Positions 1 through 64,000 of a stretch of 64,000 nucleotides of DNA are shown in pieces; the first letter of the stretch is position 1; every line of letters begins with the position of its first letter. The DNA is from an uncultured Flavobacteriaceae bacterium (lineage in GTDB: Bacteria > Bacteroidota > Bacteroidia > Flavobacteriales > Flavobacteriaceae). The position numbers and the translations under genes were made by a program. The notes below the pieces were generated by a model, which was not told the origin of the DNA, ran no database searches, and worked only from the letters and a program-made list of their open reading frames with translations. Location: NCBI GenBank assembly GCA_947503005.1, contig CANNCA010000001.1, forward strand, positions 248,001 through 312,000, given 5' to 3'.

Positions 1-312
1 TCTTTTGTGGCCGAACAACGTACCAAAGAAATTGGAGTTAGAAAAGTATTGGGTGCGTCTACGTTCAACGTGTGGAATATGCTCTCAAAAGATTTTTTAA
101 AGCTGGTCACTATCTCCTGTTTTATAGCAATTCCGATTTCATACTACGTGATGAACGGATGGTTACAAGATTATCCGTATCGCGTAATTTTAGAATGGTG
201 GATTTTTGTTTTGGCAGTTGTTGGGGCATTGGCCATTACGATTCTTACGGTCAGTTATCAAGCCATTAAAGCTGCGAATTCAAATCCTGTGAATAGTTTA
301 CGAACGGAGTGA
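1..312 (+). CDS. FtsX/MacB-type ABC transporter permease, C-terminal fragment (cut by window edge)
   Basis: An open frame runs in from the left edge and ends at TGA 310-312, leaving about 103 residues. They begin inside the cytoplasmic loop with the motif EIGVRKVLGAS, typical of FtsX-domain permeases, followed by two hydrophobic membrane segments and the end NPVNSLRTE. The next two permeases have the same layout and a matching end (NPVKSLRTE and NPVDALRDE), so this is very likely the last FtsX domain of a similar protein of about 800 residues. The start lies outside the window. It probably belongs to the same export locus as the downstream permeases and ATPase. Confidence 0.9.
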   Translation, partial: SFVAEQRTKEIGVRKVLGASTFNVWNMLSKDFLKLVTISCFIAIPISYYVMNGWLQDYPYRVILEWWIFVLAVVGALAITILTVSYQAIKAANSNPVNSLRTE

Positions 313-673
313 AAAGTCCCCTCCCCAGCCCTGTGCATTCCTCTCGCAATCGCTCGTCGGATGCAAGAGGGGAGGGAGACAGCCCTTATTCAAAATCATA
401 TTTCATAAGTTGTTATATCCTTATTCTTAATAGAAAAACCTTATTCTCCTCCTTTCGGGGGGAGCTAGTGGTAGGCTTTTTAAACACTATTAAAACAGTG
501 TCAATATATTATACAAAACCTGTAAAAATATTTTACACAAGCCACTCCCGTTTAATAAAAAAAGAATGTAACTAACTGATAATAAATAAGTTAAAAATAT
601 GGCATGAAAATCGACTTCTTTTTTATGGGAACCTTCCAAAATTATCTGGAGTATTTGTAAAAAAGAAAAAACC
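313..673. repeat. Intergenic region with two G/C-rich inverted repeats
   Basis: This 361-bp gap between permease genes holds no convincing gene. An imperfect long hairpin has arms at 316-326 (CCCTCCCC) and 369-380 (GGGGAGGG), with an inner TGCAT/ATGCA pair at 333-337 and 361-365. A second hairpin lies at 446-464 (CTCCTCC, loop, GGGGGAG). These G/C-rich palindromes contrast with the AT-rich surroundings and resemble small dispersed palindromic repeats of Bacteroidota intergenic regions. The short frames that cross the region have no domain signal. Confidence 0.5.
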
Positions 674-3058
674 ATGCTAAAAAACCACCTGAAATTATCA
701 TTACGTAATCTTTGGAAAAATAGGTTGCTCTCTTCGCTTAATCTACTTGGGTTAAGTATTGGTATTGGTAGTGTTTTGACCCTACTTTTTTCCGTTTACG
801 CTTATTATTCCGCAGATGTTAAAATTGAAGATCAAGGAAACATCTATTTCTTTAAAACAATAACTACAGGGGGTGACAGTTATAGGGAAAGTCCGTATCC
901 GTTAATGGATAAAATTGTTGAGACCTCACCTCAGGTAATTGCAGCTACACATTTACACGGTTGGGGCAATATGTGGTTAGAGCAAGGGGAAAAAGAATTA
1001 CAGGAACGTACCGATTATGTTGACGCTGAATTTTTCGAGGTATTTTCATTACCTCTCAAATATGGAGATACAGAATCGGCTTTAGAAAAGAAATATTCCA
1101 TTATACTAACCGACAGGGTAAGCCAAAAGTTGTTTGGGAATAAAAACCCTGTTGGAGCAAAACTCATTGGAGCCGATTCTTTAAACCTGACCGTAACTGG
1201 AGTTTTTGAACCAATAAGTCCATATTCTTCTTTTCGACTTGGAGTGATTATGCCCAACGATATTTTAAAGGATAATTCGAATTTTGTGTCTCAGGCGAAT
1301 TGGGGCAATAGTTTTTCACCTAGTTATTTTAGGGTAAGAGCAGGAACCGATTTGGCGCAGTTGGAAAATCATGTCAATCAACTGGCGCAGAATAATTATG
1401 TAGACCCTACAATAATTGCTGGAATGAAAGCCGTTCCATATTCGGAAAGTCGAATGGATGCCATACCCGTGGTTAAAATCATCATCAATGGCTGTATTGC
1501 AGCTTCGTTTTTTGTATTGCTTATTGTATTGGTCAATTTGCTAAATTTAAATACCTCGACTATGTTCCGGCGTACAAAAGATATCACTGTGCGCAAGATT
1601 TTGGGAGGAAGTAAAAAGAATGTGATTGCTCAATTTTGTATTGAGAACGGTATTTTGGTCCTTATCTCCATTGTTATTTCGGGTGTTCTTTTTCTTGGGT
1701 TTTTATTGCCGGCAATGAACAATATTTTCGGGGCGGATTTCGGCAAAATCGCTTTTAGCTTTGAAAATGACTATGTAGTAATTCTTGCTGCTATAGCACT
1801 TGGAGTGCTGATGACCTTGGTGGTTGGGGTACTTCCTACTTTACGTTTTATCTCGGTACCCATCTCAATAGGGATTAAAGGCAAAATTGAAAATATAAAG
1901 AGCAATTTCTTCCTTAAGAATTCCTTTATTATCATGCAGTTTGCAATAGCTATTCTCTTTATCTGTGTGGCTATCATCTTGAATAGCCAGATTGGTTTTA
2001 TGAAGAATGCAGATGTTGGGTTTAATCGCGAAAATGTAATCGTCGGTAACATCGATTTAGATTATAAAGATATTGAAACAGCTAACTTCAATTTTGAGGC
2101 ACTATTAGATGATTTGAATGCCAATCCCTATGTTGAAAACATTTCAACTAGTGAATCAATCCCCTCCGACTATTATTTTAATTATACCACTTATCATGAC
2201 CCCAATACAGGTCGTGATGTTCGTTTCCGTCGCTCTTACACTGATGTAGGTTATTTAAAGACCTTGCAAATTCCTATTATGTCGGGCAGAGATTTCGATG
2301 AAAATATGGATTCTTCTGAAGACAATCCGGTAATTATCAACCGAAGTGCCATGGAGGCTTTTGGATGGACTTCGATTGAAGGAAAGCGTTTGAAGTTCAA
2401 GAACCATGATTCTGAAGGGTATCCGATAGTTGGAGTGATGGAGGATTTTCACTATCAAGACCTTCAGAATTCCGTTGAACCTTTAGTTCATTTCTACAAG
2501 AAAAAAGAGGATTTAGCTATTCACCGCTATTTGTCGGTACGGGTAATGGAAGGTCAAGAAAAATCAATACACGATATGATTGTATCTGCTTTTGCAAAAA
2601 TAGATTCCCGAAGAAATTATGAGCAAGCCTATTTGAGTGAGAAAGTGAGTGGTCAGTACCGATTAATCGAAGGTATGCTGACAACAGTGAATGTAGTTGC
2701 ACTGCTGACTATTTTTATTTCTTGCCTAGGAATGTTCGGCCTAATATCCTTTATGGCGAAACGAAGAATCAAAGAAATTGGCATTCGTAAGGTGCTAGGT
2801 GCTGGGGTACTGAAAATTGTTGTATTACTGTCTAAAGATTACATCATTTTGGTAGGTATAGCAACTCTGATTGCCTTTCCTGCCGCTTGGTATTTAATGA
2901 ACGCATGGTTGGGCAGTTTTGCATATAGTATTTCCATTCAATGGTGGATGTTTGCCTTAGGCGGGTTAATTGCTTTTCTAATCGTCAGTTTAACACTAAG
3001 TATACAAGCGGTGAAATCAGCTTCGGTAAATCCGGTGAAGAGTTTACGAACAGAGTGA
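674..3058 (+). CDS. FtsX/MacB-type ABC transporter permease (794 aa)
   Basis: Full-length inner-membrane permease of the MacB/FtsX superfamily. One membrane segment sits near residues 17-45, followed by a large extracytoplasmic MacB_PCD-like domain, a first FtsX domain (three segments, about 275-400), another segment near 415-440, a second extracytoplasmic domain and a final FtsX domain (about 675-790). The loop motif KEIGIRKVLGAG near the C-terminus is diagnostic. This eight-segment duplicated form is common in Bacteroidota. It lies between two similar permeases and upstream of an ATPase at 5482, so it probably works with that ATPase in export or envelope mechanotransmission. The substrate cannot be read from sequence. 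Confidence 0.93.
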   Translation: MLKNHLKLSLRNLWKNRLLSSLNLLGLSIGIGSVLTLLFSVYAYYSADVKIEDQGNIYFFKTITTGGDSYRESPYPLMDKIVETSPQVIAATHLHGWGNMWLEQGEKELQERTDYVDAEFFEVFSLPLKYGDTESALEKKYSIILTDRVSQKLFGNKNPVGAKLIGADSLNLTVTGVFEPISPYSSFRLGVIMPNDILKDNSNFVSQANWGNSFSPSYFRVRAGTDLAQLENHVNQLAQNNYVDPTIIAGMKAVPYSESRMDAIPVVKIIINGCIAASFFVLLIVLVNLLNLNTSTMFRRTKDITVRKILGGSKKNVIAQFCIENGILVLISIVISGVLFLGFLLPAMNNIFGADFGKIAFSFENDYVVILAAIALGVLMTLVVGVLPTLRFISVPISIGIKGKIENIKSNFFLKNSFIIMQFAIAILFICVAIILNSQIGFMKNADVGFNRENVIVGNIDLDYKDIETANFNFEALLDDLNANPYVENISTSESIPSDYYFNYTTYHDPNTGRDVRFRRSYTDVGYLKTLQIPIMSGRDFDENMDSSEDNPVIINRSAMEAFGWTSIEGKRLKFKNHDSEGYPIVGVMEDFHYQDLQNSVEPLVHFYKKKEDLAIHRYLSVRVMEGQEKSIHDMIVSAFAKIDSRRNYEQAYLSEKVSGQYRLIEGMLTTVNVVALLTIFISCLGMFGLISFMAKRRIKEIGIRKVLGAGVLKIVVLLSKDYIILVGIATLIAFPAAWYLMNAWLGSFAYSISIQWWMFALGGLIAFLIVSLTLSIQAVKSASVNPVKSLRTE

Positions 3059-3117
3059 TAGCATAAAAGTTACAATTTCTTTAAAGTAGGAGCTTTAAGA
3101 ATTAGAAAAGTAAAACC

Positions 3118-5427
3118 ATGAAAGCTATAAAATCATACCTAAGACACCTTTCAAAAAACAAACTGTACACTGTAGTTACTGTGTTGGGTTTTGCCATTTC
3201 GCTAACGTTTATTTTACTGCTGAGCGTTTACATAGGTAATGAAACTTCTGTTGATGATTTTCATGTGAACAAAGAGAGGATTTATCGACTTGAAAATGAG
3301 TCAGTAGATTTCTCCCCGCCGATTGCAGTTGATTTAAAGAATAGCATTCCCGAAATTGAAGATTTTACGAGGATTTTGGAAGGTGATGGAAGAATACATG
3401 TTACTGGTGGCAAAAAATTAAAGATTAGGTATTTAGGGGTCGACGCTTCTTTCTTCAATATTTTTTCATTCCCCCTTTTAAAAGGAAAATCTGAAGAAGT
3501 ATTGCAAACGGCCAATAGTATAGTGCTGTCCAAATCAATGGCTATTAAAATGTTCGGTACTGATGATGTTGTCGGCAAATCGGTTTTCATGAACACTGAG
3601 CACAAGTTTTTGGTTACCGGAATTATGGAAGATTTTCCTGAAAACACACATTTTGTTTTTCAAGATGCCTTGGTCAATTTAAAAGCATTTAAAGAATTAT
3701 GGGGTTTTGAAAATATCATGGATGAATATGGTTTTGCATCTTTGAGTATTTATTTTTTGGCCAAAACCAATACCGACCTTCCTTCAAAAGCGTCGGAAAT
3801 CCTAAAGAAATTCAAAAAAGACTATTGGCTGTATACTGAAGGTTGGGCCAATATAGTTGAGTTTACTCCGCTAAAAGACCTGTATTTCAGTGAAAAGGCG
3901 GGTAATGGTACCAAAAGCAATAGCAAAATACTGATTGCCATATTGTCCGTAATCGTACTACTAATTTTATTGCTCGCCGTTGGAAACTATATCAACCTGA
4001 CCATTGCGCAGGCTACTTTTCGCGGCAAGGAAGTCGCCATCAAAAAACTGCTGGGGGGTTCAAAAAAACAATTGTTCCTTCAGTTTATTCGAGAATCAAT
4101 TTGGCTTTGTATGGTGGCAGTTTTATTGGCCCTGGTGTTGGCTAAACTCATAGAACCAATCTTTGATTTGTTGCTGAACACCCAACTAAATCTAATTGAA
4201 AAAATAACTTTTTCAACCATTCTGGTGTTGATAGGGGTTTTTGGATCGATAGGTATACTTTCCGGTATTTTACCTGCCTTGAAGATTGCTGCTTTCAAAC
4301 CTATTGAGGTGGTCAAAGGTACTTTTCGCACTAAAGTAAAAAGTGTCTACGGAAAAGCCTTTATCACTTTTCAATATACCGTCGCCATAGCTCTTTTAGC
4401 ATGTAGTTGGATTATTCTGAAACAGACCGATTATCTAAGAAACAAAGACTTGGGATTTCAAAAAGATAACATTGTACATTTGGAATATCTAGGGGAGATG
4501 AACCAAAAGGATGTAATCAAAAATGCCTTATTGGAAATTCCTGGTGTGCAGGATGTATCACTGACATGGCAGAGTCCGTTGAGCGGCGGGAGCAACCAAA
4601 CATTTGACTACAATGGTAAATCTGTAAGTTTCCAAGAGTTCGCAGTTGATTCTTCTTTCTTTGATGTATTCAACATTAAGATGAATCCGACTAGAGTGGC
4701 TTATTCAGAAAATGGAAGATATTTAAACCAGACGGCGGTTAAGGAACTAGGGCTTGAAAAACAAATAGTTTCCTTTAATATGGGAGACGAGGAAATTCCC
4801 ATTTTAGGCGTTGTCAATGATTTCAATTTTAAGCAACTACGGGACAAAATAGGCCCGCTGATGTTGCGACAACAAATTGGAGATGCATATGCCGACAATG
4901 TTTTTTTAAAAATCGACGGGCGAAATCTTTTTGGAACGGTCGACAAAATCAAAGCTACCTACAAAGAATTGGTAGATGATGCCGAATTTGACCCCACCTT
5001 CATAGATGAAACTATCAATAAATGGTATATGAAAGTTGAACGTACCGGAAAAGTCATCGGATATTTCACACTTTTGTCTTTTATTATTTCAGCTATGGGC
5101 ATTTTGGCTATGTCTACTTTTTATATGCAGCAACGACGGAAAGAAATAAGTATCAGAAAGGTGAACGGTGCGACAATTGGGCAAATTCTATCTCTATTAA
5201 ACAAAGACTTTGTAAAATGGGTAGGCTTAGCATTTATAATCGCCGTGCCCATTTCATGGTATGCCATGAACAAATGGCTCGAAGGTTTTGCATACAAAAC
5301 AACCATAAGTTGGTGGATCTTTGCCTTGGCCGGAACAACTGCTCTGCTAATCGCCCTACTCACAGTAAGTTGGCAGAGTTTTAGGGCTGCAGTAGCCAAC
5401 CCAGTTGATGCCTTGCGAGATGAGTAA
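3118..5427 (+). CDS. FtsX/MacB-type ABC transporter permease (769 aa)
   Basis: Third permease of the locus, 59 bp after the previous stop. It has the same architecture: N-terminal membrane segment (about 12-40), periplasmic domain, FtsX-like segments around 270-400, a second half with its own anchor (about 415-435), and a C-terminal FtsX domain containing KEISIRKVNGA and ending NPVDALRDE. It has diverged clearly from the neighbour at 674 and is a paralogue, not a recent copy. The ATPase starts 54 bp downstream, which suggests co-transcription. Function is inferred from family and context only. Confidence 0.93.
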   Translation: MKAIKSYLRHLSKNKLYTVVTVLGFAISLTFILLLSVYIGNETSVDDFHVNKERIYRLENESVDFSPPIAVDLKNSIPEIEDFTRILEGDGRIHVTGGKKLKIRYLGVDASFFNIFSFPLLKGKSEEVLQTANSIVLSKSMAIKMFGTDDVVGKSVFMNTEHKFLVTGIMEDFPENTHFVFQDALVNLKAFKELWGFENIMDEYGFASLSIYFLAKTNTDLPSKASEILKKFKKDYWLYTEGWANIVEFTPLKDLYFSEKAGNGTKSNSKILIAILSVIVLLILLLAVGNYINLTIAQATFRGKEVAIKKLLGGSKKQLFLQFIRESIWLCMVAVLLALVLAKLIEPIFDLLLNTQLNLIEKITFSTILVLIGVFGSIGILSGILPALKIAAFKPIEVVKGTFRTKVKSVYGKAFITFQYTVAIALLACSWIILKQTDYLRNKDLGFQKDNIVHLEYLGEMNQKDVIKNALLEIPGVQDVSLTWQSPLSGGSNQTFDYNGKSVSFQEFAVDSSFFDVFNIKMNPTRVAYSENGRYLNQTAVKELGLEKQIVSFNMGDEEIPILGVVNDFNFKQLRDKIGPLMLRQQIGDAYADNVFLKIDGRNLFGTVDKIKATYKELVDDAEFDPTFIDETINKWYMKVERTGKVIGYFTLLSFIISAMGILAMSTFYMQQRRKEISIRKVNGATIGQILSLLNKDFVKWVGLAFIIAVPISWYAMNKWLEGFAYKTTISWWIFALAGTTALLIALLTVSWQSFRAAVANPVDALRDE

Positions 5428-5481
5428 GCGAACAAAATTCAAAGTCTAATTTCAAGTGTCTAACATCTATTATCTAAAAAT

Positions 5482-6144
5482 ATGCTGCTACAACTAAATA
5501 ATATTTTCAAATGGGTACAACAAGGAGGGCAACGCATCTTCCTATTAAAGGACATCAACCTGGAAGTTGAGGAGGGAGAGTTTATCTCAATAATGGGACC
5601 ATCTGGATCAGGCAAGTCCACCTTACTAAACGTTATGGGAATGCTCGATACTTTCGATGAAGGTGAATACAGTTTTTTAGACGAACCTGTACATCAGCTT
5701 AAAGAAAAACATCGGGCCAACCTCTACAAACAATACATAGGGTTCGTTTTTCAGGCCTATCACTTAATTGATGAACTAACGGTTTATGAAAACTTGGAAA
5801 TGCCTTTACTCTACAAGAAAATCTCAGGATCGGAACGTAAGGCTATGGTGGCCGATATGCTGGATCGCTTTAATATCGTAGGAAAGAAAGACTTGTTTCC
5901 GGCACAGTTGAGTGGAGGGCAGCAGCAATTGGTAGGAGTCGCAAGGGCGCTTATCGGAAAGCCAAAACTCATTCTGGCCGATGAACCAACAGGAAACCTT
6001 AACTCAAAACAGGGGGAGGAAATCATGGAACTTTTCAAACAACTGAACGAAGAGGGTGTGACCATCATTCAAGTGACCCACTCCGAAAAAAATGCAGAAT
6101 ACGGCAAACGCATCATCAATTTATTGGATGGTCGAATGGTATAG
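5482..6144 (+). CDS. ABC transporter ATP-binding protein, MacB/LolD class (220 aa)
   Basis: Cytoplasmic nucleotide-binding subunit. Walker A is GPSGSGKS at residues 39-46, the Q-loop is GFVFQAYHLI, the signature is LSGGQQQLVGVARAL and Walker B is LILADEPTG with the usual H-loop (VTHSEKNAEYG). Length and motifs fit the MacB/LolD class that pairs with FtsX permeases. It ends the permease run, so it probably energises the upstream permeases. No periplasmic adaptor or TolC-like gene is visible here; if present it would lie left of the window. Confidence 0.95.
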   Translation: MLLQLNNIFKWVQQGGQRIFLLKDINLEVEEGEFISIMGPSGSGKSTLLNVMGMLDTFDEGEYSFLDEPVHQLKEKHRANLYKQYIGFVFQAYHLIDELTVYENLEMPLLYKKISGSERKAMVADMLDRFNIVGKKDLFPAQLSGGQQQLVGVARALIGKPKLILADEPTGNLNSKQGEEIMELFKQLNEEGVTIIQVTHSEKNAEYGKRIINLLDGRMV

Positions 6145-6232
6145 CCTGTATATAAAAGACACTGCCCTTTTTCTAAAAGGTAGAGATTAAGTTGTTGTGA
6201 AGTTGGCCTAGAAATATTTTGGCTCGATTCGA

Positions 6233-7417
6233 ATGAATTCTTATTTACTGAAAAATATGATCAATGGAAATTTAACAAGCGTCTCCTCGCTCGTTTTTTC
6301 TTTTCTGCTGCTATTTAGTTCTTGCTCTGAAAAAAGTGAAGATAAATCGCATACTAGTAGTTCGGCAGATTTTACGAAGGGGCCGAATGCTGAGGTATTA
6401 TCCTTAATGGAGGAATATAAAATAAAAGGAGTCGGAATTGGGTTCATTCAAAATGGCGTATTGAGCGATACTGAGTATTATGGAGAGCAAAGCCCGAATA
6501 TTCCCGTAACAGATAGCACAATGTTCAATGTAGCGTCGACTACAAAAGCAGTTGCGGCCGAAGTCTTCTTAAGGCTAGCCGCTAAAGGCAAAGTAAGTTT
6601 AGACGAACCTATATCTAATTATTACGTGTATGCGGACATTGCTGATGACCCAAGACACAAATTATTAACCCCAAGAATTATATTATCCCATAAAACAGGA
6701 TTTAGAAATTGGCCGTGGGAATACGAAGACGGTAAGCTGGCTTTTGAAAATGACCCGGGAACTACATTCGGGTACTCAGGTATTGGCTTTTATATCTTGG
6801 CAAAATTTTTGGAAGAAAAAATGTGGACAACATTCCCGCATCTTGTAGAGGAAACAATTTTCAAACCTTTAAACATGATAAATTCTTCTATTGTTAGAGA
6901 ATCCTGGTTCGAAGACAAGTGTCCGACTCCTGTTGATAATGAAGGTAATTATATAAAGCCCTATGACCATGATATTGGATATTGGAATCCTGCTGACGAT
7001 TTGCACGTAACTGTAGAAGACTATTCGAAGTTTTTAATTAGCGCCATGAACAACGAAGGGCTGACCGATGAATTAATTATGGAGCGAGAAAAAATAATTT
7101 CTGACCTAACGAATGATCCTATTTGGGGAACGCAGGAGGGTGGCAAAAGTGATTTGTATCCTCCTTCTTACGGTTATGGATTAGGTTGGATGGTATTCGA
7201 TTATGGAGATGGGAACAAAAATATACAGCACGGTGGAAACGATGAAGGAGAAGCAGCAATGGCCTATTTTCATACAAAATCGAAAAATGGCCTTATCGTT
7301 TTTTGCAATGGAGGGAATGGAGTTTTTGTGCTGCCAAAAATTGTTGAGCTTCTCGATGAAGAACAAAAATACACCTCAGTTTACAATTACATCTTCGAAA
7401 AATTCTACTCCAACTAA
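6233..7417 (+). CDS. Serine hydrolase of the beta-lactamase (class C)/esterase family, probable lipoprotein
   Basis: 394-residue exported hydrolase. The N-terminus has a hydrophobic stretch ending in a lipobox-like LFSSC (Cys31), so it is probably a lipoprotein. The catalytic signature SxxK is S102-T-T-K105. The second motif is Y181-S-G rather than the Y-A-N/Y-S-N of true class C beta-lactamases, and H333-G-G replaces K-T-G. These changes are usual in the esterase/D-aminopeptidase branch, so activity on peptides or esters is more likely than antibiotic resistance. An internal ATG (residue 9) could be the real start. It stands alone, 88 bp after the ABC ATPase. Confidence 0.88.
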   Translation: MNSYLLKNMINGNLTSVSSLVFSFLLLFSSCSEKSEDKSHTSSSADFTKGPNAEVLSLMEEYKIKGVGIGFIQNGVLSDTEYYGEQSPNIPVTDSTMFNVASTTKAVAAEVFLRLAAKGKVSLDEPISNYYVYADIADDPRHKLLTPRIILSHKTGFRNWPWEYEDGKLAFENDPGTTFGYSGIGFYILAKFLEEKMWTTFPHLVEETIFKPLNMINSSIVRESWFEDKCPTPVDNEGNYIKPYDHDIGYWNPADDLHVTVEDYSKFLISAMNNEGLTDELIMEREKIISDLTNDPIWGTQEGGKSDLYPPSYGYGLGWMVFDYGDGNKNIQHGGNDEGEAAMAYFHTKSKNGLIVFCNGGNGVFVLPKIVELLDEEQKYTSVYNYIFEKFYSN

Positions 7418-7576
7418 AGGAATTTTAAAATATAACATCTTAGCGCTGTAACTTAACCGTAAATAGATTTTATACGAACTTTTTAAAATTGCCCTATAAA
7501 ATTGATAAGTTTACTTAGAATTTAGAGGCTAACACAAAAAGTCTGCGGTATATCGATTACCTAATTACAAAAAATC

Positions 7577-8632
7577 ATGGTAAAGAATATTTTTTTAGCC
7601 CTGTGGCTGATTGTTTTCATCAACTGTAAAGATGATTCCAAAGAAGACATGCCTATAATCGATCAAGAAACGGAAACGGAGACCGAAAGTGAAACGGAAT
7701 CTGAAACCGAAGAAGTCGTATTTCAATGGCAAACTGTGACAGCTGCAGACGAAAGCCAACCTGTGCAACGCCATGAAGCTGCATTTGTTCGGGTAGGGCA
7801 AAAGTTTTATTTACTAGGAGGAAGGAGTATTAGGCCCGTTAGTGTTTACAATACCCAAACAGAAAGTTGGTCCACTGGGACCGAGCCACCCATTGAACTA
7901 CATCATTTTCAGCCAGTGGTCATAGATGATAAAATCTATGTTATTGGAGCTTTGACTGGTGGATGGCCCAATGAGACGCCAACGACCCATATTTATATTT
8001 ACGATACCGTAAACGATGTTTGGAGCCAAGGGGATGAAATTCCTGAGGAAAGAAGACGTGGATCTACTGGTAATGTGCTTGTCGAGGGCAAGGTGTACGT
8101 TGCATGTGGTATTAAAAACGGACATATCGGTGATCATAAGAAATGGTTGGACCTTTATGACCCTGCTAACGGTACATGGGAAGTTTTGGCCGATGCCCCT
8201 AGGGCGAGAGACCATTTTCAAGCCGTTTGGGCAGATGGAAAAATTGTGGCTCCGGCAGGAAGGAATACTGGAATAGTACCAGAGGATCCTTTTGGTGGGA
8301 CCATTGCTGAAGTCGATGTTTATGATATCTCCACGAACACTTGGGAAACCCTACCAAACAACATCCCGACGCAACGTGCGGGCAATGCAGCCATTTATTT
8401 TGACAATACCATTTTAGTCGCCGGAGGAGAGTCGCCTTCGCAAGTAATAGCACATGCCGAGGTAGAAGCTTTGGATTTGTCAACCAATGAATGGACAATT
8501 TTGCCTTCTTTGTTGGAAGGGCGACACGGAACAGGTCTATTGGAATTTGGAGGTGAGCTTTACATTGCCTCAGGTTGTGGAAATCGCGGCGGAACCCCAG
8601 AGTTGTTTACGATGGAAAAATTTGCGGAGTAA
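7577..8632 (+). CDS. Kelch-repeat beta-propeller lipoprotein
   Basis: 351 residues. A short signal sequence ends at a lipobox-like VFINC (Cys17), followed by an acidic low-complexity linker of repeated Glu-Thr and Glu-Ser pairs (about residues 31-46). After it come about six kelch motifs, recognisable by a hydrophobic strand, a Gly pair and a conserved Tyr/Asp and Trp pair (for example VYNTQTESWSTG, IYDTVNDVWSQG, VYDISTNTWETL), which should fold as one six-bladed propeller. No catalytic motif is visible; a carbohydrate- or protein-binding surface role is an inference. It converges with the protease gene with no gap between the stop codons. Confidence 0.88.
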   Translation: MVKNIFLALWLIVFINCKDDSKEDMPIIDQETETETESETESETEEVVFQWQTVTAADESQPVQRHEAAFVRVGQKFYLLGGRSIRPVSVYNTQTESWSTGTEPPIELHHFQPVVIDDKIYVIGALTGGWPNETPTTHIYIYDTVNDVWSQGDEIPEERRRGSTGNVLVEGKVYVACGIKNGHIGDHKKWLDLYDPANGTWEVLADAPRARDHFQAVWADGKIVAPAGRNTGIVPEDPFGGTIAEVDVYDISTNTWETLPNNIPTQRAGNAAIYFDNTILVAGGESPSQVIAHAEVEALDLSTNEWTILPSLLEGRHGTGLLEFGGELYIASGCGNRGGTPELFTMEKFAE

Positions 8633-11200
8633 CTACTCTTTACCGTCCTCCTTAATCGAAATCTCTTTTCTAAAGGGAATGAATAAAGGGTCAACATCAT
8701 CTGTCTCACCCACAACTGCCTCAATTTCTCGTTTGAGGTAGTTCAAATGGGCTATTGTCAATCGGTCGGTCATTACGGGAAGCGTTCTTTTTATCCTTCC
8801 CTGCAAGGTCAATAGGTTATCCAAGGCGAGCGAACGCACATCGGTGTTCGAGGTATAGCCTTTAGAAAGTTCCGCTAGCAGTCCCTCGACGAAACCTTCC
8901 GTAACATCGGGTTTGTATAAAGCGATCATGTTCGAAACATATGACTTTTGCAGCTTTCTTTTATAGGCGTTCGTCTGATAGAAAACGTTCATATCGCCCC
9001 AAATCAACTGATTCAAATCATCAATATAGTCTTCGGGCCGGTACGGATTTTCATGCTCGAAACGTTCCGCGATAAAGGTCATTCTGCTGATCCTACTTCC
9101 ACCAATCAAGTTGAGCATTACACTTTCCATAGTTTTGGTAACACTTTCTTTGGACTGTGGTGACTGAATCGCATTCAAGATATCATTACGCATTAGCCAT
9201 TTTGGTTCTTTGAAAATATAATTGTTCAAAAAGACCAAGGCCTGCTTTTGGGTTTCTTTATCCACAGGACGATACACTTCGCCTTCTTCCCCCATGGTTT
9301 TAGGGGTTACGTAAATGCCTCCGATATTCTTAGTTACATGAAAGATATAGTCGCTGTATTGATCCACAAGGTCTTTGTAAATCTGGTCGAGGTTCGAATA
9401 ATCGTCACTATCACTTTCTTTGACCCACTCCTTAATACAAGGTGCGATTCGCTGTAGGTTCAAAATACCGTACATGCTGGCCTCCATGGCATTGTTACCA
9501 AGGTCTTCGGTCTGAGAGCGTGGGTCGAAATCTCGGCCTTCGCCTCCGAACCACAATCTGCGGTTGGCTTTAACACTATCAACGATCATTTGACTTAACA
9601 GTTCTTTTTCTTCGGCTTTGTCCAATTCTTGCGGAAAGCGGGAATAGCCCCATTGAATCGCCCATTTATCATAATCTCCAATGCGTGGCATCAAATCTTC
9701 AACAGGAATATTATCCTCTGGCTGGGCCACGTAATTGAATCGGGCATAATCCATTATTGAACTCGTGTGACCGTTTTTCTTTAACCATTCCGCATCACGG
9801 AGTTTCTCTACCGGAGTCGCTGAACTAGCACCCATATTATGCCGTAACCCTAAGGTGTGCCCCACTTCGTGCGAACTCACAAAACGCACAAGGTTGCCCA
9901 TCAACTCGGTGTCGAATTCCATTTGCTGGGCCCGTATATCTACTGCACCTGCTTGAACCATGTACCAACTATGTAATAAGTTCAATAGGTTGTGGTACCA
10001 TCCGATATGGCTCTCTAAAATTTCCCCACTTCGAGGATCTACGATATTTGGTCCGTAGGCATTTTTGGAAGGAGAAGCAAAATAGCGTAGTACCGAAAAA
10101 CGTGAATCTTCCAAACTCATGGTTGGGTCGTGCTCTGGCCATTCCATTCCTACAATGGCATTTTTGAATCCTGCTTGCTCGAAGGCGACTTGCCAATCAT
10201 TTATACCTTGAATTAAATAAGGCCTCCATTTTTTTGGTGTCGCAGGGTCGATATAATAAACAATCGGTTTTTTGGGCTCAACGAGTTCGCCTCGTTTCCA
10301 TTTTTCAATGTCCTCAGGTTTCGGTTCAAGTCTCCAACGGTGAATATACGTGTTCTTGTCTACCTTTTGTTGATCATCGCCATACTCTAGGTACGAACTT
10401 GCAAAATAGCCAACTCGGGCGTCCCAATAGCGTTTTTCCATTGGGGTTTCAGGGAGGAGAATGAATGAATTATTGATTTCCAAAGTAACAACACCTGCTA
10501 AAACCGCGGCCGGTAACTGTTTCTTCCGTTTTTCCTTGCTCGACTTCGCTTTATAGGTCTTTACGGTTTTGATTTCCGTATTTAAGGGAAAGGAATTGAT
10601 TTCTTTGATAAAGCTTTTATCCTTTTCAATGCCCAATAATTTATAAGAGTCTTTTTGGTTAATGCTTAATGCCAACAATGGATTTTCACTGTTCAAAAAA
10701 TCGGTCACATCAATTAAGTACGAGGCTTTTTTTTCATTGGTCGCTTTGATTTCAAATGCTTCCAGAATAGGGGTGATATTTGAATTGTTTACAGCCTTGG
10801 AAATCGCGTCGTCTTCATTGGCAGCACTGACTAAGGTCGCTATCCGAAGAAAAATATTGTCCGTCGGACCTTTTTCAAAAATGATGGTATTTTCCGAGAT
10901 TTTTTCACCGCCATAATTTCCGGCACCTGAAGGGGTTTTGATGAAACGGGTTACCACCAAAATTTCGCGGTTGAACAAACTATCGGGAATCTCGAAATAA
11001 TATTTTTCGCCTACGCGGTGCACGTAGAAGAGGCCTTTTTGCGAAATCGCATCCTTGGTAATGACACGGTCGAATGCCATTGACTTGCCCGCTGAAATTG
11101 CAATATCATTTTTCGGCGTACTTTTTTTGTCTGCCAAACCCAACGTGCCGCAAGAGCTAGCAAGTAACAAAAGCACAAAAAAGGGCATGTAAAGTCTCAT
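8633..11200 (-). CDS. Zinc-dependent metalloprotease (DUF5117/DUF4953 type), lipoprotein
   Basis: 855 residues with a signal peptide ending in LASSC (Cys17), so probably an outer-membrane or periplasmic lipoprotein. The metzincin-like zinc site is H444-E-V-G-H448-T-L-G-L-R-H454, a complete HExxHxxGxxH. The N-terminal part (about 30-230) matches the DUF5118/DUF5117 region that precedes this peptidase domain in large Bacteroidota proteins, and the C-terminal part is helical. The substrate is unknown. The gene is monocistronic and convergent with the kelch gene. Its upstream region faces the GTPase unit. Confidence 0.92.
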   Translation of the reverse strand: MRLYMPFFVLLLLASSCGTLGLADKKSTPKNDIAISAGKSMAFDRVITKDAISQKGLFYVHRVGEKYYFEIPDSLFNREILVVTRFIKTPSGAGNYGGEKISENTIIFEKGPTDNIFLRIATLVSAANEDDAISKAVNNSNITPILEAFEIKATNEKKASYLIDVTDFLNSENPLLALSINQKDSYKLLGIEKDKSFIKEINSFPLNTEIKTVKTYKAKSSKEKRKKQLPAAVLAGVVTLEINNSFILLPETPMEKRYWDARVGYFASSYLEYGDDQQKVDKNTYIHRWRLEPKPEDIEKWKRGELVEPKKPIVYYIDPATPKKWRPYLIQGINDWQVAFEQAGFKNAIVGMEWPEHDPTMSLEDSRFSVLRYFASPSKNAYGPNIVDPRSGEILESHIGWYHNLLNLLHSWYMVQAGAVDIRAQQMEFDTELMGNLVRFVSSHEVGHTLGLRHNMGASSATPVEKLRDAEWLKKNGHTSSIMDYARFNYVAQPEDNIPVEDLMPRIGDYDKWAIQWGYSRFPQELDKAEEKELLSQMIVDSVKANRRLWFGGEGRDFDPRSQTEDLGNNAMEASMYGILNLQRIAPCIKEWVKESDSDDYSNLDQIYKDLVDQYSDYIFHVTKNIGGIYVTPKTMGEEGEVYRPVDKETQKQALVFLNNYIFKEPKWLMRNDILNAIQSPQSKESVTKTMESVMLNLIGGSRISRMTFIAERFEHENPYRPEDYIDDLNQLIWGDMNVFYQTNAYKRKLQKSYVSNMIALYKPDVTEGFVEGLLAELSKGYTSNTDVRSLALDNLLTLQGRIKRTLPVMTDRLTIAHLNYLKREIEAVVGETDDVDPLFIPFRKEISIKEDGKE

Positions 11201-11553
11201 AAGTAGCGAACGTTACAATTGAGTTTTTCGTATGAAGCGGGGTTGGGTCGGATATCGATTTAACACAATTGGTATTTTGTCGATGAAGCCAAGATACAAT
11301 TATTGTTTAAAATGCCAATAGACCTCAACTGATTCGCTAAAAACTAAAAAGGTATAAAAGTATTAATGTATTTATGTTCGATATATGATAATTAGAATAG
11401 TTTACCTACTGCCAGTCAACGGCATAGAACTGATTTTGAAAGAGTTTATGTACAAAATCAATCTCAAATCTTTAAAAAAGTGTATTTTGCAAGCCCCGAT
11501 TTTTCGCTAGAACAAAAAACATACTGAGATTCATTGCTAAAAAATTACCTGTC
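11201..11553. other. Divergent intergenic region, no gene seen
   Basis: 353 bp between the metalloprotease start and the GTPase unit on the opposite strand. It should hold both promoters. A GTATTTTG stretch near 11480 resembles the Bacteroidota -7 box imperfectly for the rightward unit. No perfect TTTG/TAnnTTTG pair, hairpin or RNA gene was recognised. Confidence 0.4.
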
Positions 11554-11913
11554 ATGACTAAAAACAACAAACCCATGTTCAAATTAGAGGACAAAATAGA
11601 AAGTTCTGCTTCGAAAATAGATGTGATAAAGAATCTCATTTTTGGGGAAACCATTCAGGCTTACGATACCGAGTTCGAAGGCCTCAAAAAAGACATTCTT
11701 GAAAAAAAGAAAGAGCTTGAAGGTCTTATTGAAGAAATTCGTTCGGATCTCAACACTACGCTTGACAATGTATCTACTGACGTTAACATTCGCATTACTG
11801 AATTGGAAAAGAACCTATCGGATAAAATCGATGATATCGAAACCGATAAGGTAAACAAGAAAATGTTGGGTAAACTTTTAGTTGATTTAGGAGAAAAGAT
11901 CGCTTCAAAATAA
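11554..11913 (+). CDS. Short coiled-coil protein, first gene of the GTPase unit
   Basis: 119 residues, highly charged and almost all predicted helix or coiled coil, with no signal peptide, membrane segment or cysteine. No known family is recognised. Its N-terminal part (KIDVIKNLIFGETIQAYD) resembles the start of the next protein (KLEILKDILFADEHEFEQ), so the two may be related or share a docking motif. It is 8 bp from the next gene and lies ahead of a small GTPase and a hybrid kinase, so a structural or adaptor role in that module is likely but inferred. Met7 (11572) is an alternative start. Confidence 0.75.
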   Translation: MTKNNKPMFKLEDKIESSASKIDVIKNLIFGETIQAYDTEFEGLKKDILEKKKELEGLIEEIRSDLNTTLDNVSTDVNIRITELEKNLSDKIDDIETDKVNKKMLGKLLVDLGEKIASK

Positions 11914-11921
11914 ACGCTTCG

Positions 11922-12785
11922 ATGAATCCGAAAATGGATGAAAACGACAAACTTGAGATTCTCAAAGATATTCTCTTTGCTGATGAGCACGAGTTCGAAC
12001 AACGTATTTCAGAACGTGTTGAGACACTTGAACGTACCATCAATGAGCGGAAGCAACTCTCTGAGAAAGTCGACCCTATAGTCGAGCAACAAATCAATGA
12101 TTTTAAAGAAAGCATACCTACTACTTTAGGCCCCGTAATTACGGCGACGTTAAAAGAAGAGATTAAGAACAGTCGAGATGAGGTCGTCGATGCGCTTTAT
12201 CCCATTCTGGGTAAAATGATCAAAAAGTACGTAGCACAGGAAATGAAGTTGCTTTCGGAAAAGATAGACGGTCAGTTGAGCTTTTTCTCACGATGGAAAC
12301 GAAAATTCCGATCCTTAACTTCAGGCAAAAAGGAAGAAGACCTTATGATGGGTGATTTGGCGGCGGCTAAAATCGAGCAGGTATTACTCATCGAAAAAGA
12401 CTCAGGCATTCTTAAAGCCAGCTATGTCAAATCACAGGCGATGGACGAAGAAATGATATCTGGAATGTTGACGGCCATTAAGTCTTTTGTCGAAGATGCC
12501 TTTAATCAAAGAGATCAGAACCTTGAACATATAGAATACGAACTATATAATATACATCTTCAAAGTTTCGCCACCCACTATATTGCGGTAGTTATTTCAG
12601 GAAATTACGTAACCCGTTCCAAGGACCTCGTTCAAGACTTGATTTTTGATTTCTATAATAGTTTTATGGCGATGAACCTAGATCTTGTATTCGATACCAA
12701 AAACTCAGAAAAGAGTATCGTGCCAGTGAGTAAAAAGAGATTGGAAAAAGAACTGAGAAAATATTTTAGCGATGCTAAAATCTAA
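11922..12785 (+). CDS. Coiled-coil protein with C-terminal domain of possible Roadblock/LC7 type
   Basis: 287 residues. Residues 1-125 are charged and helical. A basic linker follows (about 126-140, SRWKRKFRSLTSGKKEED). The C-terminal part (about 145-250) reads as alternating strands and helices and contains IEQVLLIEKDSGILKAS followed by MLTAIKSFVEDAF, a layout reminiscent of Roadblock/LC7 proteins such as MglB that partner small GTPases. That relation is inferred from pattern and context, not proven. The stop overlaps the GTPase start by 14 bp, indicating translational coupling. Start at 11922 is used; Met5 at 11934 is possible. Confidence 0.8.
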   Translation: MNPKMDENDKLEILKDILFADEHEFEQRISERVETLERTINERKQLSEKVDPIVEQQINDFKESIPTTLGPVITATLKEEIKNSRDEVVDALYPILGKMIKKYVAQEMKLLSEKIDGQLSFFSRWKRKFRSLTSGKKEEDLMMGDLAAAKIEQVLLIEKDSGILKASYVKSQAMDEEMISGMLTAIKSFVEDAFNQRDQNLEHIEYELYNIHLQSFATHYIAVVISGNYVTRSKDLVQDLIFDFYNSFMAMNLDLVFDTKNSEKSIVPVSKKRLEKELRKYFSDAKI

Positions 12786-13269
12786 GAAAATTGTGGTTCT
12801 TGGGCATTTTGGCGTTGGTAAAACTTCTTTGATTCGCCGATTTGTAACCGATACGTTTTCCGATAACTACAAGGTTACCATTGGGGTGCATATCACGAAG
12901 AAAGTCGTTGAGATTTCCGCAAAAGAGACCATTTCGTTGATTTTATGGGATTTGGAAGGTACAGATGATATAGAAACCATCCGAAAAGCGTATTTATTAG
13001 GCACGCATGGTGTTGTCTTTGTGTTCGACATAACCAGGCCTTCCACTTTTCAACATTTAAAAAGCGATTTGAAAATTGTATCGGAGAAAATCCCGAATAC
13101 CCCGCTTATGGTCGTTGGTAACAAAACGGATTTGGTGGATGCCAAAGAATTGCAAATTACATTGGACGAAAATGAAATCACGGTAGATTTTTTAACGAGT
13201 GCCAAAACCGGTTTCGCGGTCGACGATCTGTTCACGAAGTTGGCCAATCAATTAGCAAAAGATGCTTGA
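12772..13269 (+). CDS. Ras/Rab-like small GTPase (165 aa)
   Basis: Cytoplasmic GTP-binding switch. G1 is G11-H-F-G-V-G-K-T18, the switch I region has the Rab-like TIGV, G3 is WDLEGTDD, G4 is NKTD and G5 is TSAKTG. The stretch YLLGTHGVVFVFDITRPSTF closely follows the eukaryotic Rab/Ras pattern. The position of the catalytic glutamine (WDxxGQ) is occupied by threonine, suggesting weak intrinsic hydrolysis or dependence on a partner. There is no C-terminal prenylation cysteine. It starts inside the preceding gene and its end overlaps the kinase start by 8 bp, so it is tightly co-expressed with both. Confidence 0.93.
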   Translation: MLKSKKIVVLGHFGVGKTSLIRRFVTDTFSDNYKVTIGVHITKKVVEISAKETISLILWDLEGTDDIETIRKAYLLGTHGVVFVFDITRPSTFQHLKSDLKIVSEKIPNTPLMVVGNKTDLVDAKELQITLDENEITVDFLTSAKTGFAVDDLFTKLANQLAKDA

Positions 13270-14806
13270 TCACTATCGCCGTGAATTCACGAACAAGAAT
13301 ATTCAGTTCATTTTTGTAGATCAAAAAGGAGTGGTGCAAGAAAGTGACGATGAAGTTTTTAGCGTTCAAACAGGAAGTTCGATTTTTGAACTCCATCCTT
13401 TTTTTGAAAGTTTGGAAGGAATTTTCGAAAGCCCTGAGAATGAAGTCGATTTCTACTGCGTACATCTTCCGTTAAAAGAGAATGTTTTTACCGTTGACCT
13501 CAAAATAGCGAAAAAGGAAGGTGGATTATTGCTGATCATCTATGACCTTACCAAACACTACAACACCTATCAGTCTGTGACTCAGGTGCGCAACGAGTCT
13601 GTTATCAAAACTGAACTCACGGTCATAAAAAACCAAGAATTAGAAGAACGTGAGCGGTTTAAGAACCGCTTTATCCAAAATTTCAGCCACGAGCTTAGAA
13701 ATCCGTTGACCAGTATTATGGCTATTACCAACATATTGGAAGAGACCAAATTGGACACGGAACAAAGTCAAATGTTGCAGTTTCTCAAAGCTTCTAACGC
13801 CAACTTAAAACAGTTGCTCGAAGATATTCTCAGCATCAGTATGATCGACACAGGCAAGTTGGATCTGGTTCAAAAAATGTTCGATTTAAAACAATTTTTC
13901 GACCTATTGGAATTTACCTATAAAGCCAAGGCGAAGGAAAAAGGCTTGAATTTCAATGCCGACTGGGATGAAAAACTACCGAAATTCGTAGAAGGTGATC
14001 GCCTGCGGATATTTCAAGTAGTAACCAACCTGCTCGATAATGCAATAAAATATACGGAAACCGGCACGATAACCTTTTCACTTAAACTGAACCAAAAAAG
14101 AGCCAATCGTGTCAGTCTTCGGTTTCAAATAAAAGATTCCGGTATTGGAATCGCAAACGAAAATCTAGAAGTCATTTTCGAAAGTTTCAACCAACTGGGC
14201 GCGATTGGCAATACATCTTCTGGCAGCGGATTAGGTTTGGCCATCGCATCAGGTCTTCTAAACCTTATGGAAAGCGAGATTAAAGTAAATTCGACCGTGG
14301 GTCAAGGTTCTGAATTTTACTTTGACCTACATTTAAAATTCCAGTTGCTCACTTCACCAGACGCTAAAAAGTCGAGCCCCAAGAGTCATAAAAAACAGGA
14401 GCTGAAAAAAACCGAAGGCCCTAAATCAAAGCTGTTATTGGTAGAAGATGACCTACAAGTACAAACTACACTTTTTAAAATATTATTAGGCACCGGTAGA
14501 TTTCATATCGATGTAGTTTATGATGGGGCCTTAGTTCTTCAAGAAGTGGTCAGCTCGAATTATGACATTATCGTGATGGATGTAAATCTCCCAAATTTAT
14601 CGGGCGATCAAATTACAAAGCTCATTCGAGAATTTCCATTCAACAATGTTAAAACCATACCTATTATAGGGATAACTGCCGACGGATATCAAGAGAATAT
14701 CGATAAATGTCGAAAAGCAGGGATGAATAAAGTGTTGATCAAGCCGTTTGAAAAAGAAGATTTTCTGAATTCAATTTATAAAATTTTAAGAAATAGCAAA
14801 CGTTAA
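13262..14806 (+). CDS. Hybrid histidine kinase with C-terminal receiver domain
   Basis: 514 residues without membrane segments, so cytoplasmic. Residues 10-100 look like a PAS-like sensor. A helical linker leads to the HisKA box FSHELRNPLT (His143), N box NLLDNAIKY, G1 DSGIGI and G2 GSGLGLAIA of the HATPase_c domain (about 245-358). A charged linker (365-388) precedes the receiver with D396/D397, phospho-acceptor D440 (VMDVNLP) and K494 (KPF). There is no DNA-binding output domain and no partner regulator gene next door. The ATG overlaps the GTPase stop, so the kinase probably acts in the same signalling path. Confidence 0.95.
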   Translation: MLDHYRREFTNKNIQFIFVDQKGVVQESDDEVFSVQTGSSIFELHPFFESLEGIFESPENEVDFYCVHLPLKENVFTVDLKIAKKEGGLLLIIYDLTKHYNTYQSVTQVRNESVIKTELTVIKNQELEERERFKNRFIQNFSHELRNPLTSIMAITNILEETKLDTEQSQMLQFLKASNANLKQLLEDILSISMIDTGKLDLVQKMFDLKQFFDLLEFTYKAKAKEKGLNFNADWDEKLPKFVEGDRLRIFQVVTNLLDNAIKYTETGTITFSLKLNQKRANRVSLRFQIKDSGIGIANENLEVIFESFNQLGAIGNTSSGSGLGLAIASGLLNLMESEIKVNSTVGQGSEFYFDLHLKFQLLTSPDAKKSSPKSHKKQELKKTEGPKSKLLLVEDDLQVQTTLFKILLGTGRFHIDVVYDGALVLQEVVSSNYDIIVMDVNLPNLSGDQITKLIREFPFNNVKTIPIIGITADGYQENIDKCRKAGMNKVLIKPFEKEDFLNSIYKILRNSKR

Positions 14807-14872
14807 AAAAAGCACTAAATCAGACTTCATAAAAAATAAAAGCAAGAAAAAGACTACAAAAGTGCATTTCAA

Positions 14873-14894
14873 CGATGAAATATGTATTTCATCG
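14873..14894. repeat. Perfect 22-bp palindrome, possible operator
   Basis: CGATGAAATA at 14873-14882 and TATTTCATCG at 14885-14894 are exact reverse complements around a 2-bp centre. There is no T-run on either side, so it is not a good terminator. Its position 67 bp after the kinase and 136 bp before the next small gene fits a protein-binding site, but no regulator can be named. Confidence 0.4.
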
Positions 14895-15029
14895 ACCTTC
14901 AAAATTAAATATTTCACTTTTCTTTCTACTTGAAACCTACCGGTTAGTTTTGGTTATCAATAATTCAGCAGAACATTTTTTAGTACTAGTTCAGTTAAAG
15001 GATGTGCCAAATTATTTCACAAGAATACT

Positions 15030-15299
15030 ATGAGCATTTTGGATTTACCATTTTTAATTGAAATACTTTTTGCCATCAGTCTACTTGTATTTTTAGGTAC
15101 TCTCTATGTAGTGTTGCCGGCTTTCATTCATGAAAAGAGGACCCTTTTTAAACCAAAATTGATTAATTCACTTTGGTTAAAATCGTTTAAGAGAATAAAA
15201 GAAGAGTTAAAAACTAGATTAGGTATTCCACAAAAAAAAAATGTGAAACAATTACTGTATATAACTCAAGACAGGATAAAAAGCAGATTAGAGAAATAA
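15030..15299 (+). CDS. Small membrane protein of unknown function (89 aa)
   Basis: Starts with one hydrophobic segment (about residues 5-32) followed by a basic cytoplasmic-looking tail rich in Lys/Arg. No family is recognised. The coding assignment rests on an ATG start, hydrophobic-then-basic layout and a strong terminator downstream at 15452. The surrounding DNA is unusually AT-rich, so a chance frame cannot be excluded. Confidence 0.5.
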   Translation: MSILDLPFLIEILFAISLLVFLGTLYVVLPAFIHEKRTLFKPKLINSLWLKSFKRIKEELKTRLGIPQKKNVKQLLYITQDRIKSRLEK

Positions 15300-15675
15300 T
15301 AAGGAGGCTATACTAACACTAACCATTGCAGTATAAACCTTGACCGCTCAGGTAACCAAAAGTACGAAGACGTTTAGTAAAATACTTAGGGCTTTAAAAA
15401 GTTGATAAAACTTTAATTTAGGTTGGTTTTTTAGTTACTAGAGCATGTTGTAAAGGCCTTGATTTCAAGGCCTTTTTTAATTATTGATAAATGAACGATT
15501 TCAAAAGAACATATAATACATTTCATGACTGGTACGATTTTGTTATGACAGTTACCAGCAAGAAGTACAAACTTAAAAATAAGAAGATTCAGAATAGCAA
15601 TAAAACAACTCCTATAAGAATAGTACAGCGATAGTAAATTAGCAGACTTTTTGCTAATGACTACACTTAAGATGC
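15300..15675. other. Intergenic region with terminator(s), no gene
   Basis: 376 bp between the small membrane protein and the TauE-family gene. It contains the strong rightward terminator at 15452-15478 and a weaker inverted repeat TTAGCA/TGCTAA at 15639-15657 that could end the leftward TauE transcript. Nothing else was recognised. Confidence 0.5.
15452..15478 (+). terminator. Rho-independent terminator
   Basis: AAAGGCCTTG and CAAGGCCTTT form a perfect 10-bp stem with an ATTT loop, followed by T residues. It probably ends the transcript of the 89-residue gene. Confidence 0.8.
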
Positions 15676-16431
15676 CTATCGAAACAGAATCAATAAGGCC
15701 CCAAGTGCGGTTAAAACTAAAATCATCTTTCTATAAAACCTCTCTTTTATATGCCTAACCAAACGAATACCTACAAGTAGGCCTAAAAGAATTCCTGGAA
15801 TCAACTTCATATCGATTAAAAGACTTTCAACAGTAATCGTTTTCCAAACGAAAATATGAAAGGGCATTTTAAAAATGTTGATGATGAAAAATAACCATGC
15901 TGCAGTGCCAATAAACTCATTTTTTGGTAGGCGCATAGCCAAAAAGAAAATATTTGAAAATGCCCCCGCAAGGTTACCTATCATTGTGGTGATGCCGGCC
16001 ATTATTCCCATGAATCCCGCAAAGGCCCAGTGAGTGGGCACCACCTTTGACTTGCGCCGATCCCACCAATACATCATGATGACACTTCCTAAAATGATAA
16101 TAGCCATGCCAATTTTAAAAGTCTGCTCGTCTAAATCTTTTCCAATAAGAACACCAAGTAGCACTCCGGCCATCATCCATGGAAGAAAACGTAGTAAGTA
16201 TTTCCATTGTGCGTGTTTGTTGTAATAAATGACGGCAAAAATATCGCCAACGATGAGCATGGGTACAATAAGTCCCGTTGATTCCTTGGCGCCAAAAGCC
16301 AAGGCCATTAAAGTGACAATAATGATGGCGATTCCCTTTATGCCAGCTTTGGAAACCCCAAGCACAAAAGCGGCGGTAAGTGCCATTACCCAAGCGGTAG
16401 TTGAAATATCGGAAGTTATCGCTAAAGTCAC
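15676..16431 (-). CDS. Sulfite exporter TauE/SafE family membrane protein
   Basis: 251 residues with about eight hydrophobic segments and the TauE/SafE N-terminal pattern (MALTAAFVLGVSKAGIKG) and internal repeat. The family carries organic or inorganic anions such as sulfoacetate or sulfite; the real substrate here is unknown. The longest frame begins with GTG at 16431; an ATG 15 codons in (16386) sits directly before the first hydrophobic segment and is an equally good start. It is divergent from the symporter at 16525. Confidence 0.88.
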   Translation of the reverse strand: MTLAITSDISTTAWVMALTAAFVLGVSKAGIKGIAIIIVTLMALAFGAKESTGLIVPMLIVGDIFAVIYYNKHAQWKYLLRFLPWMMAGVLLGVLIGKDLDEQTFKIGMAIIILGSVIMMYWWDRRKSKVVPTHWAFAGFMGIMAGITTMIGNLAGAFSNIFFLAMRLPKNEFIGTAAWLFFIINIFKMPFHIFVWKTITVESLLIDMKLIPGILLGLLVGIRLVRHIKERFYRKMILVLTALGALLILFR

Positions 16432-16524
16432 AGACGAGGTTTAGTTGGCAAAAGGCAAAAGTATCTCAAATTATTTTATCTTTAGCTTCACTCGTATTGA
16501 GTTCAACAATATAACCAACCACCT

Positions 16525-18333
16525 ATGGAGTTAAGTGCCCTTGATTACAGTTTTATCATATTATTCTTTACTCTTGTTCTAGGAATAGGTATTTATGTTT
16601 CCAAAAAATCAGGGAAAGATTCTAACGAGTTTTTTCTTTCTGGAAGAACAATGCCGTGGTGGTTGTTGGGCCTTTCGATGGTGGCGACAACTTTCTCAAC
16701 TGATACTCCCAATCTAGTTACCGATTTAGTAAGGGACAAGGGTGTATCGGGCAACTGGGGCTGGTGGTGTTTTTTGCTAACAGGTATGCTTACTGTATTC
16801 GTATATGCTAAACTTTGGCGAAAATCTAACGTTAAAACAGACTTAGAGTTCTACGAGCTGCGTTATGGCGGTAAACCTGCAAGCTTCCTAAGAAAATTCA
16901 GGGCGATTTACTTGGGGGTAATTTTCAATGTAATTACAATGTCGGCCGTTACCTTGGCTGCAATAAAGATTGGAGGAATAATGTTAGGTCTAGAAGATTG
17001 GCAAACCGTTATAGGAGCAGGCCTTATTACCGTTATTTTTAGTGCTTTGGGTGGATTTAAAGGTGTTGTATATACTGACTTTCTCCTGTTTTTTGTTGCT
17101 ATGGCTGGTGCTATTGGAGCTGCTTATTACTTAGTAAACATTCCTGAAGTGGGTGGTATAAAGGCAATGATGGCCAATGAGTTAGTTAGTTCAAAGCTGG
17201 ATATTCTCCCAGATTTTAGCGATACGAAGATGTTCATGACCCTACTGGTGGTTCCGTTGGCGGTACAATGGTGGAGCTCTTGGTATCCTGGGGGAGAACC
17301 TGGCGGCGGCGGCTATATTGCGCAACGTATGCTAGCGGCAAAAAATGAAAACCACGCCATCGGGGCTACGTTCTTTTTTAATATCATGCATTATGCCTTG
17401 CGACCATGGCCATGGATTTTGGTCGCATTGGCTTCTTTGGTTGTTTATCCTGATATCGCAAGTATATCAGAAGCTTTTCCGAATGTCGCAGAGGGTAAAT
17501 TAGGACATGATTTGGCCTATTCGGCGATGTTAACCAAATTGCCCAGCGGACTTTTAGGGATTGTTTTGGCATCTTTGGTTGCAGCTTATATGAGCACGAT
17601 TTCAACTCAATTGAATTGGGGTTCTTCCTACATTGTATTTGATTTTTATAAAGAGCAAATCAATCCGGAAGCATCAGAAAAAAGATTGGTGGCCGTTGGA
17701 AGAATATCTACCGTGGTTTTAATGGTTTTGAGTGCATTCTTGGCATTGGCCATGCAGAATGCCCAGCAAATTTTTGAATTATTGCTACTTTTCGGAGCGG
17801 GCACCGGCCTCATTTTCATTCTACGTTGGTTTTGGTGGCGCATCAATGCTTGGACCGAAATTTCTGCGATGTTCGCTTCTGGAATTCTGTCCATTCTATT
17901 AAAGGCTACTTCTATCGGACCATTTTTGTTCGCTGCCGAAACTGGAGTATTTCCGGAATGGGGAGAAATACCTTTTGTAATGTTGGTTACTACAGCTATT
18001 TGGGTAATTGTAACGTTCACAACCAAACCAGAAACGAAAGAAGTGTTGCAATCATTTTATAAAAAAATTCAGCCAGGCGGACCAGGTTGGAGTAAAGTGG
18101 TTAATGAGGCCAAGCTAGATAATGTTGAAATCGATACAGGAGAAAAATGGAGTGTGCCCTCCGGTATTACAGCTATGCTGTTGGGAGTTGTTTTGGTTTA
18201 TTCAATGATGTTCGCCACCGGATATTGGATATATGGGCGTACAACATCTGCATTGATTCTGACCGGAGTGGCAATAGTTTCTGGGGTTTTATTGATAAAA
18301 GCTTGGAACAGAATGAAAGACCATATTTTATAG
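16525..18333 (+). CDS. Sodium:solute symporter (SSS/SLC5 family)
   Basis: 602 residues with about 13-15 membrane segments. The N-terminus (LDYSFIILFFTLVLGIGIYV) and the early segment with FFLSGRTMPWWLLGLSM are standard for SSS sodium-coupled carriers, including the family motif around residues 40-60. Length is normal for the sugar-type branch in Bacteroidota. The next gene, 9 bp downstream, encodes a NagX-like membrane protein, so uptake of a sugar or amino sugar is plausible but unproven. Confidence 0.93.
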   Translation: MELSALDYSFIILFFTLVLGIGIYVSKKSGKDSNEFFLSGRTMPWWLLGLSMVATTFSTDTPNLVTDLVRDKGVSGNWGWWCFLLTGMLTVFVYAKLWRKSNVKTDLEFYELRYGGKPASFLRKFRAIYLGVIFNVITMSAVTLAAIKIGGIMLGLEDWQTVIGAGLITVIFSALGGFKGVVYTDFLLFFVAMAGAIGAAYYLVNIPEVGGIKAMMANELVSSKLDILPDFSDTKMFMTLLVVPLAVQWWSSWYPGGEPGGGGYIAQRMLAAKNENHAIGATFFFNIMHYALRPWPWILVALASLVVYPDIASISEAFPNVAEGKLGHDLAYSAMLTKLPSGLLGIVLASLVAAYMSTISTQLNWGSSYIVFDFYKEQINPEASEKRLVAVGRISTVVLMVLSAFLALAMQNAQQIFELLLLFGAGTGLIFILRWFWWRINAWTEISAMFASGILSILLKATSIGPFLFAAETGVFPEWGEIPFVMLVTTAIWVIVTFTTKPETKEVLQSFYKKIQPGGPGWSKVVNEAKLDNVEIDTGEKWSVPSGITAMLLGVVLVYSMMFATGYWIYGRTTSALILTGVAIVSGVLLIKAWNRMKDHIL

Positions 18334-18342
18334 CGTTCAATT

Positions 18343-19428
18343 ATGAAAGAAAGAATACTATCCGTTGATATTTTTAGAGGAGCGACCATTGTTTTGATGA
18401 TATTGGTCAATACTCCAGGTACATGGTCAGCAGTATTTCCACCTTTACGACATGCTGAATGGCATGGCTATACACCCACTGATTTGGTATTTCCTTTCTT
18501 CCTGTTTATTGTGGGTACATCAATTGTGTTCGCGTATACGAACAAAGAAACAAATGCGGCTACCTATAAAAAGATAACGGTTAGAACTTTGAAATTAATA
18601 GGCCTGGGCCTTTTTCTAGGCGCATTTACACTAAGTTTCCCATTTTTCAAGGATTTTTCAGACATCAGATTTCCAGGAGTTTTACAAAGAATAGGTGTAG
18701 TTTTCTTTTTCGCCTCCATCCTGTTTCTTAATTTTAATTGGAAGGTCTTAATTGGGATTGCAGTTTTTTTCCTTGTAGGTTATTGGTTGTTGATGACCAT
18801 TGTGCCTGTTGAAGGTATAGAATCTACATTGCAAAGAGCTCCGAACAATTTAGCCAACTGGTTGGACGTGAAGGTGTTTGGAACTCACAATTACAAGGCG
18901 GACTATGACCCTGAAGGCCTTTTGAGTACCATTCCTTCAATAGCGAGCTCACTCTTAGGCATTTTCACAGGATTGATATTGACTTCAAAGCAGGAGAAAA
19001 AAGCGACTATATTAATGGGAATCGGTGGAGCCATGTTGATCATTGGCCATGCTTGGGATTTTGTTTTCCCCATAAACAAAGCGCTCTGGACAAGTAGTTT
19101 CGTTTTGGTAACCGCAGGATGGGCAAATCTCATTTTGGCATTGATTTATTACCTGACAGATGTAAAGGGAATCAAATTTGGAAGCCTTTTCAGATATGCT
19201 GGGGCCAATGCCATTATTCTTTACTTTTTATCCAGCTTTATCAGTAAAATAATGGGAATGATAAAAGTTGGCGAGACCTCGCTACATGGATGGCTTTTTG
19301 ACACGGTTTACACCCATGATTTTATGTCAATGCAACTTTCATCTTTATTGTACGGGCTAACGGTTGTTGCATTCTACGTGCTGTTGGCACACATTTTGTA
19401 CCAAAGAAAGCTATTCTTTAAGGTTTAA
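18343..19428 (+). CDS. DUF5009/HGSNAT-like membrane acyltransferase (NagX-like)
   Basis: 361-residue membrane protein with about ten hydrophobic segments. The start RILSVDIFRGATIVLMILVN is the hallmark of the family related to heparan-alpha-glucosaminide N-acetyltransferase (YeiB/NagX). In several Bacteroidota and Gammaproteobacteria relatives lie in N-acetylglucosamine use loci. It follows the symporter by 9 bp and is probably co-transcribed with it and with the gene starting 2 bp after its stop. Enzymatic activity is inferred from family only. Confidence 0.9.
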   Translation: MKERILSVDIFRGATIVLMILVNTPGTWSAVFPPLRHAEWHGYTPTDLVFPFFLFIVGTSIVFAYTNKETNAATYKKITVRTLKLIGLGLFLGAFTLSFPFFKDFSDIRFPGVLQRIGVVFFFASILFLNFNWKVLIGIAVFFLVGYWLLMTIVPVEGIESTLQRAPNNLANWLDVKVFGTHNYKADYDPEGLLSTIPSIASSLLGIFTGLILTSKQEKKATILMGIGGAMLIIGHAWDFVFPINKALWTSSFVLVTAGWANLILALIYYLTDVKGIKFGSLFRYAGANAIILYFLSSFISKIMGMIKVGETSLHGWLFDTVYTHDFMSMQLSSLLYGLTVVAFYVLLAHILYQRKLFFKV

Positions 19429-19430
19429 AA

Positions 19431-20045
19431 ATGTATAAATATTTTGGATTAGTGGGATTTCTTCCAATGCTTGTTTTTTTATTTGGATCCCCATATACCA
19501 TTAATGCACAAATTGATTATCAAGAGGGCTATGTGGTGACTAATACAAACGATACACTGTATGGCTTGATAAAAGATAGAAAAACTGGCGCTTTTGGCAA
19601 GCTTTACAAAAAGATAAGGTTCAAAGGGAAAAAGAGCAAATCAAAATACGGCCCAAAACAAATCGTTAGCTATAAAAAAGGGGAAACAAATTTTGAAACT
19701 CTACAACTAATACGAACAGGGCATTTTTTAGCGGACGAATATGAAGTGTCTCCCAAAGGAGATTATCAGTTTTTGAAAGTGGTTGCGTCAGGCCATGTTA
19801 TTTATTATCAAATGGAATTTGAAGATGCGGATTCAGGATATATTGATACAATCGCTTTTTTCAAAAAGAAAGTTGGTGCTAATTTGGTTCGTGTCAACCA
19901 AGGAGTATTTGGTTTGAAACGAAGAAAATTAGCTGCATTTTTTTCAGATTGCCCAGATTTGGCGCAAAGAATTCGAACAAAACGCATCAAAAATGCAATT
20001 GAAATAGTCGATTTTTACAACAACTGTAAATCCGAGAACCCGTAG
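19431..20045 (+). CDS. Exported protein of unknown function (204 aa)
   Basis: Begins with a signal peptide (hydrophobic core to about residue 25, then TINAQIDY). The mature part opens with a strand and the phrase GYVVTNTNDTLYGLIKDRK, a pattern seen in many uncharacterised Bacteroidota exported proteins, followed by a basic loop (GKKSKSKYGPK). No catalytic motif or known domain is recognised. It starts 2 bp after the NagX-like gene, suggesting the last position of a three-gene unit. Confidence 0.8.
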   Translation: MYKYFGLVGFLPMLVFLFGSPYTINAQIDYQEGYVVTNTNDTLYGLIKDRKTGAFGKLYKKIRFKGKKSKSKYGPKQIVSYKKGETNFETLQLIRTGHFLADEYEVSPKGDYQFLKVVASGHVIYYQMEFEDADSGYIDTIAFFKKKVGANLVRVNQGVFGLKRRKLAAFFSDCPDLAQRIRTKRIKNAIEIVDFYNNCKSENP

Positions 20046-20057
20046 TTAAGTAACACT

Positions 20058-20648
20058 TTAAAGTCGTTTTCCCATCAACTTGGCCACATATTTCCCGATA
20101 ACATCAAACTCTAAATTCACAACAGTACCTGCTTCATAAGAATTAAACCGGGTATTTTCATAAGTATACGGTATAATGGCAACACTAAAAGTACTATCCC
20201 CAGAATCGACCACAGTTAAGCTAGTGCCGTCAATGGTAATGCTTCCCTTTTCAATGGTAGGGTTTCCGCTAGAGGAATCATATTGAAATGAAAAAAACCA
20301 ACTGCCGTTTTTTTCTTCAACTGAGGTGCAGACACCTGTTTGATCTACGTGTCCCTGAACAATATGTCCGTCTAAACGGCTTCCTAGAATCATGGCACGT
20401 TCCAAGTTCACTTTATCTCCAATTTCAAGGTTTCCGAGATTGCTTTTTTGTAAAGTCTCTTCTATTGCAGTAACTGTATAGTTGGTTTCGTTAAGGGAAA
20501 CTACGGTCAAACAAACACCATTGTGGGCGACACTTTGGTCTATCTTAAGCTCGGGGCCAAGGGTTGAATTTATGGTTATATGAAGGTTACTACCATCCTT
20601 TTCTAATTTAGTTACCTCGCCCAAAGTTTCAATTATTCCTGTAAACAT
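20058..20648 (-). CDS. ribE: Riboflavin synthase, alpha subunit
   Basis: 196 residues made of two lumazine-binding domains: the first begins MFTGIIETLG, the second (about residue 95) contains GHIVQGHVDQTG. This is the trimeric enzyme that turns two 6,7-dimethyl-8-ribityllumazine molecules into riboflavin and the pyrimidinedione. Length is normal. A perfect Bacteroidota -7 box lies about 42 bp upstream on the minus strand. No FMN riboswitch is visible. The gene is divergent from pdxA, with overlapping promoters. Confidence 0.96.
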   Translation of the reverse strand: MFTGIIETLGEVTKLEKDGSNLHITINSTLGPELKIDQSVAHNGVCLTVVSLNETNYTVTAIEETLQKSNLGNLEIGDKVNLERAMILGSRLDGHIVQGHVDQTGVCTSVEEKNGSWFFSFQYDSSSGNPTIEKGSITIDGTSLTVVDSGDSTFSVAIIPYTYENTRFNSYEAGTVVNLEFDVIGKYVAKLMGKRL

Positions 20649-20665
20649 GTTCCGTTTTTATTGCC

Positions 20666-20673
20666 TAGTTTTG
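20666..20673 (+). promoter_or_regulatory. -7 box (TAGTTTTG) for pdxA
   Basis: TAnnTTTG match 33 bp before the pdxA ATG; no clear TTTG -33 element. It would put transcription start near 20677, within the divergent ribE leader. Confidence 0.45.
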
Positions 20674-20689
20674 TAGCTTGTACAAGTTG

Positions 20690-20697
20690 CAAAGGTA
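20690..20697 (-). promoter_or_regulatory. -7 box (TACCTTTG) for ribE
   Basis: On the minus strand TACCTTTG matches TAnnTTTG exactly and lies 41 bp before the ribE ATG. It overlaps the pdxA leader, so the two divergent promoters interleave. Confidence 0.55.
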
Positions 20698-20706
20698 AAG
20701 AATATC

Positions 20707-21753
20707 ATGCAGGAAGAAGCGAAAATAAAACTAGGGATATCTATAGGTGACATTAACGGAATTGGTTGTGAAGTCGCTTTGAAAACCTTTGAAGATTCTC
20801 GAATGCTTGACTTTTGTACGCCCATTTTTTTTGCATCCAATAAGACCATTTCAGCACAAAAGGATGCGTTGAAAATTGATATAAAATATAACGGTGCTCA
20901 AAACGCATCGGAGGTTATTGATGGAAAAATCAATGTGGTCAGCGTCTGGAAGGAAATTCCAAACCTTGCGTTCGGAGAGGCTACTAAAGAAGCAGGAGAA
21001 TTGGCAATAAAATCTTTGCGTGCCGCCACTGAGGCTTTAAAGAACGGTGACATCGATGTGTTGGTTACGGCTCCGATCAATAAGAACAACATACAATCAG
21101 AAGAATTTAACTTTCCTGGACATACTGATTTTTTGGCCCAAGAATTAGAAGGAGAAAGTTTGATGTTCATGGTAACCGAGGACTTAAAAATTGGCCTACT
21201 TACCGATCATGTAGCTGTAAAAGACGCACCTGCTGCTATTAACCCGATTTTGATACGTACTAAAGTTAGGACTATAGAAAAATCACTTCAAATTGATTTT
21301 GGAATTCGTAGACCTAAGGTCGCATTACTGGGAATTAACCCGCACAGTGGAGACAATGGTACCATCGGTCAGGAAGATGATGATATATTGAAACCGGTCA
21401 TCAAAGAAATGTCTGATGCTGGCCACCTAGTATTCGGACCCTATTCTGCGGACAGCTTTTTCGGTTCGGAAAGTTATAAGAACTTTGACGCCATATTGGC
21501 CGCCTATCATGATCAAGGCCTGATTCCGTTTAAAACATTGTCGTTTGGAAAAGGTGTCAACTTTACCGCCGGCTTAAATAAGATCCGTACCTCTCCAGAT
21601 CACGGAACCGCATATGAAATTGCAGGAAAAGGTCAAGCAGACCACAGCTCATTTAAAGAAGCTGTATTTACCGCACTAAGTATTTACAAGAAACGATTAG
21701 AGTTTGATGAACTCACGGAAAACGTATTGCAAAAGCAACGCGCAAGAAGGTAA
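20707..21753 (+). CDS. pdxA: 4-hydroxythreonine-4-phosphate dehydrogenase
   Basis: 348 residues, close to the usual 330-350. It oxidises 4-phosphohydroxy-L-threonine in the DXP-dependent pyridoxal phosphate pathway. The metal ligands align with E. coli H166/H211/H266: H168 (LLTDHVAVKD), H213 (NPHSGDNG) and H268 (AAYHDQGLIPFK). The N-terminal GISIGDINGIG and the SPDHGTAYEIAG motif are also present. It starts from its own promoter opposite ribE. Confidence 0.96.
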   Translation: MQEEAKIKLGISIGDINGIGCEVALKTFEDSRMLDFCTPIFFASNKTISAQKDALKIDIKYNGAQNASEVIDGKINVVSVWKEIPNLAFGEATKEAGELAIKSLRAATEALKNGDIDVLVTAPINKNNIQSEEFNFPGHTDFLAQELEGESLMFMVTEDLKIGLLTDHVAVKDAPAAINPILIRTKVRTIEKSLQIDFGIRRPKVALLGINPHSGDNGTIGQEDDDILKPVIKEMSDAGHLVFGPYSADSFFGSESYKNFDAILAAYHDQGLIPFKTLSFGKGVNFTAGLNKIRTSPDHGTAYEIAGKGQADHSSFKEAVFTALSIYKKRLEFDELTENVLQKQRARR

Positions 21754-21819
21754 ATTACGATATATCTTAAAATGGGCAACTACAGGCGAAGCAAACATCT
21801 TTGATTTCACGGTTGAAGT

Positions 21820-21850
21820 ATTGTGAAGTATTAAAATAATAGTATCTTTG
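21820..21850 (+). promoter_or_regulatory. Promoter of the yceD-rpmF unit
   Basis: ATTG at 21820-21823, 19 nt, then TATCTTTG at 21843-21850 fits the Bacteroidota TTTG-N19-TAnnTTTG promoter. Transcription start near 21854 would give a leader of about 60 nt. Confidence 0.65.
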
Positions 21851-21914
21851 CACCCGCCTTGTTGATGTCAGAGCATGAATATTCAAGGTTGACGTGCAAA
21901 ATTGATGTGTTAGG

Positions 21915-22445
21915 ATGAAAAAAAAGGAGTTCACTCTTCCTTTCTCAGGATTAAAGCAAGGAAAACACGAGTTCGATTACGTCATTAATAATGAGTTCTT
22001 TGAATCTTTTGAGTATACCGAGTTCAACAGCACTAACATTGAGCTGAAAGTTATTATGAACAAATCAAGCACTATGCTTGAGTTGGAATTAAAGGCTGAA
22101 GGCATTGTTAATGTAGACTGTGACTTAACGAGTGAGCCATATGACCAATTGGTTTCTGCTAGTTTGGAATTGGTTGTTAAATTCGGTGATGAGTTTAATG
22201 ATGAAGACGATGAAATTTTAGTCATTCCTCATGGTGCTCATCAAGTCAACATTGCACAGTATGTATATGAAATGTTGGTTTTGGCAGTTCCGCAGAAGCG
22301 AGTACATCCAGGAGTTTTGGATGGAACATTAAAATCAGAAGCATTGGTAAAATTGCAAGAACTACAACCAAAAGATAAAAGAGAAAATAAGGAAGATACG
22401 GATCCCAGATGGGATGCACTGAAAAATATAATAACGGATAAATAA
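21915..22445 (+). CDS. yceD: DUF177/YceD family protein
   Basis: 176 residues of the YceD/DUF177 family, recognisable by the central CDLTSEP segment and its position directly before rpmF, an order conserved across most bacteria. The protein is linked to 23S rRNA accumulation and large-subunit assembly in plants and bacteria. Only one Cys of the usual zinc-like motif is present. It is 8 bp from rpmF and under the promoter at 21820. Confidence 0.9.
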
Positions 22446-22453
22446 GTTGTAAA

Positions 22454-22651
22454 ATGGCACATCCTAAAAGAAAAATTTCCAAAACCAGAAGAGATAAGAG
22501 AAGAACACACTATAAGGCTGTGGCCCCTACTTTGGCAACGGATTCTACGACTGGTGAAATGCACTTATATCACAGAGCACATTGGCACGAGGGAAAATTA
22601 TATTATAAAGGCCAGGTATTGATAGATAAAACAGCGGAAGCGGAAGCATAA
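22454..22651 (+). CDS. rpmF: 50S ribosomal protein L32
   Basis: 65 residues starting [19 protein letters not shown], the conserved L32 opening. The zinc-ribbon cysteines of many L32 proteins are all missing (there is no Cys in the protein), so this is the zinc-free form. It is expressed with yceD and followed by a good terminator at 22677. Confidence 0.96.
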
Positions 22652-22676
22652 TCCTGCAAATCAAAGAAATACGAAG

Positions 22677-22706
22677 ACTCCTGCTTGAATTGGCAGGAGT
22701 TTTTTT
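22677..22706 (+). terminator. Terminator after rpmF
   Basis: ACTCCTGC and GCAGGAGT form an 8-bp stem with an 8-nt loop, followed by six T residues. Confidence 0.8.
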
Positions 22707-22850
22707 GTTCAAACTACCTTGTCGCGCTGAATTTATCAGATAGTAACTTCTTTTAAAAATCATCCTTTTTGGACTAAAAGTCCTAGAAAATCAGTATTTT
22801 TCCCCAATTTTGAACCATTTTTGAAGGTTTTTTGACAAAATCACTTTAGA

Positions 22851-23846
22851 ATGAGCAAACTAACAGCAGCTATCACGGCTGTGGGAGGATATGTTCCTCA
22901 ATTTGTAATGACCAACCAGATGTTGGAAGAAATGGTCGAAACCAATGACGAGTGGATTACGACTCGGACAGGTATAAAAGAAAGAAGGATTCTTAAAAAG
23001 GAAGAAGGCGAAGGCTCTTCTTATTTGGCGATTAAGGCCGCCCAGAAGTTGCTTAAGAAAAGAGACCTTGATGCCAAGGAAATTGATTTGATTTTAGTTG
23101 CAACGGCTACTCCCGATAGTATGGTAGCCTCTACCGCGGCGTTTGTCGCCTCCGAAATCGGAGCCACAAATGCATTTGCATACGATTTGTTGGCAGCCTG
23201 TTCTAGCTTTCTTTTTGGTATGTCTACGGCCTCCAGTTATATTGAATCGGGGCGTTATAAGAAAGTACTGTTGATAGGTGCGGATAAAATGTCTTCAATC
23301 ATCAACTATAAGGATAGAACCACATGTATTATTTTCGGGGATGGTGCGGGTGCTGTGCTGTTTGAACCAAATACGGAAGGCTTGGGTCTGCAAGACGAAT
23401 ACCTGAGAGCTGACGGTTCTGGCAGACAGTTTTTGGGAATGGAGGCGGGAGGCTCGCTATTGCCCGCCACTCATGAAACTGTAGATGCTAATCAGCATTA
23501 TATTTTTCAAGACGGTAAGACTGTATTTAAGTTCGCCGTATCGAATATGGCAGATGTAGCTGAAAAAATAATGATTCGAAACAATTTAAAAGATACCGAT
23601 GTTTCTTGGCTTGTGCCACATCAGGCAAATAAGCGTATTATCGATGCAACCGCAAAGAGAATGGGTCTTGATGCTTCGAAAGTTCTCATGAATATTGAAA
23701 GATATGGCAATACAACGTCAGCAACTTTGCCATTGTTGCTTTCAGACTACGAAGATAAATTGAAAAAAGGCGATAATCTTGTATTTGCTGCATTTGGCGG
23801 TGGATTTACATGGGGGTCGATTTATTTAAAATGGGCATATAACTAA
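22851..23846 (+). CDS. fabH: 3-oxoacyl-ACP synthase III
   Basis: 331 residues. Catalytic triad C117 (LLAACSSF), H257 (WLVPHQANKR) and N287 (YGNTTS), with the family opening around residues 30-41. It condenses acetyl-CoA (or a branched primer in Flavobacteria) with malonyl-ACP to start fatty acid synthesis. The accB and accC genes that supply malonyl-CoA follow directly (4 bp to accB), so the three probably form an operon for initiation of lipid synthesis. Confidence 0.96.
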   Translation: MSKLTAAITAVGGYVPQFVMTNQMLEEMVETNDEWITTRTGIKERRILKKEEGEGSSYLAIKAAQKLLKKRDLDAKEIDLILVATATPDSMVASTAAFVASEIGATNAFAYDLLAACSSFLFGMSTASSYIESGRYKKVLLIGADKMSSIINYKDRTTCIIFGDGAGAVLFEPNTEGLGLQDEYLRADGSGRQFLGMEAGGSLLPATHETVDANQHYIFQDGKTVFKFAVSNMADVAEKIMIRNNLKDTDVSWLVPHQANKRIIDATAKRMGLDASKVLMNIERYGNTTSATLPLLLSDYEDKLKKGDNLVFAAFGGGFTWGSIYLKWAYN

Positions 23847-23850
23847 ATTA

Positions 23851-24366
23851 ATGAGCAAAAAAACAACATCTATGGATATTAAAGAAATTCAAAGCCTCAT
23901 CAAATTTGTAGCTAAATCAGGGGCTAGTGAGGTGAAGCTGGAAATGGAAGACCTTAAGATTACTATAAGAACAGGTACACACCCTTCTGGAGGTGAAACA
24001 ACCTTCGTACAACAAATACCAGTTGCACAAGCGCCCGTGGCAACGGCACCGCAGGTTCATATAGAGACTCCTGTCGCTAGTTCCGAACCAACAGTAACCG
24101 ATAAAGCTGAAGATGATGATTCTAAATATATTACTATTAAATCACCAATTATTGGCACCTTTTACAGAAAACCTGGCCCGGATAAACCTGCTTTTGTTGA
24201 AGTAGGAACAGAAATCTCAAAAGGCGATGTGCTTTGTGTCATAGAGGCCATGAAGCTTTTCAATGATATTGAGTCTGAAGTTTCAGGTAAAGTGGTGAAA
24301 ATATTGGTCGATGATTCTTCTCCGGTAGAATTTGACCAACCATTGTTTTTAGTAGATCCATCTTAA
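23851..24366 (+). CDS. accB: Biotin carboxyl carrier protein of acetyl-CoA carboxylase
   Basis: 171 residues: an N-terminal helical part, an Ala/Pro/Val-rich flexible linker (about 52-85) and a C-terminal biotinyl domain with EAMKLFND and biotin acceptor K135. It carries CO2 between the biotin carboxylase and the carboxyltransferase. The ATG at 23851 is used; Met8 (23872) aligns better with many AccB starts and is possible. Confidence 0.95.
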   Translation: MSKKTTSMDIKEIQSLIKFVAKSGASEVKLEMEDLKITIRTGTHPSGGETTFVQQIPVAQAPVATAPQVHIETPVASSEPTVTDKAEDDDSKYITIKSPIIGTFYRKPGPDKPAFVEVGTEISKGDVLCVIEAMKLFNDIESEVSGKVVKILVDDSSPVEFDQPLFLVDPS

Positions 24367-24462
24367 ATAAATTTTAAGTGTTGATTGTTGAATGCATGGG
24401 CCTATTTGGCCGCATTTAGGCACTTTTTAAAGCTTAGAACTTAAAATTTAAAACTTCTGAAG

Positions 24463-25812
24463 ATGTTCAAAAAAATATTGATTGCAAATAGGGGAGAAAT
24501 TGCATTACGGGTTATTAGAACCTGCAAGGAGATGGGTATTAAAACTGTAGCGGTCTACTCAAAAGCGGATGAGGAAAGCCTTCATGTAAGATTCGCCGAC
24601 GAAGCAGTATGTATAGGCCCCCCTCCGAGTAGTGAATCTTATCTGAAAATACCAAATATCATTGCGGCGGCTGAAATCACCAACGCCGATGCTATTCACC
24701 CCGGTTATGGATTTTTATCTGAAAATGCTAAATTTTCAAGAATCTGTGCAGAACACGAAATCAAATTCATAGGTGCTTCAGGGGATCACATTGATAAAAT
24801 GGGAGACAAGGCCACGGCGAAAGCAACCATGAAAAAAGCTGGAGTGCCCTGTGTACCGGGCTCAGAAGGTATTTTGAAAGATGTTGCCGAGGCTAAGAAA
24901 ATTGCCAAGAAAATGGGATACCCCGTGATGATTAAGGCAACCGCAGGTGGCGGTGGAAAAGGGATGCGTGCCGTTTGGAGCGAAGATAAAATGGAAGCTC
25001 TTTTCGAAAGCGCGGTTCAAGAAGCTTCTGCAGCCTTTGGAAATGGAGGCATGTACATGGAAAAATTGATTGAAGAGCCCCGTCATATAGAAATTCAAAT
25101 TGTAGGTGACCAATACGGTAAGGCCTGCCATCTTTCAGAAAGGGATTGTTCCGTACAACGTAGGCATCAGAAACTGACGGAAGAAACTCCTTCGCCATTT
25201 ATGACCGATAAATTACGAAAGGCGATGGGAGAAGCCGCGATAAAGGCCGCGGAGTATATAAAGTATGAAGGCGCCGGCACGGTGGAATTCTTGGTTGATA
25301 AACACCGTAATTTCTACTTTATGGAAATGAATACGCGTATTCAAGTTGAACACCCGATTACCGAACAAGTGGTGGACTATGATTTAATTCGTGAGCAGAT
25401 ATTAGTCGCGGGGGGAGTCCCAATATCCGGAAAAAACTACTTGCCAAAACTTCATTCTATTGAATGCCGAATCAATGCGGAAGACCCCTATAATAATTTT
25501 AGGCCTTCCCCAGGCAAAATTACAACGCTTCATACGCCTGGAGGTCACGGTGTCCGGATGGATACACATGTTTACAGTGGGTATAGTATTCCACCACATT
25601 ACGATTCAATGATTGCCAAATTGATCACCACGGCTCAAACAAGGGAAGAAGCAATAAATAAAATGAAGCGTGCTTTGGATGAATTTGTAATTGAAGGGAT
25701 TAAGACAACAATTCCTTTTCATAGGCAACTTATGGAACATCCCGATTATTTGGCAGGGAATTATACCACGGCATTTATGGATGATTTTAAAATGAAGCCG
25801 GAATCGGAATAG
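24463..25812 (+). CDS. accC: Acetyl-CoA carboxylase biotin carboxylase subunit
   Basis: 449 residues, the normal AccC size. The N-terminus [23 protein letters not shown]-grasp glycine-rich loop ([11 protein letters not shown]) and [15 protein letters not shown] are diagnostic. It carboxylates the biotin on AccB using ATP and bicarbonate. It follows accB after 96 bp and ends at a strong palindromic terminator. Confidence 0.96.
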
Positions 25813-25858
25813 AATGTTCACTAAAGTTCCTTGAAAGTCACACAAAAATTAAAATAAG

Positions 25859-25882
25859 AACCGACCAATTGGTCGGTTTTTT
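25859..25882 (+). terminator. Terminator/palindrome after accC
   Basis: A perfect 20-bp palindrome AACCGACCAATTGGTCGGTT runs into six T residues, a good terminator with an AATT loop. The same sequence would also make a symmetric protein-binding site. Confidence 0.75.
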
Positions 25883-25984
25883 GGTAATAGCTGTTGTGAA
25901 ATCAGTGTTTTGAGTGGTTAATCGATGAATTACAACCATAAATCCTTGGAATTACCTTTTTCAACTCTCGATAAACGTTATTAA

Positions 25985-26004
25985 AACCGACCAAACGGTC
26001 TTTT
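25985..26004. repeat. Second, imperfect copy of the ACCGACC element
   Basis: AACCGACCAAACGGTCTTTT shares AACCGACCAA and GGTC with the palindrome at 25859 and lies 88 bp before the next gene. It is a weak hairpin (GACC/GGTC) with four T residues. Confidence 0.4.
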
Positions 26005-26091
26005 CCCGATTATTTGATAAGTCCAGTTTGAAATCCATTTCGACGCCATAAAATCAATCTTTTTAGAGCGATTACTTCGTATTTTAGCGCT

Positions 26092-27204
26092 ATGAATCTA
26101 AGCTATTGGGAGTATAAAACATGGTTATCCAATATTGATTTTACTGTTGTCGGAAGCGGCATTGTCGGGCTCAATTGTGCCCTGTCACTTCGAAATAATT
26201 ATCCAAAAGCAAAAATACTTGTGCTTGAAAAAGGAATACTTCCTCAGGGTGCGAGTACGAAGAATGCGGGTTTCGCTTGTTTCGGTAGTATTTCAGAGAT
26301 TCTTTCCGACTTAAATCAACATACCGAGACCGAAGTTGTACAACTCGTTCAAAAGCGCTGGGATGGTATTCAGTTGTTAAGAAGTACTCTTGGAGACACG
26401 AGTATTGATTTCCAGCAGAACGGAGGTCATGAGTTGTTTCTTGACAGTGACCAAAACCTCTTTCAGAATTGTAAAGGTCAGCTTGATACCATAAATGGTC
26501 TCCTTACACCAGTTTTTGCATCAAAACCATTTGTCTTGACCGAAAACTATTTCAAATTTAAGGGGATAGTTAAAAAATACATAACCCATACTTTTGAAGC
26601 TCAAATCGACACGGGAAAGATGATGGCAAATCTGCTTCGAAAGGTTCAACAAAATGATATTGTCGTGTTGAATCATATCACAGTCGAAACCTTTTCAGAT
26701 AATGCGGAGTATGTTTCGGTCAAAACGGATAATTTCGAATTCAAGACCCGAAAACTGCTTATAGCCACCAACGGCTTTGCATCTCAATTGTTAGCGGAAA
26801 GGGTAAAACCGGCAAGAGCACAAGTATTGATAACAAAATCTATAAAAAACCTTCATGTTAAAGGCACTTTTCATTTAGATGAGGGCTATTATTACTTCCG
26901 GAATATTGATGACCGCATTCTTCTAGGAGGAGGTAGAAATTTAGACTTCAAAGGAGAGGAAACCACTGATTTTGCCGAAACTGAGTTAATTCAGAATAAA
27001 TTGGAAGAAATGCTTACTGAGATTATCCTCCCCGACATACCTTTTGAGATTGAACACAGATGGAGTGGCATCATGGGCATGGGGAATCAAAAAAAGCCAA
27101 TCCTAAAACAGATTTCAAATAATGTTTATTGTGGTGTGAGACTAGGGGGTATGGGCATCGCAATAGGCAGTTTGGTAGGTAAAGAATTGGCAGATTTGCT
27201 TTAG
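26092..27204 (+). CDS. FAD-dependent oxidoreductase (DAO family)
   Basis: 370 residues. The dinucleotide-binding fold starts VVGSGIVGLNCALSL with the downstream acidic residue in VLEKG, and the C-terminal GVRLGGMGIAIGSLVGKELA closes the FAD site, both typical of the D-amino-acid oxidase/glycine oxidase family. It should be a cytoplasmic flavoenzyme oxidising an amine or amino acid; the substrate is not evident. It has no operon partners. Confidence 0.9.
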   Translation: MNLSYWEYKTWLSNIDFTVVGSGIVGLNCALSLRNNYPKAKILVLEKGILPQGASTKNAGFACFGSISEILSDLNQHTETEVVQLVQKRWDGIQLLRSTLGDTSIDFQQNGGHELFLDSDQNLFQNCKGQLDTINGLLTPVFASKPFVLTENYFKFKGIVKKYITHTFEAQIDTGKMMANLLRKVQQNDIVVLNHITVETFSDNAEYVSVKTDNFEFKTRKLLIATNGFASQLLAERVKPARAQVLITKSIKNLHVKGTFHLDEGYYYFRNIDDRILLGGGRNLDFKGEETTDFAETELIQNKLEEMLTEIILPDIPFEIEHRWSGIMGMGNQKKPILKQISNNVYCGVRLGGMGIAIGSLVGKELADLL

Positions 27205-27374
27205 TGGTCGATAAACCTATGATTTCATCCGGTTTCTTTTGATAAGAACTGGTTTTATAGCTATATTGTTCTCCCTCAAAAAAAGGCTCAGACCCCGAAC
27301 CTTATTTGCGATTACTCGTATGACTTGCCCTTTATGCTCTGGTTTCTACAAAAAGAAATTTGATAATAGGTGCT

Positions 27375-27893
27375 ATGGGGTGTTCTCGAAATTTGTTTTC
27401 TATCTTCTTTGTTTTTCTCGTTTGTGTCGCGGTAAATGCTTCTGAAAGTAAGGTTGAAGTAAAATTCACTAAAAGTATAGTCGACATTGAAAATGACTCA
27501 CTTTCAAATGAAAAGAACTCCGCATTTACTGAAAAATATAATTCCCTAGTTTCTAGGGCCTATTTCAAGATTATTGTAGAGGCCGAAAGAGCTGATATTC
27601 GTCTAGGCGAAGAGTATAAACATATGTATAGCGCCTACGAGGCAAATACTTTGAACCCAGACACACAAGAAAAATTTGTCAAGACCTACGAGAAGTTCTT
27701 GGCACACCGTCGTATGCTTAAAGGATTAAAATCATGGCGCGTCTTCAGTGAATACCGAACAGGCGACCTTGAATATTTTAAAGCTGAAAACTATGATGAA
27801 CTCTTGAGGATGCACCAAAATGGTTCTAATGATCATGCTATGATAAAAGTATTGATGTATAAGTTGGCGGATCTGTATCATTTTGGGGAGTAG
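27375..27893 (+). CDS. Exported helical protein of unknown function (172 aa)
   Basis: Starting at ATG 27375, a signal peptide (NLFSIFFVFLVCVAVNAS) precedes a charged, mostly helical mature part with several Tyr/Glu-rich stretches. No family is recognised. An in-frame TTG at 27360 gives a longer version but is less likely. A -7 box for the next gene lies just after its stop. Confidence 0.7.
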   Translation: MGCSRNLFSIFFVFLVCVAVNASESKVEVKFTKSIVDIENDSLSNEKNSAFTEKYNSLVSRAYFKIIVEAERADIRLGEEYKHMYSAYEANTLNPDTQEKFVKTYEKFLAHRRMLKGLKSWRVFSEYRTGDLEYFKAENYDELLRMHQNGSNDHAMIKVLMYKLADLYHFGE

Positions 27894-27896
27894 CAC

Positions 27897-27904
27897 TATC
27901 TTTG
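27897..27904 (+). promoter_or_regulatory. -7 box (TATCTTTG) directly before the Gre-like gene
   Basis: A perfect TAnnTTTG sits 3 bp before ATG 27908. If used, transcription would begin at or next to the ATG, giving a leaderless mRNA. Confidence 0.45.
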
Positions 27905-27907
27905 TGT

Positions 27908-28357
27908 ATGGCTACCAAAAAAGAACTACACCTTTATTGTAAAAATTTTGTAAGAGAACGTTTAGAACGCATTCAAGCCAACATTCAGGACATCCGAATA
28001 TCACTTGCTTCTGAAACAAAAAGTAGCGCAGGTGACAAGCATGAAACGGGCCGTGCCATGCTTCACTTGGAACGTGAAAAGTTAGGACAACAATTGACAG
28101 AAGCCGAGAAAATAAACCTATTGTTATCCAAAGTTCCAATAAACAACAACAAAGAATGTATTGCTTTGGGGAGCTTTGTAAAAACATCCAAAGCGAACTA
28201 TTATATCGCAATTTCCGCTGGCGAATTTAAAAAGCACGAACAAGTTGTTTACTGTATTTCAGCCGGCACCCCAATTGGTAAACTATTATTGGGGAAGTCA
28301 GTTGGTGATATTGTCACCTACAATGGAGAGTGCATAAAAATTCTCGAAATTATCTAG
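27908..28357 (+). CDS. GreA/GreB C-terminal-domain-like protein
   Basis: 149 residues. A helical N-terminal half (about 1-75, with an LxxERxxLxQxLxEAE pattern) resembles the Gre coiled coil, and the C-terminal half has ALGSFVKTSKANYYIAISAG and TPIGKLLLGKSVGDIV, the FKBP-like C-terminal fold of transcription elongation factors with its conserved 'IGKALLGK' type motif. Such proteins in Flavobacteria are often labelled 3-oxoacyl-ACP synthase, which the sequence does not support. Binding near the RNA polymerase secondary channel is an inference. Start ATG 27908 is preferred to TTG 27902. Confidence 0.8.
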   Translation: MATKKELHLYCKNFVRERLERIQANIQDIRISLASETKSSAGDKHETGRAMLHLEREKLGQQLTEAEKINLLLSKVPINNNKECIALGSFVKTSKANYYIAISAGEFKKHEQVVYCISAGTPIGKLLLGKSVGDIVTYNGECIKILEII

Positions 28358-28654
28358 TTAATGGACTTTACCAAAAAACTACCTTTAACAGTAGATGAAA
28401 TCGAATGTTATCTTTGAAAATTGAAGTTTAAACCAACGTGGGCCATAGGATAGTCAAGTCAAAAAAAATGTAGCCACTTCTCGACAAAGTAGCTTTGGCG
28501 TTTTTTGAACAGGATTACGAAGAACTGAAATGGAATCCGAGGTATTGAACCATATTGTTGACAGGATTTCAAGTGCTATTCAAAGAGATAAATTGGACAG
28601 CCAAAAATCTTTGATGGATTTTTTATTGAAAAAGTAAAGCAAAATGCCAATATC
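28358..28654. other. Intergenic region, possible short frame 28530-28637
   Basis: About 300 bp between the Gre-like and the cytochrome genes. A 35-codon frame at 28530-28637 on the plus strand has ordinary amino-acid composition and ends close to the next gene, but no homologue is recognised and it may be a gene remnant or chance. No terminator was found. Confidence 0.3.
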
Positions 28655-29257
28655 ATGAAGAAATTAATACTATATATTATATCAACCTTAACCGTAGTAG
28701 TTGTTTTTGCAGCGAATTATAAATCAAAAAAAGCAGGTTATTTTCCCATTGACGAACCAGAAGTATCGACTAAGCAGAATGCTTTCAATACTATGATGGA
28801 TGTGGTCAGCCACCAGCGCTGTGTCAATTGCCATCCAAGTGATAATGTTCCTAAACAAGGTGACGAAAGCAAACCCCATCATTTTGGAATTGCTCGCGGC
28901 GAGAACAATTTGGGTTTTCAGGCTACAAATTGTAATACCTGCCATCAACCGGAAAATAATGTATATTCGGGAGTCCCAGGAGCCCCACATTGGTCTTTAG
29001 CTCCAGCATCAATGGCTTGGCAAGGCCTAACCAGAAGTGAAATTGCTCAGGCCATGCTTGATCGGACGAAGAACGGAAATCGTTCACATGAGGAGTTGAT
29101 TCATCACTTAACAGAGGATGATCTGGTATTGTGGGTTTTTCAACCAGGTACCGACCAAGAAGGAATCCCACGAGAAAAACCTCCCGTTTCAGAAGAGGAT
29201 TACAAGGCTGCGGTAAAAGAGTGGTTCGCATCAGGAGCAATAATTCCAGAAAATTGA
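28655..29257 (+). CDS. Di-haem c-type cytochrome-like protein of the molybdenum hydroxylase locus
   Basis: 200 residues with an N-terminal hydrophobic signal/anchor (about 3-22) and two haem-binding motifs, CVNCH and CNTCH, in the periplasmic part. Proteins of this kind sit beside isoquinoline 1-oxidoreductase-type enzymes and probably take their electrons. The Fe-S subunit starts 23 bp downstream. The length and motif spacing do not match a classic class I cytochrome c. Confidence 0.88.
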   Translation: MKKLILYIISTLTVVVVFAANYKSKKAGYFPIDEPEVSTKQNAFNTMMDVVSHQRCVNCHPSDNVPKQGDESKPHHFGIARGENNLGFQATNCNTCHQPENNVYSGVPGAPHWSLAPASMAWQGLTRSEIAQAMLDRTKNGNRSHEELIHHLTEDDLVLWVFQPGTDQEGIPREKPPVSEEDYKAAVKEWFASGAIIPEN

Positions 29258-29280
29258 TACAATTTCTAAAAAAGTAAAAG

Positions 29281-29775
29281 ATGAAGATATTCTTCCATAT
29301 AAATAATACCCCAAAGTCAATCGAAATAGATGACGGCAATACACCTTTACTCTGGGTGGTTCGAGATATGCTCGACCTGAAAGGCACCAAATTTGGTTGC
29401 GGTAAAGCAGCCTGTGGAGCATGTACGTTGCACGTGGATGGAGAAGCAGTTCGGTCATGCTCATATGCCGTGAAATTCGCAGAAGGAAAAGAGGTTACCA
29501 CTATTGAGGGTCTAGGAAGTGAACAAAACCCGCATCCGGTTCAACAGGCATGGATTGAAGAGATTGTTCCGCAATGCGGTTATTGTCAGCCAGGTTTTAT
29601 GATGGCGACAGCAGCCTTATTAGAAAAAGTTCCGAACCCAACTGACGAAGACATTGACAAAAATATAATCAATGTATGTCGGTGTGCTACCTATTATCGC
29701 ATGCGAAAGGCAATACATCGCGCTGCCGAAATTGCGAATGTTACGAACCCTGCAAAAACAGAAAATGATGTCTAA
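29281..29775 (+). CDS. (2Fe-2S)-binding subunit of a xanthine oxidase-family hydroxylase (IorA-like)
   Basis: 164 residues holding two [2Fe-2S] clusters: C40, C45, C48, C60 (plant-ferredoxin type) and C99, C102, C133, C135. This matches the small subunit of isoquinoline 1-oxidoreductase and aldehyde dehydrogenases. It passes electrons from the molybdenum centre of the neighbour, probably to the haem protein at 28655. There is no FAD subunit in the locus. The gene overlaps the large subunit start by 11 bp (ATGATGTCTAA). Confidence 0.95.
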   Translation: MKIFFHINNTPKSIEIDDGNTPLLWVVRDMLDLKGTKFGCGKAACGACTLHVDGEAVRSCSYAVKFAEGKEVTTIEGLGSEQNPHPVQQAWIEEIVPQCGYCQPGFMMATAALLEKVPNPTDEDIDKNIINVCRCATYYRMRKAIHRAAEIANVTNPAKTENDV

Positions 29776-31939
29776 GGAAAAGAAAAAAGTATCTCGTAGA
29801 AAGTTTTTGATACGAGGTGGTTTGGGAACCATAGGAGTATTGGCTGTAGGTACGTACTTGTTTAGAAATCCGATTAGAAGAGGTATCGCCGGTGCTATTG
29901 ATACGGCAGAAACACCATATATGGGCAATACGAGCTCACCTATCGTCTGGTTTGAAGTGACCTCCAAGAATACTATAGTCTTGCATAGTCCAAAAGTAGA
30001 AATGGGACAAGGCACCTTTACTGGTCTAGCCCAAATGGCCGCCGATGAACTTGAGGTTTCCATGGAACAGATGAAAGTAATTCATGCCGATACCGCTTCC
30101 GGCAATATGGATGGTTTTGCTACCGGAGGTAGTACTTCAATCTCCTCCCTCTGGGTTCCTTTGCGGGAGTTGGCAGCGACCATGAGGGAGATGATCAAGA
30201 ATAAGGCTTCGGAAAAAATGAACATTTCCCCAGAGCAGCTTAGCATAGCTAATGGAATTGTTTCAGGAGGCGGAAAAACGATGACTTATGCGGAGGTAGT
30301 TAAAGATGTATCTGAATGGGATATACCCGACACGCCAAATTTAAAAGAGTTAAAAGACTATAAATTTGTTGGAAAACCAATTCCACGAGTAGACCTAAAA
30401 GACAAGGTGTTCGGAGCTCCTATTTTTGGAATGGATGCAGCCTTGCCCAATATGTTATATGGTTCTGTTGTTCGTTCTTCGGCTATTGGAGCAACCTATG
30501 TTGATGCCGATATTTCTATAGCGTCGGGTATGCCTGGGGTCATTAAAGTGGTTAAGGAACCGGATTTTGTTGGCGTAGTCGCAAATTCCTTAATAGAGGC
30601 TGAGAACGCTAAAAACGCAATTGAAGTTGAGTGGAAAGTTGAACGTACTTGGCAAACATCGGACATTGAGGAAATGATAGCAGTAGGTAAAGGAGAGCCT
30701 TTTGTGATTCAAAAAGAGGGAGATTCTGAAGATATATTGAATCAAGAGAATTCCAATATCCTCAAACATGATTACAAAAGCCCTATTGGTGCTCATGCTC
30801 AATTAGAACCGAACGGAGCTTTGGCCCATGTCGAAGATAATCGGGCAACTATAATGTTGTCAACTCAAGTGGTTAAAATTACACGAGATGAAATTGCAGA
30901 AAGATTGGGACTTGATGAAGACAACGTGAACATTGTTCCTACTTTTTTAGGTGGTGGCTTTGGCCGTAGATTGCATACACCAAATGCTGTTCAAGCTGCG
31001 GTAATGTCAAAGGCAGTTGGCAAACCGGTTAAGTGTTTTTTTACGAGAAAAGAGGAATTTCAAAATGATACGTTCCGACCACCAACACATCATGTTCTAA
31101 AGGCAAAACTTTTAGAAAATGGAATGATCGAAGCTATGGAACACAACGTTTCAAGTGGTGATGTGGCCTTTGGGTCCCCGATGGTTCCGGGTATTGCAGC
31201 TCCCATTCTAGGAGCTGATTTGGGCGCATGGCGCGGCGGAATGATACAATATGGCGCCATTCCCAATTTTAAAACCATCTCATGGCGCGTAACCTTACCA
31301 TTTGCAACAAGCTGGTGGCGTAGTCTTGGGTTATTGGCCAATACCTTTGCTATCGAAAGTTTTATGGATGAGCTCGCAATTGTCGCAAAGAAGAATCCTG
31401 CCGAGTTTAGATTGGCTCATATTCAAGATGATGATAGAGGATTTCGTTTAAAAGAAGTAATCAAGGCCGCGGTTGAAAAATCAGGATATACGGATGAGGT
31501 AATTAATGGAAGGGCCATGGGGTTTGCAGCTTCAACCGATGCAAATACACCTTGCGCCCAAGTGGTTGAGGTATCGATAGAAAATAAAGAAATAAAAGTA
31601 CATAAGGTAACCTGTGCTATGGACCCAGGGATTTCAGTTAATCCAGACCAAGTACGTGCGCAATGTGAAGGCGCGATCATAATGGGAATGAGCGCAGCTA
31701 TGTTCGAGAAAATGGATGTCGAAGACGGTCAGTTAACACCAACTATTTACGGGCCCTATCAAATGGCGTTAATGAAGAATGCCCCAAAAGAAATTGAAGT
31801 GGTGCTTTTGCAAAATGATGATAAACCAGGAGCTGTTGGCGAGCCCCCATTAGGCCCAATTGGGGCAGCTGTTGCGAATGCGGTTTTCAGATTGACCGGT
31901 CAGCGATTACGGGAGATGCCATTAAAATTGACCACTTAG
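29765..31939 (+). CDS. Molybdopterin-binding subunit of a xanthine oxidase-family hydroxylase (IorB-like)
   Basis: 724 residues from ATG 29765. Residues after the start contain SRRKFLIRGG, a Tat-type signal with a hydrophobic stretch (GGLGTIGVLAVGTYL), so the folded enzyme is exported. Two molybdopterin domains follow, with EMGQGTFTGLAQMAADEL, GGGFGRR and near the end VGEPPLGP containing the catalytic Glu typical of the family. An upstream Met in frame (29672) would put the start deep within the small subunit and is unlikely. Substrate unknown: an aldehyde or N-heterocycle is expected. Confidence 0.94.
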   Translation: MMSKEKKKVSRRKFLIRGGLGTIGVLAVGTYLFRNPIRRGIAGAIDTAETPYMGNTSSPIVWFEVTSKNTIVLHSPKVEMGQGTFTGLAQMAADELEVSMEQMKVIHADTASGNMDGFATGGSTSISSLWVPLRELAATMREMIKNKASEKMNISPEQLSIANGIVSGGGKTMTYAEVVKDVSEWDIPDTPNLKELKDYKFVGKPIPRVDLKDKVFGAPIFGMDAALPNMLYGSVVRSSAIGATYVDADISIASGMPGVIKVVKEPDFVGVVANSLIEAENAKNAIEVEWKVERTWQTSDIEEMIAVGKGEPFVIQKEGDSEDILNQENSNILKHDYKSPIGAHAQLEPNGALAHVEDNRATIMLSTQVVKITRDEIAERLGLDEDNVNIVPTFLGGGFGRRLHTPNAVQAAVMSKAVGKPVKCFFTRKEEFQNDTFRPPTHHVLKAKLLENGMIEAMEHNVSSGDVAFGSPMVPGIAAPILGADLGAWRGGMIQYGAIPNFKTISWRVTLPFATSWWRSLGLLANTFAIESFMDELAIVAKKNPAEFRLAHIQDDDRGFRLKEVIKAAVEKSGYTDEVINGRAMGFAASTDANTPCAQVVEVSIENKEIKVHKVTCAMDPGISVNPDQVRAQCEGAIIMGMSAAMFEKMDVEDGQLTPTIYGPYQMALMKNAPKEIEVVLLQNDDKPGAVGEPPLGPIGAAVANAVFRLTGQRLREMPLKLTT

Positions 31940-32277
31940 AGTTGACTTTTTAAAAGGAAGGTGATCACAAGGTTCAAAACCATATAAAAAAACGAGGGAA
32001 ACGATTGTAGAAAACTATCTTTTATTCGAATTCGCGTAATAAAGCCTAATAGCATCAACAGCGACAATCCAGCTGCACTTAAAATAGCAATAGGCATCCA
32101 TTTAAACCCCACCAGAAGACCAGCACTTCCAATTAGTTGTAAAACACCTGTTACTACTCGATATTTTGATAGTTGATATCTTTTAAATTCCAAAACCATG
32201 AAGTCAGAAAATAGACAGCTCAGTCCGAAAACAAGAAATGAAACAGCGGAGAAAACTATAACAGCATTTAAAAACAT
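31936..32277 (-). CDS. DoxX-family-like small membrane protein (113 aa)
   Basis: 113 residues with four hydrophobic segments (about 1-25, 45-65, 68-82, 90-110) in the DoxX layout. It converges with the molybdenum subunit, their stops overlapping by 3 bp, and diverges from the paralogue at 32369, which shares the RIKDSFLQSFPSF/KIKDPLKKSLPAF motif. Function unknown. Confidence 0.7.
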   Translation of the reverse strand: MFLNAVIVFSAVSFLVFGLSCLFSDFMVLEFKRYQLSKYRVVTGVLQLIGSAGLLVGFKWMPIAILSAAGLSLLMLLGFITRIRIKDSFLQSFPSFFYMVLNLVITFLLKSQL

Positions 32278-32368
32278 TCATTTTTCGATGTGATAGGTAA
32301 GTTAACCAGATTATTAGGCAATGTTGCTAAAATAACTTTCTTTCTTTTGTAACTTTAAGAAAAAAACC

Positions 32369-32743
32369 ATGGAATATATAAGTATCGTTTTGAAAATTGT
32401 ATTGTTTGTAAGTATAGTAAACGTTTGGTTCATCCAGTTTAATAAGCCTACACCTTGGCGCGCTGTGGGCGCAAATAATATGAGAGAAGAATTCAAGGCA
32501 TACGGACTGTCAGAAACCACAATGTACCTCGTTGGTGGTTTAAAAGTTTTAAGTGCACTTGCTATATTTGTTTCCATTTGGGTGCCATCTTTGTTGTTTC
32601 CTGCTGCTAGTTTGATGGCTGTTTTGATGATAGGAGCGATTATTATGCATGTGAAAATTAAAGATCCATTGAAAAAATCGCTTCCAGCATTTATTTTTTT
32701 GTTATTCTCCTTGTTCTTGCTAGGAAACGGAAATTTTTTCTAA
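32369..32743 (+). CDS. DoxX-family-like small membrane protein (124 aa)
   Basis: 124 residues with four hydrophobic segments. After the first comes NKPTPWRAVGANNMREEF and then MYLVGGLKVLSALA, the usual DoxX-like arrangement. It is a diverged relative of the minus-strand gene at 31936; the pair share a 91-bp divergent promoter region. Possible respiratory-chain or stress role is not shown by the sequence. Confidence 0.75.
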   Translation: MEYISIVLKIVLFVSIVNVWFIQFNKPTPWRAVGANNMREEFKAYGLSETTMYLVGGLKVLSALAIFVSIWVPSLLFPAASLMAVLMIGAIIMHVKIKDPLKKSLPAFIFLLFSLFLLGNGNFF

Positions 32744-32777
32744 TAAGTTGTACATGTAGTGCAGCGGAAACAAAAAT

Positions 32778-33182
32778 TTAGTCCAATTCTGGTTTGCCTC
32801 GATTAACCTTTTTTAATGCCGCTCTTTTTTTGGCTTTCAACCGTTTCTCGATTGCGGATTTAGATGGTTTGGTGGGCCGTCTTTTCTTAGGGACTATCAA
32901 TGCACTTTTGATAAGGTCTAAGAAACGCTTGATGGCGAGGTCTTTGTTCTTATGCTGACTTCGACTTTCATCGCATTGTAGTAAAATCTTATTCTCTTTA
33001 GTGATTCGGCTTTCCAGTTTTTTCGAGATGCGTTCTTTTTCTTCATCCGTCAGGGCATTTGAGGCTTTCAAATCAAAGGACAGTTCTATTTTTGTGGACA
33101 CCTTGTTCACATGCTGTCCTCCGGCACCGCTGCTGCGTACCGCCTTGAATTGTAGTTCTTGTATGATTTTGGTCTTGTCCAT
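32778..33182 (-). CDS. arfB: Alternative ribosome-rescue factor ArfB (peptidyl-tRNA hydrolase)
   Basis: 134 residues. The GGQ motif (SSGAGGQHVNKVSTK, GGQ at 21-23) places it among release-factor-like hydrolases, and the absence of codon-recognition domains plus a long basic C-terminal tail (KKRRPTKPSKSAIEKRLKAK) identifies ArfB/ICT1. It frees peptides from ribosomes stalled without a stop codon; the tail enters the empty mRNA channel. It lies 5 bp downstream of the ABC ATPase gene and is probably in one transcript with it. Confidence 0.93.
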   Translation of the reverse strand: MDKTKIIQELQFKAVRSSGAGGQHVNKVSTKIELSFDLKASNALTDEEKERISKKLESRITKENKILLQCDESRSQHKNKDLAIKRFLDLIKSALIVPKKRRPTKPSKSAIEKRLKAKKRAALKKVNRGKPELD

Positions 33183-33187
33183 GGCAA

Positions 33188-34165
33188 TTAGCCTTCTGCC
33201 ATACGCTGGTTGATGGTCTCAATGGAAACATTCAAAAAGATTTCCTTTCCTTTTTCCAAGGGTTCATAATGGTGAAAGTAAATATTTTGCCCTTCGTAAG
33301 TGCCTTCTATTAAATAATATCCACCCATAAAATAAGATTCATTGACAATTGCCTCGAGACCTGATTTGGCCGAAACCTTAAATTCATGTGCATACACAAT
33401 GATACGCCTTTTCGTATCGGCATAGGTTTTCAAGATATTAATTGGAATCTTGTTCGCTTCGCCAAAAAGGGAAGCTATATATAAATCTTTTGGATGCTGA
33501 TACAGGTTTTTAGGAGTGTCTTTTGCGATGATTTTTTTATCTCTCAATACAATGACCCTATCTGCAAAAGGCAACATATCATTATGGTCATGGGTAGCAG
33601 TGAGTACTGTAATCTTTTCCTTTTTCAAATAAGTAAAAAGATTTCTTCTAAGACCATTTTTTTGAAAATTATCAATATGACTGAACGGTTCGTCCAGTAA
33701 TAACACTTCAGGTTGTTGGGCCAAAACTCTTGCCAAGGCTACCCGTTGTTGCTGCCCTCCACTTAAGGCTTTAACTTTGGTGTTAACATAATCGGTCATC
33801 TCAATCATTTCCAAAAGCTCTTTCGTTCTTCGCTTAAGTTCTTTGGGTTTGAATACCGTTAAATATTGACTAACATTTTCAAAAACTGTAGTATACGGCA
33901 TTAAATCGAAATCTTGTGACAGGTATTTCATATAGGGCTCGCCCGGCACCAAATTGTGAAGGGGTCCAAGGACTTGGTAATCTTCCCAATAGACTTCCCC
34001 AATTTTTATATGTAGGAGGCCATATATTATCTTTAGTAGGGTACTTTTACCACAACCACTTTCACCAATGATTGACACATGTTCTCCGCGATGTATTTTA
34101 AGATTGATGTCCTCCAATACAGGAGTCTCGTCATAGGCAAATGTAACATGGTCTACTTGTAGCAT
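33188..34165 (-). CDS. ABC transporter ATP-binding protein with C-terminal extension
   Basis: 325 residues. Walker A GESGCGKS (34-41), signature LSGGQQQRVALARVL, Walker B LLLDEPFSHID and H-loop THDHND are all intact. About 90 extra residues after the ATPase domain (about 235-325) look like a TOBE-type regulatory domain, as in PotA/FbpC/CysA importers. No permease or binding-protein gene is adjacent, so the partner must be elsewhere. Substrate unknown. Confidence 0.92.
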   Translation of the reverse strand: MLQVDHVTFAYDETPVLEDINLKIHRGEHVSIIGESGCGKSTLLKIIYGLLHIKIGEVYWEDYQVLGPLHNLVPGEPYMKYLSQDFDLMPYTTVFENVSQYLTVFKPKELKRRTKELLEMIEMTDYVNTKVKALSGGQQQRVALARVLAQQPEVLLLDEPFSHIDNFQKNGLRRNLFTYLKKEKITVLTATHDHNDMLPFADRVIVLRDKKIIAKDTPKNLYQHPKDLYIASLFGEANKIPINILKTYADTKRRIIVYAHEFKVSAKSGLEAIVNESYFMGGYYLIEGTYEGQNIYFHHYEPLEKGKEIFLNVSIETINQRMAEG

Positions 34166-34304
34166 TCTTTAAATCGGCATAGGTTAAGTGGTACTTTCCT
34201 TTAATCACACCATACTTGGTTCACTCTAATTATAATAAGAGGTGGGGTAGAACCTAATAATATGTATATCACTATGGAACGGATTTTAAAATAAAATATT
34301 GAGG

Positions 34305-36461
34305 TTAATCTTTAAATTCTTTTAGAACAGCTTTATTGGGTAATTCTTCAAAACCCATATTATACAGGGTAAAGCCGAAGATGTCGGCATATTGCTCAAT
34401 AGTTTTGCTAACTGGTGTACCGGCACCATGACCAGCGTTGGTCTCAATGCGGATCAGGGTGGGATTGGATCCTGTCTGCTTTTCTTGTAATTCGGCTGCA
34501 AATTTAAAACTGTGCGCCGGAACTACACGGTCATCATGGTCTCCTGTGGTCACCAATGTAGCTGGATACGCAGTTCCTTCTTTTACGTTATGTACTGGTG
34601 AATACCCCTTTAGATATTCGAACATTTCTTTAGTATCTTCAGCCGTTCCGTAGTCATAGGCCCATCCTGCGCCAGAAGTAAACGTATGATAACGTAGCAT
34701 GTCAAGAACTCCTACCGCTGGTAGTGCTACTTTCATTAAATCTGGTCTTTGTGTCATTGTAGCTCCAACTAATAGTCCGCCATTTGAACCTCCACGTATC
34801 GCCAAATAATCTGATGAGGTATATTCGTTCGCAATCAAATATTCCGCTGCAGCGATAAAATCATCGAAAACATTCTGTTTTTGCATTTTAGTACCCGCGT
34901 CATGCCACTTCTTGCCGTATTCACCTCCACCGCGAATATTGGGTACTGCATAAACGCCGCCTTGCTCCAGCCAAACGGCGTTCGTAATACTGAACGAAGG
35001 GGTAATGCTAATATTGAAACCACCGTACGCATATAAGATTGTTGGGTTCTTTCCATTCAGTTCCACTCCCTTTTTATGGGTAATTATCATTGGGATTTTG
35101 GTGCCATCCTTAGAAGTATAGAAAATTTGGTTGGATTCATATTCTTCAGGATTAAAATTAATTTCAGGTTTCCAATATGAGGAATAATCCCCTGTTTCCA
35201 CATTATACTTATAAGATGAGCCGGGTGTCACATAATTGGTAAATGAAAAATAGAATTCCTTGTCTTCTTTCTTCCCGCCAAAACCGGAAGCACTGCCCAC
35301 TCCTGGTAGTTTCACCTCACGGACTAAATTACCTTCATAATCATACTGAAGTACTTTCGAAATGGCATCTACCATATATTCGGCAAAAAAGTAGCCACCA
35401 CCGGTATTCGGCGTTAAAACGTTTTCCGTTTCCGGTATAAAATCTTTCCAGTTCTCTACTTGAGGGTTGTCTGCATCTGTGGTCACTATTTTGGTGTTTG
35501 GTGCATTGCGATCCGTTACGATATATAATTTAGCACCTACATTGTCAATAATATAATTATCATTGTTTTCATCTTCAACTACGGGAATTAACAAGCCGTT
35601 CGGATCAGTAAGATTTTGCACGAACAACTTATTGCCCGAAGTGGAATTTGCAGCAGAAAGTTGTAAATATTGGCCGTCTTCAGAAACGCTTGCACCAACG
35701 TAACGATGTTTTTCATGTGGCATCCCGCCGTAAATTAATTCATCTTTTTCCTGTGACGTGCCTATTTTGTGATAGTACACCTTATGCTGGTCCGTTTTGG
35801 CAGAAAGCTCACTCCCTTTTGGTTTATCGTAACTTGAATAGTAAAAGCCTTCGTTGCCCTTCCAAGAGATACCGCTAAACTTAATATCGACCAAGGTATC
35901 TTCAACCATTTCTTTTGTCTCTGTTTTAAGCACAATCGCTTTCCGCCAGTCACTTCCACCTTCAGAAATTAGATATGCAGCCAGTGAACCATCTTTTGTA
36001 AAACTCAATCCTGCCAATGAAGTAGTACCATCATCCGAAAAAGTGTTAGGGTCTAAGAATATTTCTGCGTCACTGTTATCTTTTTTACGATAAACTACAT
36101 ATTGGTTTTGAAGACCGTCGTTTTTATAGAAATATGTATAATCGCCTTCTTTGAATGGAGAACCAAGCTTTTCGTAGTTCCATAGTTTTTCTAATCTGCT
36201 TTTCAGTTGGTTTCTAAAGGGAATATTTTCCAAATACCCAAAAGTGGTTTTGTTCTGTTTTTTTACCCAGGCTTCTGTTTCAGGGCTGCGGTCATCTTCT
36301 AGCCATCGATAGGGGTCTTTTATTTCCGTTCCAAAATAAGTGTCGATAGAATCGGCTTTCGTAGTTGTTGGATAGTTCACAATGATAGGTTCTTTTTTAA
36401 TTTCGGTAGTACAGGAAGCTAAAAACAGGGCGAAAATAAAGATTAGAAGTATTTTTTTCAT
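34305..36461 (-). CDS. Prolyl oligopeptidase (S9A) family lipoprotein
   Basis: 718 residues. The signal sequence ends ALFLASC, giving a probable lipid-modified Cys near 16. A seven-bladed propeller (about 80-430) precedes the alpha/beta hydrolase domain with catalytic Ser559 (RGGSNGGLL), an Asp in [10 protein letters not shown] and a His in NAGHGAG. It cleaves proline-containing peptides of up to about 30 residues, here probably in the periplasm. The asd terminator separates it from the next gene. Confidence 0.95.
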
Positions 36462-36500
36462 TTGTCAATATGCTTTAACAGCGTTAAAAATAGCATAAAA

Positions 36501-36532
36501 AAACCTCCGAAACGGTTTGGTTCAGGAGGTTT
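36501..36532 (-). terminator. Terminator after asd
   Basis: AAACCTCC and GGAGGTTT arms at 36501-36508 and 36525-36532; on the minus strand the stem is followed by T residues. It lies 25 bp after the asd stop. Confidence 0.7.
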
Positions 36533-36556
36533 TAACACTCTAATTCCGCTGAAATA

Positions 36557-37546
36557 CTATACCAATTGGTTTTTAACCAAGTATTCTGCTATTTGCACCG
36601 CGTTGGTTGCGGCACCTTTGCGAAGATTGTCTGAGACAATCCACATGTTCAGGGTATTGCGTTGTGTTTCATCCCTACGGATACGGCCTACAAATACTTC
36701 ATCTTTGTCATGCGCATAAATCGGCATCGGGTAGGTATTCGTGTCCGGATTGTCTTGAACCGTCACGCCATCGGTGTCGTTCAAAATTCTGCGGACATCG
36801 TTCACATCGAAATCATGCAAAAACTCTACGTTTACAGATTCCGAATGTCCTCCAGCTGTGGGAATACGTACCGCGGTTGCACTTATGGAAAAAGTGCGGT
36901 CATCCAATATTTTCTGGGGTTCTCTTGCAAGTTTCATTTCTTCTTTGGTATATCCGTTCTCAAGGAATACATCGCAATGCGGCAAAGCATTTCTACTTAT
37001 TGGGTATGGATACGCCATTTCTCCTTGAATGCCGGCAATTTCATTTTCTAATTGACGGACAGCTTTCACGCCTGTACCAGATACCGACTGGTATGTTGAT
37101 ACAAGAACGCGTTTCATCCTATATTTCTTGTGCAAAGGGGCCAGAGCCATGACCAACTGAATCGTGGAGCAATTGGGGTTGGCAATGATTTTGTCGTCTT
37201 TGGTCAATGCATTAGCGTTGATTTCAGGTACTACTAACTTTTTTGTGGGATCCATGCGCCAAGCAGATGAATTATCGATAACGGTAGTACCGACAGCCGC
37301 AAATTTAGGAGCCCATTCTAATGAAGTATCTCCGCCCGCTGAGAATATGGCGATATCTGGTCGAGCGGTAACGGCGTCAGACAAACCGATAATGACATGT
37401 TCTTTCCCATTAAAGGATAAAGTTTTACCAACGGAGCGCTCCGAGGCGACTAAGAGTAATTCTGAAATGGCAAAATTACGTTCAGCCAAAACCTTTAACA
37501 TTACTTCGCCCACCATTCCAGTGGCACCTACTACTGCTACTTTCAT
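36557..37546 (-). CDS. asd: Aspartate-semialdehyde dehydrogenase
   Basis: 329 residues. The Rossmann start VAVVGATGMVGEVMLKVL and the active-site C126 (NPNCSTIQ) identify the enzyme, which reduces aspartyl phosphate to the semialdehyde on the way to lysine, threonine and methionine. The histidine in AGGHSESVNVEF completes the site. It has its own promoter at 37566 and terminator at 36501. Confidence 0.96.
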   Translation of the reverse strand: MKVAVVGATGMVGEVMLKVLAERNFAISELLLVASERSVGKTLSFNGKEHVIIGLSDAVTARPDIAIFSAGGDTSLEWAPKFAAVGTTVIDNSSAWRMDPTKKLVVPEINANALTKDDKIIANPNCSTIQLVMALAPLHKKYRMKRVLVSTYQSVSGTGVKAVRQLENEIAGIQGEMAYPYPISRNALPHCDVFLENGYTKEEMKLAREPQKILDDRTFSISATAVRIPTAGGHSESVNVEFLHDFDVNDVRRILNDTDGVTVQDNPDTNTYPMPIYAHDKDEVFVGRIRRDETQRNTLNMWIVSDNLRKGAATNAVQIAEYLVKNQLV

Positions 37547-37565
37547 CTTAAATTAATTTTGAGGG

Positions 37566-37597
37566 CAAAGGTAGGGCAATGTAATCTTGCGGGCAAT
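37566..37597 (-). promoter_or_regulatory. Promoter of asd
   Basis: On the minus strand ATTG, 20 nt, TACCTTTG. The -7 box is an exact TAnnTTTG and ends 20 bp before the ATG, giving a short leader. Confidence 0.6.
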
Positions 37598-37661
37598 GGA
37601 AATATTCAAGAATTGCAAAAATATAACAATATGTTATGTTTGTCACAATATGCCAAAAAAG

Positions 37662-37698
37662 AACCGTCAACCGAACTTCGCTAGTTCGGTTGACGGTT
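37662..37698 (-). terminator. Strong terminator after mscL
   Basis: A perfect 15-bp stem (AACCGTCAACCGAAC with its complement), 7-nt loop. On the minus strand it is followed by CTTTTTT. It lies 54 bp after the mscL stop. Confidence 0.8.
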
Positions 37699-37751
37699 TA
37701 ATATTATACTACGTAGTGCAGCGATAAAACCCTCCAAAGAGGATGTGCTTT

Positions 37752-38153
37752 TTATTTTTTCAAAGCATCACGAATTTCAGCAAGTAATTCCTCTGCAGTT
37801 GGTCCCGCCGGTGCCTCTGGCTCTGCAGGAGCTTTTGTTTTATTGTATGCCTTAACGATAAGAAACATTATGAAACCTACAATTATAAGGTTGATAATAG
37901 TGTTCACCCAAGAACCCCACATAATTGCGTTCTCTGGAGAGGTAACCACCCCAGCAGCATCTACAACTGCTTCGTCAAGTACAATTTTCTTATCGGCAAA
38001 GTCAACTCCACCTGCAAAATGACCAACAAATGGCATTACAATGTTGTTTACAAAACCGTTAATTACGGCACCCAGGGCAGTGGCCATAATAACCGCAACG
38101 GCAAAATCAATGACGTTGCCCGTCATAATAAAATCCTTAAACTCTTTTAACAT
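37752..38153 (-). CDS. mscL: Large-conductance mechanosensitive channel
   Basis: 133 residues. The N-terminus LKEFKDFIMTGNVIDFAVAV and first pore helix with AVIMATALGAVINGFVNNIVMP are diagnostic of MscL, the pentameric channel that releases solutes on hypo-osmotic shock. The second segment is at about 75-103 and the C-terminal helix ends AEIRDALKK. A Pro/Ala/Glu-rich linker (about 110-120) sits before the last helix. It has a very strong terminator and stands alone. Confidence 0.95.
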   Translation of the reverse strand: MLKEFKDFIMTGNVIDFAVAVIMATALGAVINGFVNNIVMPFVGHFAGGVDFADKKIVLDEAVVDAAGVVTSPENAIMWGSWVNTIINLIIVGFIMFLIVKAYNKTKAPAEPEAPAGPTAEELLAEIRDALKK

Positions 38154-38250
38154 GATTTAGTGTTTTAATTGGTTAATTAAAGAAATTGCAAATCAATGCT
38201 TTGCAATGTAATAAAAAAAATCATTCATAATGAAATGTTAAACTAAGAAT

Positions 38251-39360
38251 TTAAGTACCTAAAAAAGACCTTTTTACGCGTTGCGAAATACCAGTAAGTA
38301 GTTCATAAGATATTGTATCGGCTCCTGCGGCAAATTCTTCCGCACTCGGGTTCTTACCAAAAACAATGACTTCATCCCCTTCTTTGCAATCAATGCCCGT
38401 AATGTCGATCATAATCATATCCATACAGACATTTCCAATAATTGGGGCTTTTTGACCGTTTACACTGACGCATGCTTTTCCATTGCCGTATTGTCTTCCA
38501 ATGCCATCTGCATGCCCCAAGGGCAAGGTAGCGGTGGTTTTGTATCCTTCCGAAGTAAAGGCACGATTGTAACCCACGCTTTCGTTGGGTTCGATATTGT
38601 GAATTTGAGAGATAATGGTTTTTAATGTGGCAACAGGCTTTAACTCTGAATCGATTTCCGGGGCGTTTCCAAATCCATATAAGCCAATTCCACTTCGCAC
38701 CATGTCATATTGGGCTTCTGGGTAATTGAGAATCCCAGAGGTATTCAAAAGATGTCTAAAGGGAGTATAGCCCAGTTTTTCATCAACTTCCTTAACTATT
38801 CTTTCAAAGGATGAAATCTGTGTTTTGGTAAATGCCGCTTCCGTCTGGTCATCGGATGCCGCTAAATGCGAGAAAACCGATTTGACCTTGATCTCGGCTC
38901 TTCCACCCAGTTGCTCCTTGATAAAATCCACATCATTTTCCCAAAAACCAAGACGATTTAGTCCTGTGTTGAATTTTAGATGTATTGGATAGTTTGTTTG
39001 ATTATGCTTTTTGGCGGTTTCTAAAAATTCTTTCAAAACTTTTGGCGAATACAAACTTGGTTCCAAGCATCGTTCTATAAGCTCGTCAAAGTTTGCTTGC
39101 TGAGGATGAAGCACTAGAATGGGAGTTTTGATTCCGGCATCACGAAGCACAATCCCCTCTTTAACATAGGCCACTGCCAAATAATCAACGCCAAGGGCAA
39201 TCAATTTTTGTGCTACCTTGACCGCATCGCTTCCGTAAGCGAATGCTTTAATAACACCCAAAAACTTGGTTTCAGCTTTCAGCTTTGAGCGTAAATAATG
39301 GTAATTATGCACCAGTGCCCCAAGGTCGATTTCCAGAACGGTTTCGGTGGCCTTAGGCAT
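38251..39360 (-). CDS. alr: Alanine racemase
   Basis: 369 residues. The PLP lysine is K38 in LGVIKAFAYGSD (the usual KANAYGHG is altered), and the second catalytic base is the Tyr in SVGYNRAF. It makes D-alanine for peptidoglycan. The start overlaps the upstream thymidine kinase stop by 8 bp, so the two are translated from one message. Confidence 0.95.
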   Translation of the reverse strand: MPKATETVLEIDLGALVHNYHYLRSKLKAETKFLGVIKAFAYGSDAVKVAQKLIALGVDYLAVAYVKEGIVLRDAGIKTPILVLHPQQANFDELIERCLEPSLYSPKVLKEFLETAKKHNQTNYPIHLKFNTGLNRLGFWENDVDFIKEQLGGRAEIKVKSVFSHLAASDDQTEAAFTKTQISSFERIVKEVDEKLGYTPFRHLLNTSGILNYPEAQYDMVRSGIGLYGFGNAPEIDSELKPVATLKTIISQIHNIEPNESVGYNRAFTSEGYKTTATLPLGHADGIGRQYGNGKACVSVNGQKAPIIGNVCMDMIMIDITGIDCKEGDEVIVFGKNPSAEEFAAGADTISYELLTGISQRVKRSFLGT

Positions 39361-39991
39361 TTTTATCAGTTGAAGTTACTTCCTCCACTTCCACTTTCAT
39401 CTCCCTTACTTTTTCACGTAACATCGCTTTATAGTAGGCCGCTCTGCTCAGAGGTTCGTATTCTTCTGTTTCTCCAAGCATTACAATATCATCATTATTT
39501 GATTTTCGAAAGCTATAGTTGGCCAAATTTCCTGTTCGAGTGCATATCGCATGAACTTTGGTGACATATTCGGCCGTGGCCATTAGTGCTGGCATAGGCC
39601 CGAACGGGTTTCCTTTAAAATCCATATCTAAGCCCGCTACGACTACGCGAACACCCTTGTTTGCCAAATCGTTACAGACCGTCACGATTTCATCATCAAA
39701 AAACTGGGCTTCGTCAATTCCTACAACATCACAGGTATCTCCTAAAATGCGAATATTGGCGGCAGCTGGCACCGGGGTTGAACGTATCTCGTTCGCATCA
39801 TGCGAAACAACCATATCTTCATGATATCGTTTGTCAACCATGGGTTTAAAGATCTCTACCTTTTGTTTGGCGAATTGGGCACGTTTCAGTCTACGAATAA
39901 GTTCCTCGGTTTTACCGGAAAACATCGAACCACAGATAACTTCTATCCAGCCGAACTGTTCTTTCGGATTGACGGTATTTTCGAGAAACAT
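39353..39991 (-). CDS. tdk: Thymidine kinase
   Basis: 212 residues. P-loop G21-S-M-F-S-G-K-T28, the DEAQFF motif and a C-terminal lasso. Of the four zinc cysteines of the usual lasso only the Cys in ICTRTGN remains, so this version should not bind zinc, as in related Flavobacteria. It phosphorylates thymidine in the salvage path and leads the tdk-alr unit. Confidence 0.94.
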   Translation of the reverse strand: MFLENTVNPKEQFGWIEVICGSMFSGKTEELIRRLKRAQFAKQKVEIFKPMVDKRYHEDMVVSHDANEIRSTPVPAAANIRILGDTCDVVGIDEAQFFDDEIVTVCNDLANKGVRVVVAGLDMDFKGNPFGPMPALMATAEYVTKVHAICTRTGNLANYSFRKSNNDDIVMLGETEEYEPLSRAAYYKAMLREKVREMKVEVEEVTSTDKNA

Positions 39992-40095
39992 TTTGTAATT
40001 TTAGACTAAAATAAGGTGTTTTTTCGTTCCTGTTATAGGTAAGCTTAAGAATTCCTAAAAAAGGCACACATTTTGCATCAGATCAAATAAAACCG

Positions 40096-40785
40096 ATGAA
40101 GAAAAAATTAAAGGAAGAACTGACTAAGTTGTCAACTGACATTATTACTTCCCGTGATATGAACGAGCTTAGTTCGTTGTACGATGCAGCGAAAAATCTA
40201 TATGAAAAATTAGCCGTGTTAAAGTTTATCGACGAGAAGTTAAAAGATATTGAAATAGACGTTTCTAAAAACGTAATCGCGGCCAAGTTTGAATCAATGG
40301 CAAATGCAGTTCTAAGTGCTAATTCTTCTGTGCCAGAGAGTAATCCGCATCAAGAAGATATTATGACTCCGGGAATGGACACTATAAAAGACATGGTTTC
40401 TGAAATGCCTAGCGAAACCCCTGTTGATGAGGTGCTTGCTGAATTTTTAGGAAAACCCGAATTGATGAAGAATGACAAAGAGCTTTTTATGCCTCCGAAA
40501 GATAATGGGTTGAAGAAAGAGCCTGTCGCTAAATCACTAAACGATAAATTAGTTGGTAAAGAAATAAAGGTGGACTTAAATAATCGACTTGCTTTTGTGA
40601 AACATCTATTCAATGGAAGTGCTGAGGACTATAATCGAGTACTATCGCAATTGGGGACAATTGATACCGAAGAACGCTCAATTGCCTTTATCAATAATAT
40701 GGTAAAACCTGACTATAAAAATTGGGAAGGTAAAGAGGAATATGAAGAACGTTTTATGGCGCTTATTGAACGACGATTTGCATAA
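40096..40785 (+). CDS. Conserved hypothetical protein (229 aa)
   Basis: Charged cytoplasmic protein without signal or membrane segment. The N-terminal 75 residues are helical, the middle (about 80-155) is Pro/Glu/Met-rich and probably disordered, and the C-terminal part (about 160-229) is helical with RLAFVKHLFNGSAEDYNRVLSQL. The pattern is familiar from uncharacterised Bacteroidota proteins, but no function is recognised. It has a good terminator at 40807 and is monocistronic. Confidence 0.8.
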   Translation: MKKKLKEELTKLSTDIITSRDMNELSSLYDAAKNLYEKLAVLKFIDEKLKDIEIDVSKNVIAAKFESMANAVLSANSSVPESNPHQEDIMTPGMDTIKDMVSEMPSETPVDEVLAEFLGKPELMKNDKELFMPPKDNGLKKEPVAKSLNDKLVGKEIKVDLNNRLAFVKHLFNGSAEDYNRVLSQLGTIDTEERSIAFINNMVKPDYKNWEGKEEYEERFMALIERRFA

Positions 40786-40806
40786 ATCAAAGATTTTGAA
40801 AAACTT

Positions 40807-40838
40807 AAGCCTCTTGTAAATTTACAAGAGGCTTTTCT
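40807..40838 (+). terminator. Terminator
   Basis: AAGCCTCTTGTAAA and TTTACAAGAGGCTT form a perfect 14-bp palindrome-like stem followed by T residues. It ends the preceding gene. Confidence 0.8.
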
Positions 40839-40884
40839 ATTTAATTCATTTTGTTACCTTGTGAATTCTTAAAATAACAGGTAT

Positions 40885-41241
40885 ATGAAAACGCAAAATA
40901 TTTTGTATTGGATCGCTACAGGATTACTATCTCTAATGTTGCTAGGGTCGGCAACCATGTATTTTGTGAAACATGCGGATGTGGTCATGGAGTTTGAAAA
41001 GTTGGGCTTTCCAATATGGGTTATTTATCCCTTAGCAATTTGTAAAATAGCCGCTGTTGCGGTAATCTTGAGTAATAAAGGTGGGGTTTTAAAACAATGG
41101 GCCTATGCAGGACTCTTTTTTAACATTACACTAGCTTTTTTTGCCCATTTTATGGTTGGTGATGGAGAAGAGATAGGTGCGTTAATTGCGATGGCATTGT
41201 TACTTTCCTCGTATTTTTTGGGTAAAAAAGTACGACCTTAG
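40885..41241 (+). CDS. DoxX-family-like membrane protein (118 aa)
   Basis: 118 residues with four hydrophobic segments (about 8-28, 45-65, 72-92, 95-113) in DoxX order, including a VKHADVVMEFEKLGFP segment after the first. It is the third DoxX-type gene here and is not closely alike to the pair at 31936/32369. The rsmI gene follows by 18 bp. Confidence 0.8.
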   Translation: MKTQNILYWIATGLLSLMLLGSATMYFVKHADVVMEFEKLGFPIWVIYPLAICKIAAVAVILSNKGGVLKQWAYAGLFFNITLAFFAHFMVGDGEEIGALIAMALLLSSYFLGKKVRP

Positions 41242-41259
41242 TCAAAGAACAAATAGTTG

Positions 41260-41931
41260 ATGGGAAAATTATTTTTGGTTCCTACTCCAATAGGTAATCT
41301 GGAAGATATGACATTACGCGCGATTCGCATTTTAAAAGAAGCGGATGTTATTCTTGCGGAAGATACTCGAACCAGCGGTAAGCTCTTACAGCATTATGAA
41401 ATTACTACGCCCATGCTAAGCCACCATATGCACAACGAGCATAAGACAGTTGATGCTCTTGTAAAACGCATGAAAACCGGGGAAACCATGGCACTGATAT
41501 CCGACGCGGGCACTCCCGCCATTTCCGACCCGGGATTCTTGTTGACCCGTGCTTGTGTTGAAAATGGAATAGCGGTCGATTGTCTTCCTGGTGCCACTGC
41601 ATTTGTTCCTGCTTTGGTCAATAGCGGTTTACCAAATGATAAATTTGTTTTCGAGGGATTTCTTCCTTTGAAAAAAGGGCGTCATACAAGATTGAAACTT
41701 TTGGCCGAAGAAACTCGAACTATAATTTTTTATGAATCCCCACATAAATTACTCAAAACATTGGGGAATTTTGTGGAGTATTTTGGGGCAGAACGACTAG
41801 TTTCCGTTTCGCGTGAACTGACAAAACTTTACGAGGAAACTATTCGCGGAACCACTGCGGAAGTTTTGAAACACTATACAGAAAAACCGCCCAAAGGTGA
41901 AATTGTCATTGTTGTTGCGGGTAAGAAATAG
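41260..41931 (+). CDS. rsmI: 16S rRNA (cytidine1402-2'-O)-methyltransferase
   Basis: 223 residues from ATG 41260 (an in-frame TTG lies 3 bp earlier). GKLFLVPTPIGNLEDMTLRAI, ILAEDTRTS and SDAGTPAISDPG are the standard RsmI motifs. It lacks the extra C-terminal domain of the E. coli enzyme, as expected for Bacteroidota. It methylates the ribosomal P-site residue C1402. Confidence 0.95.
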   Translation: MGKLFLVPTPIGNLEDMTLRAIRILKEADVILAEDTRTSGKLLQHYEITTPMLSHHMHNEHKTVDALVKRMKTGETMALISDAGTPAISDPGFLLTRACVENGIAVDCLPGATAFVPALVNSGLPNDKFVFEGFLPLKKGRHTRLKLLAEETRTIIFYESPHKLLKTLGNFVEYFGAERLVSVSRELTKLYEETIRGTTAEVLKHYTEKPPKGEIVIVVAGKK

Positions 41932-41968
41932 TTGTTTTTCCTATTCCTAAATATCTTAAATTGAACCG

Positions 41969-43096
41969 ATGTATACTCCTTGGTTCATTTCAATGTTCAC
42001 TGTTATCGCTGTCTATTTTTTAGACCGATGGGAAAACAAACACATCAAGTCACTTTTTGATTGGGTACCGGCCATTTTACTAGCGTACATTATTCCCGCC
42101 TTGATTTCCTTTTTGATGGATGTAGATTATTCTCAGGCCAACATTCATAATTTCAGTAAAGATTATTTCATTCCCCTAGCGATTATTGCGGTGATGAGCA
42201 GTTTGTCTTTAAATCAGTTAAAGGCAATAGGATGGAAACCTATTTTGCTCTTTGCCGGAGGTTCTATTTTCATAGCTGTTTTCCCAGTTTTACTGGGAAT
42301 GGGTTTCAGTAGCACCGATTTGGTTGTGGAAACGTTGGTCGACCAGGAATACTGGAAAGGGATTCCACCTATTGTAGGAAGTTGGATTGGCGGTAGCACC
42401 AGCCAATTGGTTTTGAAAGAACTTGTAGAATGCCCAGAGAATATCTTTCTATCCGTTTTAGTTATGGACAATATTCTGGTCAATATTTGGACGATTCTCA
42501 TGTTTCAGACCATCAAGAAAAGTACTTTCTTGAACAAGCGGCTAAAAATAACCGACTTGCAAATGCCGGAAGACATTCGTTCCGAAGAAGGGAAGAAATT
42601 ATCTTCTTGGGCAAGCGCTGTAATTTTATTAGGAGTAGTATTTGCCTGTAATTTTTTAATCGAAAGTTTCGTCGCGAAAATCGTCCTTCTCTCTTTCGCA
42701 GGATTGGCATTGAGCAATTTCATCAAAAACTGGAATTTTAAATTCGCCCTAAAAGCAGGCGGAATCTTAATCATAGTTGTCATGGCCGTATTGGGCCTAA
42801 AACTACAATTCGCCACTTTAGGTTTTAATGTTTCTTTCTTAGGTTTTCTAATTGTTTGGCTTTTGGGGCATTTCGTATTCATGATGATTTTGGCGAAATT
42901 GTTAAATATCAATATGGCTTGGGTACCTATTGCCAGTATGGCAAATGTTGGTGGAATTGCAACAGCACCGGCGGTAACCGCGGCCTACGAAAAGAAATGG
43001 ATGCCCCATGCGATTGTACTAGCTATTCTAAGTATGGCCACAGGCACGTTTTGGGGGATGTTGACAATTTGGTTATTGAAAGTTTTTCTAGTTTAA
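41969..43096 (+). CDS. DUF819 family membrane protein
   Basis: 375 residues with about ten hydrophobic segments and the DUF819 signature region SWIGGSTSQLVLKELV near residues 132-150, and SMANVGGIATAPAVTAAYE near 325. The family is probably a secondary carrier; the substrate is unknown. It begins 37 bp after rsmI and ends 15 bp before the UDG-like gene, so co-transcription is likely. Confidence 0.9.
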   Translation: MYTPWFISMFTVIAVYFLDRWENKHIKSLFDWVPAILLAYIIPALISFLMDVDYSQANIHNFSKDYFIPLAIIAVMSSLSLNQLKAIGWKPILLFAGGSIFIAVFPVLLGMGFSSTDLVVETLVDQEYWKGIPPIVGSWIGGSTSQLVLKELVECPENIFLSVLVMDNILVNIWTILMFQTIKKSTFLNKRLKITDLQMPEDIRSEEGKKLSSWASAVILLGVVFACNFLIESFVAKIVLLSFAGLALSNFIKNWNFKFALKAGGILIIVVMAVLGLKLQFATLGFNVSFLGFLIVWLLGHFVFMMILAKLLNINMAWVPIASMANVGGIATAPAVTAAYEKKWMPHAIVLAILSMATGTFWGMLTIWLLKVFLV

Positions 43097-43111
43097 TGAG
43101 ACTTATTCATT

Positions 43112-43681
43112 GTGCAAAAACTACTATCTGAAATCAGAGGTTGTGAGGTTTGTAAAAAATATCTTCCCCTTGGGCCAAGACCAATTGTGTCCGCACATCC
43201 TCAAGCAAAGATTGCAATAATTGGACAGGCACCAGGCACAAAAGTCCATAAAACCGGAATACCTTGGGACGACCCCAGTGGAAGACAATTGCGCAAATGG
43301 CTGAATGTAACTGACGAAGTATTTTATGATGAAACTAAAATAGCGTTGATCCCTATGGGTTTTTGTTACCCTGGCAAAGGCAAGTCAGGGGACTTGCCAC
43401 CACGACCGGAATGCGCGCCTTTGTGGCATAATCCATTATGGAAGGGCATGCCCAATCTTGAACTGGTCATTCTGATTGGCATGTATTCGCAAAAGTATTA
43501 CTTAAAAAATATGTCGAAAAAAACCCTAACGGAAACGGTTAAAAGTTACAAAGAATTTTTACCCAAGTATTTTCCATTACCACACCCTTCTCCTAGAAAT
43601 CGATTTTGGTTGACTAAGAATCCGTGGTTTGACAAAGAGGTTGTACCCGAGTTAAAAAGTTTAGTCTTGTCTAAGATATAA
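43112..43681 (+). CDS. Uracil-DNA glycosylase-like protein
   Basis: 189 residues starting with GTG. GQAPGTKVHKTGIPWDDPSGRQLRKW near residues 35-60 and LPHPSPRNRF near 155 are the two active-site motifs of the uracil-DNA glycosylase superfamily (family 4-like), with an N-terminal CEVCKKYLP that could be part of an Fe-S site, though only two cysteines are there. The target lesion is not certain. Confidence 0.85.
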   Translation: MQKLLSEIRGCEVCKKYLPLGPRPIVSAHPQAKIAIIGQAPGTKVHKTGIPWDDPSGRQLRKWLNVTDEVFYDETKIALIPMGFCYPGKGKSGDLPPRPECAPLWHNPLWKGMPNLELVILIGMYSQKYYLKNMSKKTLTETVKSYKEFLPKYFPLPHPSPRNRFWLTKNPWFDKEVVPELKSLVLSKI

Positions 43682-43694
43682 TCGTAAGGTAAAA

Positions 43695-44297
43695 TCAATA
43701 CCTACTTCCATCATGCTTCCCTTTCTCCCAACCATGTTTTCCTAAATATTGATTACCACTTTCCACGGCACCTTCTTCTATGGATGTTCCCATAGAGTCA
43801 TTCCATCGATTCAAATATCCAAAGAGCGAAATCACACCTAACATTTCTACGATTTCACCTTCGTTCCAATGTTCGTATAAACGCGCTTTGATTTCAGCAT
43901 CTACCCCGTTCGGTACTTGCGAAGCTTGTAATGAAAAGTCTAAAGCAGCACGTTCTGCTTCTGAGAACGCAGGGTGGGTACGGTACTCCCAGATATTATC
44001 GAGTTGTTCTTGTTCTGCACCATAGCGTTCAGCAGCTCTTATGGCATGTGCTTGGCAATAACGGCATCCGGTTGCGTTACTACTGACCCATGCAATCATA
44101 CGTTTTAGTGCTGAAGTAACCCGACCCTCGTTGGCCATCACAGCTTTGTTCAGGTTGATAAAAGCTTTTGAAATCGCAGGCCTATGTTGCATCGTTAAAA
44201 CAGAGTTTGGGCAAAACCCCAGCGTTTCATTAAAGAATTTTGCCAGTTCTGCCGTTTCAGGACTATGACTTGGATCAAGTGGTGTTACTAATGGCAT
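43695..44297 (-). CDS. AhpD-like carboxymuconolactone decarboxylase family protein
   Basis: 200 residues. C78-R-Y-C81-Q-A-H84 is the CxxCxxxH motif of AhpD-type peroxide-linked disulfide reductases; the rest is helical. It probably acts as a peroxidase-related or radical-detoxifying enzyme in the cytoplasm. It converges with the UDG-like gene (13 bp between stops) and diverges from the OsmC-family gene. Confidence 0.9.
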   Translation of the reverse strand: MPLVTPLDPSHSPETAELAKFFNETLGFCPNSVLTMQHRPAISKAFINLNKAVMANEGRVTSALKRMIAWVSSNATGCRYCQAHAIRAAERYGAEQEQLDNIWEYRTHPAFSEAERAALDFSLQASQVPNGVDAEIKARLYEHWNEGEIVEMLGVISLFGYLNRWNDSMGTSIEEGAVESGNQYLGKHGWEKGKHDGSRY

Positions 44298-44326
44298 TTA
44301 AGAGTTGTTTTAGTGTTAATGTACCA

Positions 44327-44383
44327 CGTCGAGCGCGGTTAAGATGTGTGTTCCAAAGTTCTCGACTGCGCTCGAAATGACAG
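44327..44383. repeat. Inverted repeat TCGAGCGC / GCGCTCGA between the AhpD-like and OsmC-family genes
   Basis: TCGAGCGC at 44329-44336 and GCGCTCGA at 44368-44375, with TCGACTGCGCTCGAAATGAC on the right side. Similar GC-rich elements recur between genes in many Flavobacteria, so this looks like a dispersed REP-like element rather than an operator. Confidence 0.45.
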
Positions 44384-44427
44384 TTAAGATTATTGTATTT
44401 TTGTGCGTACACAAGAAACGAAAAATT

Positions 44428-44856
44428 ATGGGAGCAACAAATCATATCACGACCAAATGGCTAAGCAATATGGCCTTTGAAAGCAACAATCCGTCTGGGC
44501 ATAATTTCAAGATAGACATCGCAAAAGAAGATGGTGGTGATGGTAGCGGAATGCGTCCAAAAGCGCTTATGCTTTCATCCCTTGCCGGATGTTCAGGCTT
44601 GGACGTGGCGTCCCTAATCAAAAAAATGAAATTAAAGGTCGATGAATTTACCATTGAAACGATTGCCAACTTAACAGATGAGCACCCTAAATATTATGAT
44701 AAGGTCACTATCGAATATCATTTTCATGGCACAAATCTAAAGGAAGATAAATTACAAAGGGCCGTCGATTTATCTGTAGAGAAATACTGTGGGGTGATGG
44801 AGATGTTTAGACAGTTTGCTGAGTTGAAAATTGAAACAATATTTCATGAAAAGTAA
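44428..44856 (+). CDS. OsmC-family peroxide/organic hydroperoxide reductase-like protein
   Basis: 142 residues from ATG 44428. Two redox cysteines: C55 (LAGCSGLDVASL) and C121 (EKYCGVMEM), at the positions used by Ohr/OsmC proteins. The upstream in-frame start at 44344 would run through the repeat and add an unlikely 28 residues. Probably reduces hydroperoxides with a thiol donor; a relative in the YhfA branch is also possible. Its neighbour is the AhpD-like gene. Confidence 0.9.
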   Translation: MGATNHITTKWLSNMAFESNNPSGHNFKIDIAKEDGGDGSGMRPKALMLSSLAGCSGLDVASLIKKMKLKVDEFTIETIANLTDEHPKYYDKVTIEYHFHGTNLKEDKLQRAVDLSVEKYCGVMEMFRQFAELKIETIFHEK

Positions 44857-44947
44857 ACGAATTTACGAGCACCACGAAGCTAACTGTTTCTTTCAAACAA
44901 GTATTTAACAGTTTACCTATTGCCACGCAATACTAAATAAGTTAAAC

Positions 44948-46636
44948 ATGCGCTGGACCATAAAAGCCAAACCAGAACAAAACCAAATTGACGAGCTTGC
45001 CCAAGCTTTGAGCGTCGATGATTTGATAGCGCAATTGTTGATTCAGCGCGGTATCGCATCTTATGAAGAAGCTAAAAAATTCTTCCGTCCCCAGCTTTCT
45101 GATTTGCACGATCCCTTTTTGATGAAAGATATGGATGTGGCTGTTGCTCGTATTGAAACTGCCATCGGAAACAATGAGAATATTCTTGTTTTTGGCGATT
45201 ATGATGTTGATGGCACTACTTCAGTGGCATTAGTTTCTTCCTATTTATTGAGTGAATACCCTAATGTGGCAACCTACATTCCCGACAGGTATAATGAAGG
45301 ATATGGCGTCTCCTATCAAGGAATCGATTTTGCCGAGGACAACGGATTTACCCTGATTATCGCATTAGATTGCGGTGTAAAAGCCATTGATAAAGTGGCC
45401 TATGCCAAAAAAAAAGGCATTGATTTCATTATCTGTGACCATCACCGACCCGGAGAAAATTTACCAGGCGCCATTGCGGTTTTAGATCCAAAACGTGATG
45501 ATTGCACCTATCCGTATGACGAGCTTTGTGGATGTGGTGTCGGGTTCAAATTGATTCAAGCGTTGGCATCTCGGAAGGGAGAAACTATCGACGATTTGAT
45601 TCCATATTTAGATTTGGTGGCTACGGCCATAGGAGCCGATATTGTTCCGATGACTGGAGAAAATCGTGTTTTGGCTTATTTCGGACTTCAAGTAATTAAT
45701 ACTAGCCCTAGAATCGGTTTTAAAGCGATTATCAATCAAATTAAAAAAACCGAGCTTACCATTACCGATGTAGTTTTTATCATTGCCCCAAGAATCAATG
45801 CCGCTGGTCGGATGGAACATGGCCAACATGCTGTGAACCTGCTCACAGAAACGGATATGGCACAAGCAACGAAATTTGCTGCAGGAATAGAAAAATATAA
45901 TATTGATAGAAAAAATCTTGACAAAGAAATCACACAAGAAGCACTGCTTCAAATTCAGGAAAACAAAGAGGAGGAGGGATTTACTTCAGTAGTGTACAAA
46001 GATTCTTGGCATAAGGGTGTAATTGGAATCGTTGCTTCTCGATTAACTGAAACCTATTATCGTCCCACCCTTGTTTTTACCAAAAGCGGCGATAAATTGG
46101 CTGCATCCGCTCGTTCGGTAAAGGGGTTCGACGTGTATAATGCTTTGGAGGGATGTTCCGACTGCATCGAACAGTTCGGAGGTCATAAATATGCGGCTGG
46201 ACTAACCCTATTAGAAGAACAATACGAAGCCTTCAAAGCACAATTCGAAAAAGTGGTTTCAGAAACCATAGACCCGAATTTGTTGACACCAGAAATTACT
46301 GTCGATGCCAAAATCGAAATTAAGGAAATCAATCCAAAACTGATGCGTATCCTAAATCAATTTGCCCCTTTCGGTCCTGGAAATATGACGCCTGTTTTTA
46401 TGGCCGAGAAACTTCAAGATTCAGGATATGCTAAACCCGTAGGGCAAGATGGCGCACACCTTAAATTCGCAGTTACCCAAAATGGATATGGTCCTTTGGG
46501 GGGAATTGGATTTAATTTAGGAGATAAATTGCCATTATTGACAGGAAGAAAACCATTTGACGCAGTTTTTACTATCGATGAGAACGAGTGGCAAGGAAAT
46601 GTGAGTTTGCAAATCAAATTAAAAGATTTGAAATGA
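44948..46636 (+). CDS. recJ: Single-stranded-DNA-specific exonuclease RecJ
   Basis: 562 residues. The DHH-family metal site is visible: FGDYDVDGT (Asp84, Asp86, Asp88), an ALDCG motif and CDHHRPG (D164-H165-H166), followed by the DHHA1 domain with SGDKLAASARS and GGHKYAAGLTL. It degrades 5'-ended single strands in recombination and mismatch repair. Its TGA overlaps the next gene's ATG by 4 bp. Confidence 0.96.
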   Translation: MRWTIKAKPEQNQIDELAQALSVDDLIAQLLIQRGIASYEEAKKFFRPQLSDLHDPFLMKDMDVAVARIETAIGNNENILVFGDYDVDGTTSVALVSSYLLSEYPNVATYIPDRYNEGYGVSYQGIDFAEDNGFTLIIALDCGVKAIDKVAYAKKKGIDFIICDHHRPGENLPGAIAVLDPKRDDCTYPYDELCGCGVGFKLIQALASRKGETIDDLIPYLDLVATAIGADIVPMTGENRVLAYFGLQVINTSPRIGFKAIINQIKKTELTITDVVFIIAPRINAAGRMEHGQHAVNLLTETDMAQATKFAAGIEKYNIDRKNLDKEITQEALLQIQENKEEEGFTSVVYKDSWHKGVIGIVASRLTETYYRPTLVFTKSGDKLAASARSVKGFDVYNALEGCSDCIEQFGGHKYAAGLTLLEEQYEAFKAQFEKVVSETIDPNLLTPEITVDAKIEIKEINPKLMRILNQFAPFGPGNMTPVFMAEKLQDSGYAKPVGQDGAHLKFAVTQNGYGPLGGIGFNLGDKLPLLTGRKPFDAVFTIDENEWQGNVSLQIKLKDLK

Positions 46637-47013
46637 AGATTGAACATTTGGCCATTTGGGTAGCAGATTTGGAGGCCATGAGAAGTTTCTATGAAAAATA
46701 TTTCGAGGCGATTCCGGGGAATAAATACTATAACCCTACAAAGAATTTCTCTTCCTATTTTCTTAGCTTTAATGGGGGTCCTCGATTGGAACTTATGCAC
46801 AATCCTGCTATTACCGGTAATCACGCTAATGAACACTTGGGAATAATTCACTTTGCAATTTCAGTAGGTAGTAAAGAAAAAGTGGATGTACTGACGAATA
46901 ACCTTCGGTCAGCTAAATTTACTGTTTTAGGAGAACCCAGAACGACTGGAGATGGCTATTATGAAAGTGTTGTTTTGGATCCAGAAGGCAATCGAATTGA
47001 GATTACGGTTTAG
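46633..47013 (+). CDS. VOC (glyoxalase/bleomycin-resistance) family protein
   Basis: 126 residues from ATG 46633 within the recJ stop (ATGA). Beta-alpha-beta-beta-beta halves: KIEHLAIWVADLEAMRSFYEKYF and HLGIIHFAISVGSKEKVDVL, with metal-ligand candidates H5, E (RLELMH), H near 75 and E near 122. Possible lyase, isomerase or thiol-dependent detoxifier; no substrate is evident. The longer frame (from 46588) is rejected because it lies inside recJ. Confidence 0.88.
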   Translation: MKIEHLAIWVADLEAMRSFYEKYFEAIPGNKYYNPTKNFSSYFLSFNGGPRLELMHNPAITGNHANEHLGIIHFAISVGSKEKVDVLTNNLRSAKFTVLGEPRTTGDGYYESVVLDPEGNRIEITV

Positions 47014-47068
47014 TAAATGAACAGGAGGCGAATTAAGTTGTTCCCTGCAGACTTGACATTTCTCAACC

Positions 47069-47836
47069 TCAATCTTTGAATTTTACCAAAGATAATTTTG
47101 CTCCATCAAAAATCGCGTATGTATAATAATTGATCCAATCTCCAAGATTCGTATATCTCGATTTCTCGTTTAAATCTATTTCTAAAGGAAGGTGTCGGTG
47201 CCCAAAAATAAAATGGTCATAATGTTGGGTTTCCAATTTTCGTTTGGCATATTGTACCAGCCATTCTTTATCCTCCCCTAGAAATTTAGCATCCTCATCC
47301 CCAGAAATCAATTTATTCTTGACGGAAAAGTATTGGGCCAACCGAACGCCCCAATCAGGGTGCAACCATCGGTAGAACCATTTTGAAATGGGGTTCGTAA
47401 ATACTTTTTTCATGCGTTTGTAACCTTTGTCGTGAGGGCCCAATCCGTCGCCGTGACCTATAAAAAAAGAGATTCCGTTAATCTCATATTGCTGTGGTTT
47501 GTGAAAAACGGGAATACCCAGTTCTTCCTCAAAATAACCGTTCATCCAGAGGTCGTGGTTGCCTACGAAATAATAAATTGGAATTCCGGAATCTGAAATT
47601 TCCGCCAATTTTCCTAAGGTTCTTGTAAACCCTTTGGGAACGACGGTTTTGTATTCCATCCAAAAATCGAAAAGGTCGCCCAATAGGAAAATCGCTCCCG
47701 CATCCGATTTAATTTTATCCAACCAGGCCACGAATTTTTTTTCACGTTGTCGGCTTGCTTCCATAGTCGGTGCGCCTAAGTGATTGTCACTTGCGAAATA
47801 GACTTTTTTGCCCTCTGATAGTTGTATGGTCGTCAT
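47069..47836 (-). CDS. lpxH: UDP-2,3-diacylglucosamine diphosphatase-like metallophosphoesterase (LpxH-like)
   Basis: 255 residues. Calcineurin-like motifs in order: D17-x-H19, GDLFD (D54), GNHD (N93-H94), GHGD (H128) and GHRH. The layout is that of Bacteroidota LpxH/LpxG-type enzymes that remove UMP from UDP-diacylglucosamine in lipid A synthesis; other phosphoesterases are possible. A -7 box lies only 8 bp before the ATG. Confidence 0.82.
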   Translation of the reverse strand: MTTIQLSEGKKVYFASDNHLGAPTMEASRQREKKFVAWLDKIKSDAGAIFLLGDLFDFWMEYKTVVPKGFTRTLGKLAEISDSGIPIYYFVGNHDLWMNGYFEEELGIPVFHKPQQYEINGISFFIGHGDGLGPHDKGYKRMKKVFTNPISKWFYRWLHPDWGVRLAQYFSVKNKLISGDEDAKFLGEDKEWLVQYAKRKLETQHYDHFIFGHRHLPLEIDLNEKSRYTNLGDWINYYTYAIFDGAKLSLVKFKD

Positions 47837-47843
47837 TATGGTA

Positions 47844-47851
47844 CAAATATA
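47844..47851 (-). promoter_or_regulatory. -7 box (TATATTTG) for lpxH
   Basis: Exact TAnnTTTG on the minus strand ending 7 bp before the ATG, predicting a leader of about 4 nt. No clear -33 element. Confidence 0.5.
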
Positions 47852-47980
47852 GCGGAATACGAATTCGGTTTTGCATATGGGTCAATATTCATCGAATATC
47901 AGCAAAGTGGAAATCCAACATACCCGTATATTGAAATTGTCAAACGGTAGACACTAACGTTACCGCAAAAAAATTTAATA

Positions 47981-48433
47981 ATGAACAACGATATAAAAGT
48001 AGTAGAAGACAGAATTAAAGAATTAATTGAAAAGAATGAAGATTCGGTAAAAGGCTTTGAAAAAGCAGCAGAAAATGCCAAAGAAGTGAGTACCAGAGAG
48101 TATTTTCAAAAACGGGCGGAGCAGCGCAAACTTTTCGCAAAGACCTTGCACAATGCCACTCCAGCCCTTAAAACGGGAAATACCGAAATAGAAGGCACAA
48201 CCAAAGGCGCGGCCCATAGAACATGGATGGATGTAAAAGCATTTTTCTCAAGTGACAATGATGAAGCAATGTTGGAAGAAGCTGTCAGAGGCGATAAAAC
48301 GGCAATATCAGAGTACAATGAAGTACTAGCTGAAACCATGGTACCGTATAGAATGAAAGAAATCATTAAAGAGCAGCGCGATGAAATTCAAAACGATTTA
48401 GAGACTTCTAAGATTTTAGAAAAATTCGCATAA
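47981..48433 (+). CDS. PA2169/DUF2383-like four-helix protein
   Basis: 150 residues, all helical, with the pattern of the DUF2383/PA2169 ferritin-like family: long charged helices containing VKGFEKAAENAKEV, AEQRKLFAKTL and EYNEVLAETMVPYRMKEII. Cytoplasmic, probably stress-linked; biochemical function is unknown. It ends at the terminator at 48473. Confidence 0.85.
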   Translation: MNNDIKVVEDRIKELIEKNEDSVKGFEKAAENAKEVSTREYFQKRAEQRKLFAKTLHNATPALKTGNTEIEGTTKGAAHRTWMDVKAFFSSDNDEAMLEEAVRGDKTAISEYNEVLAETMVPYRMKEIIKEQRDEIQNDLETSKILEKFA

Positions 48434-48472
48434 TACAAGATTAGGTTCCTAAAAAATCAACAAAACCAAGAC

Positions 48473-48500
48473 GGTCGGACGTAGTAGTTCGGCCTTTTTT
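48473..48500 (+). terminator. Terminator
   Basis: GGTCGGAC, loop GTAGTA, GTTCGGCC with one G-U pair, followed by six T residues. Confidence 0.7.
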
Positions 48501-48561
48501 AACCTATCTAGATCCATACTTATTCAAACTGTAGTGCCCTGTTGCAGTAATATTTCTGTTT

Positions 48562-49014
48562 CTAAGAATTTTCCGAGGCGAACCACTCTGCGAAAGAGGT
48601 GTCGGTTTCTTGTAGTTTTAACGAGTGAAGTTTAATTCCGTCTGGAAGTCTAGCTTTAATTTTCGCGGCGAAATCGATAACCATATTTTCACTGGTAGGT
48701 TGGTAATCCGCTAAGATGACGTTGTGGCCCCGATCCATCAATTCTTTGGCGAGATCAACATGCGGTGTATTCTTATTGAAGACGGTAGCATGGTCAAATT
48801 GGTCTACGATTTCCTCCTTTACGATTTTTTTCAAGTCGCCGAAATCGATGACCATTCCCAATTTTACATGTGAGGTGTCCGTAATGGGGTTGCCTATAAC
48901 CGTTACAGACAGCTTGTAGCTATGTCCATGTACATTCCTGCACTTTCCGTCATAGCCGTATAAGGCGTGGCCGGTCTCGAAATTGAATTGTTTGGTAATA
49001 CGTATGTTGCCCAT
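48562..49014 (-). CDS. queD: 6-carboxytetrahydropterin synthase QueD-like / 6-pyruvoyltetrahydropterin synthase
   Basis: 150 residues. Zinc ligands H16, H29 and H31 and catalytic C25 (FETGHALYGYDGKCRNVHGH) fit the T-fold enzyme that makes 6-carboxytetrahydropterin for queuosine, or the related PTPS. The Glu in LQETDTS near the C-terminus binds the substrate ring. A perfect -7 box lies 18 bp before the ATG. The next gene upstream is the 37-residue membrane peptide. Confidence 0.93.
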   Translation of the reverse strand: MGNIRITKQFNFETGHALYGYDGKCRNVHGHSYKLSVTVIGNPITDTSHVKLGMVIDFGDLKKIVKEEIVDQFDHATVFNKNTPHVDLAKELMDRGHNVILADYQPTSENMVIDFAAKIKARLPDGIKLHSLKLQETDTSFAEWFASENS

Positions 49015-49031
49015 GTTCGCAAATTGATAGG

Positions 49032-49039
49032 CAAAGGTA
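49032..49039 (-). promoter_or_regulatory. -7 box (TACCTTTG) for queD
   Basis: Exact TAnnTTTG on the minus strand, ending 17 bp before the ATG. Confidence 0.5.
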
Positions 49040-49065
49040 AGGATTCTTTAAAATGAAGAAGGGAA

Positions 49066-49179
49066 CTATCTTTTGAATCTACGTCGTGCACGCACGCGAT
49101 TTACAAAGTAAATAACCACTACAAAAAGTGCTAAAATAGGAAATACGAGGTCTCCGTTAAGAAAATTAAAAATATCCAT
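49066..49179 (-). CDS. 37-residue single-span membrane peptide with basic tail
   Basis: A short frame: an ATG, a Phe/Asn-rich start (MDIFNFLNGDL), a hydrophobic segment (VFPILALFVVVIYFV, about residues 12-26) and a very basic end (NRVRARRRFKR, stop TAG). It fills most of the gap between the enoyl-CoA hydratase gene and queD on the same strand, 42 bp after the former. Small single-span peptides with a positive-inside tail are common real genes, but no homologue is recognised. Confidence 0.55.
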   Translation of the reverse strand: MDIFNFLNGDLVFPILALFVVVIYFVNRVRARRRFKR

Positions 49180-49221
49180 TAGATTGTTTTAAAGAGGTAG
49201 AACGACATCCTAAGTGGATTA

Positions 49222-49989
49222 TTATTTTTTGCATTTGGATAAAGCGTTTTTTGTGAATTCCGACAGCACCAGTTTTCCGGTGATAGCAGCTCTCTCAACC
49301 AGTAGTTCATCCCAATGGGAAGTTCCTTCCCACAAGGTCTTTTTCCACTCTTCAAGGGCTTCCGGGTTATAGGAAGCCAGTTTCTCAGTAAAAAACTCAA
49401 GCTCCTTATCCATTTCCTTGATGGAATCGAATACTTTTGAGAAGAGCCCTTTTTCCCGTGCCCAATAAACGTTCTTCCATTCGGTTGGAGAAAGTGATAG
49501 CTCTGAAATAGCCGCCTTACCTATTTTTCGTTCCACTGCCGGACCGATAACTAAGGGGGCAATGCCTATAGTAAGTTCTGATAGACGAATAGATGCTTCT
49601 ACAGAAGCAAAAACATAGTCACAGGCAGATGCCAAGCCAACCCCGCCACCGACGGTCTTTCCCTGAATCCGACCCACTATGACCTTATTACAGGTTCGCA
49701 TGGCGTTAATAACATTAGCGAAACCGCTAAAGAAAACTTTACCTTCTTCCAAATTCGAAACTGCCATCAACTCGTCAAAAGAAGCACCTGCACAAAAAGC
49801 GCGGTCACCTTCAGACTTTAAAACGATGACCGAAATTGAATCGTTTTCGGAAAGTTTATGAAGTTCCGTTGTCAATCTATCCAAGAGTTCTGCAACAAAA
49901 GAATTACTCGCAGGGTGGCCAAATTCAACCGTGGCTACCCTACCAATGATTTTGGTATAAAGACTTCCGTTTTCCCTATTAGTTGCCAT
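49222..49989 (-). CDS. Enoyl-CoA hydratase/isomerase family protein
   Basis: 255 residues of the crotonase fold: SEGDRAFCAGASFDELM forms the first oxyanion-hole segment and GKTVGGGVGLASACDYVFAS the second. The usual second catalytic Glu near 144-164 is not clear, so hydratase, isomerase or decarboxylase cannot be told apart. No paa or beta-oxidation partner gene is adjacent. Confidence 0.9.
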   Translation of the reverse strand: MATNRENGSLYTKIIGRVATVEFGHPASNSFVAELLDRLTTELHKLSENDSISVIVLKSEGDRAFCAGASFDELMAVSNLEEGKVFFSGFANVINAMRTCNKVIVGRIQGKTVGGGVGLASACDYVFASVEASIRLSELTIGIAPLVIGPAVERKIGKAAISELSLSPTEWKNVYWAREKGLFSKVFDSIKEMDKELEFFTEKLASYNPEALEEWKKTLWEGTSHWDELLVERAAITGKLVLSEFTKNALSKCKK

Positions 49990-50010
49990 AGTAGCTAATT
50001 TTTTTCAAAA

Positions 50011-51354
50011 TTACATGTTTTGCAATAAGGGTCGAAACTTTCTTCTGAACTTAACAACCAATGCTCCACCGCGAATAACCATCCATACGGTAAAAGCGAT
50101 CCAGATACCGTAGAAACCCCAGCCCAAATATTTTCCGATAAACAAAGTGGGTACAAAACCTAAGAAGGTCGCGCTAAGCAAAACATTTCTTAGGTATTTC
50201 ATTTCTCCCAAGCCCTTGAATAAACCATCAAAAACAAATGCCAAGGTATTCATTGGTAATCCAAGAACAACAATAAAAAAGATGGAATAAAACGTTTCTA
50301 GAACTACGGTTTCATTAGAAAACAATCTTCCAATAGGATAATAAAAAAGAAATCCCAAGGCTACTAAAACCAAACTGACCATTGCACCGTACATGATTAT
50401 TTTTTTAGCCAATGACCAAAGTCCATTATAGTCTTTCGCTCCCAGAAGGCGACCCCCCATGATATTTCCCGCTGCGCCGTAACCGTCAATGAAGAATGCG
50501 GAAAAGAGCCAGATATTGATGGCGATGGTATGTGCGCCAATGAATTGATCACCTAATGCAGTTGCCTCTCGAACAGCCAAAATTAAAGCGGTATTCAGCG
50601 CAAGGGCGCGTACAAAAAGGTTAAGACTCATAATTACCAATCGACCAAGTTCATGATGCAGCGGAAATTTAAGTTTTAAGCTTATATCAGTTTTGGTGAC
50701 TAAAAGAATGAAAGCCATAACGGACATGATACCTTGGGATATCAGACTGGCCCACGCCGCACCTTCCAAATACATGGGTTCAATGAAACCATCAATTCCA
50801 TAGACCATTATAAAATCTAAAACTACGTTCATTACAGCCCCTACAATCGCTATCATCATAGGCCAAAAAGTGTTTTGTAGTCCCCTAAAAATTCCCATAA
50901 CCGCGAAAACGAAAAGGGTAAGCGGAAAGCCCCAAACCCGAATAGAGTAATACGAAATACAGTATTGCAATATTTTTCCGGAGGCATTGAGTAATTTAAA
51001 TATCTCTTCAACAATGAAGATTGTCGATAGTAAGATTATGATGCTCAAGGTAATATTCAGAAAAATGGCCTGTGCTGGCAATGTCTTGACCTCATCCAAT
51101 TTGCCAGCGCCCAAATACTGCGAAATAATTGCCGAAATGGCACTTCGGGTTTGACCAAGAATCCAGATGAGCATTGACAGAAAAGAACCCACGATGCCCG
51201 CTGCAGCAAGAGACTCGAGACCATCAACAGGAATGTTCCCTACAATGGCGGTATCGGTAATCGAAAGCAATGGTTCTGCAATACCGGCAATGGTGGCGGG
51301 AATTGCCAGTTTGTTGATTGTCTTAAAATTGATAGACATTTTTCGAACTTGCAT
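50011..51354 (-). CDS. MATE family multidrug/sodium efflux transporter
   Basis: 447 residues with 12 membrane segments in two related halves. The first segment pattern IAEPLLSITDTAIVGN and the mid-protein sequence MYLEGAAWASLISQGIMSV are typical MATE repeats. It exports cationic compounds by sodium or proton antiport; substrate unknown. The ATG is 3 bp after the GNAT stop, and Met6 is an alternative start. Confidence 0.93.
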   Translation of the reverse strand: MQVRKMSINFKTINKLAIPATIAGIAEPLLSITDTAIVGNIPVDGLESLAAAGIVGSFLSMLIWILGQTRSAISAIISQYLGAGKLDEVKTLPAQAIFLNITLSIIILLSTIFIVEEIFKLLNASGKILQYCISYYSIRVWGFPLTLFVFAVMGIFRGLQNTFWPMMIAIVGAVMNVVLDFIMVYGIDGFIEPMYLEGAAWASLISQGIMSVMAFILLVTKTDISLKLKFPLHHELGRLVIMSLNLFVRALALNTALILAVREATALGDQFIGAHTIAINIWLFSAFFIDGYGAAGNIMGGRLLGAKDYNGLWSLAKKIIMYGAMVSLVLVALGFLFYYPIGRLFSNETVVLETFYSIFFIVVLGLPMNTLAFVFDGLFKGLGEMKYLRNVLLSATFLGFVPTLFIGKYLGWGFYGIWIAFTVWMVIRGGALVVKFRRKFRPLLQNM

Positions 51355-51357
51355 AGG

Positions 51358-51858
51358 CTAAAGTACAAGTTCGTAACAATGAAAAGGGTAGTTGCTTTGC
51401 TTGGGGTAATGAATATTTTCTAGCTTTTGGTATCCCCGCTTTTCATAAAAAAGTTGATTGCGTTTGTTTTGGCTAAAAGTATCCAATCGAATGGAGACAA
51501 AACCTTTTTCTTTTGCAAAGTTTTCAGCGAAATCCATCAATTTCTGGGCAAAACCTTTACCTTGAAACATGGGATCTACGGAGAGTCTATGTATGTAAAC
51601 ATTGTTCAAATTAGGTGTCAACCATTGTACGGGAGCATATTCATCATCCATTAGGGTAGAAATGACAACAGTGCCCACTACTTTTGTAGTTTGCTCTAGA
51701 ACAAACAATTCATTTCTTTCTATGTCTTTTTCAAATGCTGCCGCTGATGGATACACATCGTTCCATTGATAAATTCCGTTCTTGATCATTAAAGCCGCAC
51801 AACGTCTGGTAATATCTAAAATTTCGGGTATTTCAGATATCTTTGCACATCGAATCAT
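51358..51858 (-). CDS. GNAT family N-acetyltransferase
   Basis: 166 residues with the acetyl-CoA motif A region (VDPMFQGKGFAQKLMDFAENFAKE, the Q/RxxGxG/A pattern as QGKGFA) and an N-terminal RCAALMIKNGIYQWNDVYPS typical of one Bacteroidota subgroup. It transfers an acetyl group to an unknown amine. It precedes the MATE gene with 3 bp between them, so both are probably co-transcribed. Confidence 0.9.
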   Translation of the reverse strand: MIRCAKISEIPEILDITRRCAALMIKNGIYQWNDVYPSAAAFEKDIERNELFVLEQTTKVVGTVVISTLMDDEYAPVQWLTPNLNNVYIHRLSVDPMFQGKGFAQKLMDFAENFAKEKGFVSIRLDTFSQNKRNQLFYEKRGYQKLENIHYPKQSNYPFHCYELVL

Positions 51859-51911
51859 TCGAGAAGTTCAATTTAATTGTAAATTTAGAATATTAATTAA
51901 TATCCCATTCC

Positions 51912-52709
51912 ATGAAAAACATTCTTGTACCAATTGGCACCAGTTCTAAATCAGGAGAAACGCTACAATATGCGGTAGATTTTGCTGCTGCGTTCTCAGC
52001 AAATGTTTTTCTTATGGATGTTTTTTCGGCATCTGCCAAAACGGGTAGTTTGGCGAATATTTCTGAAAAGATTGCAGAGAGCAGTAAAGAACGTTTAAAA
52101 GAAGTCATCGGCAAAGTAGATGCTAAAGGGACTACCGTAAAAATCGCAACTTACAATGGGGATATTATTGACGGTCTCAAGGAAATAGACCGTGAGTTAG
52201 GTATCGACTTGATTATTATCGCCCCAAGAAGTAACGATATCAAAGAAGAACTTTATTTGGGCAATACTACTGGCAAGATTATTAAACAGACCGATATACC
52301 AGCACTTGTTGTTCCGAAAGGAACCGTATTCAAGCCTTTTAAAACTGCGTTGACCGCTTTCAAATCAGGGATTTTAAAAAAGAAGAGGATGCTCGAGCCG
52401 CTCTTGACCATTCAAGAGAAATTCGGTACTGTTGTAAATTTACTGTTGGTAAAAACACCTGGATATGATAAAGATGATTTAAAAGTAAACCCGTCGCTAA
52501 TGGATATTAGTGAACAGTTGACCATTACCGAAAATGCTACAACCTATCAAGGTGTTTTAGAGCATTTCCAGTCACAACAGCCTGATTTACTTTGTGTTTT
52601 CAGAAGAAAAAGAGGATTTTTTAAAAAACTTTGGGAAAAGAACACCATTTTAAAATCGGAGTTCTTCGTCAAAATACCGGTATTAATGCTCCGTGTTAAA
52701 AAGGATTGA
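51912..52709 (+). CDS. Universal stress protein family protein (265 aa)
   Basis: Two Usp-type domains in tandem. The first (1-138) has the standard N-terminal ILVPIGTSSKSGETLQYAVDFA, a DLIIIAPRS segment and GNTTGKIIKQTDIPALVVPKG, with the ATP-loop glycines in altered form (GNTTGKI). The second (about 145-265) is degenerate. Cytoplasmic stress-response role inferred; ligand binding unproven. Confidence 0.88.
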   Translation: MKNILVPIGTSSKSGETLQYAVDFAAAFSANVFLMDVFSASAKTGSLANISEKIAESSKERLKEVIGKVDAKGTTVKIATYNGDIIDGLKEIDRELGIDLIIIAPRSNDIKEELYLGNTTGKIIKQTDIPALVVPKGTVFKPFKTALTAFKSGILKKKRMLEPLLTIQEKFGTVVNLLLVKTPGYDKDDLKVNPSLMDISEQLTITENATTYQGVLEHFQSQQPDLLCVFRRKRGFFKKLWEKNTILKSEFFVKIPVLMLRVKKD

Positions 52710-52737
52710 ACACTTTTTGAATATGGGGTGTTTACAT

Positions 52738-52768
52738 TTTGATACTTACCTTAAATGTATTTTCTTTG
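52738..52768 (+). promoter_or_regulatory. Promoter of tRNA-Ala
   Basis: TTTG at 52738-52741, 19 nt, TTTCTTTG at 52761-52768: the Bacteroidota promoter with one mismatch in the -7 box. It predicts transcription start near 52772, 9 bp before the mature tRNA. Confidence 0.5.
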
Positions 52769-52779
52769 CCCCGGTCAAA

Positions 52780-52855
<76 letters not shown>

Positions 52856-52856
52856 A

Positions 52857-52883
52857 AAACCATCACGAAAGTGATGGTTTTTT
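52857..52883 (+). terminator. Terminator after tRNA-Ala
   Basis: AAACCATCAC and GTGATGGTTT form a 10-bp stem with a GAAA loop, then T residues. Confidence 0.8.
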
Positions 52884-52941
52884 GTTTTAGCAAAACAATA
52901 ACATCTTCCTTTTGAATTTGAGGCTATAGACCTTTACATTT

Positions 52942-53670
52942 ATGAAAAATGATGTAAATATGGATTTAAAAAATAAAGTAGCCTATATCACAGGAGGGTC
53001 GAAAGGAATTGGTTTCGGAGTTGCCCAAAAATTGATAGAAGCGGGAATGAAAGTAGCCATAAGTGGCCGCACCCTTAAAACTGTTCAAAAAGCGGCGGAA
53101 TATTTAGGAGATGAACATAACGTTCTTGCATTAGCTTCAGATGTTACCCAACACCATGACGAGAAAAAAGCGGTCGAACAGATTTTAGATAAATGGGGCC
53201 AACTCGATGTGGTACTAGCCAATGCAGGTGTAGGCAATTTTGCTCCAATAGACGAGATGTCTGACGAGCAATGGCACCAGATGATTGATACGAATCTGAA
53301 CGGTGTTTTTCATACGCTGAAGGCCTCCGTAGAGGCTTTAAAAAAGTCGAAAGGGTATTATATCACCTTAGCGAGTTTAGCAGGAACGAATTTCTTTGCA
53401 CAAGGTGCAGGTTATAATGCTACCAAATTTGGGGTTGTTGGTTTTACACAAGCGGCGATGCTCGATTTGAGAAAGTACGATATTAAGGTCTCAACGATAA
53501 TGCCCGGCTCCGTAGCGACCCATTTCAACAATAATGAACCCTCAGAGAAAGACGCGTGGAAAATACAGCCTGAGGATATTGGTGAATTGGTGTTAGACTT
53601 ATTGAAAATGCACCCTAGAACGTTACCAAGTAAGATAGAGGTACGACCAAGTCGACCTGACAAAAAATAA
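52942..53670 (+). CDS. Short-chain dehydrogenase/reductase (SDR)
   Basis: 242 residues. The cofactor motif GGSKGIGFG (18-26), NAG at 94-96 and the catalytic S145, Y158 (YNATK) and K162 are intact, so this is a classical SDR using NAD(P). The N-terminus KNDVNMDLKNK may begin at Met7 (52960). Its substrate is unknown. It converges with the AddB-like gene (1 bp between stops). Confidence 0.92.
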   Translation: MKNDVNMDLKNKVAYITGGSKGIGFGVAQKLIEAGMKVAISGRTLKTVQKAAEYLGDEHNVLALASDVTQHHDEKKAVEQILDKWGQLDVVLANAGVGNFAPIDEMSDEQWHQMIDTNLNGVFHTLKASVEALKKSKGYYITLASLAGTNFFAQGAGYNATKFGVVGFTQAAMLDLRKYDIKVSTIMPGSVATHFNNNEPSEKDAWKIQPEDIGELVLDLLKMHPRTLPSKIEVRPSRPDKK

Positions 53671-53671
53671 A

Positions 53672-56419
53672 CTAAACCTCCTTTTCAGTTAACGGGATAT
53701 CCGGGTTGCCTATCTCTTTTATCAATCTGCTCAGTTCCTCCTTAAAGAAGGATAAGGTATCTGAAGTAATCAGATAGTCCTTTGTTCGACTACCTTTGCT
53801 GGGTTTGGTCGCAAAGCGTAACATTCCTGCATTCAAATTTTTAAAGGAAATGATGCCCGATTCTAGTGTTTCTATTGAATTGTCAGAGGCATACATCAAT
53901 GCATAGCACAAGAGTTGAAAGGCTTTGCTGTAGTCATAATCCGTAGTGACGTCAAACCAATCCACGATTTCTACATTTTTGGATTCTACTTTACCCGTTT
54001 TGTAATCGATGATTCGCAGCTGTCCATCTCTTCGGTCAATACGGTCCAGTTTCCCCTTTAGAACCACGGGGAAATCAACTCCATTAATATCAAGTGTCAC
54101 GGACAATTTTTGCTCAATCCCTACTATTTCAATTATATGTGTTTCGGCATCTTTGATATCTTGGTCAAGAAAATTGGAGATATAACGTTCCACTACCTCA
54201 AAAGCGATTAGGTTTTTACCCGTATTAATGTCGCCTTCCATATAGTTTTTAGCAAATTGCCTTTTAACCACCTTTCGTATTTCCTTTTTTGCTGCTTTGA
54301 GCATTTCATGATGCAAGACTTTACCTATGAATGGAGTGTAGAGTTCCTCTAAGGTATCATGTACAATTGTACCAAAAGTATTGGCCGCAATGGTTTCTTC
54401 CACTTCTAAGGTGTCGTTAATTCCTAATATATTTCGTTTATAAAAATCAATCGGGTTTCTGATGTAGTTACTTAGTGAAGTGGGGGAAAACCCTTTGGTA
54501 GCGTGTTGTTCTATAAGTTGCATTAAACCGTCATCTTTCGAAATGCTTACTAATACTTTTTCGTTGGGTTCGATTTTCGGCATGGCCACACTTGAGGTAA
54601 TATCGTCGGTTTTAGTAATATCCGTCAATAATTGTGCTATGAGCCTACTTTTCTCACCTCCTTCCAAGACGTCAGGTTCGGTATTGTATAATATGTATAT
54701 GTTTTTTGCACGTTGCAATAGGCGATAAAAATGATAGGTATAGACGGCATCCTTTTCCTTGTAGGTTGGCAGCCCAAAATTTACTTTCAGGTCAAATGGA
54801 ATAAATGAATTGTTTGATTTTCCCGAAGGCAAGATTCCCTCATTGACCGAGGTGATTATCACTGTTTCAAAGTCAAGATTTCTGCTTTCCAACATTCCCA
54901 TGATTTGAAGACCCTCTAAAGGATCTCCTTGAAAATCAACCGTTTCTGAGGATAAGAGCTCTTTGAAAAGACATTGCAGCGATTTTGGATCATTTATAAA
55001 GTTGTTTTGCTGAACCAATTCCAATACTTGATTGAAAAGGTTGAAAAACCGGTAAAGGTATTCTATCCCTAAGGTGTCATTTGTGATTTCAAACTTTGAT
55101 TTTAAATCCCAAATGATTTCTATGCTACGCTTGATCAATTCCTCTGGAGATGGATTATCCCTGGAAAAAAGTATGGACAGTTGCTTACAATTATCGGAAT
55201 TACCCTTTAATTTTTCTGATGTTACGTAGGTCCAGTTTTTATTTTTTATTTCATTGCTAATGTTACTTGCATAGTCAATTTCTTCCTCGGTCAGAAAAAT
55301 TTTAATATAGGGGTGCGAAAGCAGCTCCAGAATTTTTCGATAAAACCATCCCTGTTCCTCACGATTGATATAAAGCCCCATGAACTGTGTAAAGAGATCA
55401 GCTAACGGGGTTTTATCTAAAGGATAGCCCATAGTAATATTGACGGCATCTATTTCCTCAGGAATAGAATTTAAAATGGGGTTTAAAAGTGACTCGTCAG
55501 CCAAAACGACGGCTGTATTTTTTAGCAGTTCAAAATTATCTTGATGTATATCTTTCAGGAGCTGCCCTACATATTTGGCTTGGGATACATTTTTCGGAAC
55601 ACCGATGATCTGAATGTTCTTTTTTGAAGCATAATGGGTACTGATTCCTTTTAGTTTATGGTTTTGTAGGTAAGGCCATGATTTTTGATGAGCCCGTATA
55701 AATAACCCAGCATCATGAATTGGGTCGTTCAAGAAATAAGAATCTATATCCCAATAGATGCTGGCGTTGGTGTTCATGAGTATTTTCTGAAGGAGCTCAC
55801 TTTCAGCTGTATTCAGAGCGTTAAAACCAATGAAAACATGGTTTTTAAGGGCATTAGACTCCAGGTAATAACTAAGCTGCTTGTAAGCTTCCCTATAGAC
55901 AAGACCTTGATGACCGAGTCCTTTTTGGAGGAGAGCATTATTGAAATTAACATAAAGCTCCTGAAGGCCATGCCAGAAATCAAGATAATCTTGGACCATT
56001 TTGGTTTTCGAAGGCTCTAAAGACCAATGGCTGACTTCTTGTATGGCAGAGAGGTTTGAAAAGAGTTTATGAGCATCTATGAGATAACGGTCTATTTCGT
56101 TGATATCTTGAAGTAGTGTTTGGCCCCATTTCGAGAATGCAAAGAAACTATCTACCTCAGTTTTCGAGGTTTTTTGATATACATTATAAAGCTCGAAAAG
56201 CTGCTGGGTATTCGTGGCATATGAAATACCCGATATTTTTTCTACAAAAGCTTCGATACTGTATATCTCGGGCGAAAAAAAGGTCTTTTTAGTCGTTTCA
56301 ACTAGCGCTTTGATTAGAAAGTTACCAGCGCGTTTACTGGGAAGTATGAAGACCGTGTTCTCTAAAGAATGATGTTCTTTCGCTAGATTATCTACAACTT
56401 CTTCTAAGAAACTTTGCAT
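53672..56419 (-). CDS. AddB-like PD-(D/E)XK nuclease
   Basis: 915 residues. The N-terminus (VFILPSKRAGNFLIKALVE) matches the AddB/RexB-like helicase-derived region of Bacteroidota, and the C-terminal nuclease holds D805-Y-K807 (IIDYKTGK). Partner of the AddA-like gene at 59147 in double-strand end resection and recombination. No Fe-S cluster cysteines of the B. subtilis AddB type are visible at the C-terminus. The gene product of the intervening ompA and kbl is not functionally linked in an obvious way. Confidence 0.86.
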   Translation of the reverse strand: MQSFLEEVVDNLAKEHHSLENTVFILPSKRAGNFLIKALVETTKKTFFSPEIYSIEAFVEKISGISYATNTQQLFELYNVYQKTSKTEVDSFFAFSKWGQTLLQDINEIDRYLIDAHKLFSNLSAIQEVSHWSLEPSKTKMVQDYLDFWHGLQELYVNFNNALLQKGLGHQGLVYREAYKQLSYYLESNALKNHVFIGFNALNTAESELLQKILMNTNASIYWDIDSYFLNDPIHDAGLFIRAHQKSWPYLQNHKLKGISTHYASKKNIQIIGVPKNVSQAKYVGQLLKDIHQDNFELLKNTAVVLADESLLNPILNSIPEEIDAVNITMGYPLDKTPLADLFTQFMGLYINREEQGWFYRKILELLSHPYIKIFLTEEEIDYASNISNEIKNKNWTYVTSEKLKGNSDNCKQLSILFSRDNPSPEELIKRSIEIIWDLKSKFEITNDTLGIEYLYRFFNLFNQVLELVQQNNFINDPKSLQCLFKELLSSETVDFQGDPLEGLQIMGMLESRNLDFETVIITSVNEGILPSGKSNNSFIPFDLKVNFGLPTYKEKDAVYTYHFYRLLQRAKNIYILYNTEPDVLEGGEKSRLIAQLLTDITKTDDITSSVAMPKIEPNEKVLVSISKDDGLMQLIEQHATKGFSPTSLSNYIRNPIDFYKRNILGINDTLEVEETIAANTFGTIVHDTLEELYTPFIGKVLHHEMLKAAKKEIRKVVKRQFAKNYMEGDINTGKNLIAFEVVERYISNFLDQDIKDAETHIIEIVGIEQKLSVTLDINGVDFPVVLKGKLDRIDRRDGQLRIIDYKTGKVESKNVEIVDWFDVTTDYDYSKAFQLLCYALMYASDNSIETLESGIISFKNLNAGMLRFATKPSKGSRTKDYLITSDTLSFFKEELSRLIKEIGNPDIPLTEKEV

Positions 56420-56436
56420 AGGGAATAAAAATAAAA

Positions 56437-56460
56437 AAAGCTCCGCATTTGCGGAGCTTT
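56437..56460 (-). terminator. Terminator after ompA
   Basis: AAAGCTCCGC and GCGGAGCTTT with a 4-nt ATTT loop; on the minus strand the stem is followed by T residues. It lies 26 bp after the ompA stop and just before the addB-like start. Confidence 0.8.
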
Positions 56461-56485
56461 TACTATTGTAATACGGAATGAAATC

Positions 56486-57829
56486 TTATTCTTTAACCAA
56501 GTTGATTTCAACCCTTCTGTTTTGTGCTCTACCAGCTCTAGTGTTATTAGTGGCGATAGGCTTATCTTCACCATAACCTGCAGCTGATAACCTGAATTCA
56601 TCAATTCCTTTATCAACCAAGAATTCTTTTACTGAAAGCGCTCTTGCCTCAGAAAGGGCTTGGTTAGTTTTAGCACCACCTTGACTATCAGTATGACCAT
56701 CAACTGAGAATTTAGCTGTAGGATACTCTTTCAAGATTGTGATAATATCAACCATTACTGAAGTAGACTCTGCCTTGATAGAAGACTTACCAGTATCGAA
56801 CAAGATAGTTCTAGCATAGTCGTTCAATTGTTTTTGAACTTCTTCAGTCACCTCTGGGCAACCTTCGTTTGCAACAGTACCAGCAACATCTGGACATTTA
56901 TCATCTTTGTCCAATACGCTGTCACCATCTTTATCTGGCCATGGGCATCCTTTGTTCTCAGCAGGACCTGCTTCGTTAGGACATTCATCATCTTTATCAG
57001 CAACACCGTCACCGTCAGCATCAGGACAACCAGCTAAAGCTGCAAGACCTGCTTCGTTAGGACAAGCATCATCTTTATCGGCAACACCGTCACCGTCAGC
57101 ATCAGGACAACCGTTCATTTCTTTTGAACCAGCAGCATTAGGACAAGCATCTTTGCTATCTTCGATACCATCACCGTCAGCATCAGGGCAGCCATTGAAA
57201 GCCTCTAAACCGGCTACTTCAGGGCAAGCATCGTCTCTATCATAGATACCGTCACCATCGGTGTCAGTTCCACCGAATTTAACAGAGATACCAGCAAGAT
57301 GTTGCCAGTGAGTTACTCCGTAATCTTCAAATGCATGTTTGTAACCTGTTTGAAGTGTAAGACCGATGTTATCGGTAAACCAAAGGTTAAGACCAAGACC
57401 GGCATTAACTGTACCAGCTCCGATTTCATCAACCCAAGTATAACCACCACCTACTTCTAAGAATGGTTGGAACTTTGCTTCTTTAATAAGGTTATATTTG
57501 ATTGTACCATCCAAAGCGTAGTGCGAAAGATCGTCAACTCGAACATCACCTAATTTGCTGATTCTGTTCAAAGAACCACGAACGCCAACGGCAAATCCGT
57601 CACCAACAGACTTAGAAACTCCGATGTACGAAATTGATGGAAGAATATTCCAGTGATCATTAGCGTTGAAGAGCTCGTTACCGAAAGAACTTACATCCCC
57701 AGTTGGATATACGTCAATGGCATTTACCCCAAACTGAACTTGCCAAGGGTTATTCTCGTCTTGCGCTTGTATGTTGTTGAAACCTACCACTAATAGGGCA
57801 ACAACCATTAATTTGCTAAGATGTTTCAT
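56486..57829 (-). CDS. OmpA-family outer-membrane protein with thrombospondin type 3 repeats
   Basis: 447 residues. A signal peptide (ends [10 protein letters not shown]) leads into an eight-strand OmpA-like barrel (about 25-190), four or five calcium-binding type 3 repeats (DADGDGI/V, DxDDxCP; about 195-320) and an OmpA peptidoglycan-binding C-terminus ([15 protein letters not shown] through NRRVEINLV). Abundant outer-membrane anchor in Bacteroidota. It has an unusually good promoter (57864-57894) and terminator. Confidence 0.95.
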
Positions 57830-57863
57830 GTGTAAAATTTTAAGTTTAAGTGTTATTTAACCG

Positions 57864-57894
57864 CAAATGTAAGCCGTTAAACGTTATTAACAAA
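57864..57894 (-). promoter_or_regulatory. Consensus promoter of ompA
   Basis: On the minus strand TTTG, exactly 19 nt, TACATTTG: a full match to the Bacteroidota promoter. It predicts a leader of about 31 nt. Confidence 0.75.
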
Positions 57895-57941
57895 ATCAAT
57901 TTATTTATTTTTTAATGCATTTCATGGAGGAATTAACGCAT

Positions 57942-59135
57942 TTAAACGACATTTAATTGCCTTCCTACCTCAATAAAAGCTTGAATTGCTTTATCTAAAT
58001 GTTCTTTTTTATGGGCTGCAGATAGTTGAACCCTAATGCGGGCCTTGTCTTTTGGCACTACTGGATAGAAGAACCCGATGACATAAATACCTTTTTCTAA
58101 AAGCAAATCGGCCATTTGTTGCGAAAGTTTAGCATCATATAGCATTACTGGTACAATAGCCGAATCACCATCAATGATATCAAAGCCTGCCGCTTTCATT
58201 CCTTTTTTGAAATAGGTTGTATTCTCCTCTAGTGTGTCACGAAGAGAAGTATCGTTCTCAAGCATCTCGAAAACCTTTATCGAGGCACCTACAATGGCGG
58301 GAGCCAACGAATTTGAAAACAAATAAGGCCTTGAGCGTTGTCGTAAGATTTCAATAATTTCTTTTTTACCTGTGGTATATCCTCCCATGGCACCACCAAG
58401 GGCTTTACCTAAAGTGCCCGTTATTATGTCAATTCGGTTCATGACACCTTTTTCTTCCAACGTACCACGACCTGTTTTTCCGATAAAACCTGTGGCATGA
58501 CATTCGTCTATCATTACGAGGGCATCGTATTGTTCAGCAAGTTCACATATTTTATCCAAGGGCGCTACCAGACCATCCATGGAGAAAACACCGTCGGTGA
58601 CGATAATCTTAAATCTAGCTTCATCTTCATTGGCCTGAACAAGTTGTTTTTCGAGGTCGGCCATATCGCTATTGGCATAACGGTATCTTTTAGCTTTGCA
58701 CAAACGAACGCCATCTATAATCGATGCATGATTCAGCGAATCGGAAATAATGGCATCTTCAGCATTTAGCAAGGGTTCGAAAACCCCGCCATTGGCATCA
58801 AAGCAGGCGGCGTACAAAATAGTATCTTCAGTACCATAAAAATCGGCAATCTTCTGCTCTAGTTCTTTGTGAATGTCTTGCGTGCCACAAATGAAGCGAA
58901 CCGATGACATTCCAAAGCCATGCGAATCCATGGTGTCCTTAGCTGCCTGAATAACTTCAGGGTGAGATGAAAGCCCCAAATAATTATTGGCACAGAAATT
59001 TATGACTTCCTCCCCTGTAGAAATTTTTATGACAGCATCTTGGGGCGAAGTGATGATACGCTCCTTTTTATATAGTCCGTCTTCCTTTATTTGCTGGAGT
59101 TCCTTCTGTAAATGATTTTTAATTTTTCCGTACAT
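57942..59135 (-). CDS. kbl: Glycine C-acetyltransferase (2-amino-3-ketobutyrate-CoA ligase)
   Basis: 397 residues. The PLP lysine is K244 ([14 protein letters not shown]), with the [11 protein letters not shown] motif at about 207-217 and [10 protein letters not shown] near 133. It splits 2-amino-3-oxobutyrate to glycine and acetyl-CoA in threonine catabolism; the tdh partner is not in the window. It is 11 bp from the addA-like stop, so the two may share a transcript. Confidence 0.95.
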
Positions 59136-59146
59136 AATTTTAAGTT

Positions 59147-62100
59147 CTAAATGAATTCGGGTATTACTGCTTCGTTAATATATATGATGATTTTATTTTT
59201 TATGGAATAACCCATTGCTTTAAGCGCATCGGCATAGGAATACAATTGCTCTTTGTATTTAGGATTTTGCTTCCCAGTTTTATAATCTATAATCGTAGCT
59301 TTTGAGTCTTGAATCACAATGCGGTCAGGGCGTAAAATTTTTCCGTTTTCAGTGATAATGTCCCTTTCGTTTTTAACTTCAAGGCCTTCCTTATAATACG
59401 GGGCTAATTTAGGATGTTCTATAATAGCATAGATTTTATTTTTCAATAGTTCTAACTCTTCTGACGCCAAATCCCCAGAGCGAATGACAAGTTCCATTGC
59501 CTTCTGCACATCTTTTTCGGTCTCTATGAGTCCCATAATGAAATGAACAAGATTCCCTTTTGATATAGCATCCTCACGAGTTGTATCCCAGAGCACCCCT
59601 GATTTTGCAAGGATTCTGAAACTAGGTCTATCCTTGAATGAGTATTGATAAGGTATGGTTTCGGAATTATTCGAAGCATAATTTTGTTCATTGCCTTCCA
59701 ATACTCCAAAGGAATAATTGTCCACTGTCTCGTTCCATAATCCATTTTCCTTCAAAAACTGAATGAACAGGCCTGAATAGTAGTTGGGTTTGTGCGCTCC
59801 TGTTTTGGACAAGTCTTTCTTCGTGATGACATAAAGAGCTTTTACGGCCCTGGTCATTGCTACATAAAGCACGTTAAAGGCGTCAAGTTCTAATTTTTGG
59901 TGTTCTTCGTTGTAAGCTGCTTCGGCTATAGAAGAATAATTGACAACCTCTTGCTTCTTAGAAATCAACACTTCTTCGAAACCATCGTAAGAAACTGGTT
60001 CCACCGGAAGCCATAATTTTGGTTCTATCTCTTGATAGATATTCGAATTGGCAAAAGGATAAATAACTATTTCGAACTCTAGACCTTTCGCTTTGTGAAC
60101 GGTCATGATTTGAACCGCATTCACAGCTGCTGGTGCCGCTATGCTGAGGCTGTCCTTTTTCTTTTCCCAATAGGCCAAGAAAATAGGTGCGCCAATGCCC
60201 TCTTTCTGTTCTATTTCTAGGACAACATCCATAAAATGATTCACATAACCATCAGAATTGCGCGCAAGATCAAATTGTTTAATGGCATATTCTAATCCAT
60301 CAAAAACAGATAGGGTTTTCAATTTATCCAGGTCATATCTAAAAGAAGATTTCAATACTTCAGTAGGGTTCCTAAGATGTTTTGAAATGAAATAATGGCG
60401 ATTTTCCATTCCTATTGAAAGAAAGGATAGAACTTCGTAGGCTAGTTCCATATCCTCCGGTTGGTTTTGAAGTCGAAGAAGATTGACTAAAAAACGAATT
60501 TTAGGGTTGCTTTTCAGCAAAAGACTTTCCGATGAGATTATCGGTATTTGATGCTGTGTCAAATAATCTGCCAACAGCACCCCTTCTTTATTGCCTCTCA
60601 CCAAAATGCAAATATCCTTATAGCTGTATTTCTTTTCCCTTACCGCTTTAACTATATTCAAAACTTCTACACAGTATGCTGTTACTAAATTTTCACCATC
60701 TTCTGGCTCTAAAAAAGTAAGCTTTACCAGGCCACCTTCTTTGGCATTGTATTTTTGTTGGTTACCGTCTTCGAAAAGGGTACGGTAGATACCATTGTTC
60801 AATAAGGGGCTTGTAGCCGTAAAAAAGGAATTATTGAATTTTATGATTTCTTCATAGCTTCGATAGTTTTGGGGTAGTACTTCAATTTGCGGAGGTATAA
60901 CGAAGGGATTGGTGTTGCGATTTACCAAATTCAAAAACTGTTCGGCTTTGCCACCACGCCACCGATATATAGCTTGTTTTGCATCGCCTACTAGGAAGAG
61001 AGAGCCATTTTCTGTCGATAAAGCATTGTCGATCAGTGGAATCAGATTATTCCATTGCATTTCAGAGGTGTCCTGAAATTCATCGATAAAATAATGGCGG
61101 TATTTTTCTCCCAGACGTTCATAGATAAAAGGTGCAGGTTGATTTTTTATCTCGTTCGAGATAATGGAATTGAATTCGGAAATCGATAATTGATCGCGTT
61201 CTCTCTGAATGGCCTTTACTTCTTGTTGAATTGCATTTATGACTGTAAGGGGAACGATGTTCTTATAAACGTTTTTTAAGAATTGATAGGAATAGGCGCT
61301 ATTTTTAATAGTATTAAAATGTTGAGAGAAGTGGTGATGTAAACTATCGAGTATCGCTTTTTTTGCCCCATCACATTTGCCAGCATATAACGGTTCTGAG
61401 TCGAAGTTCTGTTTCCATCCCGCCTTGAAATCCATGGTAAAATCTCTATTTTTAATTTTGAGTAGAAATTTTGGGAACCAGCTTGATTTGAAATCGGAAT
61501 GCTCTAGTCCATTTTCATCCATTGTTCGAAGCGCTTCCGTGGCAGCAGAAGTAATGGTCTTTTCTAGCGTACTTAGCTTCTTTTGGATTGTATTTTGAAA
61601 ACTTAGAAACGCGTCAACACTTTTAGTTTCAAATTTTTTAAGATGCTGTTCATCGGTTTCGTTGAAAATCAGCTTTCCTACTTTGTTCAAATCGATAGCA
61701 ATGTCCCAACTTTTGTCGTCGTCGATTTTTTCCAAGGCAAAATCCACTAAAACTTTGGTGAGTTGCCTATCTCTTCCTGCTTTGTTAATAAGTCTTGACA
61801 CTGCTTCATCCAGTAATAAGTCTCTATCCAAAACCACCTCGAAGTTCTGGGGCAACTTAAGGTCCTTAGCAAAAGTTCTTATAAGGCGGTGGGTGAATTT
61901 ATCTATAGTGGAAATATCGAAAAAAGCATAATTATGGAGAATTTCCTTTAAGGTAGTCGTAGCTCTTGTTTGTAGGGTGTCAGCATCCAATTTGAGTTCT
62001 TTTGAAATTTCAAGAAACATAGAAGTTGTTGTGTTTCGACTGAAATCGAAAAGGCTACCCAAAATGCGCTCCTTCATTTCATTGACCGCTTTATTGGTAA

Positions 62101-62227
62101 AGGTGATGGCCAAAATTCTCTGATAGCTTCTACTTGAAGAAAGTATGATTTTTAGATACTCTTTGGTAAGGGTGTATGTCTTACCGGATCCCGCTGAGGC
62201 ATTGTATATCTTGAAAGAGGTATCCAC
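59147..62227 (-). CDS. AddA-like UvrD-type helicase with PD-(D/E)XK nuclease domain
   Basis: 1026 residues. SF1 helicase motifs: ASAGSGKT (Walker A, G13-K16), [12 protein letters not shown] (motif II), [14 protein letters not shown] (III), and [13 protein letters not shown] and YVAMTRA (V/VI). The C-terminal nuclease carries D981-Y-K983 (IIDYKTGK). This is the ATP-dependent helicase-nuclease subunit of the AddAB/RecBCD-type enzyme, pairing with the gene at 53672. Confidence 0.92.
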
Positions 62228-62347
62228 AGATTTTTAGTTGCAAATTAAGCATTCCTAAATGGTTCTTAACAAATATTTAGAGGAATGTAATTGTTAAAAA
62301 ACGTAAATTTGAAGAACACTAGTAATTAATCTAAAAATACAATAATT

Positions 62348-62956
62348 ATGGCTTTTGAATTACCAAAATTACCCTATGCTTATGATGCATTGGAACCACA
62401 TATTGATGCCAGAACCATGGAAATACATCACACTAAACACCACAATGGATATACTGCGAAGTTGAATGCCGCAATAGAAGGCACTGATTTAGAAGGAAAG
62501 TCGATTGAAGACATTTTGACCAATCTAGATATGTCAAATGGTGCGGTAAGGAACAATGGCGGAGGCTTTTTCAACCATTCACTTTTTTGGGAAGTAATGT
62601 CTCCTAACGGCGGTGGAACGCCTACAGGTGCTTTCGCCGATGTGATAAATGATGCTTTTGGATCCTTCGATAGTTTTAAGGAAAAGTTCAGCACAGCTGC
62701 AGGCACGAGATTTGGTTCGGGTTGGGCTTGGCTTTGTGTACATAAAGGAGGCAAAGTAGAGGTGTGTTCAACACCAAATCAAGATAATTCGTTGATGCCG
62801 AATACAGGATGTGGTGGACACCCTATCCTAGGCTTGGATGTTTGGGAGCATGCCTATTATCTGAACTATCAAAATAGAAGACCAGATTATGTACAGGCTT
62901 TTTTCAATGTCATTAATTGGGACAAGGTTTCAGCGCTTTATGAAGCTAATAAGTAA
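62348..62956 (+). CDS. sodA: Superoxide dismutase (Fe/Mn family)
   Basis: 202 residues. Metal ligands H27, H77, D164 and H168. The second-sphere Gln is at the C-terminal position (Q145, [10 protein letters not shown]) and the N-terminal position is Gly ([10 protein letters not shown]), as in Mn-type enzymes, so Mn or cambialistic use is likely. It removes superoxide in the cytoplasm. A TAAATTTG box at 62304-62311 matches the -7 consensus. It ends at a good terminator. Confidence 0.95.
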
Positions 62957-62980
62957 TCTGCAAGCCGAAAACATAATGTA

Positions 62981-63016
62981 AAAAAGCCCCTTCACTCATA
63001 GTGAAGGGGCTTTTTT
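62981..63016 (+). terminator. Terminator after sod
   Basis: A perfect 10-bp stem (GCCCCTTCAC with its complement), 5-nt loop, flanked by A and T runs, so it could work from both sides. Confidence 0.85.
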
Positions 63017-63034
63017 GATTTGAATTTAAAATAG

Positions 63035-63104
63035 AAAAGGGCGGAGAAGCCTCCACCCTTTTCGTCCCAAATCTTACCATAAACTTAACCTACTTATGCT
63101 ATGG
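63035..63104 (-). ncRNA. Repeated small RNA element, copy A
   Basis: Read on the minus strand: CCATAGCATAAGTAGGTTAA at 63104 downwards, then a hairpin GGGTGGAG-GCTT-CTCCGCCC followed by T residues. The arm difference gives a U-G pair in the minus-strand RNA but a C-A mismatch in the plus-strand RNA, supporting the minus strand as the transcript. Promoter-like box at 63110-63117. About 70 nt. Confidence 0.6.
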
Positions 63105-63109
63105 CAATA

Positions 63110-63140
63110 CTAAATTACTGGTATTGTGCCAAATAAAAAA
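63110..63140 (-). promoter_or_regulatory. Promoter-like element for small RNA copy A
   Basis: Minus strand TAATTTAG (one mismatch to TAnnTTTG) ends 5 nt before the RNA body, with a T-tract about 18 nt upstream. Confidence 0.45.
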
Positions 63141-63240
63141 GAAATTTTAGGATTTTTTAAGAGCAATATTTGGTCAAAAACACATGCTTCCGCCCTTAAA
63201 AGTGAGGTTAACCTTGTTAAATACTGGGGTTTTCATAATA

Positions 63241-63310
63241 AAAAAGGCAGGGCTTAGCCCCACCTTTTTTCCCCAAATCTTACCATGAACTTAACCTACT
63301 TATGCTATGG
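63241..63310 (-). ncRNA. Repeated small RNA element, copy B
   Basis: Minus strand: a 40-nt body (63310-63271) identical to copy D, followed by the hairpin GGTGGGGC-TAA-GCCCTGCC and T residues. The arms have two G-U pairs in the minus-strand RNA and two mismatches in the plus-strand RNA. Promoter box at 63316-63323. About 70 nt. Confidence 0.65.
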
Positions 63311-63315
63311 TCCTC

Positions 63316-63347
63316 CAAAAGTAAGGTATCATTTGACTATTAAAAAA
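63316..63347 (-). promoter_or_regulatory. Promoter-like element for small RNA copy B
   Basis: Minus strand TACTTTTG, an exact TAnnTTTG, 5 nt before the body; T-tract 18 nt upstream. Confidence 0.55.
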
Positions 63348-63438
63348 GGTTTTAGTTAAACGTCAGTATACTTGGTTGAAATGCTTTTCTGATTTTTTTC
63401 GCACCCTAGAGAATGCAAATGTGAGGGTACTTAAAATA

Positions 63439-63488
63439 TAAAGGCGGAGCATTGCTCAGCCTTTATCCCCAAATGGTATCATGGAGCA
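63439..63488 (-). ncRNA. Degraded copy C of the small RNA element
   Basis: Keeps the hairpin (TAAAGGCTGAGC arm, one internal mismatch) and the adjacent ATTTGGGG of the body, but the rest has diverged and no TAnnTTTG box is found at the expected place. Probably inactive. Confidence 0.45.
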
Positions 63489-63680
63489 TTGAAATCGATA
63501 TCGTATTAAAAGTTGATCTCGAATTCATTTACCGACTATGGTTCTATAACGTCGGTTCATCGAATTGTGCTGTTTACCTCGATTATAGTTACTGGAAAGT
63601 GTTTCCCTTGGGTTTCGTTGGTTTGCACAGCCGTAGCCGTCAATTTTAATTAGTCGCAATCCCGAGAAGTTTATAAAAAT

Positions 63681-63749
63681 AAAAAGGCGGAGCATTGCTC
63701 CGCCTTTTTCCCCAAATCTTACCATGAACTTAACCTACTTATGCTATGG
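63681..63749 (-). ncRNA. Repeated small RNA element, copy D
   Basis: Minus strand: the same 40-nt body as copy B (63749-63710), then a perfect hairpin GGCGGAGC-AAT-GCTCCGCC and T residues. Promoter box at 63755-63762. The frame starting at the ATG in the body runs to 66 codons here but stops after 10 in copy B, so a shared peptide is unlikely. Confidence 0.65.
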
Positions 63750-63754
63750 TTTCA

Positions 63755-63787
63755 CAAATGTATGTTAGTGGGTTGCATCTAAAAAAA
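63755..63787 (-). promoter_or_regulatory. Promoter-like element for small RNA copy D
   Basis: Minus strand TACATTTG, an exact TAnnTTTG, 5 nt before the body; T-tract 18 nt upstream. Confidence 0.55.
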
Positions 63788-64000
63788 TTCCTTGTTGAAC
63801 TTCCTATTAATGGGTTAAAGTGTAGTTTGGTTTTAAATGAACCAATATTGTAGCATTAAATTTTGTTTTTGTTGATGGGGAAAATCAGACTTTCCTATGA
63901 TTCAGCAGCATTTTTTTGCTGGTTGATTGTCTGAGCAGAGGCGAGTGAGCAGTCTCTGATTTAGTCGGGAATAATTCAGCTGTCAGATTTGAATTTCCGC
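63788..64000. other. Right end of window, no gene seen
   Basis: No convincing coding frame. A CAGCA/TGCTG inverted repeat around a T-run lies near 63905-63922. The next gene, if any, starts beyond the window. Confidence 0.4.

Follow-up and report, generated by a model that had tools for sequence, protein, structure and literature searches.

Four repeated segments lie in tandem near the end of the window, by which we mean the whole 64,000-nucleotide stretch analyzed here from an uncultured Flavobacteriaceae bacterium. The question they raise is whether they are genes for a small RNA (sRNA) and, if so, how that RNA acts and is controlled. An earlier note on this DNA had described three good copies and one degraded copy, and direct reading of the minus strand confirms that count (Table 1); three copies were also picked up by a repeat search of the window. 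A further intact unit lies beyond the window end, at 312038–312108 of contig C1 (64038–64108 in window numbering), and the 23-nt core, sought with up to three mismatches, occurs in the organism's own genome in the four intact array units only. Read on the minus strand, a unit comprises a T-tract, 17–18 nt, a TAnnTTTG-like box, exactly 5 nt, the body, a G/C hairpin and a T run. The conserved spacing that the note had claimed for each good copy thus holds, with a gap of 17–18 nt between T-tract and box and with a box in unit A that fits TAnnTTTG less well than those of units B and D. The body begins with CCATAGCATAAGTAGGTTAAGTT[C/T]ATGGTAAGATTTGGG in the good copies, and in each intact unit a predicted promoter is followed by some 40 nt that hardly vary and then by a terminator. 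Units B and D, which the note had found identical over 40 nt, are in fact identical over their first 45 nt.

Table 1. Positions of the array units, their predicted promoter elements and neighboring features (window numbering, except for the antisense gene, which is given by contig).
Feature	Position	Strand	Remark
Unit D, middle type: sRNA body and terminator	63680..63749	minus	predicted +1 near 63749
−7 box of unit D, TAnnTTTG-type, TACATTTG	63755..63762	minus	
Unit D upstream box at −50, TTCAAC	63794..63799	minus	
Unit D upstream box at −70, TTTAAC	63814..63819	minus	
Unit C, degraded copy	63437..63492	minus	hairpin retained, most of body gone
Unit B, middle type: sRNA body and terminator	63240..63310	minus	predicted +1 near 63310
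−7 box of unit B, TACTTTTG	63316..63323	minus	
Unit B upstream box at −50, TTTAAC	63355..63360	minus	
Unit B upstream box at −70, TTCAAC	63375..63380	minus	
Unit A, last type: sRNA body and terminator	63034..63104	minus	predicted +1 near 63104
−7-like box of unit A, TAATTTAG	63110..63117	minus	inside CAATACCAGTAaTTTAGT, conserved in last-type promoters
Fe/Mn superoxide dismutase gene	62348..62956	plus	convergent to array; Pfam Sod_Fe_N, Sod_Fe_C
Inverted repeat with A/T tails	62980..63016		between dismutase gene and unit A
Antisense gene, own genome	C9:122347-122481		

The predicted folds of four units are better than those of dinucleotide shuffles (z of −2.42 to −4.35, with 0 to 7 of 200 shuffles equal), and these four are predicted to form a 5′ hairpin. 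Against a covariance model of the family (R1, built from 26 units), the four intact units of the own genome score 84.6–92.6 bits, having themselves been used in model building, and the degraded unit C scores 22.7 bits (E 0.013). The inverted repeat on the dismutase side of unit A reads as a bidirectional terminator. No Rfam family matches the array RNA: at gathering score, the window yields tRNA alone. The suggestion in the earlier note that the units belong to Flavo-1 (RF01705) is not supported, as this family gave no gathering-score match in the window and none of the 67 matches obtained for 62900–64000 at E values up to 5 belongs to it. The best matches below threshold are trpB (34.5 of 59 bits) and RmaA (32.0 of 57), and a match to BTnc231 (32.1 of 80.4 bits, E 1.8e-4) spans unit A and the dismutase-side hairpin. 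We found no description of the array RNA in the open literature, including by the letters of its core; subscription papers and supplements were outside the scope of that search.

The note had also proposed a covariance-model search over Flavobacteriaceae genomes, and this search places the RNA across the family. R1 matches 238 of 299 family genomes (212 of 249 good genomes and 191 of 236 genera) and has no match in the other 61. In an order-wide sample, 34 of 246 genomes match, 32 of them Flavobacteriaceae and two borderline and outside the family (30.6 and 31.0 bits, E 0.007–0.009); about 206 of the 246 lie outside the family, judged among the matches listed. A class-wide sample gave matches in 3 of 149 genomes, all Flavobacteriaceae, and none outside the family. 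Samples of more than 40 genomes were searched with stricter filters, so weak relatives may be missed. A search of the genome collection for the exact 20-nt core gave at least 117 stretches, and the genera among the matches listed include Maribacter, Zobellia, Flagellimonas, Aquimarina, Kordia, Robiginitalea and Cellulophaga. Because loci were collected through it, the invariance of the core in them is partly due to selection. The 5′ stem pairs are almost invariant, and three terminator pairs are changed on both sides. A viral origin was set aside, the exact 22-nt core being missing from viral contigs.

The array usually sits between an amidotransferase gene, which lies upstream on the same strand, and the convergent Fe/Mn superoxide dismutase gene. 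Pfam finds only GATase domains in the amidotransferase, which we take to be purF-like. Among 115 loci, some of which end too early to show their neighbors, the purF-like gene is found at 92, the dismutase gene at 90 and a helicase gene at 86. Sorting 302 units by the letters after the linker gave 108 first, 116 middle, 61 last and 17 other units, and none of the 115 loci contradicts a first–middle–last order (for example, FML at 24 loci, F at 23 and FMML at 18). Middle-to-last spacing is 181–224 bp in 56 pairs, mostly 193 or 204–207 bp. Three genomes of the window's genus carry copies on contigs other than that of the main array (loci L188, L190 and L191); these have a AGACAGGG/CCCTGTCT-type hairpin and likely represent a separate locus, in draft assemblies.

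We surveyed promoters and terminators in 372 units, which come from 141 loci and are distinct in their upstream DNA. The pattern TTNRNC, sought at −70 and −50 with a tolerance of 4 bases, is present at both positions in 121/134 middle units, 93/133 first units and 21/22 units of a divergent genus (g127), or 235 of these 289, and in 0/82 last-type units, among them unit A, the promoter of which is without either box. In the shuffle control the pair occurred at a mean of ≤0.2, and at other offsets it occurred ≤8 times. A TAnnTTT[GA] box lies at −13 in 116/134 middle and 22/22 g127 units, is scattered over −13 to −15 in first units (51/133) and is mostly absent from last units. A terminator-like hairpin closes 371 of the 372 units, with 158 distinct stems; this tally used 105-nt bodies, and 75-nt bodies with a somewhat different rule gave 266/372. 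The −70 and −50 boxes are 20 bp apart, start to start. LytTR sites, according to the parts of the sources available to us, are imperfect direct repeats of 8–13 bp, about 12 bp apart and upstream of the promoter, and several g127 boxes read CCGTTCATC, the same as an AlgR site at rhlI in that material. An activator of the LytTR type possibly acts at these boxes; the suggestion rests on motif likeness only, and no regulator was identified.

What the RNA might pair with was sought by complementarity, and no mRNA target was found. When two mismatches are allowed, sites for the linker complement in the own genome barely outnumber those for the reversed control (62+70 versus 56+52); when one is allowed, most genomes have fewer sites for the 13-mer AACTTAACCTACT than for its control. 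Two single sites were also noted. An exact complement of the 13-nt core at C2:622318 of the own genome (L183, near 2518) looked like coding sequence, and a complement of the sRNA core in another genome (G535:C1:129288; L186, near 1988) has a stop codon on one side and a terminator on the other and could be a target or sponge within a 3′ UTR. Cis regulation of the neighboring genes was examined by RNAduplex of the 40-nt body against their start regions, with 20 shuffles each. The dismutase (mean z −1.16, 25% of 89 below −2) and purF-like genes (−0.91, 14% of 66) gave a weak signal that we do not take as proof; mean z was 0.11 for the helicase (86 genes), −0.22 for the PfkB-like (54) and −0.15 for the KBL-like genes (39).

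A partner emerged when complements of core and linker were searched in 25 relatives and the sites then read. The linker 13-mer complement is enriched in the own genome (11+6 versus 4+2 in the control), and the core 13-mer search with one mismatch was no cleaner than its controls. Reading these sites led to a putative antisense gene that is present in six genomes of the window's genus, the own genome included (C9, near 122418). Two conserved blocks, TTAGCATACAAAA and CTTGACAACT, lie upstream; a T-tract comes next, then a −7-like box, the 13-mer CCCAAATCTTACC, a stretch of about 20 nt that can pair with the sRNA hairpin and a terminator belonging to this gene. A covariance model of this gene (R2), cut at 55 bits in the gap between matches at 55.5 and 43.6 bits, finds it in 45 of 299 family genomes, the next match scoring 43.6 bits; a tally of 111 genomes at E 0.01 was dropped, as matches below 44 bits resemble chance terminators. 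Two of the 45 (G050 and G270) are additional members of the window's genus, which brings the number of carriers to at least 8 among the 14 genomes of that genus in the search panel. At 35 antisense loci (from 30 of the 45 genomes plus 5 relatives), yidC is a neighbor in 27, a fasciclin gene in 25 and either in 32. In one genome (G129, C9:58500-59700), four antisense genes stand in tandem about 200 bp apart, a layout that mirrors the sRNA array. We rejected a promoter motif common to sRNA and antisense genes: TTNRNC is at both places in only 1 of 38 antisense genes, which have different conserved blocks, TTAGCATAC and CTTGACAACT, at distances similar to those of the sRNA boxes. No antisense gene was found by exact 12-mer in 21 genomes of the divergent genus, where a diverged gene could be missed; of 18 sites read there, 9 are sRNA units and 9 are unrelated. 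All 45 antisense-bearing genomes belong to the 82 of 299 with at least three sRNA copies, a tie that may reflect shared ancestry.

Predicted duplexes of sRNA and antisense RNA have energies of −45.2 to −54.2 kcal/mol in six genomes of the window's genus; 1000 shuffled partners of the own pair gave a mean of −24.0 and a best of −40.0. Pairing is nearly perfect within this genus, and elsewhere mainly the first 13 nt are retained: CCCAAATCTTACC is exact in 23 of 38 antisense genes, the rest drifting, and the second antisense block decays outside the genus. When these 38 antisense RNAs were compared with 200 shuffles each, 24 beat all shuffles and 14 did not, 29 were beaten by at most one, and two (L266 and L271) were beaten by 47–48. 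The partner in this test was the sRNA of the window genome, not that of each genome itself.

Taken together, we consider it probable that the array encodes a multicopy trans-acting sRNA of about 70 nt, with a promoter for each copy, that is countered in one lineage by a dedicated anti-sRNA. The earlier note had inferred multicopy transcription units making a trans-acting RNA, and the hairpins, the breadth of occurrence, the fixed locus and the antisense partner support that inference. The units, terminators, box positions, conservation across the family, locus, antisense gene and complementarity can all be read from sequence; transcription, start sites, the activator, the direction of control and mRNA targets are inferred, with no expression data. 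In the mechanism that we propose, the array would supply several copies of one RNA, each from its own promoter. A DNA-binding protein would activate first- and middle-type copies at the −70 and −50 boxes, and the last copy would be under a different promoter, such that the total dose would add up from two supplies, one regulated and the other under separate control. The RNA is predicted to consist of the 5′ hairpin, a single-stranded linker, AAGAUUUGGGG, and the terminator. The anti-sRNA, expected to start near CCCAAATC, would pair through its 5′ end, CCCAAAUCUUACC, with this linker, and in the window's genus pairing would spread over most of the 40-nt body. Engaging the linker first, it would act as a sponge or trigger decay, so that the sRNA is sequestered or destroyed and its targets are relieved. 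We assign the role of antagonist to the antisense RNA because the sRNA is older and more widespread.

An unlikely alternative, though the best placed of those that we weighed, is that the array RNA chiefly binds a protein, as a decoy or riboregulator, and that the antisense RNA merely blocks this binding. The 5′ stem and loop are nearly fixed rather than covarying, as for a protein site (partly an effect of core-based locus selection), and no mRNA target set is visible, but the best-kept antisense block complements the single-stranded linker, which fits base pairing.

Mobile DNA may offer another link. The 13-mer of the antisense gene also opens 21 structured ends, three of them in the own genome (C1:785957, 788027 and 1016901; L196, L197 and L198). 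These three, like the ends with the same 13 nt at L222–L230, L232–L237 and L241, are about 100 bp long. Where ORFs were checked, these ends adjoin or flank tyrosine recombinase, NikA-like or relaxase genes, and no Rfam match was found in five loci tested. In many of them, the likeness to the antisense RNA extends as AT-AACTTA. Since the 13-mer itself served to collect these ends, the count says nothing on how common it is among ends of this kind; its presence may be accidental or may reflect a common binding site or sRNA pairing. In the most far-reaching reading, beside a family-wide multicopy sRNA and a purpose-built anti-sRNA gene, the linker is matched in the same genomes by the ends of integrase-linked mobilizable elements (13 nt exactly and most of the next ten), and such DNA may titrate the sRNA or be policed by it. 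This reading is quite speculative, and we rate it low.

The roles could also be reversed, with the antisense RNA as the working regulator and the array as its multicopy sponge. The two RNAs are mutually complementary, and sequence alone therefore leaves the direction unfixed. We nevertheless find this reversal improbable, given an sRNA in 238 family genomes against an antisense RNA in 45 and the nine non-unit 12-mer sites in the divergent genus without an antisense gene. A small peptide encoded by each unit from the conserved ATGGTAAGATTTGGG is very hard to sustain: the ATG is at a fixed place, and a 66-aa ORF begins there in unit D, but a one-base difference in the linker from group to group (AAGA in 308 units, AGA in 59) changes the frame, and the frame enters the terminator stem, which varies among units. 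Least tenable of all is a mobile or MITE-like element, the outcome that the earlier note had said would refute its reading, which copy number variation and the same-genus copies off the main array might suggest but which is contradicted by the same locus in most of the 115, a promoter and terminator retained in each unit, the single order of unit types, the absence of terminal repeats with target-site duplications at scattered insertions, and the lack of any further own-genome copy or of an exact core in viral contigs.

A multicopy sRNA with a dedicated anti-sRNA has counterparts elsewhere, of which we compare the parts of the published accounts accessible to us. In Vibrio cholerae, Qrr1–4 act via Hfq and are inactivated by the sponge QrrX (PMC9732341); both systems have sibling sRNAs with a separately encoded pairing RNA. 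Ours differs in belonging to another phylum, in having its copies side by side in a single tandem array and in a predicted duplex that, within the window's genus, takes in most of the RNA. Similarly, one sponge, CrfA, antagonizes the four homologous sRNAs SisA–D (αR8, alpha-R8) of Caulobacter crescentus, copies of which are adjacent in some genera; there, pairing uses a 10-mer motif, whereas here 13 nt are widely kept and more than 30 bp form in the window's genus (PMC12559287). One mark of sibling sRNAs with a sponge, a separate gene whose RNA is complementary to the region common to the siblings, is present here at the level of sequence. The best reading is that the array and antisense RNAs work like these two systems in kind, by analogy and without evidence of homology. 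Closer in phylogeny, FopS and GibS of Bacteroides thetaiotaomicron share with the array RNA a multicopy nature, the phylum, short length, a seed with a terminator and Bacteroidota promoters (PMC11697453). In FopS, the 5′ seed is single-stranded and the loci are scattered (PMC11697453), whereas the array RNA has a 5′ hairpin followed by a linker, a single tandem locus and an antisense partner. The FopS plan of a single-stranded 5′ seed and then a terminator, as far as it is described in the accessible text, is accordingly not seen here, a 5′ hairpin being predicted in four units. Within the family, 85 sRNAs, Rfp18 among them, have been listed in Flavobacterium psychrophilum; unlike Rfp18, the array RNA is without a third stem-loop, and one of the 85, which are itemized in supplements to a paper available to us in part, may be the array RNA (PMC9723704).

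Our analyses point to the array RNA and its matching antisense RNA as an undescribed gene regulator with a built-in off switch. If this is right, a whole bacterial family would have a conserved, apparently unnamed sRNA regulator, in a system with an input (the two-box activator), dose control (differently driven copies) and a dedicated antagonist. The Bacteroidota would gain a sponge-controlled circuit of sibling sRNAs comparable to Qrr/QrrX, and RNA regulation in this phylum, which is poorly known, would become directly testable.
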